This document shows, in pieces, positions 1 through 46,984 of a stretch of 46,984 nucleotides of DNA. A program made the translations under genes and the position numbers. The stretch covers positions 1 through 46,984 of the forward strand of contig JAOAGQ010000037.1 of the NCBI GenBank assembly GCA_026415675.1, written 5' to 3'. Under the pieces are notes generated by a model. It had not been told where the DNA came from, ran no database searches, and was given only the letters and a program-made list of their open reading frames with translations. The DNA is from Syntrophorhabdaceae bacterium (GTDB lineage: Bacteria > Desulfobacterota > Syntrophorhabdia > Syntrophorhabdales > Syntrophorhabdaceae). Position 1 is the first letter of the stretch. Each line of letters opens with the position of its first letter.

Positions 1-2
1 AG

Positions 3-1082
3 GATGACACAGTGGATACCCTTAACCACACGGTAAACTTAAACATAAACGTCCCCAAGTTCTATAACTGGGTGGGTAGAATCGGATACCAGTATCAGAG
101 CCTCTATAACAGACTACCCAATACAATAGATACAGAGATAAACCAGTTTTCGCTAAGCGCAGACCATCCAATTGATATATATGACTTTAAAGGCACCATC
201 ACCCATGGTATCATGGCAAGAAAGACCTATAACTACACATCAAAGTCCCTTGATGTATCACCTACATTTGCCATAAGGCTTGTAAGAGGACCCCACAGCC
301 TTGACTACAACATAAACAGGCTGGATCAGAGAAGGCTCACAACAGGGGGTACCGATGTATTGACCACAACACAGGCATTGAACTACAGATACACAAAAGA
401 CAGACACATAATAGGCCTTGAGGCACAATCGGGTTATCGTGTCCCTGATCCTGGCCGCTCCATAGATTATTACAAGCTCTCTGCCTTCTGGACATATCAG
501 TTCGATAAACCCCCTGTTACAGTGGCAGCAAGACCTATAGCCCCCGTAAAGGAAGAGATCCCATCTCCTAAGGCAATGCTATTCGATATAACGAACATAC
601 CCCCCGGTGCAAAATTAGATGATGCCGTATCCATTCTCAAAAAAAATAACATCATAAAATCCGTTGAAGAGGAAAATCTCCTTGTCTATGAAACAAGGAT
701 CCTTGAAGAGATAGACCTAAGGCAGAGGCTTGCGGTGATACATAGAAACAATAGAATCACAAAATCGGCCATCATAATTGACCTCGGTTTTATGGATAGG
801 CCCGGTGAGATCATACAGACCTTTGAAAGGATACGCTCAACATTGCTCAATACATATGGAAACCCATCGGGTTTCTATGAGAGGGGTTCGGTAGGTCCAA
901 ACCTCCTCTCAGATATAAGAACAGGACAGTTCATACGCATCACAGAATGGAGCCGGCCTGGGGGTATTATAAGGTTCGGTATGCCAAGACGATTAGATAA
1001 TCAGGTGAGGATGGAGATCCAGTTTGCCCCAACCTTCCCCCAGTATACAGAGACATTATGGAGTGTGGAGGAGGTGAGGTAG
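3..1082 (+). CDS. Outer-membrane beta-barrel-like protein, 3' part only
   Basis: The reading frame is open from the left edge, so the true start lies outside the window. The visible 360 or so residues have two parts. The first roughly 175 residues show alternating polar/hydrophobic strands rich in Tyr, Thr and Asn (for example NLNINVPKFYNWVGRIGYQY), as expected of beta-barrel strands in the outer membrane. After a Pro-rich linker (RPIAPVKEEIPSPK) comes a globular C-terminal domain of about 170 residues that I do not recognise. The barrel call rests on composition only. It ends about 100 bp from the converging aldehyde oxidoreductase gene. No function can be assigned; an assembly, porin or polysaccharide-export role would all fit. 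Confidence 0.55.
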   Translation, partial: DDTVDTLNHTVNLNINVPKFYNWVGRIGYQYQSLYNRLPNTIDTEINQFSLSADHPIDIYDFKGTITHGIMARKTYNYTSKSLDVSPTFAIRLVRGPHSLDYNINRLDQRRLTTGGTDVLTTTQALNYRYTKDRHIIGLEAQSGYRVPDPGRSIDYYKLSAFWTYQFDKPPVTVAARPIAPVKEEIPSPKAMLFDITNIPPGAKLDDAVSILKKNNIIKSVEEENLLVYETRILEEIDLRQRLAVIHRNNRITKSAIIIDLGFMDRPGEIIQTFERIRSTLLNTYGNPSGFYERGSVGPNLLSDIRTGQFIRITEWSRPGGIIRFGMPRRLDNQVRMEIQFAPTFPQYTETLWSVEEVR

Positions 1083-1182
1083 GGCAGGGTTCTCCTACTG
1101 AATATGCACCTTAATTGGGTATCTTTATAACAGTTACGTCCTTCATTGTAGAGGAACCCGATGATTTTTATTGATAAGGTTT

Positions 1183-3072
1183 TTATCGGGGTTCTTTCGT
1201 GAGCCACTCGAGCTCAAGGTCTATGAGTCTTCCTGCTCGGGGTACCCCATTCTCATCCCAGCCGAGGATTTCATAGTACAACTCCAATGCCCTGTGGAAC
1301 TCTCCTTCATCTATACCCTTTCCTACAAGGGGTCCTGACGGCATGGGTTCGAAAAATCTTCTCGGCAAGAGGTCTGCCTTTTTATCTATCCCTTCCCTTA
1401 TATTGAATATACGGGCCATCACATTTGCCTTCTCTCCTATCCTCAGTAGCTCCCATAGACTTGTATCCCAACCTGTTATTGCCGATACGGCCTCTACGAG
1501 TTTTGGAAATGTTAGGGCAAAGAGAGGGGCAGCGGTGAAATTACATATGCCAAGGGAATTATAAAGATACCATACCCTCTGCATTATGGTAAAGGCCCTT
1601 ACCTTTTCAGGCCCTAAAGAGAACGGATCTATAGGCTCGAGTATCCCTAAGGGTGCAAGTTGGTCAAGAAGGGGTGACCTTATTTGAAAGGCCGTTTCGT
1701 GCTGGGCTTCGAGATGGTCCGCCCCTGTTGGGGAGAGGGCGTAACTTAAGGCTACGGATGTCTTTCCCCTCGGGTCGTGCATGGGTGCCTCCTGACCTTT
1801 ACTGTGAAAGGCAAATCTTTCCGCCCCTTTCCCTATCCTTTCCGATGCTACCCTTACCCCTTCGGCAAGGATATCCCCGAGACCTCTTCTGTAGGTGATA
1901 TCTTCTATTAAGCGGAGCATGGCCTCTTCATTACCGAATCTAATCTCTCTTCCCCCTGTGTCTGCCTCTGTTAAAATACCTGCCTCAAAACACTCCATCG
2001 CAAAACTGATAACCGCCCCTGTGGAGATGGTATCTATACCAAACCTATTGCACATCTCGTGACCTTTAGCGATTGCCGGAAGGTTGTCTATGCCACAGAA
2101 AGAACCGAGGGATGCCACCGTTTCGTATTCAGGGCCCCCAAACTTTGGGTCTATCGGATAGGGTTTATCAGAGGAGACGACCCTTTTACACCTGACCGCA
2201 CAGGCATAGCATGTCTCCGCCTCTTTAAGTATCGTCTCCTTGAGGGTCTGCCCGTTTATCTTCTCTGCCCCCTCGAAAACCCCTTCCCTGAAATTCCTCG
2301 TCGGTAAAATGCCCAAGGCGTTTAAACCTGCGACGAGCCCCGGGGTTCCTAAATCCCTGAACTGGATATTTGGGCCGTGTGTCTTTATCCTTTCGTTATG
2401 CCATCTCGCAATCTCCTTCACGAGATCAGGTTTGGCATATTCCAACCTGTTGTCTCCTCTTACGGCTATGGCCTTTAGATTTTTCGACCCCATTACAGCG
2501 CCCATACCTGTTCTACCGTTTGAGTGGCGGAGTTCATTTATCACATTTGCAAAACGGACGAGCCTTTCCCCTGCAGGACCTATGGAGGCCACCCTTATCC
2601 GTTCATCCCCGAGTTCTCTTGTAATCCTCTCCTTTACCTCGCCGTTGTCAAGTCCCCATAGTTCTTCTGCATCCCTTATCTCCGCTTTCCCATTGTGTAT
2701 CCATATATATACAGGGCTTTCTGCCTTACCCTTTATTACAATAGCTTCGAATCCGGCAAATTTAAGTTCAGGTCCCCAGTAACCTCCTGCCTCTGCCTCA
2801 CCAAAACCCCCGGTAAGAGGCGATTTGGCCGAAACGGTGTATCTTGAGAATCCAGAAATAGGTGCCCCCGTTACTACACTTGATGCAAAAATGAGCACGT
2901 TCTTCTCCGATAAAGGGTTGACGTTTGGATCAAGGTTTTTTAAGAGATAGTATAAGGCCATAGCGCTTCCCCCGAGATATGCCCTGTACCATGCCGGGGA
3001 AGGCTCCTCTATGGAAATCTCCTTTAATGTAAGGTCTATATGCAGTATTTTGCCGTTATAACCGAAGGGCAT
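1183..3072 (-). CDS. Tungsten-type aldehyde:ferredoxin oxidoreductase family protein
   Basis: The 629-residue protein has the length and layout of the AOR family, which oxidises aldehydes to carboxylates with ferredoxin using a tungsten bis-pterin and one [4Fe-4S] cluster. The N-terminal pterin-binding part starts with KILHIDLTLKEISIEEP and contains the YLGGSAMALYYL stretch. The cluster ligands are visible as CYACAVRC (C-x2-C-x3-C) near residue 290, with a further Cys in NSLGICNF near residue 510. ATG at 3072 follows an AGGAGG ribosome site. It is transcribed alone from a sigma-70-like promoter at 3107-3135. An aromatic aldehyde substrate would suit the aryl-acid island 14 kb away, but nothing in the sequence proves the substrate. 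Confidence 0.92.
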   Translation of the reverse strand: MPFGYNGKILHIDLTLKEISIEEPSPAWYRAYLGGSAMALYYLLKNLDPNVNPLSEKNVLIFASSVVTGAPISGFSRYTVSAKSPLTGGFGEAEAGGYWGPELKFAGFEAIVIKGKAESPVYIWIHNGKAEIRDAEELWGLDNGEVKERITRELGDERIRVASIGPAGERLVRFANVINELRHSNGRTGMGAVMGSKNLKAIAVRGDNRLEYAKPDLVKEIARWHNERIKTHGPNIQFRDLGTPGLVAGLNALGILPTRNFREGVFEGAEKINGQTLKETILKEAETCYACAVRCKRVVSSDKPYPIDPKFGGPEYETVASLGSFCGIDNLPAIAKGHEMCNRFGIDTISTGAVISFAMECFEAGILTEADTGGREIRFGNEEAMLRLIEDITYRRGLGDILAEGVRVASERIGKGAERFAFHSKGQEAPMHDPRGKTSVALSYALSPTGADHLEAQHETAFQIRSPLLDQLAPLGILEPIDPFSLGPEKVRAFTIMQRVWYLYNSLGICNFTAAPLFALTFPKLVEAVSAITGWDTSLWELLRIGEKANVMARIFNIREGIDKKADLLPRRFFEPMPSGPLVGKGIDEGEFHRALELYYEILGWDENGVPRAGRLIDLELEWLTKEPR

Positions 3073-3106
3073 GTATATACCTCCTCTATTTTTCTGTTAG
3101 TTTAAC

Positions 3107-3135
3107 ATTTTCCTTTATTGGCCATGTCTTGTCAA
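3107..3135 (-). promoter_or_regulatory. Sigma-70-like promoter of the AOR-family gene
   Basis: On the minus strand TTGACA (3135-3130) is followed after 17 bases by GAAAAT (3112-3107), ahead of the AOR-family start codon at 3072. Just upstream of the -35 box, AAGGG and CCCTT arms form a small inverted repeat that touches it and could be an operator. The -10 box is weak (4 of 6). Confidence 0.5.
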
Positions 3136-3203
3136 GGGCTAATGCCCCTTTGGGGTAATGTTATGTATCATGAAGAATACAAAAAATAACCAATATCCTG
3201 GGA

Positions 3204-3638
3204 TTAAGAATCAAATTCGGTCGTGCGGTCTTTATATGCGGTAAGAATCAGGATGTTTTTATTCCCCTCCCTTTTATAGTCGACCCCGTCCATTAACTTC
3301 TTCATAAAGAAGACACCAAGCCCCCCGATTTTTCTCTCCTCGAGGGTTGCGTTTACATCGGGATCTTGAAGGGTCAATATATTAAAAGGGGGTCCATAAT
3401 CGATGATCTTTATGCTCAAGGTATCTTTTTTTATATCGCATTCCACCTCTATTTCTCCCTTTTCACCTCTGTAGGCATGCTGAATGATATTTACCAGGGC
3501 CTCTTCGGTCGCAATCTCTATCTCTGTTACCCTTTTCTTGTCCATACCGCATGTTAATGCACATTTTGAGACAAGCTCAAGGAAGCGTTCAAGGTTAGAA
3601 ATGGTAGCCGGCAGCGTTAAGGTGGATGAATGGGTCAT
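3204..3638 (-). CDS. RsbW/SpoIIAB-type serine kinase (anti-sigma factor family)
   Basis: This 144-residue protein is a stand-alone GHKL ATPase domain of the HATPase_c_2 type, as in RsbW. The N box EEALVNIIQHAY (about residues 46-57), the G1 box IIDYGPPFN and the G2 box IGGLGVFFMKKLMD are all present. Members phosphorylate a STAS-domain antagonist and bind a sigma factor or another partner. Its ATG directly abuts the TAA of the STAS gene upstream, so the two are translationally coupled. There is no PP2C phosphatase and no sigma factor gene beside it, so the output of the switch cannot be read from this window. Confidence 0.85.
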   Translation of the reverse strand: MTHSSTLTLPATISNLERFLELVSKCALTCGMDKKRVTEIEIATEEALVNIIQHAYRGEKGEIEVECDIKKDTLSIKIIDYGPPFNILTLQDPDVNATLEERKIGGLGVFFMKKLMDGVDYKREGNKNILILTAYKDRTTEFDS

Positions 3639-3971
3639 TTACATATTTTTTAACGCTTCTTTTTCATCGGCAAACACATTGAAGATAGAGTAGAAGCCCG
3701 ATATTTTGAACACCTCTGCAACGGGACCTTTAAGGCCTGAAAAGACGATTTTTCCATTTTCAGATTTCAACCTTTTTGCCAGAACAAGGATGCTTCTTAA
3801 ACCGGCACTACTTATATACTCAAGTTCGGAGAGATCTAAAACGAACGTCGAATTGCCTTCCGATATCATCCCATCGATTCTTTTTTCAAATTCAGGGGCA
3901 GAAATGGCGTCTATCCTGCCCTTAATATAAACAATCGCGATGTCATTTTCCTTTTTGAATGTTACATCCAT
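3639..3971 (-). CDS. STAS-domain anti-sigma factor antagonist (RsbV/SpoIIAA type)
   Basis: The 110-residue single STAS domain begins MDVTFKKENDIAIVYIKGRI and contains LDLSELEYISSAGLRSI. Ser55 aligns with the phosphorylated Ser58 of SpoIIAA. In this family the unphosphorylated form captures the partner kinase, and phosphorylation by the kinase releases it. The start ATG at 3971 has an AGGAGC ribosome site about 8 bases upstream. The gene is first in a two-gene unit with the RsbW-like kinase and is divergent from pgeF. Confidence 0.88.
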   Translation of the reverse strand: MDVTFKKENDIAIVYIKGRIDAISAPEFEKRIDGMISEGNSTFVLDLSELEYISSAGLRSILVLAKRLKSENGKIVFSGLKGPVAEVFKISGFYSIFNVFADEKEALKNM

Positions 3972-4102
3972 CGACCGCTCCTTTTTTTATAGCATTCTAA
4001 ATCAACAGCGACGACAAAATCAAAAGGTTTTATTCAAAAAATTGGGTTATTTTTTTAAAAGGTTAATTGTAGTATATTTTATAAGTACAAAAGAGGTTCG
4101 TA

Positions 4103-4816
4103 TTGGATAATGGTTTTATTTTAAGAAGGGCAGGGGATTGGACCTATTACTGCCTCCCTGATATCGAAAGAAAAGGGATACGCCATGGTTTTTTCACGAG
4201 AGCATCCCCTCAGATGTATAGAGATTTAAAAGAAAAAGAGGATTTTATAACTGCCCTGGGGCTTGGTGATGTGGTCATCTTAAGACAGGAACATGGAGAT
4301 GTGTTGAACGTGGTAAAGAATGGGGAAAGGCCGACAACCGGGGATGGGATCATACTTCTCGAGAGGGGGGTCGGGGCTGTTATAAAAACCGCAGACTGCC
4401 TTTCTTTGATCATCTGCGATCCGACCTATCCTATGGCCTCTATCTTACATGCAGGATGGAGGGGGACCGTAAAGAGGATAACAGAAAAAGCCATACATGA
4501 GATGTTAAGGATAGGGGCAAAAAAAGAATGGATGTTCGCAATCTTAGGGCCTTCTATTAACAGATGCTGTTACAGGGTAAACGGGGATGTGAGGGAGGAG
4601 TTCGAAAAAAAAGGTTTTTCAGAGAATATCTTTACCGAATATGAGGGTGGTCTATATTTAAGCATAAGAGGGGCCAACAGAGAGATACTGGAAAAGGAAG
4701 GGATTTATAACATATACGATTTAGACTTATGCACCCACTGCAGGGAGGAAGAGTTCTACTCTTTTAGAAGAGGGGACAGGACAGAGAGGCAGATAAACTT
4801 TGTTTCACTGGAATAG
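4103..4816 (+). CDS. pgeF: PgeF/YfiH family multicopper-oxidase-like (laccase-domain) protein
   Basis: The 237-residue protein carries the three signature motifs of the YfiH/PgeF (DUF152, LACC1-like) family: RQEHG near residue 60, KTADCL near residue 98 and HAGWRGT near residue 118. These supply the His-Cys-His zinc/copper site. PgeF acts as a peptidoglycan editing factor in E. coli, and relatives have purine-nucleoside phosphorylase or deaminase activity. The start is TTG at 4103, preceded by AGAGG about 7 bases upstream; no ATG fits better. It is the first gene of a tightly packed plus-strand run that continues into the NtrY-like kinase 12 bases downstream. Confidence 0.9.
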   Translation: MDNGFILRRAGDWTYYCLPDIERKGIRHGFFTRASPQMYRDLKEKEDFITALGLGDVVILRQEHGDVLNVVKNGERPTTGDGIILLERGVGAVIKTADCLSLIICDPTYPMASILHAGWRGTVKRITEKAIHEMLRIGAKKEWMFAILGPSINRCCYRVNGDVREEFEKKGFSENIFTEYEGGLYLSIRGANREILEKEGIYNIYDLDLCTHCREEEFYSFRRGDRTERQINFVSLE

Positions 4817-4828
4817 GACTTATGGGCG

Positions 4829-6961
4829 ATGAAATATAAAAAAGAGGCGATTTTAACATCTATCATTTTGGTTGTATTCGCTCTTCTCCTCTATATAGAG
4901 ACAAGGCTTTTCGTATTCAAAAAGATTATCCCCATAGGGGAGAACAAACTCATCGTAATTATACTCAACATAAACCTCCTCTTGATACTCCTCCTCTTTT
5001 TCCTCATCGGGAGGACCCTTTTTAAGATTTATATTGAGAAAAAAAGAGGTATCTGGGGTTCGGGACTCAAGACAAAGCTCACCATAACAATGCTTCTCAT
5101 CTCCATTCTCCCCTCCCTTGCCCTATTTGTCCTCGCCACAGGCTTTTTTGATATGAGCATGGAGAAATGGTTCAGCCAGAAGATAGAGGATACGATAGAG
5201 AATGCCCAGGAGTTGTCGAGGTTTTACTATGAGGATCTGTTCCAGAGGTATGAGAGGATGGGGAGTGCCTTTGTTGAAGAGATAAAAGAACAGAATATAC
5301 TCACCAACGAGAAAAGGCTCGAAGGTTATTTATCGAGAAAGGCAAAGGCACATTTTTTAAGCTTTATTTCCGTAAACGATAAAAATGGAAACTTTATAAA
5401 AAGCAACATCCATTTCAAAGAGGATCTGACGGAAAGGATCTCTAATTTAGTGGCAAAAAATATAGACAGGGATACGATAAGGGAGATCATTTCCCTAAGA
5501 CAGGGGGAGCTTATACTGGTTGGGAACAGGATAACGGATGAATCGGGAGAGACGACCGCCATGCTCCTTTTGGGGGATCTTATCAATGTGAGCAGCGGGG
5601 AGAGGATACAGGAGATCTCTGCCATCGCAAGGGAGTTTAAAGATTCGAGACCCTTTAAAAAGGTACTCAAATACGGTTTTGTAATACCCCTTTTTCTAAT
5701 AACGGTCCTCACCGTTTTTATCTCTGTGTGGATGGGGATAAAAATGGCAACGGAGATCACGATACCCATCGAGAGGGTAAAGGAAGGGGCAGAAATCATA
5801 GGGCGGGGGAAATTCGACATAAACCTTGAGGACAGGGGAACGGATGAGATAGGAACTCTTGTCTCCGCCTTCAATAGTATGGCGAGGGAATTAAAGAAAA
5901 CAAAAGACGAGATAGAGGCGAGAAGAAAATATATGGAGGTGATCCTCGACAATGTGGCTACGGGGATCATATCAACGGACAAATCGGGAAGGGTACAACT
6001 CGTCAATAAGGCCGCCAACACGATCCTTGGAAATGACGGGAACTCATGGAACGGAATGAACTTAAAGGAGATCTTCAGGGATGACTTTAAAAAACATATA
6101 AAATCTTTCCTTAAAGAGTCCAGGGGAAACGAGTGGAAAAGCATTACAAAGGACTTAAGGATAAACCTAAAGGATGATATAAAGCATATCAGGGTATCCC
6201 TGACCGCCTTACGGGGTCTGGAGACAGAGACCATTGAGGGTTTTATCATAGCCTTTGACGATATAACACACCTTTTGAGGGTAGAGAAACTTGCGACATG
6301 GAGAGAGGTGGCGAGGAAACTTACCCACGAGATAAAAAACCCTTTAACGCCAATATCCCTATCCACAGAGAGGATAAGGAGGAGGATTCTCCCCCTCCTT
6401 GGAGGTCAGGAGAAAGAGATTTTAAACGAAACGACCTCTGTGATACTCCACTCTGTAGACGATATTAAAGGTATCGTAAACGAACTTACAAAATTGACCC
6501 ATACATCCCAGTCTAAGACCATGGGAGATATAAATGAAGCGGTGGAAGAGACCCTTTTCATGTACAGGAATCTGTACCATAATGTGAGATTTATATTCAA
6601 CAAGGGGGAGATACCAAAGAGCTTAATGGACAAAGACGGCATTAAAAGGGTGATCACGAATCTTATTACCAATTCTGTGAAGGCCGTAGGTGATAAGAAT
6701 GGTGTGATTAGTATCACGACAAAATACGTAAAAGAGAAGGGTATAAACGTTATAGAGGTGGCCGATAACGGTACAGGTATTGAGGATCATAACAAGATAA
6801 AGGTATTCGAGCCTTATTTCACAACAGACACCCAGGGCACAGGTCTTGGCCTTGCCATAGTTCATTCCATTGTTTTGGAACACAACGGGAAGATAAGGGT
6901 GGAAGACAATAAACCTGAGGGGGCAAAGTTCGTAATAGAGCTCCCTGTCATATATACATGA
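4829..6961 (+). CDS. NtrY-like membrane sensor histidine kinase
   Basis: The 710-residue kinase has the NtrY layout. Three hydrophobic segments lie in the first 110 residues, followed by an extracytoplasmic region of about 170 residues, a further membrane segment near residue 280, HAMP, a PAS domain (LDNVATGIISTDKSGRVQLV) and the kinase core. The phospho-acceptor His is in LTHEIKNPLTPISLSTER. The ATP site shows NLITNSVKAV, VADNGTGIED and GTGLGLAIVHS. The usual partner NtrX is not adjacent: the next gene is ParB-like. The nearest sigma-54-type regulator, at 13476, already has its own kinase. The stimulus is unknown. Confidence 0.88.
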   Translation: MKYKKEAILTSIILVVFALLLYIETRLFVFKKIIPIGENKLIVIILNINLLLILLLFFLIGRTLFKIYIEKKRGIWGSGLKTKLTITMLLISILPSLALFVLATGFFDMSMEKWFSQKIEDTIENAQELSRFYYEDLFQRYERMGSAFVEEIKEQNILTNEKRLEGYLSRKAKAHFLSFISVNDKNGNFIKSNIHFKEDLTERISNLVAKNIDRDTIREIISLRQGELILVGNRITDESGETTAMLLLGDLINVSSGERIQEISAIAREFKDSRPFKKVLKYGFVIPLFLITVLTVFISVWMGIKMATEITIPIERVKEGAEIIGRGKFDINLEDRGTDEIGTLVSAFNSMARELKKTKDEIEARRKYMEVILDNVATGIISTDKSGRVQLVNKAANTILGNDGNSWNGMNLKEIFRDDFKKHIKSFLKESRGNEWKSITKDLRINLKDDIKHIRVSLTALRGLETETIEGFIIAFDDITHLLRVEKLATWREVARKLTHEIKNPLTPISLSTERIRRRILPLLGGQEKEILNETTSVILHSVDDIKGIVNELTKLTHTSQSKTMGDINEAVEETLFMYRNLYHNVRFIFNKGEIPKSLMDKDGIKRVITNLITNSVKAVGDKNGVISITTKYVKEKGINVIEVADNGTGIEDHNKIKVFEPYFTTDTQGTGLGLAIVHSIVLEHNGKIRVEDNKPEGAKFVIELPVIYT

Positions 6962-6986
6962 ATAGAAATAACAAAAAAGGACGACC

Positions 6987-7901
6987 ATGGAGAAGATCGA
7001 GTTTGCCGAGATAGAACTGGAAAAAATAGACATAGGCGATGAGAGGTTTCGTGTATCCTATCCCCTTGAGGATCAGTCTCTTATAAAATCGATAGAAAAG
7101 GCAGGTATATTACAGCCGTTGACGGTTTTAAAGGGTGAACCTTATATTGTCGTGACAGGCTTTAAAAGGCTACACGGAGCAATTCTATTGGGTTATAAGA
7201 AGGTACCGGCCTTCGTCGTAAATAGAACAGAAAAAGAGTGTATGCTTAAAGGGATTTACGATAACCTGAACAGGGGCCTAAATACGGTTGAAAAGGTACG
7301 CCTCGTTGAAAGGGCCAAATATTTCGGCCTGTCAAAAGAGATGGTTGTGGACGTAATGGAGGCCCTCTCAATGAGAGGGGAGAGAAATATCGATAGGAGT
7401 ATATTTGGTCTATGGGACATGGAGGAGTGGGTCAAAAGTTTTGTCGCCACAAAAAATCTCTCGATAGGAAACACGGTGAAGCTTCTTCGTTTTGAGCGGG
7501 AGGAGATGATAAAGATTATAGAGCTTCTGTCGCCAATCCATACGACAGAGGGTTCTACCAGGGAATTACTCGATATGCTGATGTTTTTAAAGATCAAAAA
7601 AGGGGGGATAGATTTTAGTTTGTTTAAGAACTCAAAGAGTTGCGATGAGCTAAGAGGGAGGGTAAAAAGACTCATCCACCCAAGACTCACTTTCCTTGAA
7701 GAGGAATATAAGAGACTGAAGGCAGCCTGTGCCCTTTCCCCAAACATCGATATTAAGGTAGACCCATTTTTCGAAAAGGATTATATTAGTATCACAATAA
7801 AGGCAAGAAGGGAGAAAGAGATAATAGAAGCGGTAAAGAAGCTCGAATCTATAACAAATAAGGGTTTAATGGGAGAGATCATTGGGCTTACGAGTTGCTG
7901 A
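6987..7901 (+). CDS. ParB/Spo0J N-terminal-domain protein (not the chromosomal ParB)
   Basis: The 304-residue protein begins with a ParB/sulfiredoxin-like fold: LEKIDIGDERFRVSYPLEDQ, SLIKSIEKAGILQPLTV and VVTGFKRLHGAILLG. The last matches the GxRRxxA-type box in degenerate form (GFKRLHG). The rest is helical and lacks a recognisable KorB helix-turn-helix. No ParA and no parS-like repeats are nearby, so chromosome partition is unlikely. Its last 20 bases overlap the following SPL-type radical SAM gene, implying coupled translation and probably joint function. ParB-fold proteins can be CTPases or nucleases; which applies here cannot be told. Confidence 0.75.
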   Translation: MEKIEFAEIELEKIDIGDERFRVSYPLEDQSLIKSIEKAGILQPLTVLKGEPYIVVTGFKRLHGAILLGYKKVPAFVVNRTEKECMLKGIYDNLNRGLNTVEKVRLVERAKYFGLSKEMVVDVMEALSMRGERNIDRSIFGLWDMEEWVKSFVATKNLSIGNTVKLLRFEREEMIKIIELLSPIHTTEGSTRELLDMLMFLKIKKGGIDFSLFKNSKSCDELRGRVKRLIHPRLTFLEEEYKRLKAACALSPNIDIKVDPFFEKDYISITIKARREKEIIEAVKKLESITNKGLMGEIIGLTSC

Positions 7902-8823
7902 GTGGATTGGAGAAAATACAAATTTAGTCAGAAACTGCCCCGGCACCAAAAACCACATCTGTTGCGGATATAAAACGATTGACCTCATAGAGGGGTGTAT
8001 CCTTTCCTGTTCTTACTGTATTTTGAAAGGGTACATTAACTCCCCTTTTTTGAAGATAAACACCAATGTAGAACTTGCGATTTCCCAGATAAGAGAGGTG
8101 ATCAATACCCAGAAAGACCATATCAATAGATTTGGAACAGGGGAACTATCCGATAGTTTAGCCCTCGACAGGAGGTTAAATCTAAACCGCCCCCTTATTG
8201 AATTTTTTGGTCAGGAAAGGAAGGCGATTTTAGAACTCAAATCCAAATGGGCCGATATATCCCACTTAAAGGGCCTCCTAAACCCCTATACGGTTATCTC
8301 TTTTTCTTTGGCCCCCCAGCATGTTATAGATAGTGAGGAGAAGAGGACGAGCCCTGTCCGTAAAAGGTTGAAGGCCGCAAGGGATGCCCAAAGGGCAGGC
8401 TCATACGTGGGACTTCATTTTGATCCTGTAATCATTTATGACGGTTTTGAGAGGGATTACGAGGAACTTATCTCAGAGGTGTCAGAAGCCCTCGATTTAA
8501 AAGGGGTAATCTGGGTGAGTATAGGTCTTCTGAGGTTTCCCCCAAAACTCATGGAAAACTTTCTTGTTGAAGGCAGAAGGAGACTCCTCGCGGGAGAGTT
8601 TATAAGAGGGGAGGATGGAAAATACAGATATTTGAAAAAAGAACGGGTAAATGTCTATAAGATGTTATATAATCTCTTAAAGAGCAAGAGGGATGACCTT
8701 TTTATATACCTTTGCATGGAAAGGGCAGATGTGTGGAAGGCGGTAACGGGGATAGTGGTTGAGTCTAATCAGGATTTGATCAGTTTATTCGATGAGAGAA
8801 TAAAATTATTCTATGGAGGATAA
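7882..8823 (+). CDS. SPL-family radical SAM protein (spore photoproduct lyase-like)
   Basis: The 313-residue protein has the radical SAM cluster motif C-x3-C-x2-C in EGCILSCSYCILKGY near residue 38. It also has the SPL-family elements VRNCPGTKNHICCGYKT and FGTGELSDSLALD, and the SFSLAP-type strand. Spore photoproduct lyase repairs UV thymine dimers in spores, but many non-sporulating anaerobes carry such homologues of unknown substrate. The start is TTG at 7882 after GGGAGAG, inside the end of the ParB-like gene. The pairing with a ParB-fold protein suggests a nucleic-acid substrate; this is inference. Confidence 0.85.
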   Translation: MGLRVAEWIGENTNLVRNCPGTKNHICCGYKTIDLIEGCILSCSYCILKGYINSPFLKINTNVELAISQIREVINTQKDHINRFGTGELSDSLALDRRLNLNRPLIEFFGQERKAILELKSKWADISHLKGLLNPYTVISFSLAPQHVIDSEEKRTSPVRKRLKAARDAQRAGSYVGLHFDPVIIYDGFERDYEELISEVSEALDLKGVIWVSIGLLRFPPKLMENFLVEGRRRLLAGEFIRGEDGKYRYLKKERVNVYKMLYNLLKSKRDDLFIYLCMERADVWKAVTGIVVESNQDLISLFDERIKLFYGG

Positions 8824-8826
8824 AGG

Positions 8827-9612
8827 ATGAGCTTTGAGGGGCAGGTAGTTTTTATTACAGGAGGGGCAAAAGGTCTCGGTAAGGAAATGGCAAGGGCCTT
8901 CTTAGAGGAAGGTGCCTTCGTTGCGGTCAACGACATATCCGATGGGGCCGTAGATGGTTTCTTAAAGGAATTTGAAGGGAGAGAGGCCGTTGCCTTAAAA
9001 GGGGATGTTGTTAACTATGAGGATGTGGAGAGGGTGGTGCAGTCGATCATCGATAAATGGGGGAGGATAGATATCCTTATAAATAATGCAGGTATTGTAA
9101 ACCCCCTTGTCCCTGCAGAGAAGATCAAAAAACAGGATTTTGATAGGGTGATAGATGTAAATCTTAAAGGTGCCTTCTATGTAACCCAGGCGGTGGGTAA
9201 AAAGATGATAGAGAAGAATAGAGGGAGGATAGTAAATATAGCTTCCCAGGCCGGGTTGTTTGGGGAAAAAGGTTTCTTACCATACGCGATAAGCAAGTCT
9301 TCCCTCATGCTAATGACGAGGGTTCTCGCTTATGAGTGGTCAAAGTACGGCATAACTGTGTGCGCCATAGCCCCTGGATTTATCGCCGGAGGGATGAATG
9401 AGCCCATTCTCAAAAAGAAAGACCTCGTTGAATACCTTTCAAAGAGGACGCCTATAGGAAGGATGTTAACGGTGGAAGAGTATATAAACACGATCATGTT
9501 TCTCGCCTCAGACAAAGCGAGTTATATAAACGGTGAAACTATAATAATGGATGGGGGTATGACAGGATATATAGATATGCCCCTTGTTGATGTTATAATG
9601 AAGGGACGATAA
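8827..9612 (+). CDS. Short-chain dehydrogenase/reductase (FabG-like)
   Basis: The 261-residue protein is a classical SDR with the cofactor motif TGGAKGLG (residues 11-18), NNAG near residue 88, a catalytic Ser in VNIASQAG, and Tyr/Lys in YAISK. The C-terminal INGETIIMDGG is typical. Such enzymes interconvert hydroxyl and keto groups with NAD(P)H. The Asp at the end of the second strand (VNDIS) favours NAD(H). It starts four bases after the SPL-type gene behind a GGAGGATAAAGG ribosome site. It cannot be tied to a specific substrate. Confidence 0.88.
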   Translation: MSFEGQVVFITGGAKGLGKEMARAFLEEGAFVAVNDISDGAVDGFLKEFEGREAVALKGDVVNYEDVERVVQSIIDKWGRIDILINNAGIVNPLVPAEKIKKQDFDRVIDVNLKGAFYVTQAVGKKMIEKNRGRIVNIASQAGLFGEKGFLPYAISKSSLMLMTRVLAYEWSKYGITVCAIAPGFIAGGMNEPILKKKDLVEYLSKRTPIGRMLTVEEYINTIMFLASDKASYINGETIIMDGGMTGYIDMPLVDVIMKGR

Positions 9613-9614
9613 AG

Positions 9615-10256
9615 ATGGATGTGATCCCGTTTGTAAGATTCACCATCACCTCCCGATTTGCGTTGAGATGGATAGCAGGAGGGATTATCCTTTATATCCC
9701 TGGTATTAATTTTTTCTCCCTCGGATACCTATCTAAGGTCTCGAGACTCCTCATGATAGGAAGCATAGGACTACCAACATGGGAGAGGAAGTCGGAAATA
9801 TGGTTTGAGGGGGTAAAGCTCCTATTCGTGTTCATTCTATATAATGCCATACCCTTTTTTCTATTCTCTTTCGGTTTTTTCCTGACTACTCTAACAAGTA
9901 TTACCGCCTTCTTTGGTTCCATTATAATAAAGCTCTCCTATGTGGCCTTTGTCCTCTTTTCCTTCCTCATCCCCTTCGCCTTTGCCACATTTTCCGATCA
10001 GATGGATATAAGAAAGGCCCTCGAGTTTGAGAGAATCATCCGAGGTATAAAAGAGGTTTTCACACCATACATTGCGGGGTATGGAGCGACCGTTGTCTCC
10101 TTATATTTCTGCAAACTCATAATCAAGATACCTTATCTTTTCGGTTTTATCCTTTCCTCCCTTTTGACCTTCTATGTGCTCCTTGTATCCACATACTTCT
10201 TTTCAAGGCTCTATACAAAGACGAGCCTTTCGATAGAGAGGATACAGGGGGATTAA
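9615..10256 (+). CDS. DUF4013-like integral membrane protein
   Basis: The 213-residue protein has about five to six hydrophobic segments and the family-like stretch FFSLGYLSKVSRLLMIGS followed by LPTWERKSEIWFEGVK, which I associate with DUF4013 membrane proteins. It follows the SDR by two bases and ends the run that begins at pgeF. No function is known for the family, and the sequence shows no catalytic motif. Confidence 0.7.
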   Translation: MDVIPFVRFTITSRFALRWIAGGIILYIPGINFFSLGYLSKVSRLLMIGSIGLPTWERKSEIWFEGVKLLFVFILYNAIPFFLFSFGFFLTTLTSITAFFGSIIIKLSYVAFVLFSFLIPFAFATFSDQMDIRKALEFERIIRGIKEVFTPYIAGYGATVVSLYFCKLIIKIPYLFGFILSSLLTFYVLLVSTYFFSRLYTKTSLSIERIQGD

Positions 10257-10266
10257 AGGGATAGTC

Positions 10267-10302
10267 TCGACAATAGTGTCGAAAACTTCTTTTTTTTCGA
10301 CA
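10267..10302 (+). terminator. Terminator region with two mutually exclusive hairpins
   Basis: Right after the DUF4013-like gene, TCGACA (10267-10272) pairs with TGTCGA (10277-10282). The second arm is also part of TGTCGAAAA (10277-10285), which pairs perfectly with TTTTCGACA (10294-10302). A T-run at 10290-10297 lies between. The first hairpin followed by the T-run can act as an intrinsic terminator on the plus strand. The second would compete with it. Confidence 0.55.
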
Positions 10303-10339
10303 TTCCCTTCCTTTTGAAATATGAGAGATCACCCCTGAT

Positions 10340-10359
10340 ATTACATTATTCCATGTAAT
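10340..10359. promoter_or_regulatory. Inverted repeat, candidate enhancer site for the sigma-54 activator
   Basis: ATTACAT (10340-10346) and ATGTAAT (10353-10359) form a perfect 7-bp dyad with a 6-base spacer. It lies about 65 bp upstream of the predicted sigma-54 transcription start, in the range where NtrC-type activators bind. The binding protein is inferred to be the regulator encoded at 13476. Confidence 0.35.
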
Positions 10360-10387
10360 TACAATATGTTATCGGGCTAATTTTTTT

Positions 10388-10403
10388 TGGCACGGCAATT
10401 GCT
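10388..10403 (+). promoter_or_regulatory. Sigma-54 (RpoN) promoter of the ZraP/ZraSR-like operon
   Basis: TGGCAC (10388-10393), a 5-base spacer and TTGCT (10399-10403) match the -24/-12 consensus completely, including the GG and GC doublets at the right distance. Transcription should begin near 10413-10415, giving a leader of about 40 bases to the AGGAGG site and ATG at 10456. The operon it drives encodes its own sigma-54 activator, so autoregulation is expected. Confidence 0.85.
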
Positions 10404-10414
10404 GATAGTTTTAG

Positions 10415-10428
10415 TATGACATGTCATA
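10415..10428. promoter_or_regulatory. 14-bp perfect palindrome at the transcription start
   Basis: TATGACATGTCATA is fully self-complementary and lies at or just after the predicted sigma-54 start site. A bound protein here would repress; alternatively it forms a short hairpin at the 5' end of the mRNA. The cognate protein is unknown. Confidence 0.4.
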
Positions 10429-10455
10429 AAAATAAAAAAGACAGGAGGTAAAGAG

Positions 10456-10989
10456 ATGAAAAAGTTGTATGTAGGGATTATGGTGGTGCTCTTTGTTGCA
10501 CTTACAACCACGGTGTTTGCCTTCGGACCAAAGAGCGGTTTCGGAAAAGGTGTTAACTGTCCCTATGGTCCTATTCAGTATGGTGGTCCAGGCTTAAATC
10601 CAGGTTTTGGACCCGGGGTGGCGGCCGGTTTAGGTCTGACAAAGGAACAGAGCGAAAAGATGTGGCAGGCAAGAGAGGCATTTAGAAAAGAGACGGAAAA
10701 TCTCCGTTACGAACTCTTTCAGAAGAGGGCCGAATTGAACAAACTCTATGCTGACCCCAATGCGGATGAAACAACGATTCGGGCAAAACAGAATGAGGTC
10801 AATTCGTTAAGGCAGAATCTTCAGGATAAGATGGCGCAATTCAGGCTTGAGCAGAGAAAGATCCTCACCCCAGAACAGTTAAAGAAACTAAACGAACTCC
10901 AGGCAGGAGGCAGAGGGCCTGGTTTTAGAAGATGCACCCCTTGCGAGGGAGAGAGTAATTGCATCCCCGGTAAAGGAAGATTATATTAA
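10456..10989 (+). CDS. Periplasmic Spy/CpxP/ZraP-like protein
   Basis: The 177-residue protein has a signal peptide (MKKLYVGIMVVLFVALTTTVFA) and a Gly/Pro-rich stretch. A helical region of about 80 residues follows, with LTKEQSEKMWQAREAFRKE, an EVNSLRQNLQDKMAQFRLEQ helix and the closing ILTPEQLKKLNELQ, the double helix-turn pattern of LTxxQ proteins. The tail carries three Cys (CTPCEGESNC) that could bind metal. ZraP of E. coli is a zinc-binding periplasmic chaperone that dampens the ZraSR system. Position as first gene behind the sigma-54 promoter, with a kinase and an activator in the same operon, supports that role. Confidence 0.85.
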   Translation: MKKLYVGIMVVLFVALTTTVFAFGPKSGFGKGVNCPYGPIQYGGPGLNPGFGPGVAAGLGLTKEQSEKMWQAREAFRKETENLRYELFQKRAELNKLYADPNADETTIRAKQNEVNSLRQNLQDKMAQFRLEQRKILTPEQLKKLNELQAGGRGPGFRRCTPCEGESNCIPGKGRLY

Positions 10990-10999
10990 AACATATAAA

Positions 11000-11072
11000 A
11001 GGTGAGTACGTTGAGCAAGTACATAAAACAACCCCCCCAACCCAACCCCCTGACTTGCTTGACTACTCACCT
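11000..11072 (+). promoter_or_regulatory. Long intergenic hairpin with an oligo-C loop
   Basis: AGGTGAGTA (11000-11008) pairs with TACTCACCT (11064-11072), and AGCAAGT (11014-11020) with ACTTGCT (11053-11059). The linking bases pair through two G-U wobbles around a single bulged C, giving a nearly continuous stem of about 20 bp. The 32-base loop is almost only C and A, with runs of seven, three and five C. It ends 9 bases before the next ribosome site. It has no T-run, so it is more likely an RNA stability, processing or attenuation element inside the operon than a simple terminator. Confidence 0.6.
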
Positions 11073-11088
11073 CAAAAAGGAGGGATTC

Positions 11089-11484
11089 ATGAAAAGAGTT
11101 TTCTATATACTTTCCTTTTTAATGGTAACCGTTATCACCGTATCCTGCGCTTCTACAGGTTACAATACACAGAAGGGTGCGGCAATAGGGGCAGGAATAG
11201 GTGCAATAGGAGGTCAGATTATAGGGAAGAACACGGCGAGTACCCTTATAGGCTCCGCTGTCGGTGCTCTAGGGGGAGCTATAGCAGGGAATGCGATAGA
11301 CCAGTTTGAAACTAATCAAAGGATGGTCAACACAGATAGACAGAGGCAGTATACTCCTTCCAGTACGACAACACCATTGACTGGTATGGATGGACCTCCT
11401 GGGCAGTGGGTTGAAGTACCAGGGCAGTGGGTTGCAGGGAAATGGGTTCCTGCCCATAAGGCGTGGGTCCCGATAAATCCATGA
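11089..11484 (+). CDS. Glycine-zipper lipoprotein
   Basis: The protein of 131 residues starts at ATG 11089, directly behind AAGGAGGG. A longer in-frame start exists upstream but runs through the hairpin and is rejected. The signal sequence ends in a lipobox (ITVSC, Cys at residue 20), so it is a lipoprotein. Residues 30-70 are a glycine zipper (AAIGAGIGAIGGQIIG and SAVGALGGAIAG), a membrane-inserting motif of outer-membrane lipoproteins. The C-terminus repeats a GQWV unit, PPGQWVEVPGQWVAGKWVPA. Its stop overlaps the next start (ATGA). It is co-expressed with the Spy-like proteins and is probably part of an envelope-stress response. Confidence 0.8.
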   Translation: MKRVFYILSFLMVTVITVSCASTGYNTQKGAAIGAGIGAIGGQIIGKNTASTLIGSAVGALGGAIAGNAIDQFETNQRMVNTDRQRQYTPSSTTTPLTGMDGPPGQWVEVPGQWVAGKWVPAHKAWVPINP

Positions 11485-11900
11485 AAAAAGTCTATCTTTT
11501 TTTTATTCTTCTTACTTGCCTTACCTCCCCTCTTTTAGCCCAAGATTCATATGAGGACTTTGAGAGGGGATTAAATCTTTCAGGCCCCCAGCGGGCAAAG
11601 ATCGAGGATATAAAAAAGAAGTATATGGCTGAATGGAAGACCATAAACAGGGAGATCATGGGTAAAAGGATGGAGCTACGAGACCTCTACCGTAACCCGA
11701 ATCAAAGCGGGGAAAGGATAGAAAGACTCCATCGAGAAATATTCGAACTTGAGTCATTAAGGGAGGATCTTTTCGGCAGGTATAAAGCGGAATTGTCAAA
11801 AGTTCTCGATGAAAAACAGAAGGAGAGGTATAACGACTTCTCCAATGCAGAGAAAAGAAGGGGTATGTCTCCTATGGGAATAAGAAGATATGGGAGATAG
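11481..11900 (+). CDS. Second Spy/CpxP-like periplasmic protein
   Basis: The protein of 139 residues starts at ATG 11481, overlapping the previous stop. It has a cleavable signal peptide (MKKVYLFFILLTCLTSPLLA) and then an all-helical, charged domain with LNLSGPQRAKIEDIKKKYM and VLDEKQKERYNDF. This is the same LTxxQ-like two-helix plan as the first gene of the operon. It lacks the Cys-rich tail. Its last 11 bases overlap the kinase gene. It is likely a periplasmic chaperone or sensor accessory for that kinase. Confidence 0.75.
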   Translation: MKKVYLFFILLTCLTSPLLAQDSYEDFERGLNLSGPQRAKIEDIKKKYMAEWKTINREIMGKRMELRDLYRNPNQSGERIERLHREIFELESLREDLFGRYKAELSKVLDEKQKERYNDFSNAEKRRGMSPMGIRRYGR

Positions 11901-13449
11901 AAAGGCTGTTTTAATATCCGCAGTAATTTTCGTTATATTTATTGCCCTTACGGCAATCACGGGATATCTTCAGATCAAGATGATCGTTAAAAATATAGAG
12001 GGACAGTTAGAAAACGAAGGCGAACTGGTCTTTAACCATCTAAAGAGGGAGATAGACATAAACCTCGAATATCTAAACCTCCTCGAAGAGGTGCCTACGG
12101 TAATCACCCCTAAGTTTTTGAGTATAATGGTCTACGATGACGCCATCATCGACGAGTTATACTCTTATCTCAAAGAGATAAAAGATTTGAGGAAAGAGGA
12201 AATACCCCTATCTAATTTTATCATCGTCGATGAGAAAGGGGAGGTTCAGGCAAAAAGGGGGGAGGTGTCTATAGATGGCTCCCAGATAACCTCGTTTTTA
12301 ACAAAGAAGGAAGGGACTTTTATAAGATTGCCGAGCAAGAAGAATCTCCTGACAATAGGGGTTAAGCTAAACGGAAGTACCATATTCTTTTCCATCGACG
12401 ACAGAGAGCTCGCCTCTTTGAGAAAGAGGCTGACGATAAAGGAGATCATAGATAACGAAGGGAGAAGGCTAAACGTGATGGGGATCAACCTATACGATGA
12501 GAGGGGAGCCCCTTATCTACCCCTTATAGCCCGCCCGCCGAAGGATGCCCATACCCTGAAGAAGAGGCTAAACTCAAAGTATCTCCCCGATTTTACCATA
12601 GAGATATTCTTATCAAAAAGGTTTGCCCTTGATCTAACCAAGAGGATGGCCGTAAACTTTGTCTTTATTCTTGCCGGTCTTTCTCTCTCGGGGAGTATAT
12701 GTACCTACATAATCTTTTTCCTGGTCCGGAGACACGAGAGAAAATTAAGGGAGTTTGAGAAGGAATTCGAAACAAAAGAGAGACTCGTCTCATTAGGCAG
12801 GCTCGCCTCAGGCATGGCCCACGAGATTAAAAACCCTCTAAATGCCATAGGGATCTCCATTCAGCGGCTAAAAAGGGAATTCGTCCCCGGCGACGGAAAA
12901 GAGAACGAATATTTACAATTTATAGATATCATCCGCGGTGAGATTTCAAGGATTGACAGGATAGTGGAGGAGTTTCTCCTATCCACAAAGGCCCATCTCC
13001 CCTTTACCGTTGAAAATGTGGGGGAAATCTTGGAAGAGGTGAGACTCGTTTTAAGCGAAAAGGCTTCTGAAAAAGGCCTGTCTATCAAAAACAATACGGA
13101 GAGACAGGTCATGGTCTTATGCCAGAGAGACAGGATCAAACAGGTCTTCTATAATATCATCTTAAACGGCATAGAGGTGATGGATACCCCTGGAGGTGTG
13201 ATAGACATATCCTATGCTGTCAAGGATGGTGAGGTCCATATAGCCATCAAGGATTTGGGTCCTGGCATTAAAAGGGAAGATATCCCGCGAATTTTTGAAT
13301 ATTACTATACCACAAAACACAAAGGTATGGGTCTTGGACTCCCCATTTCGTATATGATAGTTAAGGATCACGGAGGGGATATAAGGGTACATAGTGAAGA
13401 GGGGAAGGGCTCAACGTTTATCATCACCCTACCCATAAAAAAGATTTAA
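11890..13449 (+). CDS. Membrane sensor histidine kinase (ZraS/AtoS-like)
   Basis: The 519-residue kinase has an N-terminal membrane segment, a periplasmic sensor region of about 220 residues, a second membrane segment (about residues 255-280) and the kinase core. The phospho-acceptor is in LASGMAHEIKNPLNAIGISI. The ATP site shows YNIILNGIEVMD, IKDLGPGIK and GMGLGLPISYMIV. The start overlaps the end of the Spy-like gene, and the partner regulator follows 26 bases downstream. The context with ZraP-like proteins suggests sensing of metal or misfolded protein in the periplasm. Confidence 0.88.
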   Translation: MGDRKAVLISAVIFVIFIALTAITGYLQIKMIVKNIEGQLENEGELVFNHLKREIDINLEYLNLLEEVPTVITPKFLSIMVYDDAIIDELYSYLKEIKDLRKEEIPLSNFIIVDEKGEVQAKRGEVSIDGSQITSFLTKKEGTFIRLPSKKNLLTIGVKLNGSTIFFSIDDRELASLRKRLTIKEIIDNEGRRLNVMGINLYDERGAPYLPLIARPPKDAHTLKKRLNSKYLPDFTIEIFLSKRFALDLTKRMAVNFVFILAGLSLSGSICTYIIFFLVRRHERKLREFEKEFETKERLVSLGRLASGMAHEIKNPLNAIGISIQRLKREFVPGDGKENEYLQFIDIIRGEISRIDRIVEEFLLSTKAHLPFTVENVGEILEEVRLVLSEKASEKGLSIKNNTERQVMVLCQRDRIKQVFYNIILNGIEVMDTPGGVIDISYAVKDGEVHIAIKDLGPGIKREDIPRIFEYYYTTKHKGMGLGLPISYMIVKDHGGDIRVHSEEGKGSTFIITLPIKKI

Positions 13450-13475
13450 GGAGACCGTAAAGCAGTGAGGTGTCT

Positions 13476-14825
13476 ATGATAAGGTCTACTATACTGATTG
13501 TGGAAGATGAGTCAACGCAGAGGTCCCTGCTTGCAGGACTTTTGAAAAGGGAAGGGTACCAGATACATGAAGCGGGGGACGGAAATGAAGCGATGGATGT
13601 ATTCAAAAGAGAGGCGATAGACATAGTCCTACTCGATTATAAACTCCCCGATACGGATGGCCTTTCCCTACTTAAAAAGTTCAAGGAGACGAACCCTGAA
13701 TCGGAAATAGTGATGATAACGGCCTTTGGGAGTATAGAGAATGCGGTAAATGCCTTGAAAGGAGGGGCAGCGGAGTATCTAACTAAACCCGTAGACCTCG
13801 ATGATCTCCTCTTTAAACTGAAAAAGATAGAGGATAAGAGAGAGCTGATCAGGGAAAATATGATCCTGAAAGAGACACTGAAAGATAGGTTGAAGGCGGA
13901 GAACTTTATATACTCAGGGGAAAAGATGCGCAATGTAGTAAGCCTCGTGGTGAGGGTCGCAAAAACGGATTCGACGTGTCTTATAAAAGGTGAAAGCGGG
14001 GTAGGCAAGGAGGTGGTTGCAAATATGATACACGAATTGAGTGATAGAGTGAGGCAACCCCTTATAAAACTGAACTGTGCGGCCATACCGGAGACCCTCC
14101 TCGAGAGTGAACTCTTCGGTTATGAAAAAGGTGCCTTTACCGGGGCATATCAAAGAAAAATAGGGAAGTTTGAGATGGCAAATAAAGGCACGATATTTCT
14201 GGACGAGATAGGGGATCTACCTTTACCTTTACAGTCTAAACTCTTAAGGGTTATTCAGGAAAAGGAGATCGAGCGTTTGGGGGGATTACAGCCCGTAAAG
14301 GTAGATGTGAGAATTATAGCGGCAACAAACAAAAACCTCGAGGATGAGGTGAAAAATGGAAGGTTCAGGGAGGATCTCTACTATAGACTGAACGTGGTAA
14401 CAATAGAGGTACCCCCTTTACGGGAGAGAAGGGAAGATATCCCCGGTTTACTCGAATTTTTCCTGAAAAAATTCAATTCAAGACACAAGAAAGATATAAA
14501 GGGTTTTACAAAAGAGGCAAGGGATGCCCTAATGAAATACAGTTACCCCGGTAATGTGAGGGAACTGGAGAACATAGTGGAGAGGGCCCTTGTGCTTACA
14601 AGGGGTGATTATATTTCAAAGGAAGACTTACCGTCTTTGATCGATAATGGAGAACATGGAACAACAAATGGAAATATCAAGGATGTGGTGGAGTCGGTGG
14701 AGAAAAAGATGATCATCGATGCCCTTGAAAAGACCGACTGGGTTCAGACAAAAGCGGCATCTGTTATAGGGATAAGCGAAAGGATGCTCCGATACAAGAT
14801 GAAGAAATATAATATAGCACGTTAG
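13476..14825 (+). CDS. Sigma-54-dependent response regulator (NtrC/ZraR type)
   Basis: It has three domains. The receiver has a phosphorylatable Asp54 in IVLLDYKLPDTDG and Lys104. The AAA+ domain has Walker A GESGVGKE, the sigma-54 contact loop GAFTGA at residues 219-224 and Walker B GTIFLDEIGDL. The Fis-type helix-turn-helix is at the C-terminus (TKAASVIGISERMLRYKMKKY). I chose ATG 13476, five bases after a GAGG site, over GTG 13470, which lacks one. It should activate the sigma-54 promoter at 10388, closing an autoregulatory loop. Length is normal for the family (449 residues). Confidence 0.92.
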   Translation: MIRSTILIVEDESTQRSLLAGLLKREGYQIHEAGDGNEAMDVFKREAIDIVLLDYKLPDTDGLSLLKKFKETNPESEIVMITAFGSIENAVNALKGGAAEYLTKPVDLDDLLFKLKKIEDKRELIRENMILKETLKDRLKAENFIYSGEKMRNVVSLVVRVAKTDSTCLIKGESGVGKEVVANMIHELSDRVRQPLIKLNCAAIPETLLESELFGYEKGAFTGAYQRKIGKFEMANKGTIFLDEIGDLPLPLQSKLLRVIQEKEIERLGGLQPVKVDVRIIAATNKNLEDEVKNGRFREDLYYRLNVVTIEVPPLRERREDIPGLLEFFLKKFNSRHKKDIKGFTKEARDALMKYSYPGNVRELENIVERALVLTRGDYISKEDLPSLIDNGEHGTTNGNIKDVVESVEKKMIIDALEKTDWVQTKAASVIGISERMLRYKMKKYNIAR

Positions 14826-14854
14826 TTTTTTTGTCGGCCCTTGACTTTTTCAGG

Positions 14855-15088
14855 CTATCTAATTGTTATGACTTCTTTTAGTTCGGGGAGTTTTTCTTTC
14901 AGTAGTTTATCTGCCCACAGACCGAGGGCAAAATCGCCGCATCAATGGAGTTTACCGCCTATGAGCTTTACGGTTAGGACTCTCCTTTCGCTATCGAATC
15001 CGATGAACTCCACTATCCCCTCTGCAAGCTCATCCAATTTTGGGTTTATATTCTGGATGGTATTTTTTATCTCCTCTTCCCTTAACAT
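14855..15088 (-). CDS. NifU-like selenoprotein candidate with in-frame TGA (Sec49)
   Basis: Read from ATG 15088 to TAG 14855, the frame gives 77 residues if the single TGA at 14944-14942 is decoded as selenocysteine. The product follows the NifU C-terminal fold: an N-terminal helix (EEEIKNTIQNINPKLDELA), strands IVEFIGFD and VLTVKLIGG, then the ligand loop and a helix ending KLLKEKLPELKEVITI. NifU has CxxC in the loop. Here the first Cys is Lys47 and the second is Sec49, followed directly by Cys50 (LHUCGDF). Coding similarity continues smoothly on both sides of the TGA, unlike a decayed gene, and a SECIS-like hairpin follows it. It lies 20 bases after the zinc-ribbon gene, with a weak AGGG ribosome site. 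A nonsense mutation is the alternative. Confidence 0.75.
14910..14932 (-). promoter_or_regulatory. Bacterial SECIS element candidate
   Basis: On the minus strand TTTGCCC (14932-14926) pairs with GGGCAGA (14916-14910) in a 7-bp stem with one G-U pair. A U-U mismatch and a C-G pair close a GGUCU apical loop (14923-14919). The loop GG begins 18 bases after the TGA. The E. coli fdhF SECIS, as I know it, has a GGUCU-containing loop at the same 18-base distance. This is the site where SelB would bind the mRNA. Confidence 0.72.
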
Positions 15089-15108
15089 CGATTTGGCCCT
15101 AATTCGGA

Positions 15109-15285
15109 TTACCTCATTATAAACCTCGGATTAAAGGTGTAGTCCTCATCATCGAGGAACTCTTCATAGGTTATCTCCTTTGCCACCATGCTGCTTCCAC
15201 ATTCCGGGCAAAATATATCCACCTTTTCTCCTGAAAGAAACACAAAACCACACAGGCTGCATACGTATTCATCGGGTATCCTCAA
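15109..15285 (-). CDS. Small zinc-ribbon/rubredoxin-like protein
   Basis: A 58-residue protein starts at TTG 15285, six to seven bases behind AGGAGG. A longer ATG start at 15336 would lack a ribosome site and lie deep inside the preceding gene. Four Cys form two knuckles, CSLCG (Cys9, Cys12) and CPECG (Cys26, Cys29), 13 residues apart. This fits a zinc ribbon or a rubredoxin-like iron site. The acidic tail (EEFLDDEDYTFNPRF) has no known role. It is the middle gene of a three-gene minus-strand operon: six-Cys protein, zinc ribbon, NifU-like selenoprotein. A redox or metal-handling role is inference. Confidence 0.75.
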   Translation of the reverse strand: MRIPDEYVCSLCGFVFLSGEKVDIFCPECGSSMVAKEITYEEFLDDEDYTFNPRFIMR

Positions 15286-15445
15286 TTTTTTTCCTCCTTT
15301 TTTTCCTGCAAACCGGATCCTCCATGCACATGGCATTGATTATACATTGACTCCTGAACTGACAGTAATCATCCGGATGGGGGCAGGGATTTTTATCTAT
15401 ATCTATCTGTTCCTGATACTTCTGGCATAGGTATTTTTTTTCCAT
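15269..15445 (-). CDS. 58-residue Cys-rich protein, first gene of the selenoprotein operon
   Basis: From ATG 15445 to TGA 15271-15269 the frame codes 58 residues with six Cys (7, 21, 28, 34, 40, 46) at regular 5-6 residue spacing in the second half, including CPHPDDYCQF and CIINAMCMEDPVC. A basic tail (RKKRRKK) follows. I do not recognise the family; the pattern suggests a metal or Fe-S site. It overlaps the start of the zinc-ribbon gene by 17 bases, and the run of A and G coding its basic tail doubles as that gene's ribosome site. The promoter at 15461-15489 implies a leader of only about 9 bases, and there is no clear ribosome site of its own. Confidence 0.65.
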   Translation of the reverse strand: MEKKYLCQKYQEQIDIDKNPCPHPDDYCQFRSQCIINAMCMEDPVCRKKRRKKIEDTR

Positions 15446-15460
15446 TAATATGATGAAATT

Positions 15461-15489
15461 ATTATATGCCCTCAGATGGAGAAAGTCAA
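15461..15489 (-). promoter_or_regulatory. Near-consensus sigma-70 promoter of the selenoprotein operon
   Basis: On the minus strand TTGACT (15489-15484), a 17-base spacer and TATAAT (15466-15461) give 11 of 12 consensus bases. It points into the three small genes ending at 14855 and has no other gene to serve. This supports the view that the TGA-containing frame is a live gene. Confidence 0.75.
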
Positions 15490-15614
15490 CATCGCTTGAA
15501 AGTCCAAAGGGTTGATGATGGCGATACGGAATTTTTTTATCCCCTTATCGGTCTTTAACAATCCGTCGGATAAATGATAATAATATTGAATAGGTCAAAA
15601 AAGGAGGGAGTCTT

Positions 15615-16940
15615 ATGGAGATTACAGTATTAAACATTATGATTTTCTTGTTCGGTTTTATAATGGGCGGACTTATTACATTCTTCTTTGCCCAGAAAAG
15701 GCATTCTGAGCTTACCGCACGATTAAGGATATATGAGGTCATGGATGAAGATAAAAAAAGAGTCATCAAGGAAAGGGAGGTTGAAATTGAGAATTTAAGG
15801 GAAAGGTTGAGTTCAGAGAGGGAAGAGAAGATAGGGGCTAAGACAAGGATGGAAGAGGCGGAAAAGAGGTTCAAGGAAGAAATCACCCGTTTTGATATGT
15901 TGAGAAAGGAGATGGTGGATACGTTCAAGGCACTCTCCCTTGATGCCTTGAGGAGCAATACGGAAGAATTTATAAAGCTCGCAGAGGAGAAATTAAAAAC
16001 CCATACTATGGATGGGAAGAGGGAGATAGAGGCAAAGAAAGAACTGATAGACAAGACCATAGAGGCCATGGGGAAAACACTAAGTGAGGTTCAGAGGAGG
16101 ATTGAGGATGTAGGAAAGACAAATTCGGAGAAGATAACAGAGGTGTCCGCCTTGATTAGAAGCCACGAAGAGGTAACATTAAAGTTGAAGGAGACAGCGG
16201 AACAGATAGGACATGCCCTTGCAAGTCCCAAAAAGAGGGGGGAATGGGGTGAGAGAATGGCCGAGGACATCATAAGGCTTGTGGGGATGGTGGAGGGGGT
16301 AAACTATGTGAGGCAGAAAACGATTGAGGGGAATCAGGGAAGGCCGGATTATACCTTTTTTCTCCCCAATAAAATGAAGGTGAACATGGATGTGAAATTC
16401 CCTTTGGAAAATTATCTGAGATACTTAAAGGCGGAAAGTGAACACGATAAGAGGCGGTACAGAGACGAGTTGTTAAAGAACGTAAGGGGGATGATCAAGG
16501 AGGTAACAACGAGGGAATACATAAACCCGTCGGAAGATACAGTCGATTACGTCCTCATCTTTATACCGAACGAACAGGTGTACGGTTTTATCCAGGAGTC
16601 TGATGTGACGTTAATGGATGAGGCGTTAAAGTCCAAGGTCATCCTCTGCTCCCCCTTTACCCTATACGCCGTTCTATCGGTTATAAGGCAGGCAATGGAA
16701 AACTTCCATCTCGAAAAGACCGCATCGGAGATTTTAAAACTCTTGGGGGAGTTTTCAAAACAGTGGACTCTCTTCAAGGAAAGATTAAACGCAATGGGGG
16801 ATAAGATAGAGGCGGCAAAAAAAGAATACGATATACTCGTTACCACAAGAAGCAATACCCTTGAGAAACCGTTGAAAAAGATCGCCGAGCTTGGGAGGCA
16901 AAAGGCCCTCGGGGTTGAAATAGACAGTTCTCGGGAATGA
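15615..16940 (+). CDS. rmuC: RmuC family DNA recombination protein
   Basis: The 441-residue protein has the RmuC plan. There is one N-terminal membrane segment (IMIFLFGFIMGGLITFFFA), a coiled coil of about 150 residues rich in Glu, Lys and Arg, and the conserved nuclease-like domain. Family landmarks are KKRGEWGERMAEDIIRL, NYVRQKT, RPDYTFFLPN and NMDVKFPLENYL. RmuC limits inversions and rearrangements in E. coli; the domain resembles restriction endonucleases. The start has a strong AAGGAGGG site. A possible weak promoter (TTAACA, 17 bases, TAATAA at 15555-15583) precedes it. It is a single gene between two unrelated units. Confidence 0.92.
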   Translation: MEITVLNIMIFLFGFIMGGLITFFFAQKRHSELTARLRIYEVMDEDKKRVIKEREVEIENLRERLSSEREEKIGAKTRMEEAEKRFKEEITRFDMLRKEMVDTFKALSLDALRSNTEEFIKLAEEKLKTHTMDGKREIEAKKELIDKTIEAMGKTLSEVQRRIEDVGKTNSEKITEVSALIRSHEEVTLKLKETAEQIGHALASPKKRGEWGERMAEDIIRLVGMVEGVNYVRQKTIEGNQGRPDYTFFLPNKMKVNMDVKFPLENYLRYLKAESEHDKRRYRDELLKNVRGMIKEVTTREYINPSEDTVDYVLIFIPNEQVYGFIQESDVTLMDEALKSKVILCSPFTLYAVLSVIRQAMENFHLEKTASEILKLLGEFSKQWTLFKERLNAMGDKIEAAKKEYDILVTTRSNTLEKPLKKIAELGRQKALGVEIDSSRE

Positions 16941-16957
16941 GAAAATGCTTTTTGATA

Positions 16958-16986
16958 TTGACAATTATCTTAAATCGGGGTACAGT
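16958..16986 (+). promoter_or_regulatory. Sigma-70 promoter of the GntR/oxidoreductase operon
   Basis: TTGACA (16958-16963), 17 bases, then TACAGT (16981-16986). The predicted start is about 20 bases before the regulator's ATG at 17012. It is the only good promoter seen before the run of genes that ends at 25267. Confidence 0.65.
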
Positions 16987-17011
16987 ATCCTGATTCCTGT
17001 CGGGTCAACAG

Positions 17012-17686
17012 ATGGCAATGAAGAAGCTCAGAATAAAAAAGGATATAACTATCCGGAAAAGGGTCTATAATTATATCCGGGAGCAGATTTTAAACGGGAC
17101 GATAGCCCCAAACGAAAGACTGATCGAATCAAAAATAGCAAAAGAGATAGGCACTTCGAGAACACCTGTTAGGGAGGCCCTCCATAGCCTCGAAAACGAA
17201 AAACTGATCCGTTCCATTCCAAGCGTTGGTTATGTGGTAAATCCCCTCAATAGAGAGGATGTGATCCAGATTTGCGAGATCAGGGCTTTGATCGAGACCC
17301 TCGCTGCAAAATGGGCAATTTCAAGGGCCCATAAAAGATTGATAAGGGACCTAACGAAAAACATCGAAGAGGCGGAGAGGGCGGTAGAGGAAGGGAATAT
17401 CGTAAGGTTTATAGATATCGATAGCCAGTTCCATGAAATCATTGCAAAACACAGCGGCAGTGCCCGTATCCTTGAACTCTGCCAGACTTTAAGGGGTCAT
17501 ATGCTGAGGTACAGGACGCAGAGTATATTCTTAAAGGATGTGGTCCTAAGGGCCATCGAGGGACACAAAAGAATCCTCGAAGCGATAAAAGAAGGGGACC
17601 ATCAAAAGGTAAATGAGGCGATGGGTTTTCACCTCGAACAGTCGAAGATAGACACGATAAGGTATGCTTTAAATGAAAGCATATGA
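17012..17686 (+). CDS. GntR-family (FadR/FCD) transcriptional regulator
   Basis: The 224-residue protein has an N-terminal winged helix (SKIAKEIGTSRTPVREALHSLENEKLI) and an all-helical FCD domain. Metal-binding residues sit in DIDSQFHEII and GHKRILEAI, plus a late His (FHLEQS). Such regulators respond to organic acids, often the substrate or product of the neighbouring enzymes. It is the first gene of the unit holding the 2-oxoacid oxidoreductase, TRAP subunits and LarA-like enzyme, so it probably controls that unit and itself. A second member of the family sits at 28997. Confidence 0.9.
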   Translation: MAMKKLRIKKDITIRKRVYNYIREQILNGTIAPNERLIESKIAKEIGTSRTPVREALHSLENEKLIRSIPSVGYVVNPLNREDVIQICEIRALIETLAAKWAISRAHKRLIRDLTKNIEEAERAVEEGNIVRFIDIDSQFHEIIAKHSGSARILELCQTLRGHMLRYRTQSIFLKDVVLRAIEGHKRILEAIKEGDHQKVNEAMGFHLEQSKIDTIRYALNESI

Positions 17687-17723
17687 GAAGAAAAGGGAAT
17701 TTTAGAAGAAAGGTGGGTAAAAG

Positions 17724-18266
17724 ATGATTGAGACAAAGTTTATCGGAAGGGGAGGCCAAGGTGCGGTGATAGCCTCCCAGATACTCGCAAAGGTGTTTTT
17801 TTATATGGGTAAATACCCCCAGTGTTTTTCCGTATTCGGGGGAGAGAGGAGAGGGGCGCCGGTGGCCGGTTTTTTAAGGGTAGACGACAAGAAGATACTC
17901 TTGAAATGCGAAATAACCCATCCCGATGAGATCGTCTACATGGCCCCCGACCTTGTCGACGAGAAAGAGATAGAAGCAACACTGAAACCGAACGGACTTA
18001 TTTTGATCAATAATGCCTTAACCGATAACGAATTTTCATCCCTTAGAAAATTTCGCCTTGCCTTGATCGATGCCCTTTCCGTATCGGAGAGCTTGGGCCT
18101 CGGAGCTACAATAAACACCGCTATTCTCGGTGCTTATGCAAGGGCCAACGGAAATGTGCCCCTTGAATACCTTGAAAAGGCAATCAGGGATACGGTGCCA
18201 GCGAAAGTTGACGCCAATGTAAAGGCCGCCATGAAGGCCTATGAATTGACGAAGATAGTGTCATGA
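17724..18266 (+). CDS. 2-Oxoacid:acceptor oxidoreductase, gamma subunit
   Basis: The 180-residue protein starts with the family signature FIGRGGQGAVIASQILAKV and contains FSVFGGERRGAPVAGFLRV, both typical of the gamma subunit of pyruvate/2-oxoisovalerate ferredoxin oxidoreductases, which contacts CoA. The last third carries GLGATINTAILGAYARA. It is followed by the FAD/ferredoxin, alpha and beta subunits, so the complex is complete. Closest in architecture is phenylglyoxylate dehydrogenase (PadEFGHI) of Aromatoleum, which also has a GltD-like subunit. The 2-oxoacid used here is inferred to be aromatic (phenylglyoxylate, arylpyruvate or indolepyruvate). Confidence 0.9.
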   Translation: MIETKFIGRGGQGAVIASQILAKVFFYMGKYPQCFSVFGGERRGAPVAGFLRVDDKKILLKCEITHPDEIVYMAPDLVDEKEIEATLKPNGLILINNALTDNEFSSLRKFRLALIDALSVSESLGLGATINTAILGAYARANGNVPLEYLEKAIRDTVPAKVDANVKAAMKAYELTKIVS

Positions 18267-18293
18267 TAAAAAAACATACAGGAGACAGAGGAG

Positions 18294-20045
18294 ATGGACT
18301 ATATAAAGATCACGATTGAAGATATAAAGCCGATGTCCCCGTTCTCTCAGGGGAGTACGGAGATTTTCCTAACAGGTCAATGGAGTAGCAGAAAGCCTCT
18401 ATATGTAGAGAAGACATCCCCCTGCCGTGTGGGATGCCCTGTGGGGAACGACATATCGAGGGCGTTCTATCTCGCATCAAAAGGGGATTTAGATGGGGCG
18501 TTGAAGGTGTTCAGGGAGGAGAACCCCCTACCCGGGGTCTGTGGAAGGGTCTGCTATCATCCCTGTGAATCCTTATGCAACAGGAAGGAGTTTGACAGTA
18601 GCATAAACATCAGGGGTTTCGAGAGGTTTCTTGCGGATAATGGCCGGATGAATATAGCGGAGGAGATGGCAAAGACGAGAAAAAAAGAGAGGGTTGCGAT
18701 TGTCGGTTCAGGGCCTGCAGGTCTTTCTGCGGCCTATCACTTGGTAAGGCTTGGCTTTCCGGTTACTGTCTTTGAAGCGATGGCAGAGCCCGGAGGTATG
18801 CTTATGTACGGTATCCCTGCCTACCGTCTCCCAAGGGATGTCTTAAAGAGAGAGATAGATTACATAAAGGCCCTTGGTGTTGAGATAAAGACTAACACGA
18901 GAATAGGAAAGGATATAGACCTCGCCTCTTTGAAGAGAGAGTACCAGGCCCTCTTTATATCGGTTGGGGCCCATAAGGCCCAGGGCATAGGTGTTGAGGG
19001 GGAAGATCTCTCCGGGGTGATGGATGGAATAGGCTTTCTCAGGGATGTACATCTCGGTAAGAGAATAAGGCTAAACAGAAGGGTAATCGTTGTGGGCGGT
19101 GGAAATACCGCGATTGACTGTGCGAGGGTTGCAAGAAGAAAGGGGGCAAAAGAGGTAACGATTATCTATCGTCGTTCCATGACGGAGATGCCTGCCCTGA
19201 AGGAAGATATAGAATGGGCTCAAAGGGAAGGGGTAAAGATCATGGTCCTTACGGCACCTAAAAGGATAGTAGGGACAGAGAATAAGGTTTCTTCTATTGA
19301 ATGTATAAGGATGGAACTCGGGGAGCCCGATGGAACGGGAAGGCCAAGACCGATACCCATCTCGGGCTCCGAATTTGTACTCCCAGCGGATGTGGTCATA
19401 TCTGCGGTAGGGCAGAGTCCTGACCTTGGTTTTTTAGATGACTCAGGTATCTCGATAACAAAAAGAGGCGTTATAGAGACATCGTTTGTAACAGGGACGA
19501 ATGTGGATGGTATCTTTGCCGGAGGGGATAGTTCAGGGAACAAGGCATATGTTGCCGATGCGATAGCCTCTGGAAAGATGGGGGCCTTTGCGATCAAATG
19601 CTATCTCGAAGGAGAGGATGTACAAAAAGAGGTTGAAAAGTACCGTATAATGGATGGCAGTTCGATCTCCTTTGGTCATATATTATCTCCCGAAACCCAT
19701 AAGGCGGATCTTAGAAGCACTGTCCCATACGAAAAGTTAAATACCCTCTGCTTTCAACGGGAAAAAAGGGAGGATAATCCTGAAATATTAAAACCATACC
19801 GGGCTGTAAGGGGTTTTGGTGAAACCGTAGGAAGCCTAAACAGGGAGGGTATGGACAGAGAGATTAAAAGATGCTTCAAATGCGGGACGTGTACACAGTG
19901 TGACCTATGCTTTCTTTTGTGTCCTGACATATCCATCGTGAAGAACGAAGACGGTTATGGGACAAAGAAGGACTACTGCAAGGGATGCAGTATATGTGCT
20001 ACGAGCTGTCCAAGAAACGTGATAGAAATCGGAGGAACCATATGA
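18294..20045 (+). CDS. GltD-like FAD/NAD(P) subunit fused to a 2[4Fe-4S] ferredoxin
   Basis: The 583-residue protein combines three parts. Residues 40-110 form the GltD-type Fe-S helical domain with Cys in PCRVGCPVG and CGRVCYHPCESLC. Residues 130-450 form the FAD/NAD(P) module with GSGPAGLSAAYHL and VVGGGNTAIDCARVARRKGA. Residues 520-580 are a ferredoxin with CFKCGTCTQCDLCFLLCP and CKGCSICATSCP. The ferredoxin part equals the delta subunit (PorD) of 2-oxoacid oxidoreductases. The fusion would pass electrons from the thiamine centre to NAD(P)+. In phenylglyoxylate dehydrogenase the GltD-like and ferredoxin parts are separate subunits. The stop overlaps the alpha-subunit start (ATGA). Confidence 0.9.
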   Translation: MDYIKITIEDIKPMSPFSQGSTEIFLTGQWSSRKPLYVEKTSPCRVGCPVGNDISRAFYLASKGDLDGALKVFREENPLPGVCGRVCYHPCESLCNRKEFDSSINIRGFERFLADNGRMNIAEEMAKTRKKERVAIVGSGPAGLSAAYHLVRLGFPVTVFEAMAEPGGMLMYGIPAYRLPRDVLKREIDYIKALGVEIKTNTRIGKDIDLASLKREYQALFISVGAHKAQGIGVEGEDLSGVMDGIGFLRDVHLGKRIRLNRRVIVVGGGNTAIDCARVARRKGAKEVTIIYRRSMTEMPALKEDIEWAQREGVKIMVLTAPKRIVGTENKVSSIECIRMELGEPDGTGRPRPIPISGSEFVLPADVVISAVGQSPDLGFLDDSGISITKRGVIETSFVTGTNVDGIFAGGDSSGNKAYVADAIASGKMGAFAIKCYLEGEDVQKEVEKYRIMDGSSISFGHILSPETHKADLRSTVPYEKLNTLCFQREKREDNPEILKPYRAVRGFGETVGSLNREGMDREIKRCFKCGTCTQCDLCFLLCPDISIVKNEDGYGTKKDYCKGCSICATSCPRNVIEIGGTI

Positions 20046-21196
20046 AGACACTTTTACAGGGAAACTATGCGGTGGCAGAGGCTGTACGATTATCAAGGGT
20101 ACAGTTTGTGGCTGCCTACCCCATAACACCCCAGACACCTATCTATGAAAGGCTATCGGATTACGAACTCGAGGGAAAACTAAAAGGGGTGATGATGAGG
20201 ACAGAGTCTGAACACTCTGCTATGGCGGCATGTATCTCCGCTGCCTTAACAGGAGTTCGTACATTTACCGCAACGGCCTCTCAGGGCATTGCCCTCATGC
20301 ACGAGATGCTCCATTTTGCCTCGGGCAACAGGGTACCGGTTGTGATGTGTAATGTGAACAGGGTTGTCGCCATCCCCTGGGCCTTTGGAAGCGATCAATC
20401 CGACAGTCTCTCCCAGAGGGATACGGGATGGATGCAGTTCTACTGTGAAGATGCCCAGGAGGCAGTGGATACGGTGATACAGGCCTATAAAATCGCAGAA
20501 CAGGTCTTCTTTCCCGTTATGGTATGTATAGACGGTTTTTTCACTTCCCATTTCTTAGAACCTATCGATATACCGGAGCAGGAGATGGTGGACAGGTTTC
20601 TCCCTCCCCCGGATATACCAAACCGTTTTGATATAAAAAACCCTGCATATGTGGGCAATGTGGTGAGTCCTGAGCAGTATATGGTCTTCAGACAGAAGAG
20701 CTTTGAAGATATGGAGAAGGCAAGAGGGGTGATTAAAAGGGTGGATGATGAATACAGGGAAATATTCGGCAGGGGATACGGCTATTTAGAGGCAGTAGAT
20801 ACGGAAGGGGCGGATGTTGTCCTTGCCACAAGTGGTGCCATGACGAGTACCGCCAGAGTCGCCGTTCAATCCCTTAAGGATAAGGGTTATGATGTTGGTC
20901 TTTTAAAATTGAGGACATTCAGGCCTTTTCCGACAAAAGAGATCCAGGAGGCATTAAAAGGGGTGAAAAAGCTGGCGGTTCTCGACAGGAATATCTCCAT
21001 AGGGAAAGAGGGTATATGGTGTCAGGAGTTAAAGGCTGCCTTATACCCCTTGAAAGAGCGTCCTACAATCACAAACTATATTGCCGGAATATGCGGGGCC
21101 GATGTATCCCCTGAGATGATAGAGGAGATGGTGATAAATACCCTTAAAAGGGAAGATGCTCCAGAGCTTCCCGTCTGGGTAAGGAGGGATCAATGA
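20042..21196 (+). CDS. 2-Oxoacid:acceptor oxidoreductase, alpha subunit (PorA-like)
   Basis: The start is ATG 20042, behind AGGAGG and overlapping the previous stop, giving 384 residues. The family motif AAYPITPQTPIYERLSDYE near residue 25 and TESEHSAMAACISAALTGVR near 60 are those of the pyrimidine domain of the thiamine site; ATASQGIALMHEML follows. The C-terminal domain II runs from about residue 255 (DVVLATSGAMTSTAR). Together with the beta subunit it forms the thiamine diphosphate active site that decarboxylates the 2-oxoacid onto CoA. The stop overlaps the beta start. Confidence 0.92.
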   Translation: MKTLLQGNYAVAEAVRLSRVQFVAAYPITPQTPIYERLSDYELEGKLKGVMMRTESEHSAMAACISAALTGVRTFTATASQGIALMHEMLHFASGNRVPVVMCNVNRVVAIPWAFGSDQSDSLSQRDTGWMQFYCEDAQEAVDTVIQAYKIAEQVFFPVMVCIDGFFTSHFLEPIDIPEQEMVDRFLPPPDIPNRFDIKNPAYVGNVVSPEQYMVFRQKSFEDMEKARGVIKRVDDEYREIFGRGYGYLEAVDTEGADVVLATSGAMTSTARVAVQSLKDKGYDVGLLKLRTFRPFPTKEIQEALKGVKKLAVLDRNISIGKEGIWCQELKAALYPLKERPTITNYIAGICGADVSPEMIEEMVINTLKREDAPELPVWVRRDQ

Positions 21197-22071
21197 TGTT
21201 AAAGGAAGAACTGGAAAGAGAATATATGAGGTCAGGCCATATGGGTTGCCCTGGCTGCGGGGTTGCCACGACATTGAGGCTTGTATTAAAAGTCCTTGGA
21301 GAGCGGACGATCGTGGTTATAATACCTGGTTGTCACGCCGTGATCAGCGCAAACTACCCGAACAGCGTCCTTAAAGTACCGTGCTTCCACTCTGCCTTCG
21401 AGATTGCGGCCCCTACCGCAGCTGGTATTTCAAATGCCTTGAAGATAAGGGGGGAAGAGGGTATAAATGTCCTCGCCGTAGCAGGGGATGGAGGGACATT
21501 CGACATAGGTTTACAGTCCCTGTCAGGTGCCGCGGACAGAAACGAAGACTTCATCTACCTCTGTCTCGATAACGAGGCTTATATGAATACAGGTATCCAG
21601 TCGAGTTCCTCAACGCCTGAGAAGGTATGGACCATGACAACCCCAGGAGGGAGGAAGGGGAGAAAGAAGAACCTGATGCAGATCATAGCAGGTCATAGAA
21701 TGCCCTATGCAGCTACGGTGACAATGGGTAAACCCCTTGATTTAATGGAGAAGATTGAAAAGGCAAAAAATATAAGGGGAACTAAATTCATCCATGCCCT
21801 TGTTCCATGCCCTACAGGGTGGAGGATGGCGGAAAACCTATCCGCAAAATCCGCGATGCTTGCCGTAGAGTCAAAACTCTTTCCTCTATATGAACTGATA
21901 GACGGGATCAATTTCAGGATAACCCATGAGCCCCAGGGCATCCCTGTTAAAGAGTATATAAAGATCCAGGGAAGGTACCGCCATTTTACGGATAGCGATG
22001 TGGAAGCCTTACAAAAACAGGTGGACGAGGAGTGGGAGAGACTCGTTGAAAAAGCAAAGAGTTGTATTTAG
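21193..22071 (+). CDS. 2-Oxoacid:acceptor oxidoreductase, beta subunit (PorB-like, thiamine-binding)
   Basis: The 292-residue protein has Fe-S ligands in GHMGCPGCGVATTLRL and IIPGCHAVI. The thiamine diphosphate motif begins GDGGTFDIGLQSLSGAADRN and ends with DNEAYMNTG. The late segment ALVPCPTGW gives the fourth cluster Cys. ATG 21193 has the strong AAGGAGGG site and overlaps the alpha stop. The four genes from 17724 form one oxidoreductase that would turn an (aryl) 2-oxoacid into the acyl-CoA with one carbon less, releasing CO2 and reducing ferredoxin and NAD(P). Confidence 0.92.
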   Translation: MMLKEELEREYMRSGHMGCPGCGVATTLRLVLKVLGERTIVVIIPGCHAVISANYPNSVLKVPCFHSAFEIAAPTAAGISNALKIRGEEGINVLAVAGDGGTFDIGLQSLSGAADRNEDFIYLCLDNEAYMNTGIQSSSSTPEKVWTMTTPGGRKGRKKNLMQIIAGHRMPYAATVTMGKPLDLMEKIEKAKNIRGTKFIHALVPCPTGWRMAENLSAKSAMLAVESKLFPLYELIDGINFRITHEPQGIPVKEYIKIQGRYRHFTDSDVEALQKQVDEEWERLVEKAKSCI

Positions 22072-22138
22072 GGCCGAAGAAAGGTTAAGATAGTGAAAAT
22101 TTATTCCATCTAAACTATGTGAGGAGGTAAAGCCATAT

Positions 22139-22633
22139 ATGAGGGTTTTCTGGATGATCTTTGACAAGCTTCTAAATATCCTTGCTGGCCTCGCAGGGGT
22201 TATCCTTGTTTTTATCTGTATAGCCGTCTGTTATACGATAGGCATGAGGTATCTCTTCAGTAAAACCACCATCTGGGTGATGCAGACGACAGAGTACGCC
22301 CTCCTCTGGATGCTCTTTTTCGGAACGGGATGGCTTTTAAGGGAAAAAGGTCATATAACAACAGACATTATACACTCACACTTAAGCGAACCAGTGAGAA
22401 AGTGGGTTGATACGATTATGTTCATAGCAAGCGGTATTGCCTGCGGTATTATGTGTTACTATGGCATAAAACACGTCCATGAGTGCATTGTCAACAATAT
22501 TACCGATGTGAGGGCCGTTACGATTCCAAAATGGACGATCTTCTGGGTTGTGCCCTTCGGTAGTGGCCTTTTAATGATACAGTTTTTCCGGATGGCCTGG
22601 CACAGGATAATCGATGACAGGAAAGGGAGGTAG
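22139..22633 (+). CDS. dctQ: TRAP transporter small membrane subunit (DctQ family)
   Basis: The 164-residue protein has four membrane segments in the usual DctQ pattern. The signature after the second helix, EYALLWMLFFGTGWLLREKGHITTDI, is clear. DctQ pairs with DctM to drive sodium-coupled uptake of organic acids delivered by a periplasmic DctP protein. A GAGGAGG site lies 11 bases before the ATG, rather far. The gene sits between the oxidoreductase and the LarA-like gene, so the solute is probably the 2-oxo or 2-hydroxy acid they use. Confidence 0.88.
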   Translation: MRVFWMIFDKLLNILAGLAGVILVFICIAVCYTIGMRYLFSKTTIWVMQTTEYALLWMLFFGTGWLLREKGHITTDIIHSHLSEPVRKWVDTIMFIASGIACGIMCYYGIKHVHECIVNNITDVRAVTIPKWTIFWVVPFGSGLLMIQFFRMAWHRIIDDRKGR

Positions 22634-22636
22634 GCC

Positions 22637-23959
22637 ATGGAATGGTATGTAGTCATATCGATACTCTTCGGAGGCATGGTCTTCTTCATCCTAACCGGTA
22701 TACCGATTGCTTTCGGCTTTCTCATCACGAACATGATAGCGGCGTATATCTTTTTAGGGGGCATACCCGGGGTTATCTCCCTTGTTATGGGGGCCTTTAC
22801 ATCCATTACAACATTCACACTGCTACCTGTCCCCTTCTTTATCCTGATGGGGGAACTCATATTCCATACAGGTCTTGGCCTCGATGCGGTAAACGTCCTC
22901 GACAAATGGCTTGGCAAGTTAAGAGGAAGGCTCTCCATCCTCGCTATCATAATGGGGGTGATCATAGGGGCATTAAGTGGTTCCACAATAGCTACCTGTG
23001 CCCTTCTCGGGACGATACTGTTGCCGGATATGCTGAAAAGGGGTTACAGTAAGAGGATAAGCCTGGGTCCTTTAATGGGTATCGGTACCGTTGATGCCTT
23101 AATCCCCCCTAATGCTTTGACGGTAGTCTTTGCAAGCCTTGCCAATATAGATGTGGGCCAGCTCCTAATAGCAGGGATACTCCCGGGGATTATCATGTCC
23201 GCGATGTATTTCTTCTATGTGGTGATACTCTGCCATATATTTCCCAATGAGGCACCGAGCTATGATGTACCGAAGATACCCTTGAAGGAAAAGGTGATGG
23301 CCACTGTAACGTATCTTCTACCCCTCGGTTTTATAGTCTTTATGGTGATAGGTCTTATATTTCTTGGGGTTGCCACACCGACAGAAGCGGCGGCAACGGG
23401 GACCCTCGCATCTTTCATCCTTTCCCTGCTTTATAAGCGTCTCTCCTGGGGGATATTCAAGAAGTCTGTCATGGGTACGATAAAGGTCACCGCGATGATA
23501 TTCATGATCATCATGGTTTCAAGCACATACGGTGAAATCCTTGCATTCACAGGGGCAGCATCGGGGATGACGAATTTTATAACGGAACTTAAAGTCCCGC
23601 CTATGCTTATCCTTATAGGGATGCTCGTTGTTGTTCTTATCATGGGCTGCTTTATGGAGACGGTGGCCATCATGATGATTACGATACCTATATACATGCC
23701 TGTTATAAACGCATTCAATTTCAACCCCATCTGGTACGGTATCATGATGCTCATAGCCTTGGAGACAGGCCTTATCACCCCTCCTTTTGGGGTTACCCTC
23801 TTTGTGATGAAAGGGGTCTCGCCCCCTGAAGTTACTATGGCAGATATATGGAGGTCTGTAACACCTTTTGTGATAATGGCCTTACTCTGTATAGCCCTTA
23901 TCATGTTCGTTCCGTCTGTGGCAACGATTGTGCCCAATATGATGGGTATGGGGAAATAG
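22637..23959 (+). CDS. dctM: TRAP transporter large membrane subunit (DctM family)
   Basis: The 440-residue protein has about 12 hydrophobic segments and DctM hallmarks: GIPIAFGFLITNMIAAYIF, the SGSTIATCALLGTILLPDM loop, and LETGLITPPFGVTLFVMKGV near the C-terminus. It follows dctQ by three bases. No DctP-type binding-protein gene is present in the window, although nearly all TRAP systems need one; it may be encoded elsewhere in the genome. Confidence 0.92.
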   Translation: MEWYVVISILFGGMVFFILTGIPIAFGFLITNMIAAYIFLGGIPGVISLVMGAFTSITTFTLLPVPFFILMGELIFHTGLGLDAVNVLDKWLGKLRGRLSILAIIMGVIIGALSGSTIATCALLGTILLPDMLKRGYSKRISLGPLMGIGTVDALIPPNALTVVFASLANIDVGQLLIAGILPGIIMSAMYFFYVVILCHIFPNEAPSYDVPKIPLKEKVMATVTYLLPLGFIVFMVIGLIFLGVATPTEAAATGTLASFILSLLYKRLSWGIFKKSVMGTIKVTAMIFMIIMVSSTYGEILAFTGAASGMTNFITELKVPPMLILIGMLVVVLIMGCFMETVAIMMITIPIYMPVINAFNFNPIWYGIMMLIALETGLITPPFGVTLFVMKGVSPPEVTMADIWRSVTPFVIMALLCIALIMFVPSVATIVPNMMGMGK

Positions 23960-23983
23960 ATATGAGAAGACCAGGAGGTGAAC

Positions 23984-25267
23984 ATGAGCCATTTTGTGAT
24001 TTGCGAGGGGAAAGAGGTATTCTTTGAGATCCCAGAAGGCTGGAATGTCTTATACGACAGGGAACAGCCTCCTGTGGCTGGTGTGGCAGACGGTCTTGAT
24101 GAGATAAGAAGGGCCCTCGATAACCCTATTGGTTCTAAGAAGTTAGAGGATATGGCGAGGCCGGGTATGGAGGTTACCGTCCTCTTTGACGATTTACAGA
24201 GGCCAACTCCGGCGCACCTTGCCATACCGGAGATATTAAACAGGCTAAATGGCGCGGGCATTCCCGATTCAAGGGTGAGTGCGGTCTGCGCCTTGGGTAC
24301 GCACCCCATCCTTACCCTTGAACAGATGGAGAAAAAGATAGGGGTTGAGGCCTCAAGAAGACTTGAAGGCAGGGTCTTCTGCCATGACCCCCACTCCCCC
24401 GATAACGTGGTTATCGGAAGGACCCACAGGGGTACTACCGTTGAGGTAAACCCCCACGTTGCCTTTGCGGATCTCATAATAGGGATCGGGGAATGTATGC
24501 CCCATCCCATTGCCGGTTACGGGGGAGGTTGTAAGATCATAATGCCAGGGGTGTGCTCATACCGCTCTGTTGCCGAACACCATTACACATGGATGCGCCA
24601 TCCAAACTGCAGGGTGAATATCCTCGAGGGGAATCCCTGGTATGAAGAGATAATAGATGCAGGGCGCATAGCGAGGCTTTCATTCAAGCTCGACCTTGTG
24701 ATGAATGAAAAGAAGGAGATCATAAAGGCCTTTGCCGGAGAGCCCGTGGCGGAACATAAGGCAGCCTCTGAGTTTGCCCGGTCTCTATATTGGGCCCCCC
24801 TTCCCAAGGTAGCGGATATAACCATAACATCTGCGTTTCCCCTTGAGATAGGCGTTCAGGCAACAAAGGCCCTTACTATGGCAGGGTTCTGCACAAGAAC
24901 AGGGGGTACCATCATATGGGTTGCCCCTCAGAGACAGGCAGGCCCTATTATGCCTCTTATAAAGGAGATGGCAAGCGATGAGAGGGCAAACGAATTCCAT
25001 AGGCGCCTCTACAAGGGGGAAATTCCCGCAGATTTAAACATATTCGGTATCTCCTATATCATGCAGGTTGTCTTTTTCAAGGAGCTATCAGAGAAATTTA
25101 AGGTGATACACGTCACGGAAGGGTTAGCCCCCGAACAGGTGAAGATGATGAAGTTTATCCATGCCTCAACCGTTCAGGAGGCCGTTAATATGGCGGCAAG
25201 AGATATGCCCGTCGCGGACGTTGCCATATTCCCCTCGGGAGGTAATGTGATACCGGGGTTAGAGTGA
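23984..25267 (+). CDS. LarA-family nickel-pincer 2-hydroxyacid racemase/epimerase
   Basis: The start is ATG 23984, five bases behind AGGAGG, giving 427 residues. Key residues of L. plantarum lactate racemase LarA occur at the same numbers: His107 in ALGTHPI (LarA His108), His174 and Lys184 in PHPIAGYGGGCKIIMPG, and His200 in AEHHYTW. An Arg sits in DDLQRPTP (Arg73). These residues bind the nickel-pincer nucleotide (covalently at Lys184) and act as acid and base. Known homologues racemise lactate, malate, phenyllactate and others. Beside an aryl-acid island, an aryl-lactate such as phenyllactate or indole-lactate is plausible. The cofactor genes larB, larC and larE are not in the window. The gene ends overlapping the converging UroD-like gene by 9 bases. 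Confidence 0.85.
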   Translation: MSHFVICEGKEVFFEIPEGWNVLYDREQPPVAGVADGLDEIRRALDNPIGSKKLEDMARPGMEVTVLFDDLQRPTPAHLAIPEILNRLNGAGIPDSRVSAVCALGTHPILTLEQMEKKIGVEASRRLEGRVFCHDPHSPDNVVIGRTHRGTTVEVNPHVAFADLIIGIGECMPHPIAGYGGGCKIIMPGVCSYRSVAEHHYTWMRHPNCRVNILEGNPWYEEIIDAGRIARLSFKLDLVMNEKKEIIKAFAGEPVAEHKAASEFARSLYWAPLPKVADITITSAFPLEIGVQATKALTMAGFCTRTGGTIIWVAPQRQAGPIMPLIKEMASDERANEFHRRLYKGEIPADLNIFGISYIMQVVFFKELSEKFKVIHVTEGLAPEQVKMMKFIHASTVQEAVNMAARDMPVADVAIFPSGGNVIPGLE

Positions 25268-26179
25268 TCTCCTTGGATAAGTGTTTATAACACTATGAAC
25301 CATCTTTAGATTATCGGCCCTAATCCCCCTATAGAGGCCTGAGCAGGTGCCGAAGATTAAACCCCTACCGTGGGGGGATATATCGATAATCGCCTTGACC
25401 TCCCTCTCTATCTCCCCAAAGGTGTGGGGAGATGTGAGATAATCGGGGTCTAAATTTCCCCACAGGCATAGGGTATCACCATATTTATCTTTTACGGTCT
25501 TCAAATCCATACCCGATTTAGGTTCAAGAGATTGAAGACCTGAAATCCCCGTTGAGGCAATATCGTCCATTATTTCCATTAAGTTTCCGTCGGAATGAAA
25601 AAAAACGGGAAAACCTAAATTATTAAAAATTTCAACCTGTTCCGATAGGGACGGGAGGATGGTTTTTCTAAAGAGATAAGGTGAAATCATAAGACCCCTT
25701 CCGTATGCTATGTCGTCTGCGAGAAGCACTCCTGAGGCCCCCATATCATAGGCCATTGAAGCAAGCCCCCTGTTTAAATCTATAACCGCTTTTGTAAAAT
25801 CTAAAATCCGGGGAGTTCCTCTCGCTATCAGCATCATAAACTCTTTGAACCCGAACACCCTGATCCCCCATTCAAAGGCCCCGTCGAGCACGACAAAGAT
25901 AAAAAGGGAAGTCTTATTAGCCCATATATCCATATCCCCAAGGGACACCTCTTTTAGGGAGGGGAGTCTTTCCTTCCCTGACAGGGATGGGTATTTCGGC
26001 TGAATGGAGATGATATCCATATTTAGGGATAAGACGAATTCGATCTTTTCCTCTACACCGACCCTCTCCCTTTGTAGATAGGAGACCACAACATCATCCT
26101 CGATCACGATCTCCCCCCACGGTATCCTCTCCACAGCTTCTTTTTTTATGGTTGCATAAACCCTTTCTTTCGAATCCAT
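25259..26179 (-). CDS. UroD-superfamily (methyltransferase-like) protein, short form
   Basis: The 306-residue protein belongs to the uroporphyrinogen decarboxylase/MtaA-type TIM-barrel superfamily. Landmarks are MGASGVLLADDIAYGRGLM, the strand VFFHSDGNL and the late GTCSGLYRGIRADNL. MtaA-type corrinoid methyltransferases bind zinc through H-x-C and a distant Cys. Here the first pair is His-x-Asp (HSD) and the late Cys remains. It is therefore probably a methyl-transfer relative, not a haem enzyme. It lies one base after the larger UroD-like gene in the same unit. No corrinoid protein gene is nearby, so the substrate is unknown. Confidence 0.8.
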   Translation of the reverse strand: MDSKERVYATIKKEAVERIPWGEIVIEDDVVVSYLQRERVGVEEKIEFVLSLNMDIISIQPKYPSLSGKERLPSLKEVSLGDMDIWANKTSLFIFVVLDGAFEWGIRVFGFKEFMMLIARGTPRILDFTKAVIDLNRGLASMAYDMGASGVLLADDIAYGRGLMISPYLFRKTILPSLSEQVEIFNNLGFPVFFHSDGNLMEIMDDIASTGISGLQSLEPKSGMDLKTVKDKYGDTLCLWGNLDPDYLTSPHTFGEIEREVKAIIDISPHGRGLIFGTCSGLYRGIRADNLKMVHSVINTYPRRSL

Positions 26180-26180
26180 T

Positions 26181-27545
26181 TTATATTACCCACTGCCATA
26201 ACCAAGAATAGGCGATGGATTCAAACATTTCCCACGGTCTTTTTATCAGGTTTTCATCCCCTGTGATTGCCCCCAATTCCCCGAGTTTTACCTTCCAGGG
26301 GGTGTACATCTTTGGATGGGATATCCCTTTTATTTCCCCGGGGGGATTTTTCCTGGCCTTTGGTCTTAAATTCTTATCGTAAACGCCGTATTCCATCACC
26401 GCATCTATCATGGCCCTGAAATTCTCAGGCTTTGTCGCATAGGGTATATTGCAACCCCCACCTATGATGAAACCACCCCCCTGGCCTACCGTCTCACAGA
26501 GGTGCTTTACATGAAGGCGCATCTCCTGAGGTGTACCTAATATAAAAAGGGAGTCCTTTATACCCCCTGCTATACACTGATGGTGGCCTATCTCCTTCTT
26601 CGCCCTTAATATATCCCCCTGGTTATCTATATCGCAGAGGACTTTACCCTTTGGAAGTTCAAGCATGTGGTGCCAGTGTTTCCCCCAGTCCCCTTCAAGA
26701 TAAACCCTTATCGTATAGCCTGCATCAATCAGTATCTCCATAACCTTTTTAAAGGAAGGCCAGTAAAAGGTGTCAAACTGCTCGGGGGACATAAAGGTTG
26801 CCTTGTGGGTGGGTACGAAAATGGGCCAACGTCTCTGGGGGTCTGCGTTTGAGAGGGCCCAGTTTGCCATTTCCTCCACAAGGACATCACAGGCCGCCAC
26901 CACCTTCTCGGGTCTTTTGAAGATGTCGATAAATATACCTGTCATCCCCCGCATTGCATCGGCAAGGACATCGAAGGGGGCGAGGAAAACGCCGGCCATG
27001 GGCTGGGGCATACCCACCTCATTCTGTAAAAATTCGACCCTTTTTCTTATGATCTGCCCCATCATCATATGGGCCATCCCTGCCTTTAAGAAGGCTATGT
27101 AGGAACGGATGGAACCTCTTTCCCTCAATTCACCGAATATCCTCGGATACCAGCATTCAAAGAGAAATTCTACAGGATTCTTTATCAGGAGGTCATATTC
27201 ATCCGCCTTCATATACTCCTTCTCCATAAACTGGAACTGGTCTTTAGGGGGAAGATCCCTTCCTGGTATCCTATATGTCCTCAAATCAAGGATATCGAAT
27301 ACAGGGGCCCATACCCTGTTATCCCTTAAGGTATCAACCTCTGGAAAGTCCCTGCAGAAGGCGATCTCCGCCTTAAGCCATTTTTCAGGGTCGTATATCG
27401 TCTCCTGGTTTGTATTTCCCGTATATGTTTCGGCAAAATAGTTACTTCCCGGGGCGATGGGTATTCTATCTAAAGGTTCAAGGGCGATTGCGGCCTGATA
27501 ACGACCAAGGCGTTCCTCAAAGAGTCTTGCTATATCGTCATCCAT
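26181..27545 (-). CDS. UroD-superfamily protein, long form
   Basis: The 454-residue protein shows the same TIM-barrel superfamily with a longer N-terminal region (LEPLDRIPIAPGSNYFAETY). It has RVYLEGDWGKHWHHML where MtaA proteins carry H-x-C, so the zinc pair is replaced by Glu-Gly-Asp. It keeps the late Cys in GGGFIIGGGCNIPYATKPEN. Family members of this size are frequent beside organic-acid genes in anaerobes and have no proven reaction that I know of. ATG 27545 lies about 14 bases from the start predicted for the promoter at 27566-27594, with only a weak ribosome site (AAGAAC). Confidence 0.8.
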   Translation of the reverse strand: MDDDIARLFEERLGRYQAAIALEPLDRIPIAPGSNYFAETYTGNTNQETIYDPEKWLKAEIAFCRDFPEVDTLRDNRVWAPVFDILDLRTYRIPGRDLPPKDQFQFMEKEYMKADEYDLLIKNPVEFLFECWYPRIFGELRERGSIRSYIAFLKAGMAHMMMGQIIRKRVEFLQNEVGMPQPMAGVFLAPFDVLADAMRGMTGIFIDIFKRPEKVVAACDVLVEEMANWALSNADPQRRWPIFVPTHKATFMSPEQFDTFYWPSFKKVMEILIDAGYTIRVYLEGDWGKHWHHMLELPKGKVLCDIDNQGDILRAKKEIGHHQCIAGGIKDSLFILGTPQEMRLHVKHLCETVGQGGGFIIGGGCNIPYATKPENFRAMIDAVMEYGVYDKNLRPKARKNPPGEIKGISHPKMYTPWKVKLGELGAITGDENLIKRPWEMFESIAYSWLWQWVI

Positions 27546-27565
27546 AACGGGTTCTTAACAAATTT

Positions 27566-27594
27566 ATTATCTTTTGCAAAGCCGAAAGTGTCAA
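27566..27594 (-). promoter_or_regulatory. Sigma-70 promoter of the UroD-like gene pair
   Basis: On the minus strand TTGACA (27594-27589), 17 bases, GATAAT (27571-27566): 11 of 12 consensus bases. It is divergent from the CoA-transferase promoter about 100 bp away. Between them TTGTTC (27639-27644) and GAACAA (27661-27666) form a further short inverted repeat. Confidence 0.7.
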
Positions 27595-27675
27595 CAAAAA
27601 ACTAAACTCGTATGGCTTTACCGATCAAACGGTACCATTTGTTCCACATTTGCTCGAAAAGAACAACCTTTTTTA

Positions 27676-27741
27676 GTATACAAAATTTCTTGACAACGAG
27701 ATTTAAAGAATAATATAGTTGATTTAGTTTAAATTGTATAC
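27676..27741 (+). promoter_or_regulatory. Sigma-70 promoter of the aryl-acid operon, flanked by two GTATAC operators
   Basis: TTGACA (27690-27695), 18 bases and TATAGT (27714-27719) form a strong promoter ahead of the CoA-transferase gene. GTATAC palindromes sit at 27676-27681 (within TTTTAGTATACAAAA) and 27736-27741 (within AATTGTATACATT), exactly 60 bp apart, one upstream of the -35 box and one in the leader. TTGTATACA-like sites are common GntR/FCD operators, so the regulator at 28997 is the likely ligand. The spacing would allow a repression loop. Confidence 0.6.
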
Positions 27742-27759
27742 ATTAAAAAAGGGGGAGCA

Positions 27760-28959
27760 ATGGACGATTATGAGATTTTTCAGAAGATAAATGTTCTTTC
27801 TTTAGAACAGGCAACGGTTCTGCCCTATTTAACCTACAGGCTTTCCTTAGACGGTGCAAATGTAATAAGGATTGAGCACCCTGTCTACGGGGATCCAAAC
27901 AGGAGGGTTGGGGAGAACAGGCTAAACGAAGACAGGATGTATACTTATTACCTCGCGATAAACTGTAACAAAAGGGCAATAACCCTTGATCTGGGAAACC
28001 CGGAAGGCCGTGAGATTTTAAGGGATCTCATCCTTAAACTGAATGTGGATATCTTTGCGACCAACCAGCTTCCTAAAAATTATACTAAACTCGGTATAGA
28101 TTATGATTCGTTAAAGGCAATAAAGGATGACATAATATGGGTGGGCCTCACAGGCTTTGGTCCGGAGAGCAACGAGGCTGCCTATGACCCCATATTACAG
28201 GCAAGGGGAGGGTTGATGGAGCTTACAGGGGAGAAGGGTGGCTCCCCTTTTGTCCTCGGTGTGCCCCTCCCGGACATGGGGGCAAGTGAACATGCCTATG
28301 GTCTTATCATGAAGGCCCTCTATAAAAGGGCAGTAACAGGAGAAGGTTCAAAAATCGACCTATCGATGTTCCAAAGCACCGTTTCCTGGCTTACCGTTCC
28401 CATTACACAGACAAAATCCTTCGGAAAGACTATTACAAGGAGGGGTAATACCCATGAGTTTTTTGCCCCTGTCAGTGTTTATAAGACAAAGGACGGCTAT
28501 GTGTATATAGCGGTGGGTAATGATATACAATGGGAAAGGATGATGAAGATAGAAGGGTTTGGTTCCCTTGCAAGACCGGAATATAGTAGAAACGAGGGGA
28601 GGATTAAAGATGTTGAAAACCTGAACAAGGCCATTGAAGAGGTCACATCCTCCTACACAACGGATGAACTGATAGCCCTATTTACAAATGCGACGATACC
28701 CATATCAAAGGTAAATACCGTAAACGATGTGATTGAGGACCCGTATATCAAAGACGAGATCCTCACCTCCTTCGATGAAAAGACAGGGACAACCATTTAT
28801 CTTGCCCCCATGCCCTGTACCTCCGATTATGTGAAAAGACTAAACAGAAGGCTAAAATTTCCGCCGAGATTCGGGGAGCATAACGGTGAGATTTACGGTA
28901 GGCACTTAGGCTATTCGGAGAAAAAGATTGAAGAATTGAGAGAGAAAGGGATAATATAA
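27760..28959 (+). CDS. Class III CoA transferase (CaiB/BaiF family), IaaL-like role proposed
   Basis: The 399-residue protein has family III features: RLSLDGANVIRIEHP near residue 30, WVGLTGFGPE near 130, YDPILQARGGLMELTG and the catalytic Asp172 in PLPDMGASEHAYGLIMKALY. Family III enzymes move CoA between carboxylic acids through an aspartyl-CoA intermediate. In anaerobic indoleacetate degradation IaaL activates arylsuccinates this way, just before the B12 mutase. Here it heads the operon with the mutase genes three positions downstream, which fits that step. Benzylsuccinate-type or other CoA transfer is also possible. A GGGGGAG ribosome site precedes the ATG. Confidence 0.88.
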   Translation: MDDYEIFQKINVLSLEQATVLPYLTYRLSLDGANVIRIEHPVYGDPNRRVGENRLNEDRMYTYYLAINCNKRAITLDLGNPEGREILRDLILKLNVDIFATNQLPKNYTKLGIDYDSLKAIKDDIIWVGLTGFGPESNEAAYDPILQARGGLMELTGEKGGSPFVLGVPLPDMGASEHAYGLIMKALYKRAVTGEGSKIDLSMFQSTVSWLTVPITQTKSFGKTITRRGNTHEFFAPVSVYKTKDGYVYIAVGNDIQWERMMKIEGFGSLARPEYSRNEGRIKDVENLNKAIEEVTSSYTTDELIALFTNATIPISKVNTVNDVIEDPYIKDEILTSFDEKTGTTIYLAPMPCTSDYVKRLNRRLKFPPRFGEHNGEIYGRHLGYSEKKIEELREKGII

Positions 28960-28996
28960 GTTTATGTGATGTTCAATACAATCTGCGGGGTGGAAC

Positions 28997-29713
28997 ATGG
29001 AGAAAGTAGAACAGAGGTCAATCAGAAAGGGTAAATTTTTAAGGGAACAGGTTTACAGGGGTTTAAAAGAAAAGATCCTGAACGGAACCCTTCCCCCGAA
29101 TAAGCGTTTGATCGAAGAGAAGATCGCATCAGAGATGAAAACAAGTAGAACCCCTGTGAGAGAGGCGATGCAGAAACTTGAAAAGGAAGGGCTTATCCGT
29201 AAACTTCCCAGGGGGGGATTCACCATAAGCAACATTACCCTTGATGACATAGAGGAGGTGTTCGGCTTAAGGGCAATTCTCGAGGGTTATGCGGCGGCCC
29301 TCGCAACGGCCCGGGCAACGGAGGAGGATATAAAGAGTTTAGAAGAGATTGTTGCAAAACAGGAGGAGTGCAAGGCTAAGGATGGGGCAGAACAGGAGAT
29401 GATAGCCTTAAATACAGAATTCCACGATAGACTGTACAGGGCTGCAAAGAGTATAAGGTTATATACGATCATAAACGATTTGACCGACTCAATATACCGT
29501 TTCAGGTCCATAATCTTCAAATATCCCGATATGATAGATATTTCCATAAAAGACCATAAAGACATGATAGAACTGATGAAGGATAAAAAATCGTCAAAGG
29601 TGGAAACCCTTGTCCGTCGCCATATAATAAGGGGAAGGAACCTGATAAAGAAGAGGCTGAAAAAAAATGGGAACTTTCTCGGTGTAACAAAGAGAAGGGG
29701 AGACAGAGGGTAG
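28997..29713 (+). CDS. GntR-family (FadR/FCD) transcriptional regulator
   Basis: The 238-residue protein has the winged helix EKIASEMKTSRTPVREAMQKLEKEG, then an FCD domain with His in LNTEFHDRLYRAAKS, KDHKDMIEL and VRRHIIRGR. It is related to, but clearly different from, the regulator at 17012. It lies inside the catabolic operon between the CoA transferase and the mutase. The most likely targets are the paired GTATAC sites at 27676 and 27736. The effector is probably the aromatic acid or its CoA ester. Confidence 0.9.
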   Translation: MEKVEQRSIRKGKFLREQVYRGLKEKILNGTLPPNKRLIEEKIASEMKTSRTPVREAMQKLEKEGLIRKLPRGGFTISNITLDDIEEVFGLRAILEGYAAALATARATEEDIKSLEEIVAKQEECKAKDGAEQEMIALNTEFHDRLYRAAKSIRLYTIINDLTDSIYRFRSIIFKYPDMIDISIKDHKDMIELMKDKKSSKVETLVRRHIIRGRNLIKKRLKKNGNFLGVTKRRGDRG

Positions 29714-29735
29714 ACGGGAAAAGGTGGTGGTGAAC

Positions 29736-30134
29736 TTGGAAAAACCGGTAAAGATTCTTATAGCAAAGCCTGGACTCGACGGTCACGACAGGGGGGCCAA
29801 GGTTATAGCCCAGGCCTTAAGGGATGCAGGCATGGAGGTGATATACTCAGGTCTTCATAAGACGGTAGAGCAGATACTGGAGATGGCCATCGAGGAAGAC
29901 GTCCAGGTGATCGGCCTTTCCATCATGACAGGGGCCCATATACCAATTACAAAAAAGGTTATTGAAAAGATGAGAGAGAGGGGAATAGAAGATAAACTGG
30001 TCTTTGTGGGAGGGGTGATTCCTGCAAAAGATATCCCCGTCCTTATGGAGATGGGTGTTGCCGGTGTCTTCCCTGGGGGGGTATCATTAAGGGAGACAAT
30101 AAAGGCTATCAAGGAAAAAGTATCTGTTAGATAA
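29736..30134 (+). CDS. B12-dependent acyl-CoA mutase, small cobalamin-binding subunit
   Basis: The protein of about 132 residues is a stand-alone B12-binding domain with the cobalt-ligand motif DGHDRG, LSIMTGAHIPI and GGVIP. I favour TTG 29736, eight bases behind AAGGTGG, giving MEKPVKILIAKPGLDGHD. GTG starts at 29724, 29727 and 29730 are in frame and cannot be excluded. It works with the large subunit 10 bases downstream, as in 2-hydroxyisobutyryl-CoA mutase (HcmAB) and IaaGH, where the domains are also split. Confidence 0.9.
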   Translation: MEKPVKILIAKPGLDGHDRGAKVIAQALRDAGMEVIYSGLHKTVEQILEMAIEEDVQVIGLSIMTGAHIPITKKVIEKMRERGIEDKLVFVGGVIPAKDIPVLMEMGVAGVFPGGVSLRETIKAIKEKVSVR

Positions 30135-30144
30135 GGAGAAGATA

Positions 30145-31776
30145 ATGGCCGTTGCACGTTATATAAAAGACGAAAAGGACCAGATCCTCGATGTGATACT
30201 CGAATCGGGCATACACGTGAAGCCTGTATACACACCTAAGGATCTGGATAGAATAGGCTTTGATTATGAAAAGGACCTTGCGGATCCTGGTAATTATCCT
30301 TACACAAGGGGCATCCATCCCCTCGGGTACAGGTCAAGGGCATGGACAACAAGGCAGTATACAGGTTTTGGTACCCCCGAGGAGACGAACGAACGGTTTA
30401 AGCTGATGATCGCCCACGGCCAGACAGGGCTAAACGTCGCCTTTGATTTACCTACCCAGATGGGCTATGACTCGGACCACCCCATGGCAGAAGGAGAGGT
30501 GGGAAGGGTGGGTATGGCCGTTGATACCTTGAGGGATTTTGAAATCGCCTTCAAGGATATTCGGATGGACAAGATAGGGGTCGGTCTTACGATAAACGCT
30601 GTGGCAACGATCATCCTTGCGATGTATCAGGCTGTGGCAGAAAAATACGGTTTTGATGCAAAGACCATCTCCGCTACACCCCAGAATGATATCTTAAAAG
30701 AGATGATAGGGAGGGGGGCGTGGATATTTCCTGTGGAGCCTGCGATAAAACTGGTGGGGGATACGATAGAGTACTCCATGTCTGTCATGCCCAGGACAAA
30801 CCCTGTGAGTGTATGCGGTTACCACATAAGGGAATCGGGGGCAACCCCTGCCCAGGAGATAGCATATGCGATACTCATCGCAAATGCATATATAGACAAT
30901 GTTCTCTCAAGGGGTCATGACATAGATGCCTTCGTGGGTAGATTTTCCTTTAATCTCAATGTGTTCGGTAATATGTGGGAGCAGATTGCCAAATTCAGGG
31001 CGGCAAGAAAGCTATGGGCAAGAAACCTGAAGGAAAGATACAACGTAAAGAACCCGCAGAACCTGTTTTTAAGGGGTCTTTTTGGAGGGGGTGGTTACGG
31101 CCTTACAAAGGCCCAGCCGGAGAACAACATCATGAGGGGTGCATACTACGCCCTTGTGGCTGCCCTTTCAGGGGCACAGACCACTGCCCTCTGCAGTTAC
31201 GATGAGGCCTATACGATACCTACCCCCCGCTCTGCCATCCTATCGTTGAGGACCCTCCAGCTTCTGATGGACGAGATGGGTCTCAGGGATACCGTTGACC
31301 CCCTCGCAGGGAGTTATTTTATAGAGACTTTGACGAAGGAGATGGAGAAGAAGATAGAGGAAGAGATGGAGAAGATTATCGAATACGGCGGGATAGTGAA
31401 GGCCGTCTCCAGCGGTTATATCCAGAGGCTTGTTGCAAAACAGGCCTATGAAATAGAAAAGGGGCTTGAATCGGGAGAACTCCTGAAGGTGGGGGTGAAC
31501 ATATACACGGATAATGAAGGGGCTATGGAGGTGGAACTCCATGAATACAATTACGCATCCGCGGAAAAACAGATCAAGGCCCTAAAGGAGGTAAAAAGGG
31601 AGAGGTCAGAGAGGGAGGTAGTAAGGACTTTGAGGGAACTTGAGGATGCGGTAAAAAAGGATAAGAACGTGATGCCCTATCTTGTCGAATGCTGCAAGGC
31701 CTATGCGACCCTCGGCGAGATGACCGATGTATTCAGGCAGGTCTACGGTGAGTTCAGAGAACCTCCCCTGTTTTAG
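30145..31776 (+). CDS. Adenosylcobalamin-dependent acyl-CoA mutase, large subunit (methylmalonyl-type carboxylate site)
   Basis: The 543-residue TIM-barrel subunit keeps the substrate residues of P. shermanii methylmalonyl-CoA mutase at equal spacing: Tyr72 (Tyr89) in TRQYTGFG, Arg190 (Arg207) in MIGRGAW and His227 (His244) in CGYHIRESG, plus Gln180 in TPQND. Arg207 holds the free carboxylate, so a dicarboxylic acyl-CoA is expected rather than isobutyryl-CoA or 2-hydroxyisobutyryl-CoA, whose mutases lack this Tyr/Arg pair. Residues corresponding to His328 and Gln330 are Leu312 and Gly314, inside an unusual Gly-rich loop (LFGGGGYGLT). In the indoleacetate pathway the mutase turns an arylsuccinyl-CoA into an arylmethylmalonyl-CoA; that role fits both residues and context. 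No MeaB-type chaperone is adjacent. Confidence 0.9.
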   Translation: MAVARYIKDEKDQILDVILESGIHVKPVYTPKDLDRIGFDYEKDLADPGNYPYTRGIHPLGYRSRAWTTRQYTGFGTPEETNERFKLMIAHGQTGLNVAFDLPTQMGYDSDHPMAEGEVGRVGMAVDTLRDFEIAFKDIRMDKIGVGLTINAVATIILAMYQAVAEKYGFDAKTISATPQNDILKEMIGRGAWIFPVEPAIKLVGDTIEYSMSVMPRTNPVSVCGYHIRESGATPAQEIAYAILIANAYIDNVLSRGHDIDAFVGRFSFNLNVFGNMWEQIAKFRAARKLWARNLKERYNVKNPQNLFLRGLFGGGGYGLTKAQPENNIMRGAYYALVAALSGAQTTALCSYDEAYTIPTPRSAILSLRTLQLLMDEMGLRDTVDPLAGSYFIETLTKEMEKKIEEEMEKIIEYGGIVKAVSSGYIQRLVAKQAYEIEKGLESGELLKVGVNIYTDNEGAMEVELHEYNYASAEKQIKALKEVKRERSEREVVRTLRELEDAVKKDKNVMPYLVECCKAYATLGEMTDVFRQVYGEFREPPLF

Positions 31777-31802
31777 GGTTTTTTTCAAGGAAAGGTGAAA
31801 GG

Positions 31803-33884
31803 ATGAGATACCGACTTGGTTGTGATATCGGAGGCACGTTTACAGACTTTGTTCTCCTCGATGACTTGACAGGGGAGATCATCACGGCGAAATGTCTCAC
31901 CACCCCTTATGACCCATCGGATGCGGTGGAGGAGGGGATAAAGAGGTTAAAGGGGATGAACCCCGATTATATAGAAAGCCTCGATGAGATTATCCACGGG
32001 ACGACCCTTGTGATCAATGCGATTATAGAGAGAAAAGGGGCAAAGACAGGACTTATCACCACAAAGGGTTTCAGAGACGTCCTTGAGATAGGCAGGGAGA
32101 TCAGATATGCCCCTTACGACATCTTCGCCGAATTTCCGGAACCCCTTGTCCCGAGAAGGTATAGAATTGAGGTGGATGAGAGGATAAGAAGTGACGGGAC
32201 TATTTTAAAGCCTTTATCGGAAGAGGAAACAAGGAGGGCCATCGAAGAACTGTTAAGCCTCGGCGTTGAATCCGTTGCGGTCTGTCTTATAAACTCCTAT
32301 GCAAACCCTGTCCATGAGTTCATGATAAAGGGTTTACTGGAGAAGATGGCACCTCAGGTCGATGTCTCCATATCGTATGAGGTGTTACCCCAGATCAAAG
32401 AGTACGAGAGGACGAGCACGACCGTCACAAATGCGTATGTTAAACCCTTAACAGGTCGCTATCTCTCGAGGTTGAAGGGGAGGCTTGAATCTACAGGTTT
32501 TAAAGGGAAGCTCTTTATCATGCTTTCAAGTGGGGGTATCACCTCCGTGGAAACGGCGGCGCGGTTTCCTGTAAGGATCATCGAGTCAGGGCCTACCGCC
32601 GCAGTGATCGCAGGCCAGTACTACGGGAGGAAATTCAATATCCCTGACATGTTCTGTTTTGATATGGGAGGGACCACGGCAAAATCATGTCTTATCCAGC
32701 ACGGCGAGGCGAGTGTCGTACCGACATTCGAGGTGGGCCGTATCCAGAGGTTCATGAAGGGAAGTGGCCTTACCATACAGGTCCCCGTTGTGGACCTAAT
32801 GGAGATAGGGGCAGGGGGAGGGAGTATTGCAAAGGTAAGTAAAATGGGTACCTTACAGGTAGGGCCTGAGAGTTCGGGGGCCGACCCTGGACCCATATGC
32901 TACGGAAAGGGAGGAAAAGAGCCCTGTGTAACGGATGCGGATCTGCTATTGGGTTATCTCGATGAGAACTATTTTCTCGGCGGGGAGATGAAGCTCGACC
33001 CTGTCTCTGCGAGAAAAGGGGTTGAGGAGAGGATAGCGGAACCTCTCGGTGTCTCCTTTATCCAGGCCACATGGGGTATCCATGACCTGATAAACGAAAC
33101 CATGGCCGCTGCTGCCAAGACCCATATTGCGGAGAAAGGGGGAAACCCTAAAATCGTCACCATAGTCGCTTTTGGGGGTGCCGGTCCTGTCCATGCGTAT
33201 GGTCTTGCAAAAAAATTGGGGGCGAGGAGACTGCTTATACCCCCCAATGCCGGGGTGGGCTCTGCTATGGGGTTTTTCACCGCTCCCAGGGCCTTTGACC
33301 TTTTGAGGAGCATGAAGGCCCCTTTAGGTATTGTCTCCTTTTCTGAGATAGAGGGTATATTCAAAGAACTTGAGGGGGAATCGGCGAAGATCCTGAACAG
33401 GGAAGGTTCCGCCGAAGGACTGATCTATGAGAGGTCCCTCGACATGCGCTTTGTAGGCCAGGGCTCTGAGATAAATGTCCCTATATCGAACATCCCTTTT
33501 ACGGATTTTAGGAGGGAAGACATACGGAAACTTTTCGATGGTATGTACATGAAGCTATACGGCCGGACATACCCCGATTCGGAGGTGGAATTTATCAACA
33601 TAAAGGTAAGGGCGATCCTTCCCGTTAGACTCCTTGATCTACCGAAGATTAAGGGGAAGGAAGGTTGTAGTGTCGATGAGGCAAAAAAGGGGGTAAGGGA
33701 GGCGTATTCCCATATCGCCCAGAGGTTCATTCCTTTTACCGTTTATGACCGATACAGACTCTATCCTGGGATGAGTTTTCCCGGTCCAGCGGTGATAGAG
33801 GAGAAGGAGTCCACCCTCGTTATCGGTGAGGATGGTTTTGTCTCCGTCGACGAATACGGTTTTCTCTGGGTGGAGATAGAGTAG
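31803..33884 (+). CDS. Hydantoinase/oxoprolinase family protein, subunit A (HyuA-like)
   Basis: The 693-residue protein has the ATP-binding ASKHA fold of HyuA: GCDIGGTFTDFVLLDDLTG at the N-terminus, HGTTLVINAIIERKGAKTGL near residue 62, CFDMGGTTAKSCLI near 285 and FGGAGPVHAYGLAKKLG near 455. With HyuB it forms an ATP-driven enzyme that opens lactam rings (N-methylhydantoin, 5-oxoproline) or carboxylates ketones. In indoleacetate degradation the counterpart pair IaaCE opens the oxindole lactam. The length is that of hydantoinases. The third small subunit of acetone or acetophenone carboxylases is absent, which favours lactam hydrolysis. Confidence 0.9.
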   Translation: MRYRLGCDIGGTFTDFVLLDDLTGEIITAKCLTTPYDPSDAVEEGIKRLKGMNPDYIESLDEIIHGTTLVINAIIERKGAKTGLITTKGFRDVLEIGREIRYAPYDIFAEFPEPLVPRRYRIEVDERIRSDGTILKPLSEEETRRAIEELLSLGVESVAVCLINSYANPVHEFMIKGLLEKMAPQVDVSISYEVLPQIKEYERTSTTVTNAYVKPLTGRYLSRLKGRLESTGFKGKLFIMLSSGGITSVETAARFPVRIIESGPTAAVIAGQYYGRKFNIPDMFCFDMGGTTAKSCLIQHGEASVVPTFEVGRIQRFMKGSGLTIQVPVVDLMEIGAGGGSIAKVSKMGTLQVGPESSGADPGPICYGKGGKEPCVTDADLLLGYLDENYFLGGEMKLDPVSARKGVEERIAEPLGVSFIQATWGIHDLINETMAAAAKTHIAEKGGNPKIVTIVAFGGAGPVHAYGLAKKLGARRLLIPPNAGVGSAMGFFTAPRAFDLLRSMKAPLGIVSFSEIEGIFKELEGESAKILNREGSAEGLIYERSLDMRFVGQGSEINVPISNIPFTDFRREDIRKLFDGMYMKLYGRTYPDSEVEFINIKVRAILPVRLLDLPKIKGKEGCSVDEAKKGVREAYSHIAQRFIPFTVYDRYRLYPGMSFPGPAVIEEKESTLVIGEDGFVSVDEYGFLWVEIE

Positions 33885-33893
33885 AGGTAGGCC

Positions 33894-35609
33894 ATGAAAA
33901 AGAGATTTGATCCAATTACCCTTGAGATCCTGTGGAGGAGGCTTATATCCATCGTCGATGAGGCCGATGGCTCTGTGGCAAGGACAGCCTTTTCGAGTCT
34001 TTTAAGGGATGCCCACGATTATACTTGCATGTTTACAGACAGGCAGGGGAGAGAGCTTGCCCAGGGGACGTTTGCGACCCCGGGGCAGTCCGGGGCCATG
34101 GCTTTGGGGGTAAAAAGGCTTATAAATCAACATCCTCCTTCCTTTTACCAGCCCGGGGATGTCTTTATCACGAATGACCCCTGGGCATTGGCAGGCCATC
34201 TGAACGATATATGCGTTATAAGCCCGATCTTCTACAACGACAGATTAACCGCCTTTACCGCCTGCGTCTTCCACCATTCGGATATAGGGGGCAGGGTTGC
34301 CTCGGACAACCATGACGTATTCGAGGAAGGTCTTTTCATACCCTTTGTGAAACTCTATGACAGGGGGGTCTTAAACGACTCTGTGGTAGAGATGATAAGG
34401 TGGAACGTGAGAACCCCACAGGAAGTACTGGGGGATATAAGGTCCCAGGTTGCCGCAAACCACGTCTGTTCTGAAAAGATATGTGAGATGTTAAAGGATA
34501 ATAAACTGGACGGCCTGGATGAACTCTCAGACCAGATCATCGATGTTACGGAGAAGACCATAAGGGCAGAGATTGAGAAGATCCCCGATGGGGTCTATTA
34601 CGGGGAAGGGATCGTTGAGCAGATGAAGGGGAAGGGGGATATAATTTTAAAGGCAAAGGTGGAAAAAAAGGGGAGTGAGATAAATGTAGACCTCGACGGT
34701 ACATCCCCTCAGGTGGACTGGGGGGGTAATGTGGTCTACAATTTTACCTATGCCTATGTGTTTATGGCGATAAAGAGCATGTTCGCCCCTGATATACCAA
34801 ACAATGAGGGGTGTGCGAGACCTTTAAAACTATCTGCTCCGGAAGGTTGCGTGTTGAATTGTAGATTCCCCGCTGCTGTCGCTGCAAGGATGGGGGTAGG
34901 CCACTTTCTCACGGAGGTAATATACAAGGCAATGTCCCATGTATTACCCGATAAGGTGATAGCAGGTTCAGGGGGTACCCCGGCGGCGATGAATGTCTTT
35001 TACGGTAAGAGGAGGAATGGCAAAAACTGGCATTCTGTTATCATCCGGGGGGGTGGTATGGGGGCCTCAAGAAAAAAGGACGGAAACTATGTCTACATAT
35101 TCCCTGCCAATGGGGCCAATACCCCTGTTGAGATATTTGAGAGTGATACCCCTCTGATCGTCGAGAAGAGGGAGCTTCTCCCCGACTCAGGAGGCCCAGG
35201 GAGAACAAAGGGTGGCCTTGGAAAGAGGGAGGTCTTCTTTGTCCCGGACGATGAGTATGCCCCGATCCCTCCGGTCCATCTTGGCATACAGGCAGGGAGG
35301 TATATACATCCCCCGGATGGGCTCTTTGGGGGAAGGCCAGGGGCAAGGGCACAGTTTCTCGTAAACGGAGTACCGGGAAATTCCTATGGGTTGACCCAGC
35401 TTAAACCTGGGGACAGGGTTGTGATAGATGCCCCGGGAGGGGGCGGCTATGGAGATCCCTTTGAGAGGGATCCCGAGGCGGTCTTACGGGATGTACGGGA
35501 AGGTTATGTCACCATCGATGGGGCTAAAAGAGATTATGGCGTCGTCATAGATATGGAGAAGTGGGCCGTAAACTACGAAGAGACAGAAAGAATAAGAAAA
35601 AAGGGATAG
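33894..35609 (+). CDS. Hydantoinase/oxoprolinase family protein, subunit B (HyuB-like)
   Basis: The 571-residue protein begins with FDPITLEILWRRLISIVDEA, the HyuB signature, and contains DPWALAGHLNDICVISPIF, HHSDIGGR (putative metal ligands) and the C-terminal PGGGGYGDPFERDPE. HyuB carries the hydrolytic site next to the ATP-using HyuA. The gene follows HyuA by nine bases. Substrate assignment rests on the neighbouring Mo hydroxylase, which would supply the lactam from the indole ring. Confidence 0.92.
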   Translation: MKKRFDPITLEILWRRLISIVDEADGSVARTAFSSLLRDAHDYTCMFTDRQGRELAQGTFATPGQSGAMALGVKRLINQHPPSFYQPGDVFITNDPWALAGHLNDICVISPIFYNDRLTAFTACVFHHSDIGGRVASDNHDVFEEGLFIPFVKLYDRGVLNDSVVEMIRWNVRTPQEVLGDIRSQVAANHVCSEKICEMLKDNKLDGLDELSDQIIDVTEKTIRAEIEKIPDGVYYGEGIVEQMKGKGDIILKAKVEKKGSEINVDLDGTSPQVDWGGNVVYNFTYAYVFMAIKSMFAPDIPNNEGCARPLKLSAPEGCVLNCRFPAAVAARMGVGHFLTEVIYKAMSHVLPDKVIAGSGGTPAAMNVFYGKRRNGKNWHSVIIRGGGMGASRKKDGNYVYIFPANGANTPVEIFESDTPLIVEKRELLPDSGGPGRTKGGLGKREVFFVPDDEYAPIPPVHLGIQAGRYIHPPDGLFGGRPGARAQFLVNGVPGNSYGLTQLKPGDRVVIDAPGGGGYGDPFERDPEAVLRDVREGYVTIDGAKRDYGVVIDMEKWAVNYEETERIRKKG

Positions 35610-35638
35610 AGTAAAGGCGTAAAGGAGGTGTGGAGAGG

Positions 35639-36928
35639 ATGCGTTTTGATTGCCCCTTAAAGACAGAGGAAGAACTCCTTGAATTCCAGCTTAAAGGTTT
35701 GAGATGGACGGTCGACCATGCGTACAGAGGCTCAGACCATTACAGGAGAAAGTTTGATGAGAAAGGGATAAGGCCTGAAGATATAAAGGGTTTAGAGGAC
35801 CTAAAAAAATTGCCCTTTACAACGAGTAAAGACTTGCAGGATGGTTATCCCTTCCCTCTTAGGTCTGTGCCCTTTCACGATATTGTGAGGATTCACGCAT
35901 CAAGCGGAACCACGGGAAAGAGGAAGGTCCTCTGCTATACCGCAAAAGATGTGGATGACTGGGCAAATATGTTTGCCCGTTGCTATGAATACGCCGGATG
36001 TACCCCTGAGGACAGGATTCAGATAGCGGTCGGTTATGGTGTATGGACCGCAGGGTGGGGTTTTCAGAACGGATGCGAGAGATTCGGCGCCATGTCCATA
36101 CCTATAGGACCCGGTAATATGGACATGCAGTGCCAGTTTCTCGTCGACTTTGAAACAACGGTTATCTGCTGTACCGCATCTATGGGGCTTTTACTCGCAG
36201 AGGAGATCGAGAGGCGGGGACTTAAAGGGAAGATCCCTTTGAAAAAGATGATCTTTGGCTCCGAGAGGAGTAGTGATGCCATGAGGAGGAGGATATCGGA
36301 ACTCTCAGGGATCCCCCTCGATGAGCTATACGACATACCGGGGCTTACAGAGCTTTACGGGCCCGGGACAGGTCTTGACTGTAAATACCACAGAGGCATC
36401 CATTACTGGGCCGATTATTACATCCTCGAGATTTTAGACCCCGAGACCTTAGAGCCCGTTAAGCCAGGGGAAGTGGGGGAGATGGTGGTAACCACCTTGA
36501 GGAAAGAGGCGTCCCCTCTGATAAGATACAGAACGAGGGATCTGACAAGGCTAATTACCGAGAGGTGTCCCTGCGGGAGTATCATGCCCATGCACGATAG
36601 GATCATGGGCAGGTCCGATGATATGTTCATATTCAGGGGGGTAAACATATACCCAAGCCATATAGACGAGATATTATCGAAGACGAAAGGCGTGGGGAGT
36701 GAGTACCAGATCATACTGGAGAGGAAAGAGGACGGAAAGGACTATATGGTTGTGAGGGTGGAAAAAAGGGAAGATGTGCCGGAAGGGGAAGATAAAAATA
36801 TAGAGATGGCTATAGAGAAAGAGATAAAGAGGCAGCTTCTTGTCACGCCGACGGTGGAAGTGTTGCACTACGGGTCACTTCCGAGGTCTGAGAGAAAGAC
36901 AAAGAGGGTCTTTGACAACAGGGAATAA
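35639..36928 (+). CDS. PaaK-like arylacetate-CoA ligase (AMP-forming)
   Basis: Starting at ATG 35639, 10 bases behind AGGAGG, the protein has 429 residues, the normal PaaK length. The AMP-binding loop HASSGTTGKRKVLCYT lies near residue 88, the adenine site LTELYGPG near 240, YRTRDLT near 300 and the hinge GRSDDMFIFRGVNIYPSHID near 325. PaaK activates phenylacetate, and the relative IaaB of Aromatoleum activates indole-3-acetate. Its place between HyuB and the Mo hydroxylase suggests activation of the substrate that the hydroxylase then attacks. The sequence alone does not tell phenylacetate from indoleacetate. Confidence 0.92.
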   Translation: MRFDCPLKTEEELLEFQLKGLRWTVDHAYRGSDHYRRKFDEKGIRPEDIKGLEDLKKLPFTTSKDLQDGYPFPLRSVPFHDIVRIHASSGTTGKRKVLCYTAKDVDDWANMFARCYEYAGCTPEDRIQIAVGYGVWTAGWGFQNGCERFGAMSIPIGPGNMDMQCQFLVDFETTVICCTASMGLLLAEEIERRGLKGKIPLKKMIFGSERSSDAMRRRISELSGIPLDELYDIPGLTELYGPGTGLDCKYHRGIHYWADYYILEILDPETLEPVKPGEVGEMVVTTLRKEASPLIRYRTRDLTRLITERCPCGSIMPMHDRIMGRSDDMFIFRGVNIYPSHIDEILSKTKGVGSEYQIILERKEDGKDYMVVRVEKREDVPEGEDKNIEMAIEKEIKRQLLVTPTVEVLHYGSLPRSERKTKRVFDNRE

Positions 36929-36946
36929 AAGAGAAAAGGGGGTATT

Positions 36947-37816
36947 GTGAGAAGGTTCGAATACCATAAACCGGAAACGATTAAAGAGGCACTCGGTCTT
37001 GTAACATCCTTAAACAATGCGCGGTTTATAGCTGGGGGCACGGATATACTCGTTGCTTTAAGGCAGAAAAAGGCTGAAATTGATAACCTCATATCGTTGA
37101 GGAATATAGGGGAGCTAAAGGGGATCGAGTATGGTGATGGTCTTTGGATAGGGAGTGGCACCACCCACACGGAGATTCTGAAGAGCAGGGTGATTTTAGA
37201 GCATTACACCGCTTTAAACGACGGTGTAAAAAATCTCGGTTCGAGGCAGATAAGAAATGTGGCCACCATAGGGGGGAATATCTGCAATGCCGCCCCCTCT
37301 GCAGATACGGCCTGTCCACTCCTTGTTCTCGATGCAAAGGTCTTGATTGCGGGGATAAACGGTGAACGATGGGTGGATCTGGATGGGTTCTTCCTTGGAC
37401 CGAACAAGACGGTTCTCGATAAACATGAACTCGTGAAAGGTTTTAGTCTGCCCCTATTCCCTAAGAATACAGGCTCTTCATATATAAAGCACACAAGAAG
37501 GGCAGCGATGGACCTCCCCATACTGGGTATTGCCGCAAGAATTACTATGGATGATGGAAAAGAAGGGGCTACCTGCAGGGAGGCGAGGATAGCGATGGGG
37601 GTTGTTGCGCCGAGACCTATCAGGGCATACGAGACCGAGAGGTTTTTGGTGGGCAAACCCCTTACAGAGGACGTAATGGAAGAGGCAGGGAATATCGCGG
37701 CCCGGGAGGCAACACCGAGGGACAGCATAAGAGGTCAGGCCTGGTACCGGAAGGAGATGGTGAAGGTGCTTGTGGGAAGGGCGATTAAAAACGCTATGGA
37801 GAGGATGGGGTTATGA
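36947..37816 (+). CDS. Molybdenum hydroxylase, FAD-binding medium subunit
   Basis: The 289-residue protein is a CoxM-type flavin subunit with AGGTDILVALRQKK near residue 27 and the FAD motif TIGGNICNAAPSADTACPLL near residue 105. It lacks the long insertion that holds the extra [4Fe-4S] cluster of 4-hydroxybenzoyl-CoA reductase HcrB, so it is a hydroxylase-type rather than a reductase-type partner. The start is GTG 36947 behind AAAGGGGG. The gene order FAD, FeS, Mo is that of coxMSL. Its stop overlaps the next start. Confidence 0.9.
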   Translation: MRRFEYHKPETIKEALGLVTSLNNARFIAGGTDILVALRQKKAEIDNLISLRNIGELKGIEYGDGLWIGSGTTHTEILKSRVILEHYTALNDGVKNLGSRQIRNVATIGGNICNAAPSADTACPLLVLDAKVLIAGINGERWVDLDGFFLGPNKTVLDKHELVKGFSLPLFPKNTGSSYIKHTRRAAMDLPILGIAARITMDDGKEGATCREARIAMGVVAPRPIRAYETERFLVGKPLTEDVMEEAGNIAAREATPRDSIRGQAWYRKEMVKVLVGRAIKNAMERMGL

Positions 37817-38283
37817 TGAGAAAGGAGATTAGATTCCGTTTAAACGGAGAGGAGATGGTCTGCGATGTCGAGGCCCACTGGACCTTACTCTATTTTTTAA
37901 GGGAGATCATGGGTCTGACAGGTACAAAAGAGGGTTGCGGCTACGGAGAGTGCGGGGCCTGTACGGTCATAATAGACAATGAGGCAATAAATGCGTGTCT
38001 TTACCCCATTATGGAGGTGGAGGGAAAGGATGTGACCACCATCGAAGGTCTTGTCTCACAAAACGGGGAGCTCCACCCCATCCAGAAGGCCTTTATAGAA
38101 GAAGGTGCGGTCCAGTGCGGTTTCTGTACCCCCGGGATGATCATGTCTGCAAAAGCCCTCCTCGACGAAAATAAAGACCCAACGGAGGAGGAGATAAAAG
38201 AGGCAATAGCAGGCAATCTATGCAGGTGTACAGGCTATGTAAAGATCATCGATGCGATAAAAACTATGGGAGGTGGAAGGTGA
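37813..38283 (+). CDS. Molybdenum hydroxylase, 2x[2Fe-2S] small subunit
   Basis: The 156-residue protein has both clusters of the family. The plant-ferredoxin type uses Cys in EGCGYGECGACTVI and NACLYP. The helical type uses QCGFCTPGMIMSAKALL and GNLCRCTGYVKIIDAI. It passes electrons from the molybdenum site to the FAD subunit. ATG 37813 overlaps the previous stop, and its own stop TGA overlaps the GTG start of the Mo subunit. Confidence 0.94.
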   Translation: MMRKEIRFRLNGEEMVCDVEAHWTLLYFLREIMGLTGTKEGCGYGECGACTVIIDNEAINACLYPIMEVEGKDVTTIEGLVSQNGELHPIQKAFIEEGAVQCGFCTPGMIMSAKALLDENKDPTEEEIKEAIAGNLCRCTGYVKIIDAIKTMGGGR

Positions 38284-40577
38284 ACGGGGATGTGCTCTCA
38301 TTAGTGGGAAAAAATATACCAAAGAAAGATGCCCCCTTAAAAGTGACAGGCCAGGCCCAGTATATCCAGGATATAAAATTACCGGGGATGTTATGGGGCA
38401 AGATCCTCTACAGCAGATACCCCCATGGAAGAATATTGAATATAGATACAAAAAGGGCCGAGAGGCTCCCAGGGGTTAAGGCCGTACTTACAGGTTCGAC
38501 GATACCTGATATAAAGATAGGTTTTATGAAAGACAACCCCCCTCTGAAAAAGGGAAAGGTCTGTTCCATGAGGGATGAGGTGGCCGCTGTGGCTGCTACA
38601 TCTCCTGAAGTTGCCCAGGAGGCGATAGAGTTGATAGATGTGGAATACGAAGAGCTTCCCGGGGTGTTTGACCCTGTTGAGGCGATGAAGGAAGGGGCAC
38701 CCCTCATCCATGAAGAGCTAAAGTCGAATGTGCTAAAATTACCCTGGAAGTTAATATGTGGTGATGTAGATAGGGCAAAGGCAGAATCCGCCTATATTGT
38801 AGAGGATACCTATAAAACCCAGTGGGTGACCCATTGCTGCCTCGGAACGAGCGGCTGTATCGCCTCCTTTGATGTGAACAATAACCTTACCATGTACAGT
38901 AATACCCAGATACCCTCCCTTGCCCAGAGAGATTACATAGATGCACTGAATGCCTTTGGTTTGAAGAACAAAAGGGTGAGGGTTGTGCAATCTGTGATAG
39001 GGGGAGGATTCGGAAGCAAACTCGATACGTACCCCTATGAGTATATAGCGATACTCCTTGCCCTGAAGACGAGAAGGCCTGTTAAGATACTCTTTACAAG
39101 GGAGGAGGAGTTTTTCGCCACCTCACCGAGGCAATGTACATTAACAAAGATATCCCAGGGATGCGACAGGGAGGGCCGTCTGACCTTCAGGGAAATGGAG
39201 ATGATCCTCGATAACGGCGCATACACATCGTGGGGTGCAACAACCCCTTCTGTTATGATGATGCCCATCTCATCCCTTTATAAGGTGCCGAATGTGAGGT
39301 ATACCGCAAAATGTGTCTACACAAACAACAACTATAGCCAGGCCATGAGGGGTTATGGCAACCCTCAGGCCACGTTCGCCATAGAATCCTCAATGGACCA
39401 GCTTGCAGAGGCGGCAGGGATGGACCCTTATGAATTCAGGATGAAGAATGCGAACGAACCAGGGGAGGTGACCCCCCAGAGGTTTAAGATTACCTCCTGC
39501 GGTATGAAGGAATGCATAGAGGCCGTGGCAGAGAAGCTCAACTGGAAGGAGAAGAGGGGGAGACACAACGGCAGAGGGGTTGGTATGGCTTCCCTTATAC
39601 ATGTGGGAGGTGGGGCAAGGGTCTATAAGTCAGATGGTTGCGGCACCATCATAAAGATCGATGATTACGGAAAGGTCGATGTCTTCACCGGTTCCACCGA
39701 TATAGGACAGGGGTCTGATACGGTAATAGCCCAGATCGTTGCAGAGGTGCTGGGCATAAGTATTGAGGATGTGAATGTGATAAACAACGATACGGATGTC
39801 TGTCCCTGGGATGTGGGCGTCCATGCGAGTAGAACGACTTTTGTCGCAGGAAACTCTGCCCTCTATGCAGCGGAGAAGATAAAGGCAGAGATACTGACAA
39901 TCGTATCGCACATGCTCGGGGAGGACGTGGCCTTCCTCGATATAAAAAACGGTGTTGTATACTCAAAAAGGGATAAGGAGAAGTCCATGCCCCTTGGAAA
40001 GGCCTTACGCTCGATCCACTATGCAACCGGGGGTAAGATGCTCATGGCAGAGTGCTTCTACGACCCGGCCAATGAAAATTTTGACAGGGAGTTCAAGGGC
40101 AACCTCTCCGTCTCCTATGCCTATGGCGCCCACGGTGTTGAGGTGGAGGTGGATAGAAAGACAGGGAAGGTGAAGATTTTGAATTATGTGGCTGCCCATG
40201 ATGTAGGACGTGCCATAAACCCCATGCTCCTTGAAGGACAGATATTTGGGGGTGGTGTGATGGGTTTAGGCTATGCCCTGGGGGAGGAGATGGTTTACAT
40301 AAATGGAGTTCTGAAAAACGGTAACTTCCTCGACTACAAGATCCCCACAGCAAAGGATGTGCCCCCCATTGAAACTATAATAGTAGAGACGGTCGATAAG
40401 GATGGGCCTTTTGGGGCAAAGGGCATCGGTGAGCCCGGTCTCGTACCGACAGCCCCTGCCATTTCAAATGCCATATACGATGCCGTAGGGGTCAGGATAA
40501 AGGACCTGCCCATAACCCCGGAGAAGATATTAAAGGCACTGAAGGAGAAAGGGGCAGAGAAATTAGATGAGGCCTAA
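38280..40577 (+). CDS. Molybdenum hydroxylase, molybdopterin-binding large subunit
   Basis: I start at GTG 38280 (GTGA overlap, GGGAGG site six bases upstream), giving 765 residues. The longer ATG at 38220 would run 60 bases inside the small subunit. Family residues include VIGGGFGSKLD, QAMRGYGNPQATFAIESSMD, GSTDIGQGSDTVIAQI and the catalytic Glu718 in GAKGIGEPGLVP. These enzymes add a water-derived hydroxyl to a carbon beside a ring nitrogen or to CoA esters. In indoleacetate degradation such an enzyme oxidises C2 of the indole, making the lactam opened by HyuAB. Molybdenum cofactor maturation genes are not in the window. Confidence 0.92.
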   Translation: MNGDVLSLVGKNIPKKDAPLKVTGQAQYIQDIKLPGMLWGKILYSRYPHGRILNIDTKRAERLPGVKAVLTGSTIPDIKIGFMKDNPPLKKGKVCSMRDEVAAVAATSPEVAQEAIELIDVEYEELPGVFDPVEAMKEGAPLIHEELKSNVLKLPWKLICGDVDRAKAESAYIVEDTYKTQWVTHCCLGTSGCIASFDVNNNLTMYSNTQIPSLAQRDYIDALNAFGLKNKRVRVVQSVIGGGFGSKLDTYPYEYIAILLALKTRRPVKILFTREEEFFATSPRQCTLTKISQGCDREGRLTFREMEMILDNGAYTSWGATTPSVMMMPISSLYKVPNVRYTAKCVYTNNNYSQAMRGYGNPQATFAIESSMDQLAEAAGMDPYEFRMKNANEPGEVTPQRFKITSCGMKECIEAVAEKLNWKEKRGRHNGRGVGMASLIHVGGGARVYKSDGCGTIIKIDDYGKVDVFTGSTDIGQGSDTVIAQIVAEVLGISIEDVNVINNDTDVCPWDVGVHASRTTFVAGNSALYAAEKIKAEILTIVSHMLGEDVAFLDIKNGVVYSKRDKEKSMPLGKALRSIHYATGGKMLMAECFYDPANENFDREFKGNLSVSYAYGAHGVEVEVDRKTGKVKILNYVAAHDVGRAINPMLLEGQIFGGGVMGLGYALGEEMVYINGVLKNGNFLDYKIPTAKDVPPIETIIVETVDKDGPFGAKGIGEPGLVPTAPAISNAIYDAVGVRIKDLPITPEKILKALKEKGAEKLDEA

Positions 40578-41577
40578 GGTATATATTGCGAGGAGGATAC
40601 CCTTTCCCCATATAGAGGAGATAGGCAGATACTGTGATGTTGTGACCCATGAGGGGGATGAATCGCCTTCGAGGGATGAACTTATAAAAAATCTCAGGGA
40701 TAAAGACGGCATCCTGTGTCTCGTGGCAGATAGAATGGATAGAGAGGCGATAGATGCTGCACCCTACCTTAAGGTGATAAGCACTATGAGTGTGGGTTAT
40801 GAGCACATAGATATCGCCTATGCCACAGAAAAAGGGATATATGTGGGTTATACCCCGGATGTCCTCACAGAGGCAACGGCGGACCTTGCCTTTTCTTTGC
40901 TCCTTGCCACGGCAAGACATATAGCCTTTGGCGACAGGTATATAAGAGAGGGGAGATGGAGGATCTCCTGGTCTCCCACCTTTCTTCTCGGAAGGTCTGT
41001 CTGGGGGGCTACCCTCGGCATCATAGGGATGGGAAGGATAGGAAAAGCGGTGGCAAAAAGGGCAGGGGGTTTCAATATGCGTGTCATATATAATGACCTT
41101 GTAAGGCTTGCTCCCGAAGAGGAAGAAGAGATGGGTGTAGAGTATGTATCCTTTGATACTCTCCTCGAAGGGGCAGATTTTATCTCTCTCCATGTCCCTG
41201 TTACGGATAAGACCCGTCATATGATAAACGAAGAGAGCTTGAAAAAGGTGAAATCCACAGCGATAATCATCAACACCTCAAGGGGTGCTATAGTCGATGA
41301 AGAGGCCCTGGTCAAAGCATTAAAGGAGGGATGGATGGCCGGGGCAGGCCTCGATGTCTTTGAAAAGGAGCCGATTCCCCCGGAAAGTGGCTTGATAGGC
41401 CTTGACAATGTGGTACTCGTCCCCCATATAGGGAGTGCCACCTTTGAGGCAAGGACAAGGATGGCCGAACTTGCTGCCAAAAACCTCCTCTCTGTTTTAA
41501 AGGGAGAGAAACCACCCTGCCTTGTAAATCCCGATGTGATGGCCATAAGGCCCCTATCCCAGGTAAAGATGATTTAA
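40567..41577 (+). CDS. D-2-hydroxyacid dehydrogenase (NAD-dependent)
   Basis: The 336-residue enzyme has the NAD motif GIIGMGRIGKAVAKR near residue 155 and the catalytic Arg in NTSRGAIVDEEAL, Glu in DVFEKEP and His in LVPHIGSAT. It resembles glyoxylate/hydroxypyruvate reductases of the GyaR type. It overlaps the Mo subunit by 11 bases and closes the operon. A role on an aryl-2-hydroxy acid, linking the LarA-like racemase to the 2-oxoacid oxidoreductase, is a reasonable inference. Confidence 0.9.
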   Translation: MRPKVYIARRIPFPHIEEIGRYCDVVTHEGDESPSRDELIKNLRDKDGILCLVADRMDREAIDAAPYLKVISTMSVGYEHIDIAYATEKGIYVGYTPDVLTEATADLAFSLLLATARHIAFGDRYIREGRWRISWSPTFLLGRSVWGATLGIIGMGRIGKAVAKRAGGFNMRVIYNDLVRLAPEEEEEMGVEYVSFDTLLEGADFISLHVPVTDKTRHMINEESLKKVKSTAIIINTSRGAIVDEEALVKALKEGWMAGAGLDVFEKEPIPPESGLIGLDNVVLVPHIGSATFEARTRMAELAAKNLLSVLKGEKPPCLVNPDVMAIRPLSQVKMI

Positions 41578-41579
41578 CC

Positions 41580-41604
41580 ATCGCCTTTTTGAGGTGATTT
41601 TTTT
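41580..41604 (+). terminator. Intrinsic terminator of the aryl-acid operon
   Basis: ATCGCCT (41580-41586) pairs with AGGTGAT (41592-41598) through seven pairs with one G-U, and a run of seven T follows (41598-41604). It starts two bases after the dehydrogenase stop codon. Confidence 0.75.
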
Positions 41605-41613
41605 CAATTTATC

Positions 41614-41622
41614 TGTTAAAAT
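41614..41622 (+). promoter_or_regulatory. Extended -10 promoter for the small Lys-rich gene
   Basis: TG-T-TAAAAT matches an extended -10 box about 30 bases before the ATG at 41654. No clear -35 element is visible because the terminator occupies that region. Confidence 0.35.
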
Positions 41623-41653
41623 CTCATGAAGATCTAAATCAAAGGAGGTTTTT

Positions 41654-41755
41654 ATGGCAGGGAAGGACAAGCCGAAAAACGAGACAAAAAAACCCCCACA
41701 GAAGACCTTGAAAGAAAAGAGAAAGGAAAAACAGGAGAAGGCAAAGAATAAATAA
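41654..41755 (+). CDS. 33-residue Lys-rich small protein
   Basis: ATG 41654 follows a strong AAAGGAGG site and opens a 33-codon frame ending TAA. The product begins MAGKDKPKNETKKPPQKTLK and is about 40 percent Lys/Arg, without hydrophobic residues to build a core, so it is predicted disordered. It stands between a terminator and adk with its own ribosome site, which argues for a real gene. I do not recognise a family. RNA or ribosome binding would suit its charge but is a guess. Confidence 0.6.
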   Translation: MAGKDKPKNETKKPPQKTLKEKRKEKQEKAKNK

Positions 41756-41787
41756 TACTATCCATATTCAACCACAAGGAGGAAAAA

Positions 41788-42429
41788 ATGAGGATTGTGT
41801 TGCTGGGTGCGCCTGGCGCAGGGAAGGGTACTATTGCTAAAAAACTTACAGATTACGATGGTTCTGTCCAGATATCAACAGGGGATATCCTGAGGAATGC
41901 GGTAAAGGCAGGGACAGAACTCGGAAAAAAGGCGCAGGGATATATGGAAAGGGGAGAGCTTGTCCCCGATGAACTCATCATGGAGATCATGGAGGCGAGA
42001 CTGAAAGAGCCGGACTGCGAAAAAGGTTTTATCCTCGATGGTTTTCCAAGGACCATACCCCAGGCAGAGGCCCTAAAAAAGCTTCTCGATAAGCTAAACC
42101 TTAAACTCGATAAGGTGATAAACCTCGATGTGCCGAAGGATGTGATCCTCGATCGGTTGACGACGAGAAGAACATGTTCAAACCCTGACTGTCAGGAGAT
42201 CTATAACGTAAAGAGCAAGCCTCCGGCCCCGGACGGGACATGTTTGAAATGCGGCTGGCCTGCCGTTCAGCGAGCGGACGAGACGGTGGAGGCGATAACG
42301 AAACGCCTTGAAACATACAACGAAAAGACCGCCCCTCTTATCGACTTTTATTCAAAAGAGGGTCTTTTAAAGACTATAAGCTCTCTAAGTAGTGAAGAAA
42401 TAGTGGAAAAGATAAAAGAGGCCATTTAA
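41788..42429 (+). CDS. adk: Adenylate kinase
   Basis: The 213-residue protein has the P-loop GAPGAGKGTIAKKL at residues 7-20, the AMP-site element STGDILRNAVKAGTELGKKA and DGFPRTIPQAEAL. The LID carries a four-Cys zinc site (CSNPDC and CLKCG), as in Gram-positive-type and many deltaproteobacterial enzymes. It converts ATP and AMP to two ADP in the cytoplasm. Here it is not beside secY or ribosomal protein genes. AGGAGG lies six bases upstream of the ATG. Confidence 0.97.
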   Translation: MRIVLLGAPGAGKGTIAKKLTDYDGSVQISTGDILRNAVKAGTELGKKAQGYMERGELVPDELIMEIMEARLKEPDCEKGFILDGFPRTIPQAEALKKLLDKLNLKLDKVINLDVPKDVILDRLTTRRTCSNPDCQEIYNVKSKPPAPDGTCLKCGWPAVQRADETVEAITKRLETYNEKTAPLIDFYSKEGLLKTISSLSSEEIVEKIKEAI

Positions 42430-42468
42430 GGTCGGAATAGACTCCATAAAATTACGGTGACTTTAAAT

Positions 42469-43296
42469 ATGAGGGTAGGGTTCTCCACGTATTTTTTTGT
42501 TAAAAAACCAGTGGGTGATGTGCTCAAAGAGATCATCTCATCGGGGGTAAAGACCATCGAGTTGTCCTTTGAGATACCCGGGGTTCTACAGATGGACGAC
42601 GGTTTTATTGAAAAGACCGAGAAATTAAAGGAAGAGGAGGGGGTTGAGTTTTCCATGCATGCCCCCTTCTTTGAGATAAACCTCGGGAGTTTCTTTCAAA
42701 AACACAGGGAATACTCGAAAGAGAGGCTATTTGAGGCGATCGCCGTGGCATCGAGGATAGGGTGCAACCCTGTCGTTGTCCATCCTGGTTTTTTTCTCCT
42801 AACAGGGAGAGTGAAAGAACTGGAAGAGAAGACAAAGGGGTATTTCCTCGATGATCTCGAGGAGATATACGTATACGGAAAGGAGAGGGGTGTCGATGTA
42901 ACCCTTGAAAATGTTTATATCCCTGTATTTTTCTTTTCAAGGTTCGAACAGTTTGATGAGATAAAGAGACGGATACCGTCCATAGGCATCACCCTCGATG
43001 TAGGGCATGCGTATATTGCGGCCTGTATGAGGGGAGAAAAAGAGCCGGAAGAAGCGATAATAAGGGACATAAAACAGATCGGTCTCGACCATATCCACCA
43101 CGTCCATCTCCACAACAACATGGGTATGAGAGATGACCATCTTTTCCTCGGAGGCCGTATGGACCTGAAAAAGGTTTTAAAGGGGCTATACAGGATGGGT
43201 TACGAGAAGAAGGTGATTATAGAGAGTTATGAAATGGAGGATATGGGGATAGATAGGGTCCTTACCCGTCTTGCGGAGATAAGCCCTGGAGGTTAA
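42469..43296 (+). CDS. Sugar-phosphate isomerase/epimerase-like TIM-barrel protein
   Basis: ATG 42469 gives MRVGFSTYFFVKKPVGDVLK, the usual start of the xylose isomerase-like/AP endonuclease 2 family; an upstream GTG (42457) lacks a ribosome site. The 275 residues show metal-site strands in order: ELSFEIP, FSMHAPFFEINLG, PVVVHPGFF, VTLENVYIP, GITLDVGHAYIA, HIHHVHLHNNMG and VIIESYEM. These place His, Glu and Asp ligands as in the family. The substrate is not predictable. It follows adk by about 40 bases. Confidence 0.82.
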   Translation: MRVGFSTYFFVKKPVGDVLKEIISSGVKTIELSFEIPGVLQMDDGFIEKTEKLKEEEGVEFSMHAPFFEINLGSFFQKHREYSKERLFEAIAVASRIGCNPVVVHPGFFLLTGRVKELEEKTKGYFLDDLEEIYVYGKERGVDVTLENVYIPVFFFSRFEQFDEIKRRIPSIGITLDVGHAYIAACMRGEKEPEEAIIRDIKQIGLDHIHHVHLHNNMGMRDDHLFLGGRMDLKKVLKGLYRMGYEKKVIIESYEMEDMGIDRVLTRLAEISPGG

Positions 43297-43324
43297 GTTA
43301 GTCGGCACTGCCAGCAACTTTACA

Positions 43325-43353
43325 TTGAAACTTCCCTTTTTATGTGTGATACT
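43325..43353 (+). promoter_or_regulatory. Sigma-70-like promoter of the M50 protease gene
   Basis: TTGAAA (43325-43330), 17 bases, GATACT (43348-43353). The start would fall about five bases before the ATG at 43365, and no ribosome site is visible, so the mRNA may be leaderless or nearly so. Confidence 0.5.
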
Positions 43354-43364
43354 AAAAGCCATAT

Positions 43365-43988
43365 ATGGGCCTTATAAACTTACTCTTTAAAGACCCTCTC
43401 GCATTCTTCATCATCGCCATTCCCCTTCTCTACTCCATCATCATCCATGAACTCGCCCACGGATGGGTTGCATATAAGATGGGGGATCCTACGGCAAAAT
43501 GGCTTGGGAGGTTGAGCCTAAACCCTTTGCGCCATATAGACCCCATAGGGACCATCATGCTCTTCGTCTTTGGATTCGGATGGGCAAAACCCGTGCCTGT
43601 GAACTTTGAAAACTTAAGGGATGAACGTAAAGGCCTCATCTTCGTCTCTTCCGCAGGGATTGTGGCAAATATCATACTCGCCTTTTTTGCCCTTTTCTTT
43701 TTGCGTCTGATGGCATTGTCTCCCTTCGATATCCTCTCGGAGATGCTCTACTACTTTGCCCAGATTAATATCATGCTCGCCTCTTTTAACCTCATCCCCA
43801 TACCACCCCTTGACGGTTCTAAGATCCTCATGGGCTTTTCTTCAAGGAGGTTTCAGTATTCATTGATGAGACTTGAGCCTTACGGGATGTTCATCATCAT
43901 AGCCCTTCTGTGGCTTAGGGTACTCGACCCGTTGATCGCTTTTTTTAGGTTTTTGATACTTGCATTTATCGGTTTACTGATTCGGTGA
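43365..43988 (+). CDS. M50 family (site-2 protease-like) membrane metalloprotease
   Basis: The 207-residue protein has about five membrane segments, the zinc motif HELAHGW in the first one (His residues near 28 and 32) and the third ligand in FNLIPIPPLDGSKIL. Both motifs are intact, so it should be active as an intramembrane protease. It lacks PDZ domains, as in the short Rv0359-like subfamily. The target is unknown. It stands alone between the epimerase-like gene and the OmpR-type system. Confidence 0.9.
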   Translation: MGLINLLFKDPLAFFIIAIPLLYSIIIHELAHGWVAYKMGDPTAKWLGRLSLNPLRHIDPIGTIMLFVFGFGWAKPVPVNFENLRDERKGLIFVSSAGIVANIILAFFALFFLRLMALSPFDILSEMLYYFAQINIMLASFNLIPIPPLDGSKILMGFSSRRFQYSLMRLEPYGMFIIIALLWLRVLDPLIAFFRFLILAFIGLLIR

Positions 43989-44005
43989 TACCGTTCAGAA
44001 ATGTA

Positions 44006-44035
44006 TTGATACTGTGTACTGCCATCGCATAAGAT
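44006..44035 (+). promoter_or_regulatory. Possible promoter of the OmpR-type two-component operon
   Basis: TTGATA (44006-44011), 18 bases, TAAGAT (44030-44035), 50 bases ahead of the ATG at 44086. Both boxes deviate from consensus; a TTGACA at 44042 lacks a matching -10. Confidence 0.3.
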
Positions 44036-44085
44036 ATAACATTGACAGTTGCTACTAAAAAATTAATCGATAAAGGCGCCCTTAT

Positions 44086-44763
44086 ATGAGGCTTCTGTTG
44101 GTAGAAGACGATGAAAAGCTCGCCTCTTTTGTTGTAAATGGGTTCAGACAGGCCGGTTTTGCGGTGGATCGTGCAGCCGATGGTGAAACAGGGCTTGATC
44201 TTGCCCTCTCTGAATCCTATGATGTCTGTGTCATCGATATCATGCTGCCAGGCCTTGATGGATTGAGCCTCATCGAAGAGATGAGGCGCAAAAAGAAAAA
44301 TACACCGGTCATTATATTAAGTGCTAAACGCTCTGTGGAAGACAGGGTAAAGGGGCTACAGATCGGAAGTGACGACTACCTCGTAAAGCCCTTTTCTTTT
44401 TCTGAACTCCTTGCCCGGGTCTATGCCCTGATGAGAAGGACAAGGGCCGGTCAAGAAATCACTAAAATAACGGTAGGGGACCTCTCATTAGACCTTGTGA
44501 CGAGAGAGGTGTTTTATGGAAACCGTAAGATAGATCTGCAACCCCGGGAATTTTCCCTCCTTGAATATCTCATGCGCAATAACAACAGGGTTCTATCCAA
44601 AACAATGATAATGGAGCATGTATGGGATTATTCCTTTGACCCCCAGACAAACGTGGTAGATGTATTGGTATGCAGACTTCGCAAGAAAATAGAAGAGGCA
44701 GAGCCTAAAAAGCAGATTATTCATACCATCAGAGGGGTCGGCTATGTCCTCAAGCCTTCTTGA
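44086..44763 (+). CDS. OmpR/PhoB-family response regulator
   Basis: The 225-residue protein has a receiver domain with an acidic pocket (VEDDE), phosphorylatable Asp51 in CVIDIMLPG and Lys in YLVKPFSF. A winged-helix DNA-binding domain follows (VLSKTMIMEHVWDYSFDPQTNVVDVLVCRLRKKI, in two parts). It most resembles the CusR/CopR group of metal-stress regulators. Its last 20 bases overlap the kinase gene. Direct GTAATGT repeats before the PepSY-like gene are candidate binding sites. Confidence 0.93.
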   Translation: MRLLLVEDDEKLASFVVNGFRQAGFAVDRAADGETGLDLALSESYDVCVIDIMLPGLDGLSLIEEMRRKKKNTPVIILSAKRSVEDRVKGLQIGSDDYLVKPFSFSELLARVYALMRRTRAGQEITKITVGDLSLDLVTREVFYGNRKIDLQPREFSLLEYLMRNNNRVLSKTMIMEHVWDYSFDPQTNVVDVLVCRLRKKIEEAEPKKQIIHTIRGVGYVLKPS

Positions 44764-46150
44764 TAGGGCAAAAAGAAACTTTAGTCTCCGCCTGACCTTA
44801 TGGTATGCCGTTGTTTCTGTTATTGCCTATGTTGTGATCTTTACCCTTGCCTACTATAACCTATTATCTTCACTGAAAAAGGAAGATGAGAAGGCGATTT
44901 CCTCTATATTTAACAAATACCGGCAATACTATAATGAAGACGGTCTATCAGGTCTCCAATCGCAGATTGCCCTCGAGAGGAATTCGGAAAAACCTGTGCT
45001 TTTTCTTGTCCGTGTCGCAGACCAGGATAATCACAGCCTTTTTCTGAGCCTCCCTGATAAATGGCAAGGGGTTGACCTTGTGCAGATTGGCCCTATAAAT
45101 ATCAATATGAAGATTCAGAAGATACGGCCTAAGATCAGTAACATAGAGACCCTCTTTGAAATCCACACATTCGCCCTTGAAGATGGGAATTTTATGCAGA
45201 TAGGCAATGAGATTATCCAAAGGGAGGAGCTACTTACCCGTTTCAGGCATATCTTTTTCGCCGTGATGATACCTGCGATCCTGATTGCCTTAATAGGGGG
45301 TTACCTTGTCACATTCAAGGCCCTTCTCCCTATTAGGCATCTAACAGGAACCATAAAATCCATAGTAAAAACCGGGGAGGTAGGGGCCCGGGTTCCTGAA
45401 GGAAAGACGGATAATCAATTCAGTGAACTTATAGTGCTATTCAACGATATGATTGGACGTATCGAACACCTCATCGAGGGGATGAAGGAATCTCTCGATA
45501 ATGTAGCCCATGAGGTGCGAACACCCATAACACGACTTCGGGTTCTCGCAGAAAACGCCCTCGCCTCTGACCAGGATATTGGGTCATACCGGGAAGCCCT
45601 CTCTGATTGCATGGAGGAGTCTGAACGCTTAATAAAAATGCTCAACACATTAATGGACATCTCAGAGGCAAAGGCAGGAACGCTAAAGCTTGACAGGGAG
45701 GAAGGGGATATATCTTCACTCGTTGAAGAAGTTGTAGAGGTCTATGGTTATATTGCAGAAGAGAAGAACATTAAGATCAATACAGAGTATTCAGAAGGAG
45801 TGATGGCCCTTGTCGACCCGAACAGGATACGGCAGGCTCTCGGTAACCTTATCGATAACTCCGTTAAATATACACCCCCAGGGGGCATGGTAAATATAAG
45901 GGTATACAAAAAAGAGCCTAAAGAGGCTGTTATAGAGATAAGGGATAATGGCATCGGGATAGACGAAAAGGATCTCCCGAAGATATGGGAGCGCCTCTAT
46001 CGGGGAGACCAAAGTCGTTCCCAGAAGGGGCTCGGGCTTGGATTGAGTCTTGTAAAATCAATTGTAGAACTCCACGGGGGACATATAGAAGTAAAAAGTA
46101 GACCAAACTTCGGTTCCACCTTTTTTGTTTATCTCCCTATAAAAGAATAG
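44744..46150 (+). CDS. Sensor histidine kinase (CusS-like), partner of the OmpR-type regulator
   Basis: The 468-residue kinase has a membrane segment near residues 17-40, a periplasmic region of about 125 residues, a second segment near 168-190, HAMP, HisKA with the acceptor in LDNVAHEVRTPITRLRVL, and the ATP domain (LGNLIDNSVKYTPPGG, IRDNGIGIDE, GLGLGLSLVKSIVELHGG). The H-box form VAHEVRTPI is typical of the CusS/QseC group. It begins inside the regulator gene, so the pair is translationally coupled. The signal could be metal or envelope stress. Confidence 0.92.
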   Translation: MSSSLLDRAKRNFSLRLTLWYAVVSVIAYVVIFTLAYYNLLSSLKKEDEKAISSIFNKYRQYYNEDGLSGLQSQIALERNSEKPVLFLVRVADQDNHSLFLSLPDKWQGVDLVQIGPININMKIQKIRPKISNIETLFEIHTFALEDGNFMQIGNEIIQREELLTRFRHIFFAVMIPAILIALIGGYLVTFKALLPIRHLTGTIKSIVKTGEVGARVPEGKTDNQFSELIVLFNDMIGRIEHLIEGMKESLDNVAHEVRTPITRLRVLAENALASDQDIGSYREALSDCMEESERLIKMLNTLMDISEAKAGTLKLDREEGDISSLVEEVVEVYGYIAEEKNIKINTEYSEGVMALVDPNRIRQALGNLIDNSVKYTPPGGMVNIRVYKKEPKEAVIEIRDNGIGIDEKDLPKIWERLYRGDQSRSQKGLGLGLSLVKSIVELHGGHIEVKSRPNFGSTFFVYLPIKE

Positions 46151-46183
46151 GCAATAGTACCCTCTTTACACCTTTCAAAAATG

Positions 46184-46225
46184 TAATGTCCGTGAAATAC
46201 TCCCGTAATGTTTATCCGTTATAAT
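46184..46225 (+). promoter_or_regulatory. Promoter with direct repeats before the PepSY-like gene
   Basis: A perfect TATAAT (46220-46225) has no good -35 box. Instead two copies of TAATGT (46184-46189 and 46206-46211, both preceded by G) lie 22 bp apart, two helical turns, in the position of an activator bound next to RNA polymerase. The OmpR-type regulator encoded just upstream is the obvious candidate. Confidence 0.5.
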
Positions 46226-46254
46226 AGTGGAAAATTATAAATAGGAGGTTTGAT

Positions 46255-46800
46255 ATGGAAAAACGATTTGTTTCAGTACTACGAACGGCACTTTTTGTGA
46301 TTGCCATTATAGGACTCATTGCGACACTCGCCTCTGCAAAAGGCAAAAAGGAGAAGGGAACATATGTAGCACCGACCATCACGGCAGAGCAGGCCATATC
46401 TACAGTCAAGGCTGCCTTACCAAAGCTCACAGCAGGAAATAGTTATGTAAAGACAGGAAAGAGAGGGGAAAAGAGACTCGAGGTACCCCTTATTCTTGAT
46501 GGGAATATTGTATCCCGGATAAGACTCAACCCTGCAACAGGGGAGATACTCCCGAAAGGACTGGATACTGCCGTCAGTACGGTATCTGCCTCATCGGAAC
46601 AGGCGGTAAAAATCGTCCAGCAGGCCCTTCCCAATTTAGATATAGCATCGGTGAGTCTTGGCAAACAGGGGGAATGGAAGGTAGAATTAACCCTAAAAAA
46701 GGTGGTCATTACCCATATAAACGTAAATGGTAATACCGGTGAGATAATTCCCGACATAAAGGCAAACCGGGACGCATCATTTTACACTAAGACGCAATAA
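46255..46800 (+). CDS. Secreted protein with two PepSY-like repeats
   Basis: The 181-residue protein has a signal peptide (MEKRFVSVLRTALFVIAIIG up to about residue 28, SA-K) and two repeats of about 65 residues. Each begins with a helix, ITAEQAISTVKAALPKL and ASSEQAVKIVQQALPNL, and ends in a strand-turn with a Thr-Gly-Glu-Ile element (NPATGEILP, NGNTGEIIP). This is the PepSY plan, found in periplasmic inhibitors and redox or metal accessory proteins. It lies behind the CusSR-like pair, with AGGAGG upstream, and is probably its regulated target. Confidence 0.78.
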   Translation: MEKRFVSVLRTALFVIAIIGLIATLASAKGKKEKGTYVAPTITAEQAISTVKAALPKLTAGNSYVKTGKRGEKRLEVPLILDGNIVSRIRLNPATGEILPKGLDTAVSTVSASSEQAVKIVQQALPNLDIASVSLGKQGEWKVELTLKKVVITHINVNGNTGEIIPDIKANRDASFYTKTQ

Positions 46801-46860
46801 TTGTTCTGTTTTTAAATTATTCTGTCCGTAGATAATGATGTGGTATTTTTAATGATTCTT

Positions 46861-46889
46861 GGGGGGCATTGCATTTGGCCATGCCCCTC
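46861..46889. other. GC-rich hairpin after the PepSY-like gene
   Basis: GGGGCAT (46863-46869) pairs with ATGCCCC (46881-46887), extended by one wobble and one G-C pair, around an 11-base loop. No T-run follows on either strand, so it is not a standard intrinsic terminator, though it may end or protect the upstream mRNA. Confidence 0.4.
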
Positions 46890-46947
46890 GAAAATTAATT
46901 TACATGTTAGGCATAATCAAACATATCCACATACAGAGAAGTTATTA

Positions 46948-46984
46948 ATGAAAACCAAAACAGGATATGTTACACCACAAGGGA
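46948..46984 (+). CDS. Possible start of a further gene, cut by the window edge
   Basis: ATG 46948 opens 12 codons (MKTKTGYVTPQG) to the right edge without a stop. A weak AGAGAAG lies upstream. Too little is visible to name or confirm it. Confidence 0.25.
   Translation, partial: MKTKTGYVTPQG

Follow-up and report, generated by a model that had tools for sequence, protein, structure and literature searches.

A NifU-like gene with a conserved in-frame UGA probably encodes a new selenoprotein form of the Nfu domain in Syntrophorhabdaceae and related bacteria

The window (the whole 46,984-nt stretch of DNA analysed here, from a Syntrophorhabdaceae genome) encodes on its minus strand a NifU-like protein, NifU-Sec, whose frame is crossed by TGA at codon 49. 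Comparative sequence evidence makes the decoding of this UGA as selenocysteine (Sec) near-conclusive, and the joint reading, Sec decoding in a member of the NifU-fold family, is highly likely. SelB and tRNA-Sec would read UGA49 as Sec under the direction of a SECIS hairpin lying immediately downstream, inside the CDS. The product would be a single-domain Nfu fold in which a vicinal Sec-Cys pair, or Cys-Sec in a sister group, stands in place of the CxxC motif. The gene and its predicted recoding signal occupy the following positions.

15088-14855, minus strand: CDS of the putative selenoprotein NifU-Sec (77 aa, Sec at residue 49), running from an ATG at 15088 to a TAG stop at 14857-14855 (from translation with TGA as U, 20 aligned homologues and an AlphaFold2 model)
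14944-14942, minus strand: in-frame TGA, read as Sec49 and followed by Cys50; aligned to the second CxxC Cys of Nfu
14913..14929, minus strand: predicted SECIS core GCCC-U-C-GGUCU-G-U-GGGC, with a 4-bp stem, a U.U mismatch, a C-G closing pair and a GGUCU loop
14910..14932, minus strand: predicted SECIS hairpin including the outer stem, 7 bp in the window genome; the outer three pairs are not conserved

Translated with TGA as U, the frame contains a single TGA and reads MLREEEIKNTIQNINPKLDELAEGIVEFIGFDSERRVLTVKLIGGKLH-U-CGDFALGLWADKLLKEKLPELKEVITIR*. NifU-Sec is a stand-alone protein of 77 aa, not an added NifU domain. It matches Pfam NifU (PF01106) over its whole length with 24.2 bits, a little short of the curated cut-off of 27, and all 18 family members tested matched the same profile (best E 7.8e-9). 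A first-pass annotation of this DNA had placed the TGA at the second CxxC Cys of a NifU-type domain, with Lys at the first Cys and a Cys directly after Sec. Alignment of the family profile with the Nfu structures 2z51 and 1xhj bears this out, U49 falling in the column of the second CxxC Cys and K46 in that of the first, and the translated frame places Cys50 next to Sec49 as a vicinal pair. The CxxC cluster-binding motif is absent from the Sec clade, being replaced by R/K-L-H-U-C-G or R-L-C-U-x-G.

A search of the frame against 148 related genomes retrieved 17 homologues with 46-58% identity, each with exactly one TGA, and extending the scan to 395 genomes across the phylum brought in two further homologues with TGA at the same codon. 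Counting the window gene and its 19 intact relatives, which are spread over five GTDB families, TGA occupies the identical codon in 20 of 20 intact Sec-clade genes. Within the order of the window genome, the gene is carried by 17 of 46 genomes and 12 of 19 genera. One conserved peptide pattern, run against 84,980 species genomes, retrieved 13 relatives that coincided with loci already known to bear TGA; where named, these belong to Deltaproteobacteria-type MAGs (Syntrophorhabdus, Syntrophorhabdaceae, Syntrophaceae and Syntrophobacterales). No relative with Cys in place of Sec was found within the clade: ordinary Nfu has Cys at this site, and the sole non-Sec member of the clade has neither residue. 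A phage or other mobile origin was rejected, the scan of viral contigs having given no relative. Two incomplete copies were also observed, a damaged second-form gene in G296 (L090/L098, G296:C70:3954-4133) and an N-terminal remnant alone in G209 (L091, G209:C35:5013-5123), each attributable to MAG error or to gene decay in that family.

The relatives looked at keep the TGA, which answers two doubts attached to the first-pass annotation, that homologues might lack any Cys or Sec at this site and that the TGA might be a sequencing error; because they keep it, the TGA is not such an error. More broadly, it is extremely unlikely that the UGA is a true stop, an error or the mark of a decaying gene, with no full-length product. 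That reading draws on the lack of the full frame in the mechanical ORF list, the damaged frame in G296 and the N-terminal piece in G209. It is opposed by the TGA shared among 20 intact genomes, by purifying selection on both sides of it, by a length difference of exactly 3 nt between the two forms of the gene and by the frozen synonymous sites of the predicted SECIS element, described below.

Conservation of the protein persists downstream of the TGA, as the earlier remark that the frame runs on with family-like sequence had implied. Upstream of the TGA, the mean pairwise divergence among the 17 main-form genes at codon positions 1/2/3 is 0.35/0.25/0.66 (third position 0.658), and downstream of the predicted SECIS element it is 0.29/0.15/0.62 (third position 0.623). 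Over codons +5 to +8, where the element is predicted, it falls to 0.22/0.00/0.00. The fixed codons are Ala GCC, then Leu CTC, Ser/Gly RGT and Leu YTG, while the codons of nearby invariant Gly, Leu and Pro residues are free to change. Given local codon use, the chance of this codon set is about 0.004-0.006 per sequence; these chances do not multiply freely across relatives, owing to kinship, and the genes span five families. Frozen third positions between diverging flanks are the pattern expected where a coding sequence also carries an RNA signal, here a putative SECIS element.

Across relatives, the conserved RNA reads GCCC-U-C-RGUYU-G-U-GGGY. The loop begins 18 nt past the UGA in the window gene, where the first-pass annotation had placed a GGUCU loop, and 21 nt past it in the second form; it has a G near its start, and 18 nt lies inside the 16-37 nt range given for bacterial SECIS apical loops (PMC10778597). 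The proposed SECIS element is thereby conserved in relatives, with loop RGUYU and frozen synonymous sites. The 7-bp stem first described is present in the window, but the conserved stem is shorter: among the 20 sequences, only the four inner pairs and the closing C-G are always kept, and the outer three pairs occur in 10-13 of them. Folded alone, the window hairpin has a minimum free energy no better than that of shuffled sequences (z = 0.01). Changes on both sides were seen at one outer stem pair only and were not significant against the shuffle or slide control, and Rfam gave no match within the window. Support for the predicted SECIS element comes from sequence freezing and position, not from covariation.

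The window genome (2.56 Mb, 99% complete) encodes the machinery that Sec decoding would need, with SelA (566 bits), SelB (387 bits), tRNA-Sec (72 bits) and SelD (369 bits), so that the check for selA, selB, selC and selD proposed at first pass found all four. Its SelD is itself interrupted by TGA at the usual catalytic Sec site. Genome-wide reassignment of UGA to an amino acid other than Sec is vanishingly improbable: of the 18 homologue genes examined, seven end at an ordinary TGA stop, SelA, SelB and tRNA-Sec are present, and the TGA of SelD sits where Sec is usual. SelB was not found in three of 18 TGA-bearing genomes, two of which have tRNA-Sec. With SelB found in 128 of the 148 genomes sampled, its co-occurrence with the gene is weak evidence. 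In one genome (G004, L026; 96% complete), the gene bears TGA and neither SelB nor tRNA-Sec was found, absences that are probably assembly gaps.

The AlphaFold2 model, built with 14 family sequences, has a pLDDT of 89.9 and a pTM of 0.78. Foldseek against the PDB returned Nfu/NifU domains as all five best matches. With VIA-align, the model aligned to 2z51 over 73 residues at 2.3 A (Z 10.1), clear of unrelated rows, and to 1th5 and 2m5o with Z of 8.2 and 7.9. Cation-diffusion-facilitator domains, at Z of about 7, were rejected as homologues, since alpha/beta arrangements commonly reach such scores. The predicted fold is that of an Nfu domain (helix-strand-strand-helix-strand). In the tree, the Sec clade stands apart from ordinary Nfu with 100/100 support; the alignment comprised 76 columns, with row NFU_L083 left out, and inner branching is weak because the columns are so few. 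A separate Nfu with a normal CxxC is also encoded in the window genome (L092), and the scaffold role is therefore already filled.

Two forms of the protein can be distinguished. The main form (17 genes) has the motif GGR/KL-H/M/T/L-U-C-G-x-x-ALSLW, and the second, a sister group (G127, G255 and G276), has GGRLC-U-(G/A)-GPD-(V/A)-AL(S/G)LW, with one additional codon after the site (an in-frame insertion of exactly 3 nt) and the same SECIS core. The vicinal Cys thus changes side around a fixed Sec, from H-U-C-G in the main form to C-U-x-GPD in the second, and every Sec member has a Cys adjoining Sec. A tandem paralogue in G003 (L052/L109, G003:C102:3112-3324), which adjoins an intact Sec copy and falls inside the Sec clade, lacks both Sec and Cys at this position (FRGILIANG), and its SECIS codons have drifted. 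It is possibly a heterodimer partner.

Two small frames lie upstream of the gene in the window.

15109..15285, minus strand: 58-aa zinc-ribbon protein with a TTG start after AGGAGG, stopping 20 nt before the NifU-Sec ATG
15269..15445, minus strand: possible small Cys-rich ORF further upstream, overlapping the zinc-ribbon start, with no family match

The zinc-ribbon ORF, queried without its first residues, gave weak zinc-ribbon matches below cut-offs. It is probably an operon gene upstream of NifU-Sec; its place next to NifU-Sec is not conserved in relatives. No Fe-S gene was found next door in the window or in many members of family f1 whose neighbourhoods were examined, and no conserved operon was found across the main form, its context elsewhere in f1 being variable. 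An AmmeMemoRadiSam radical-SAM gene immediately precedes NifU-Sec in three genomes of family f3, and a B12-binding radical-SAM gene lies upstream of it in two genomes of family f2. The second form has the gene order SufC-SufB-DUF166-FMN reductase-NifUSec in G127; the same order was assigned by sequence similarity in G296, and FMN reductase-NifUSec was found in G255. The FMN reductase (L097) is NADPH-dependent and fused to a low-molecular-weight phosphatase (LMWPc)/arsenate-reductase-like domain. The DUF166 protein, encoded 1-4 kb upstream of NifU-Sec (L097/L098; G127 and G296), is related, with a score below threshold, to DfsP (NF041372), a known DUF166 selenoprotein.

Our best guess at function, which falls somewhat short of an even chance, is that NifU-Sec handles Fe-S (or soft-metal) clusters through its Sec-Cys ligand pair. 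In a dimer, two Sec and two Cys would sit at the bridging-cluster site of Nfu, and the protein might be a carrier, a repair factor or an acceptor for Fe-S clusters, or alternatively for Fe or a different soft metal. Its clients may be SufB-type assembly and Fe-S enzymes sensitive to oxygen or metals, such as radical SAM proteins, and selenolates could give quicker exchange or easier recovery after oxidation. Counting against this reading are the absence of the CxxC that defines cluster binding in Nfu, the separate normal Nfu of the window genome and the inconstant gene context. The first-pass suggestion of a redox or metal/selenium-handling protein rather than a scaffold needs adjusting, as the SufCB context of the second form points toward Fe-S biology. 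A fuller version of the Fe-S reading is possible but rather doubtful: an Fe-S carrier whose cluster or Fe is natively held by Sec, forming an obligate selenoprotein branch within Nfu that is ancestral to several lineages of anaerobes of the Desulfobacterota type, with no Cys version and the Sec-Cys order flipped once, that would serve SUF and radical-SAM proteins.

The main rival, a redox role, is possible though somewhat unlikely. The Sec-Cys pair would form a reversible selenenylsulfide on an Nfu-derived scaffold, fed with electrons by a flavin reductase and holding no metal cluster, as happens with the adjacent Cys and Sec of mammalian thioredoxin reductase, which form such a bond. A Cys beside Sec in every Sec member, despite the switch of side, fits a self-reacting pair, and the gene of the second form immediately follows that of the NADPH-dependent FMN reductase with its phosphatase/arsenate-reductase-like domain. 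However, both the fold and the precise position of the pair belong to a cluster-binding domain, SufC and SufB occur in the same operons, and none of the main-form neighbourhoods examined contains the flavin reductase. A binder of soft metals, metalloids or selenium (Hg, As, Cu or selenide), with the pair as chelator or carrier, appears improbable. CU motifs do occur in the metal-related selenoproteins MbdU, SaoL and SaoC of the 2026 inventory (PMC13188914), one member (L052) adjoins a TonB receptor/periplasmic binding protein and one group lies beside the arsenate-reductase-like domain, but across the family the gene is not consistently associated with transport or resistance functions, and the fold is specifically Nfu.

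The suspicion at first pass that no family of this form is established agrees with the sources searched. No NifU/Nfu family is among the 119 prokaryotic selenoprotein families inventoried in May 2026 (PMC13188914), and NCBIfam release 20 (June 2026) gave no match for the window protein, some relatives weakly matching NifU/NfuA. No relevant paper on NifU/Nfu with selenocysteine was found in a literature scope without preprints and most subscription papers, so an earlier report is conceivable. We rate NifU-Sec, which is absent from these sources, as a novel selenoprotein family and, at the level of the domain, as a new form of Nfu. Cys homologues are numerous for nearly all selenoproteins (PMC12013277), and a clade with no Cys form is unusual against that pattern. 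The family would be a well-supported prokaryotic selenoprotein family on an Fe-S-assembly fold, linking selenium to Fe-S biology, and the reversal of U-C to C-U around an unchanged Sec offers a natural experiment on the role of a vicinal Sec-Cys pair. Small genes split by UGA are easily truncated or missed in annotation; the motif GGRLHUCG...ALSLW with GCCCTCRGTYTGTGGG offers a direct means of finding them.

Among known systems, the HesB-like selenoprotein (TIGR01911, in the 2026 inventory) is likewise a selenoprotein form of an Fe-S-assembly-type family, the A-type carriers, but it has another fold and a UxGP motif, is unrelated and is set apart by its description in the inventory. The vicinal CU/UC selenoproteins (the CopZ-like (2Fe-2S)-binding GxUC/CU protein, MbdU, SaoL and HgcA) share the placement of Sec beside Cys, and several are linked to metals, but they are different families, and NifU-Sec has no sequence match in NCBIfam. 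The Nfu/NifU C-terminal domain (PF01106; 2z51, 1th5 and 2m5o) is alike in fold, in length and in the placement of Sec49 at the second CxxC Cys, with 23-29% identity to the three structures in structural alignments; it differs from NifU-Sec in that the latter has Arg/Lys at the first CxxC Cys and a vicinal Sec-Cys pair and forms a separate clade. In E. coli fdhF, the SECIS element is a hairpin within the reading frame, 3' of the UGA, and its apical loop is GGUCU. The predicted element of the window shares this arrangement 3' of its UGA and the same loop, but has a U.U mismatch and a GCCC/GGGC lower stem, and the loop of its relatives is RGUYU.
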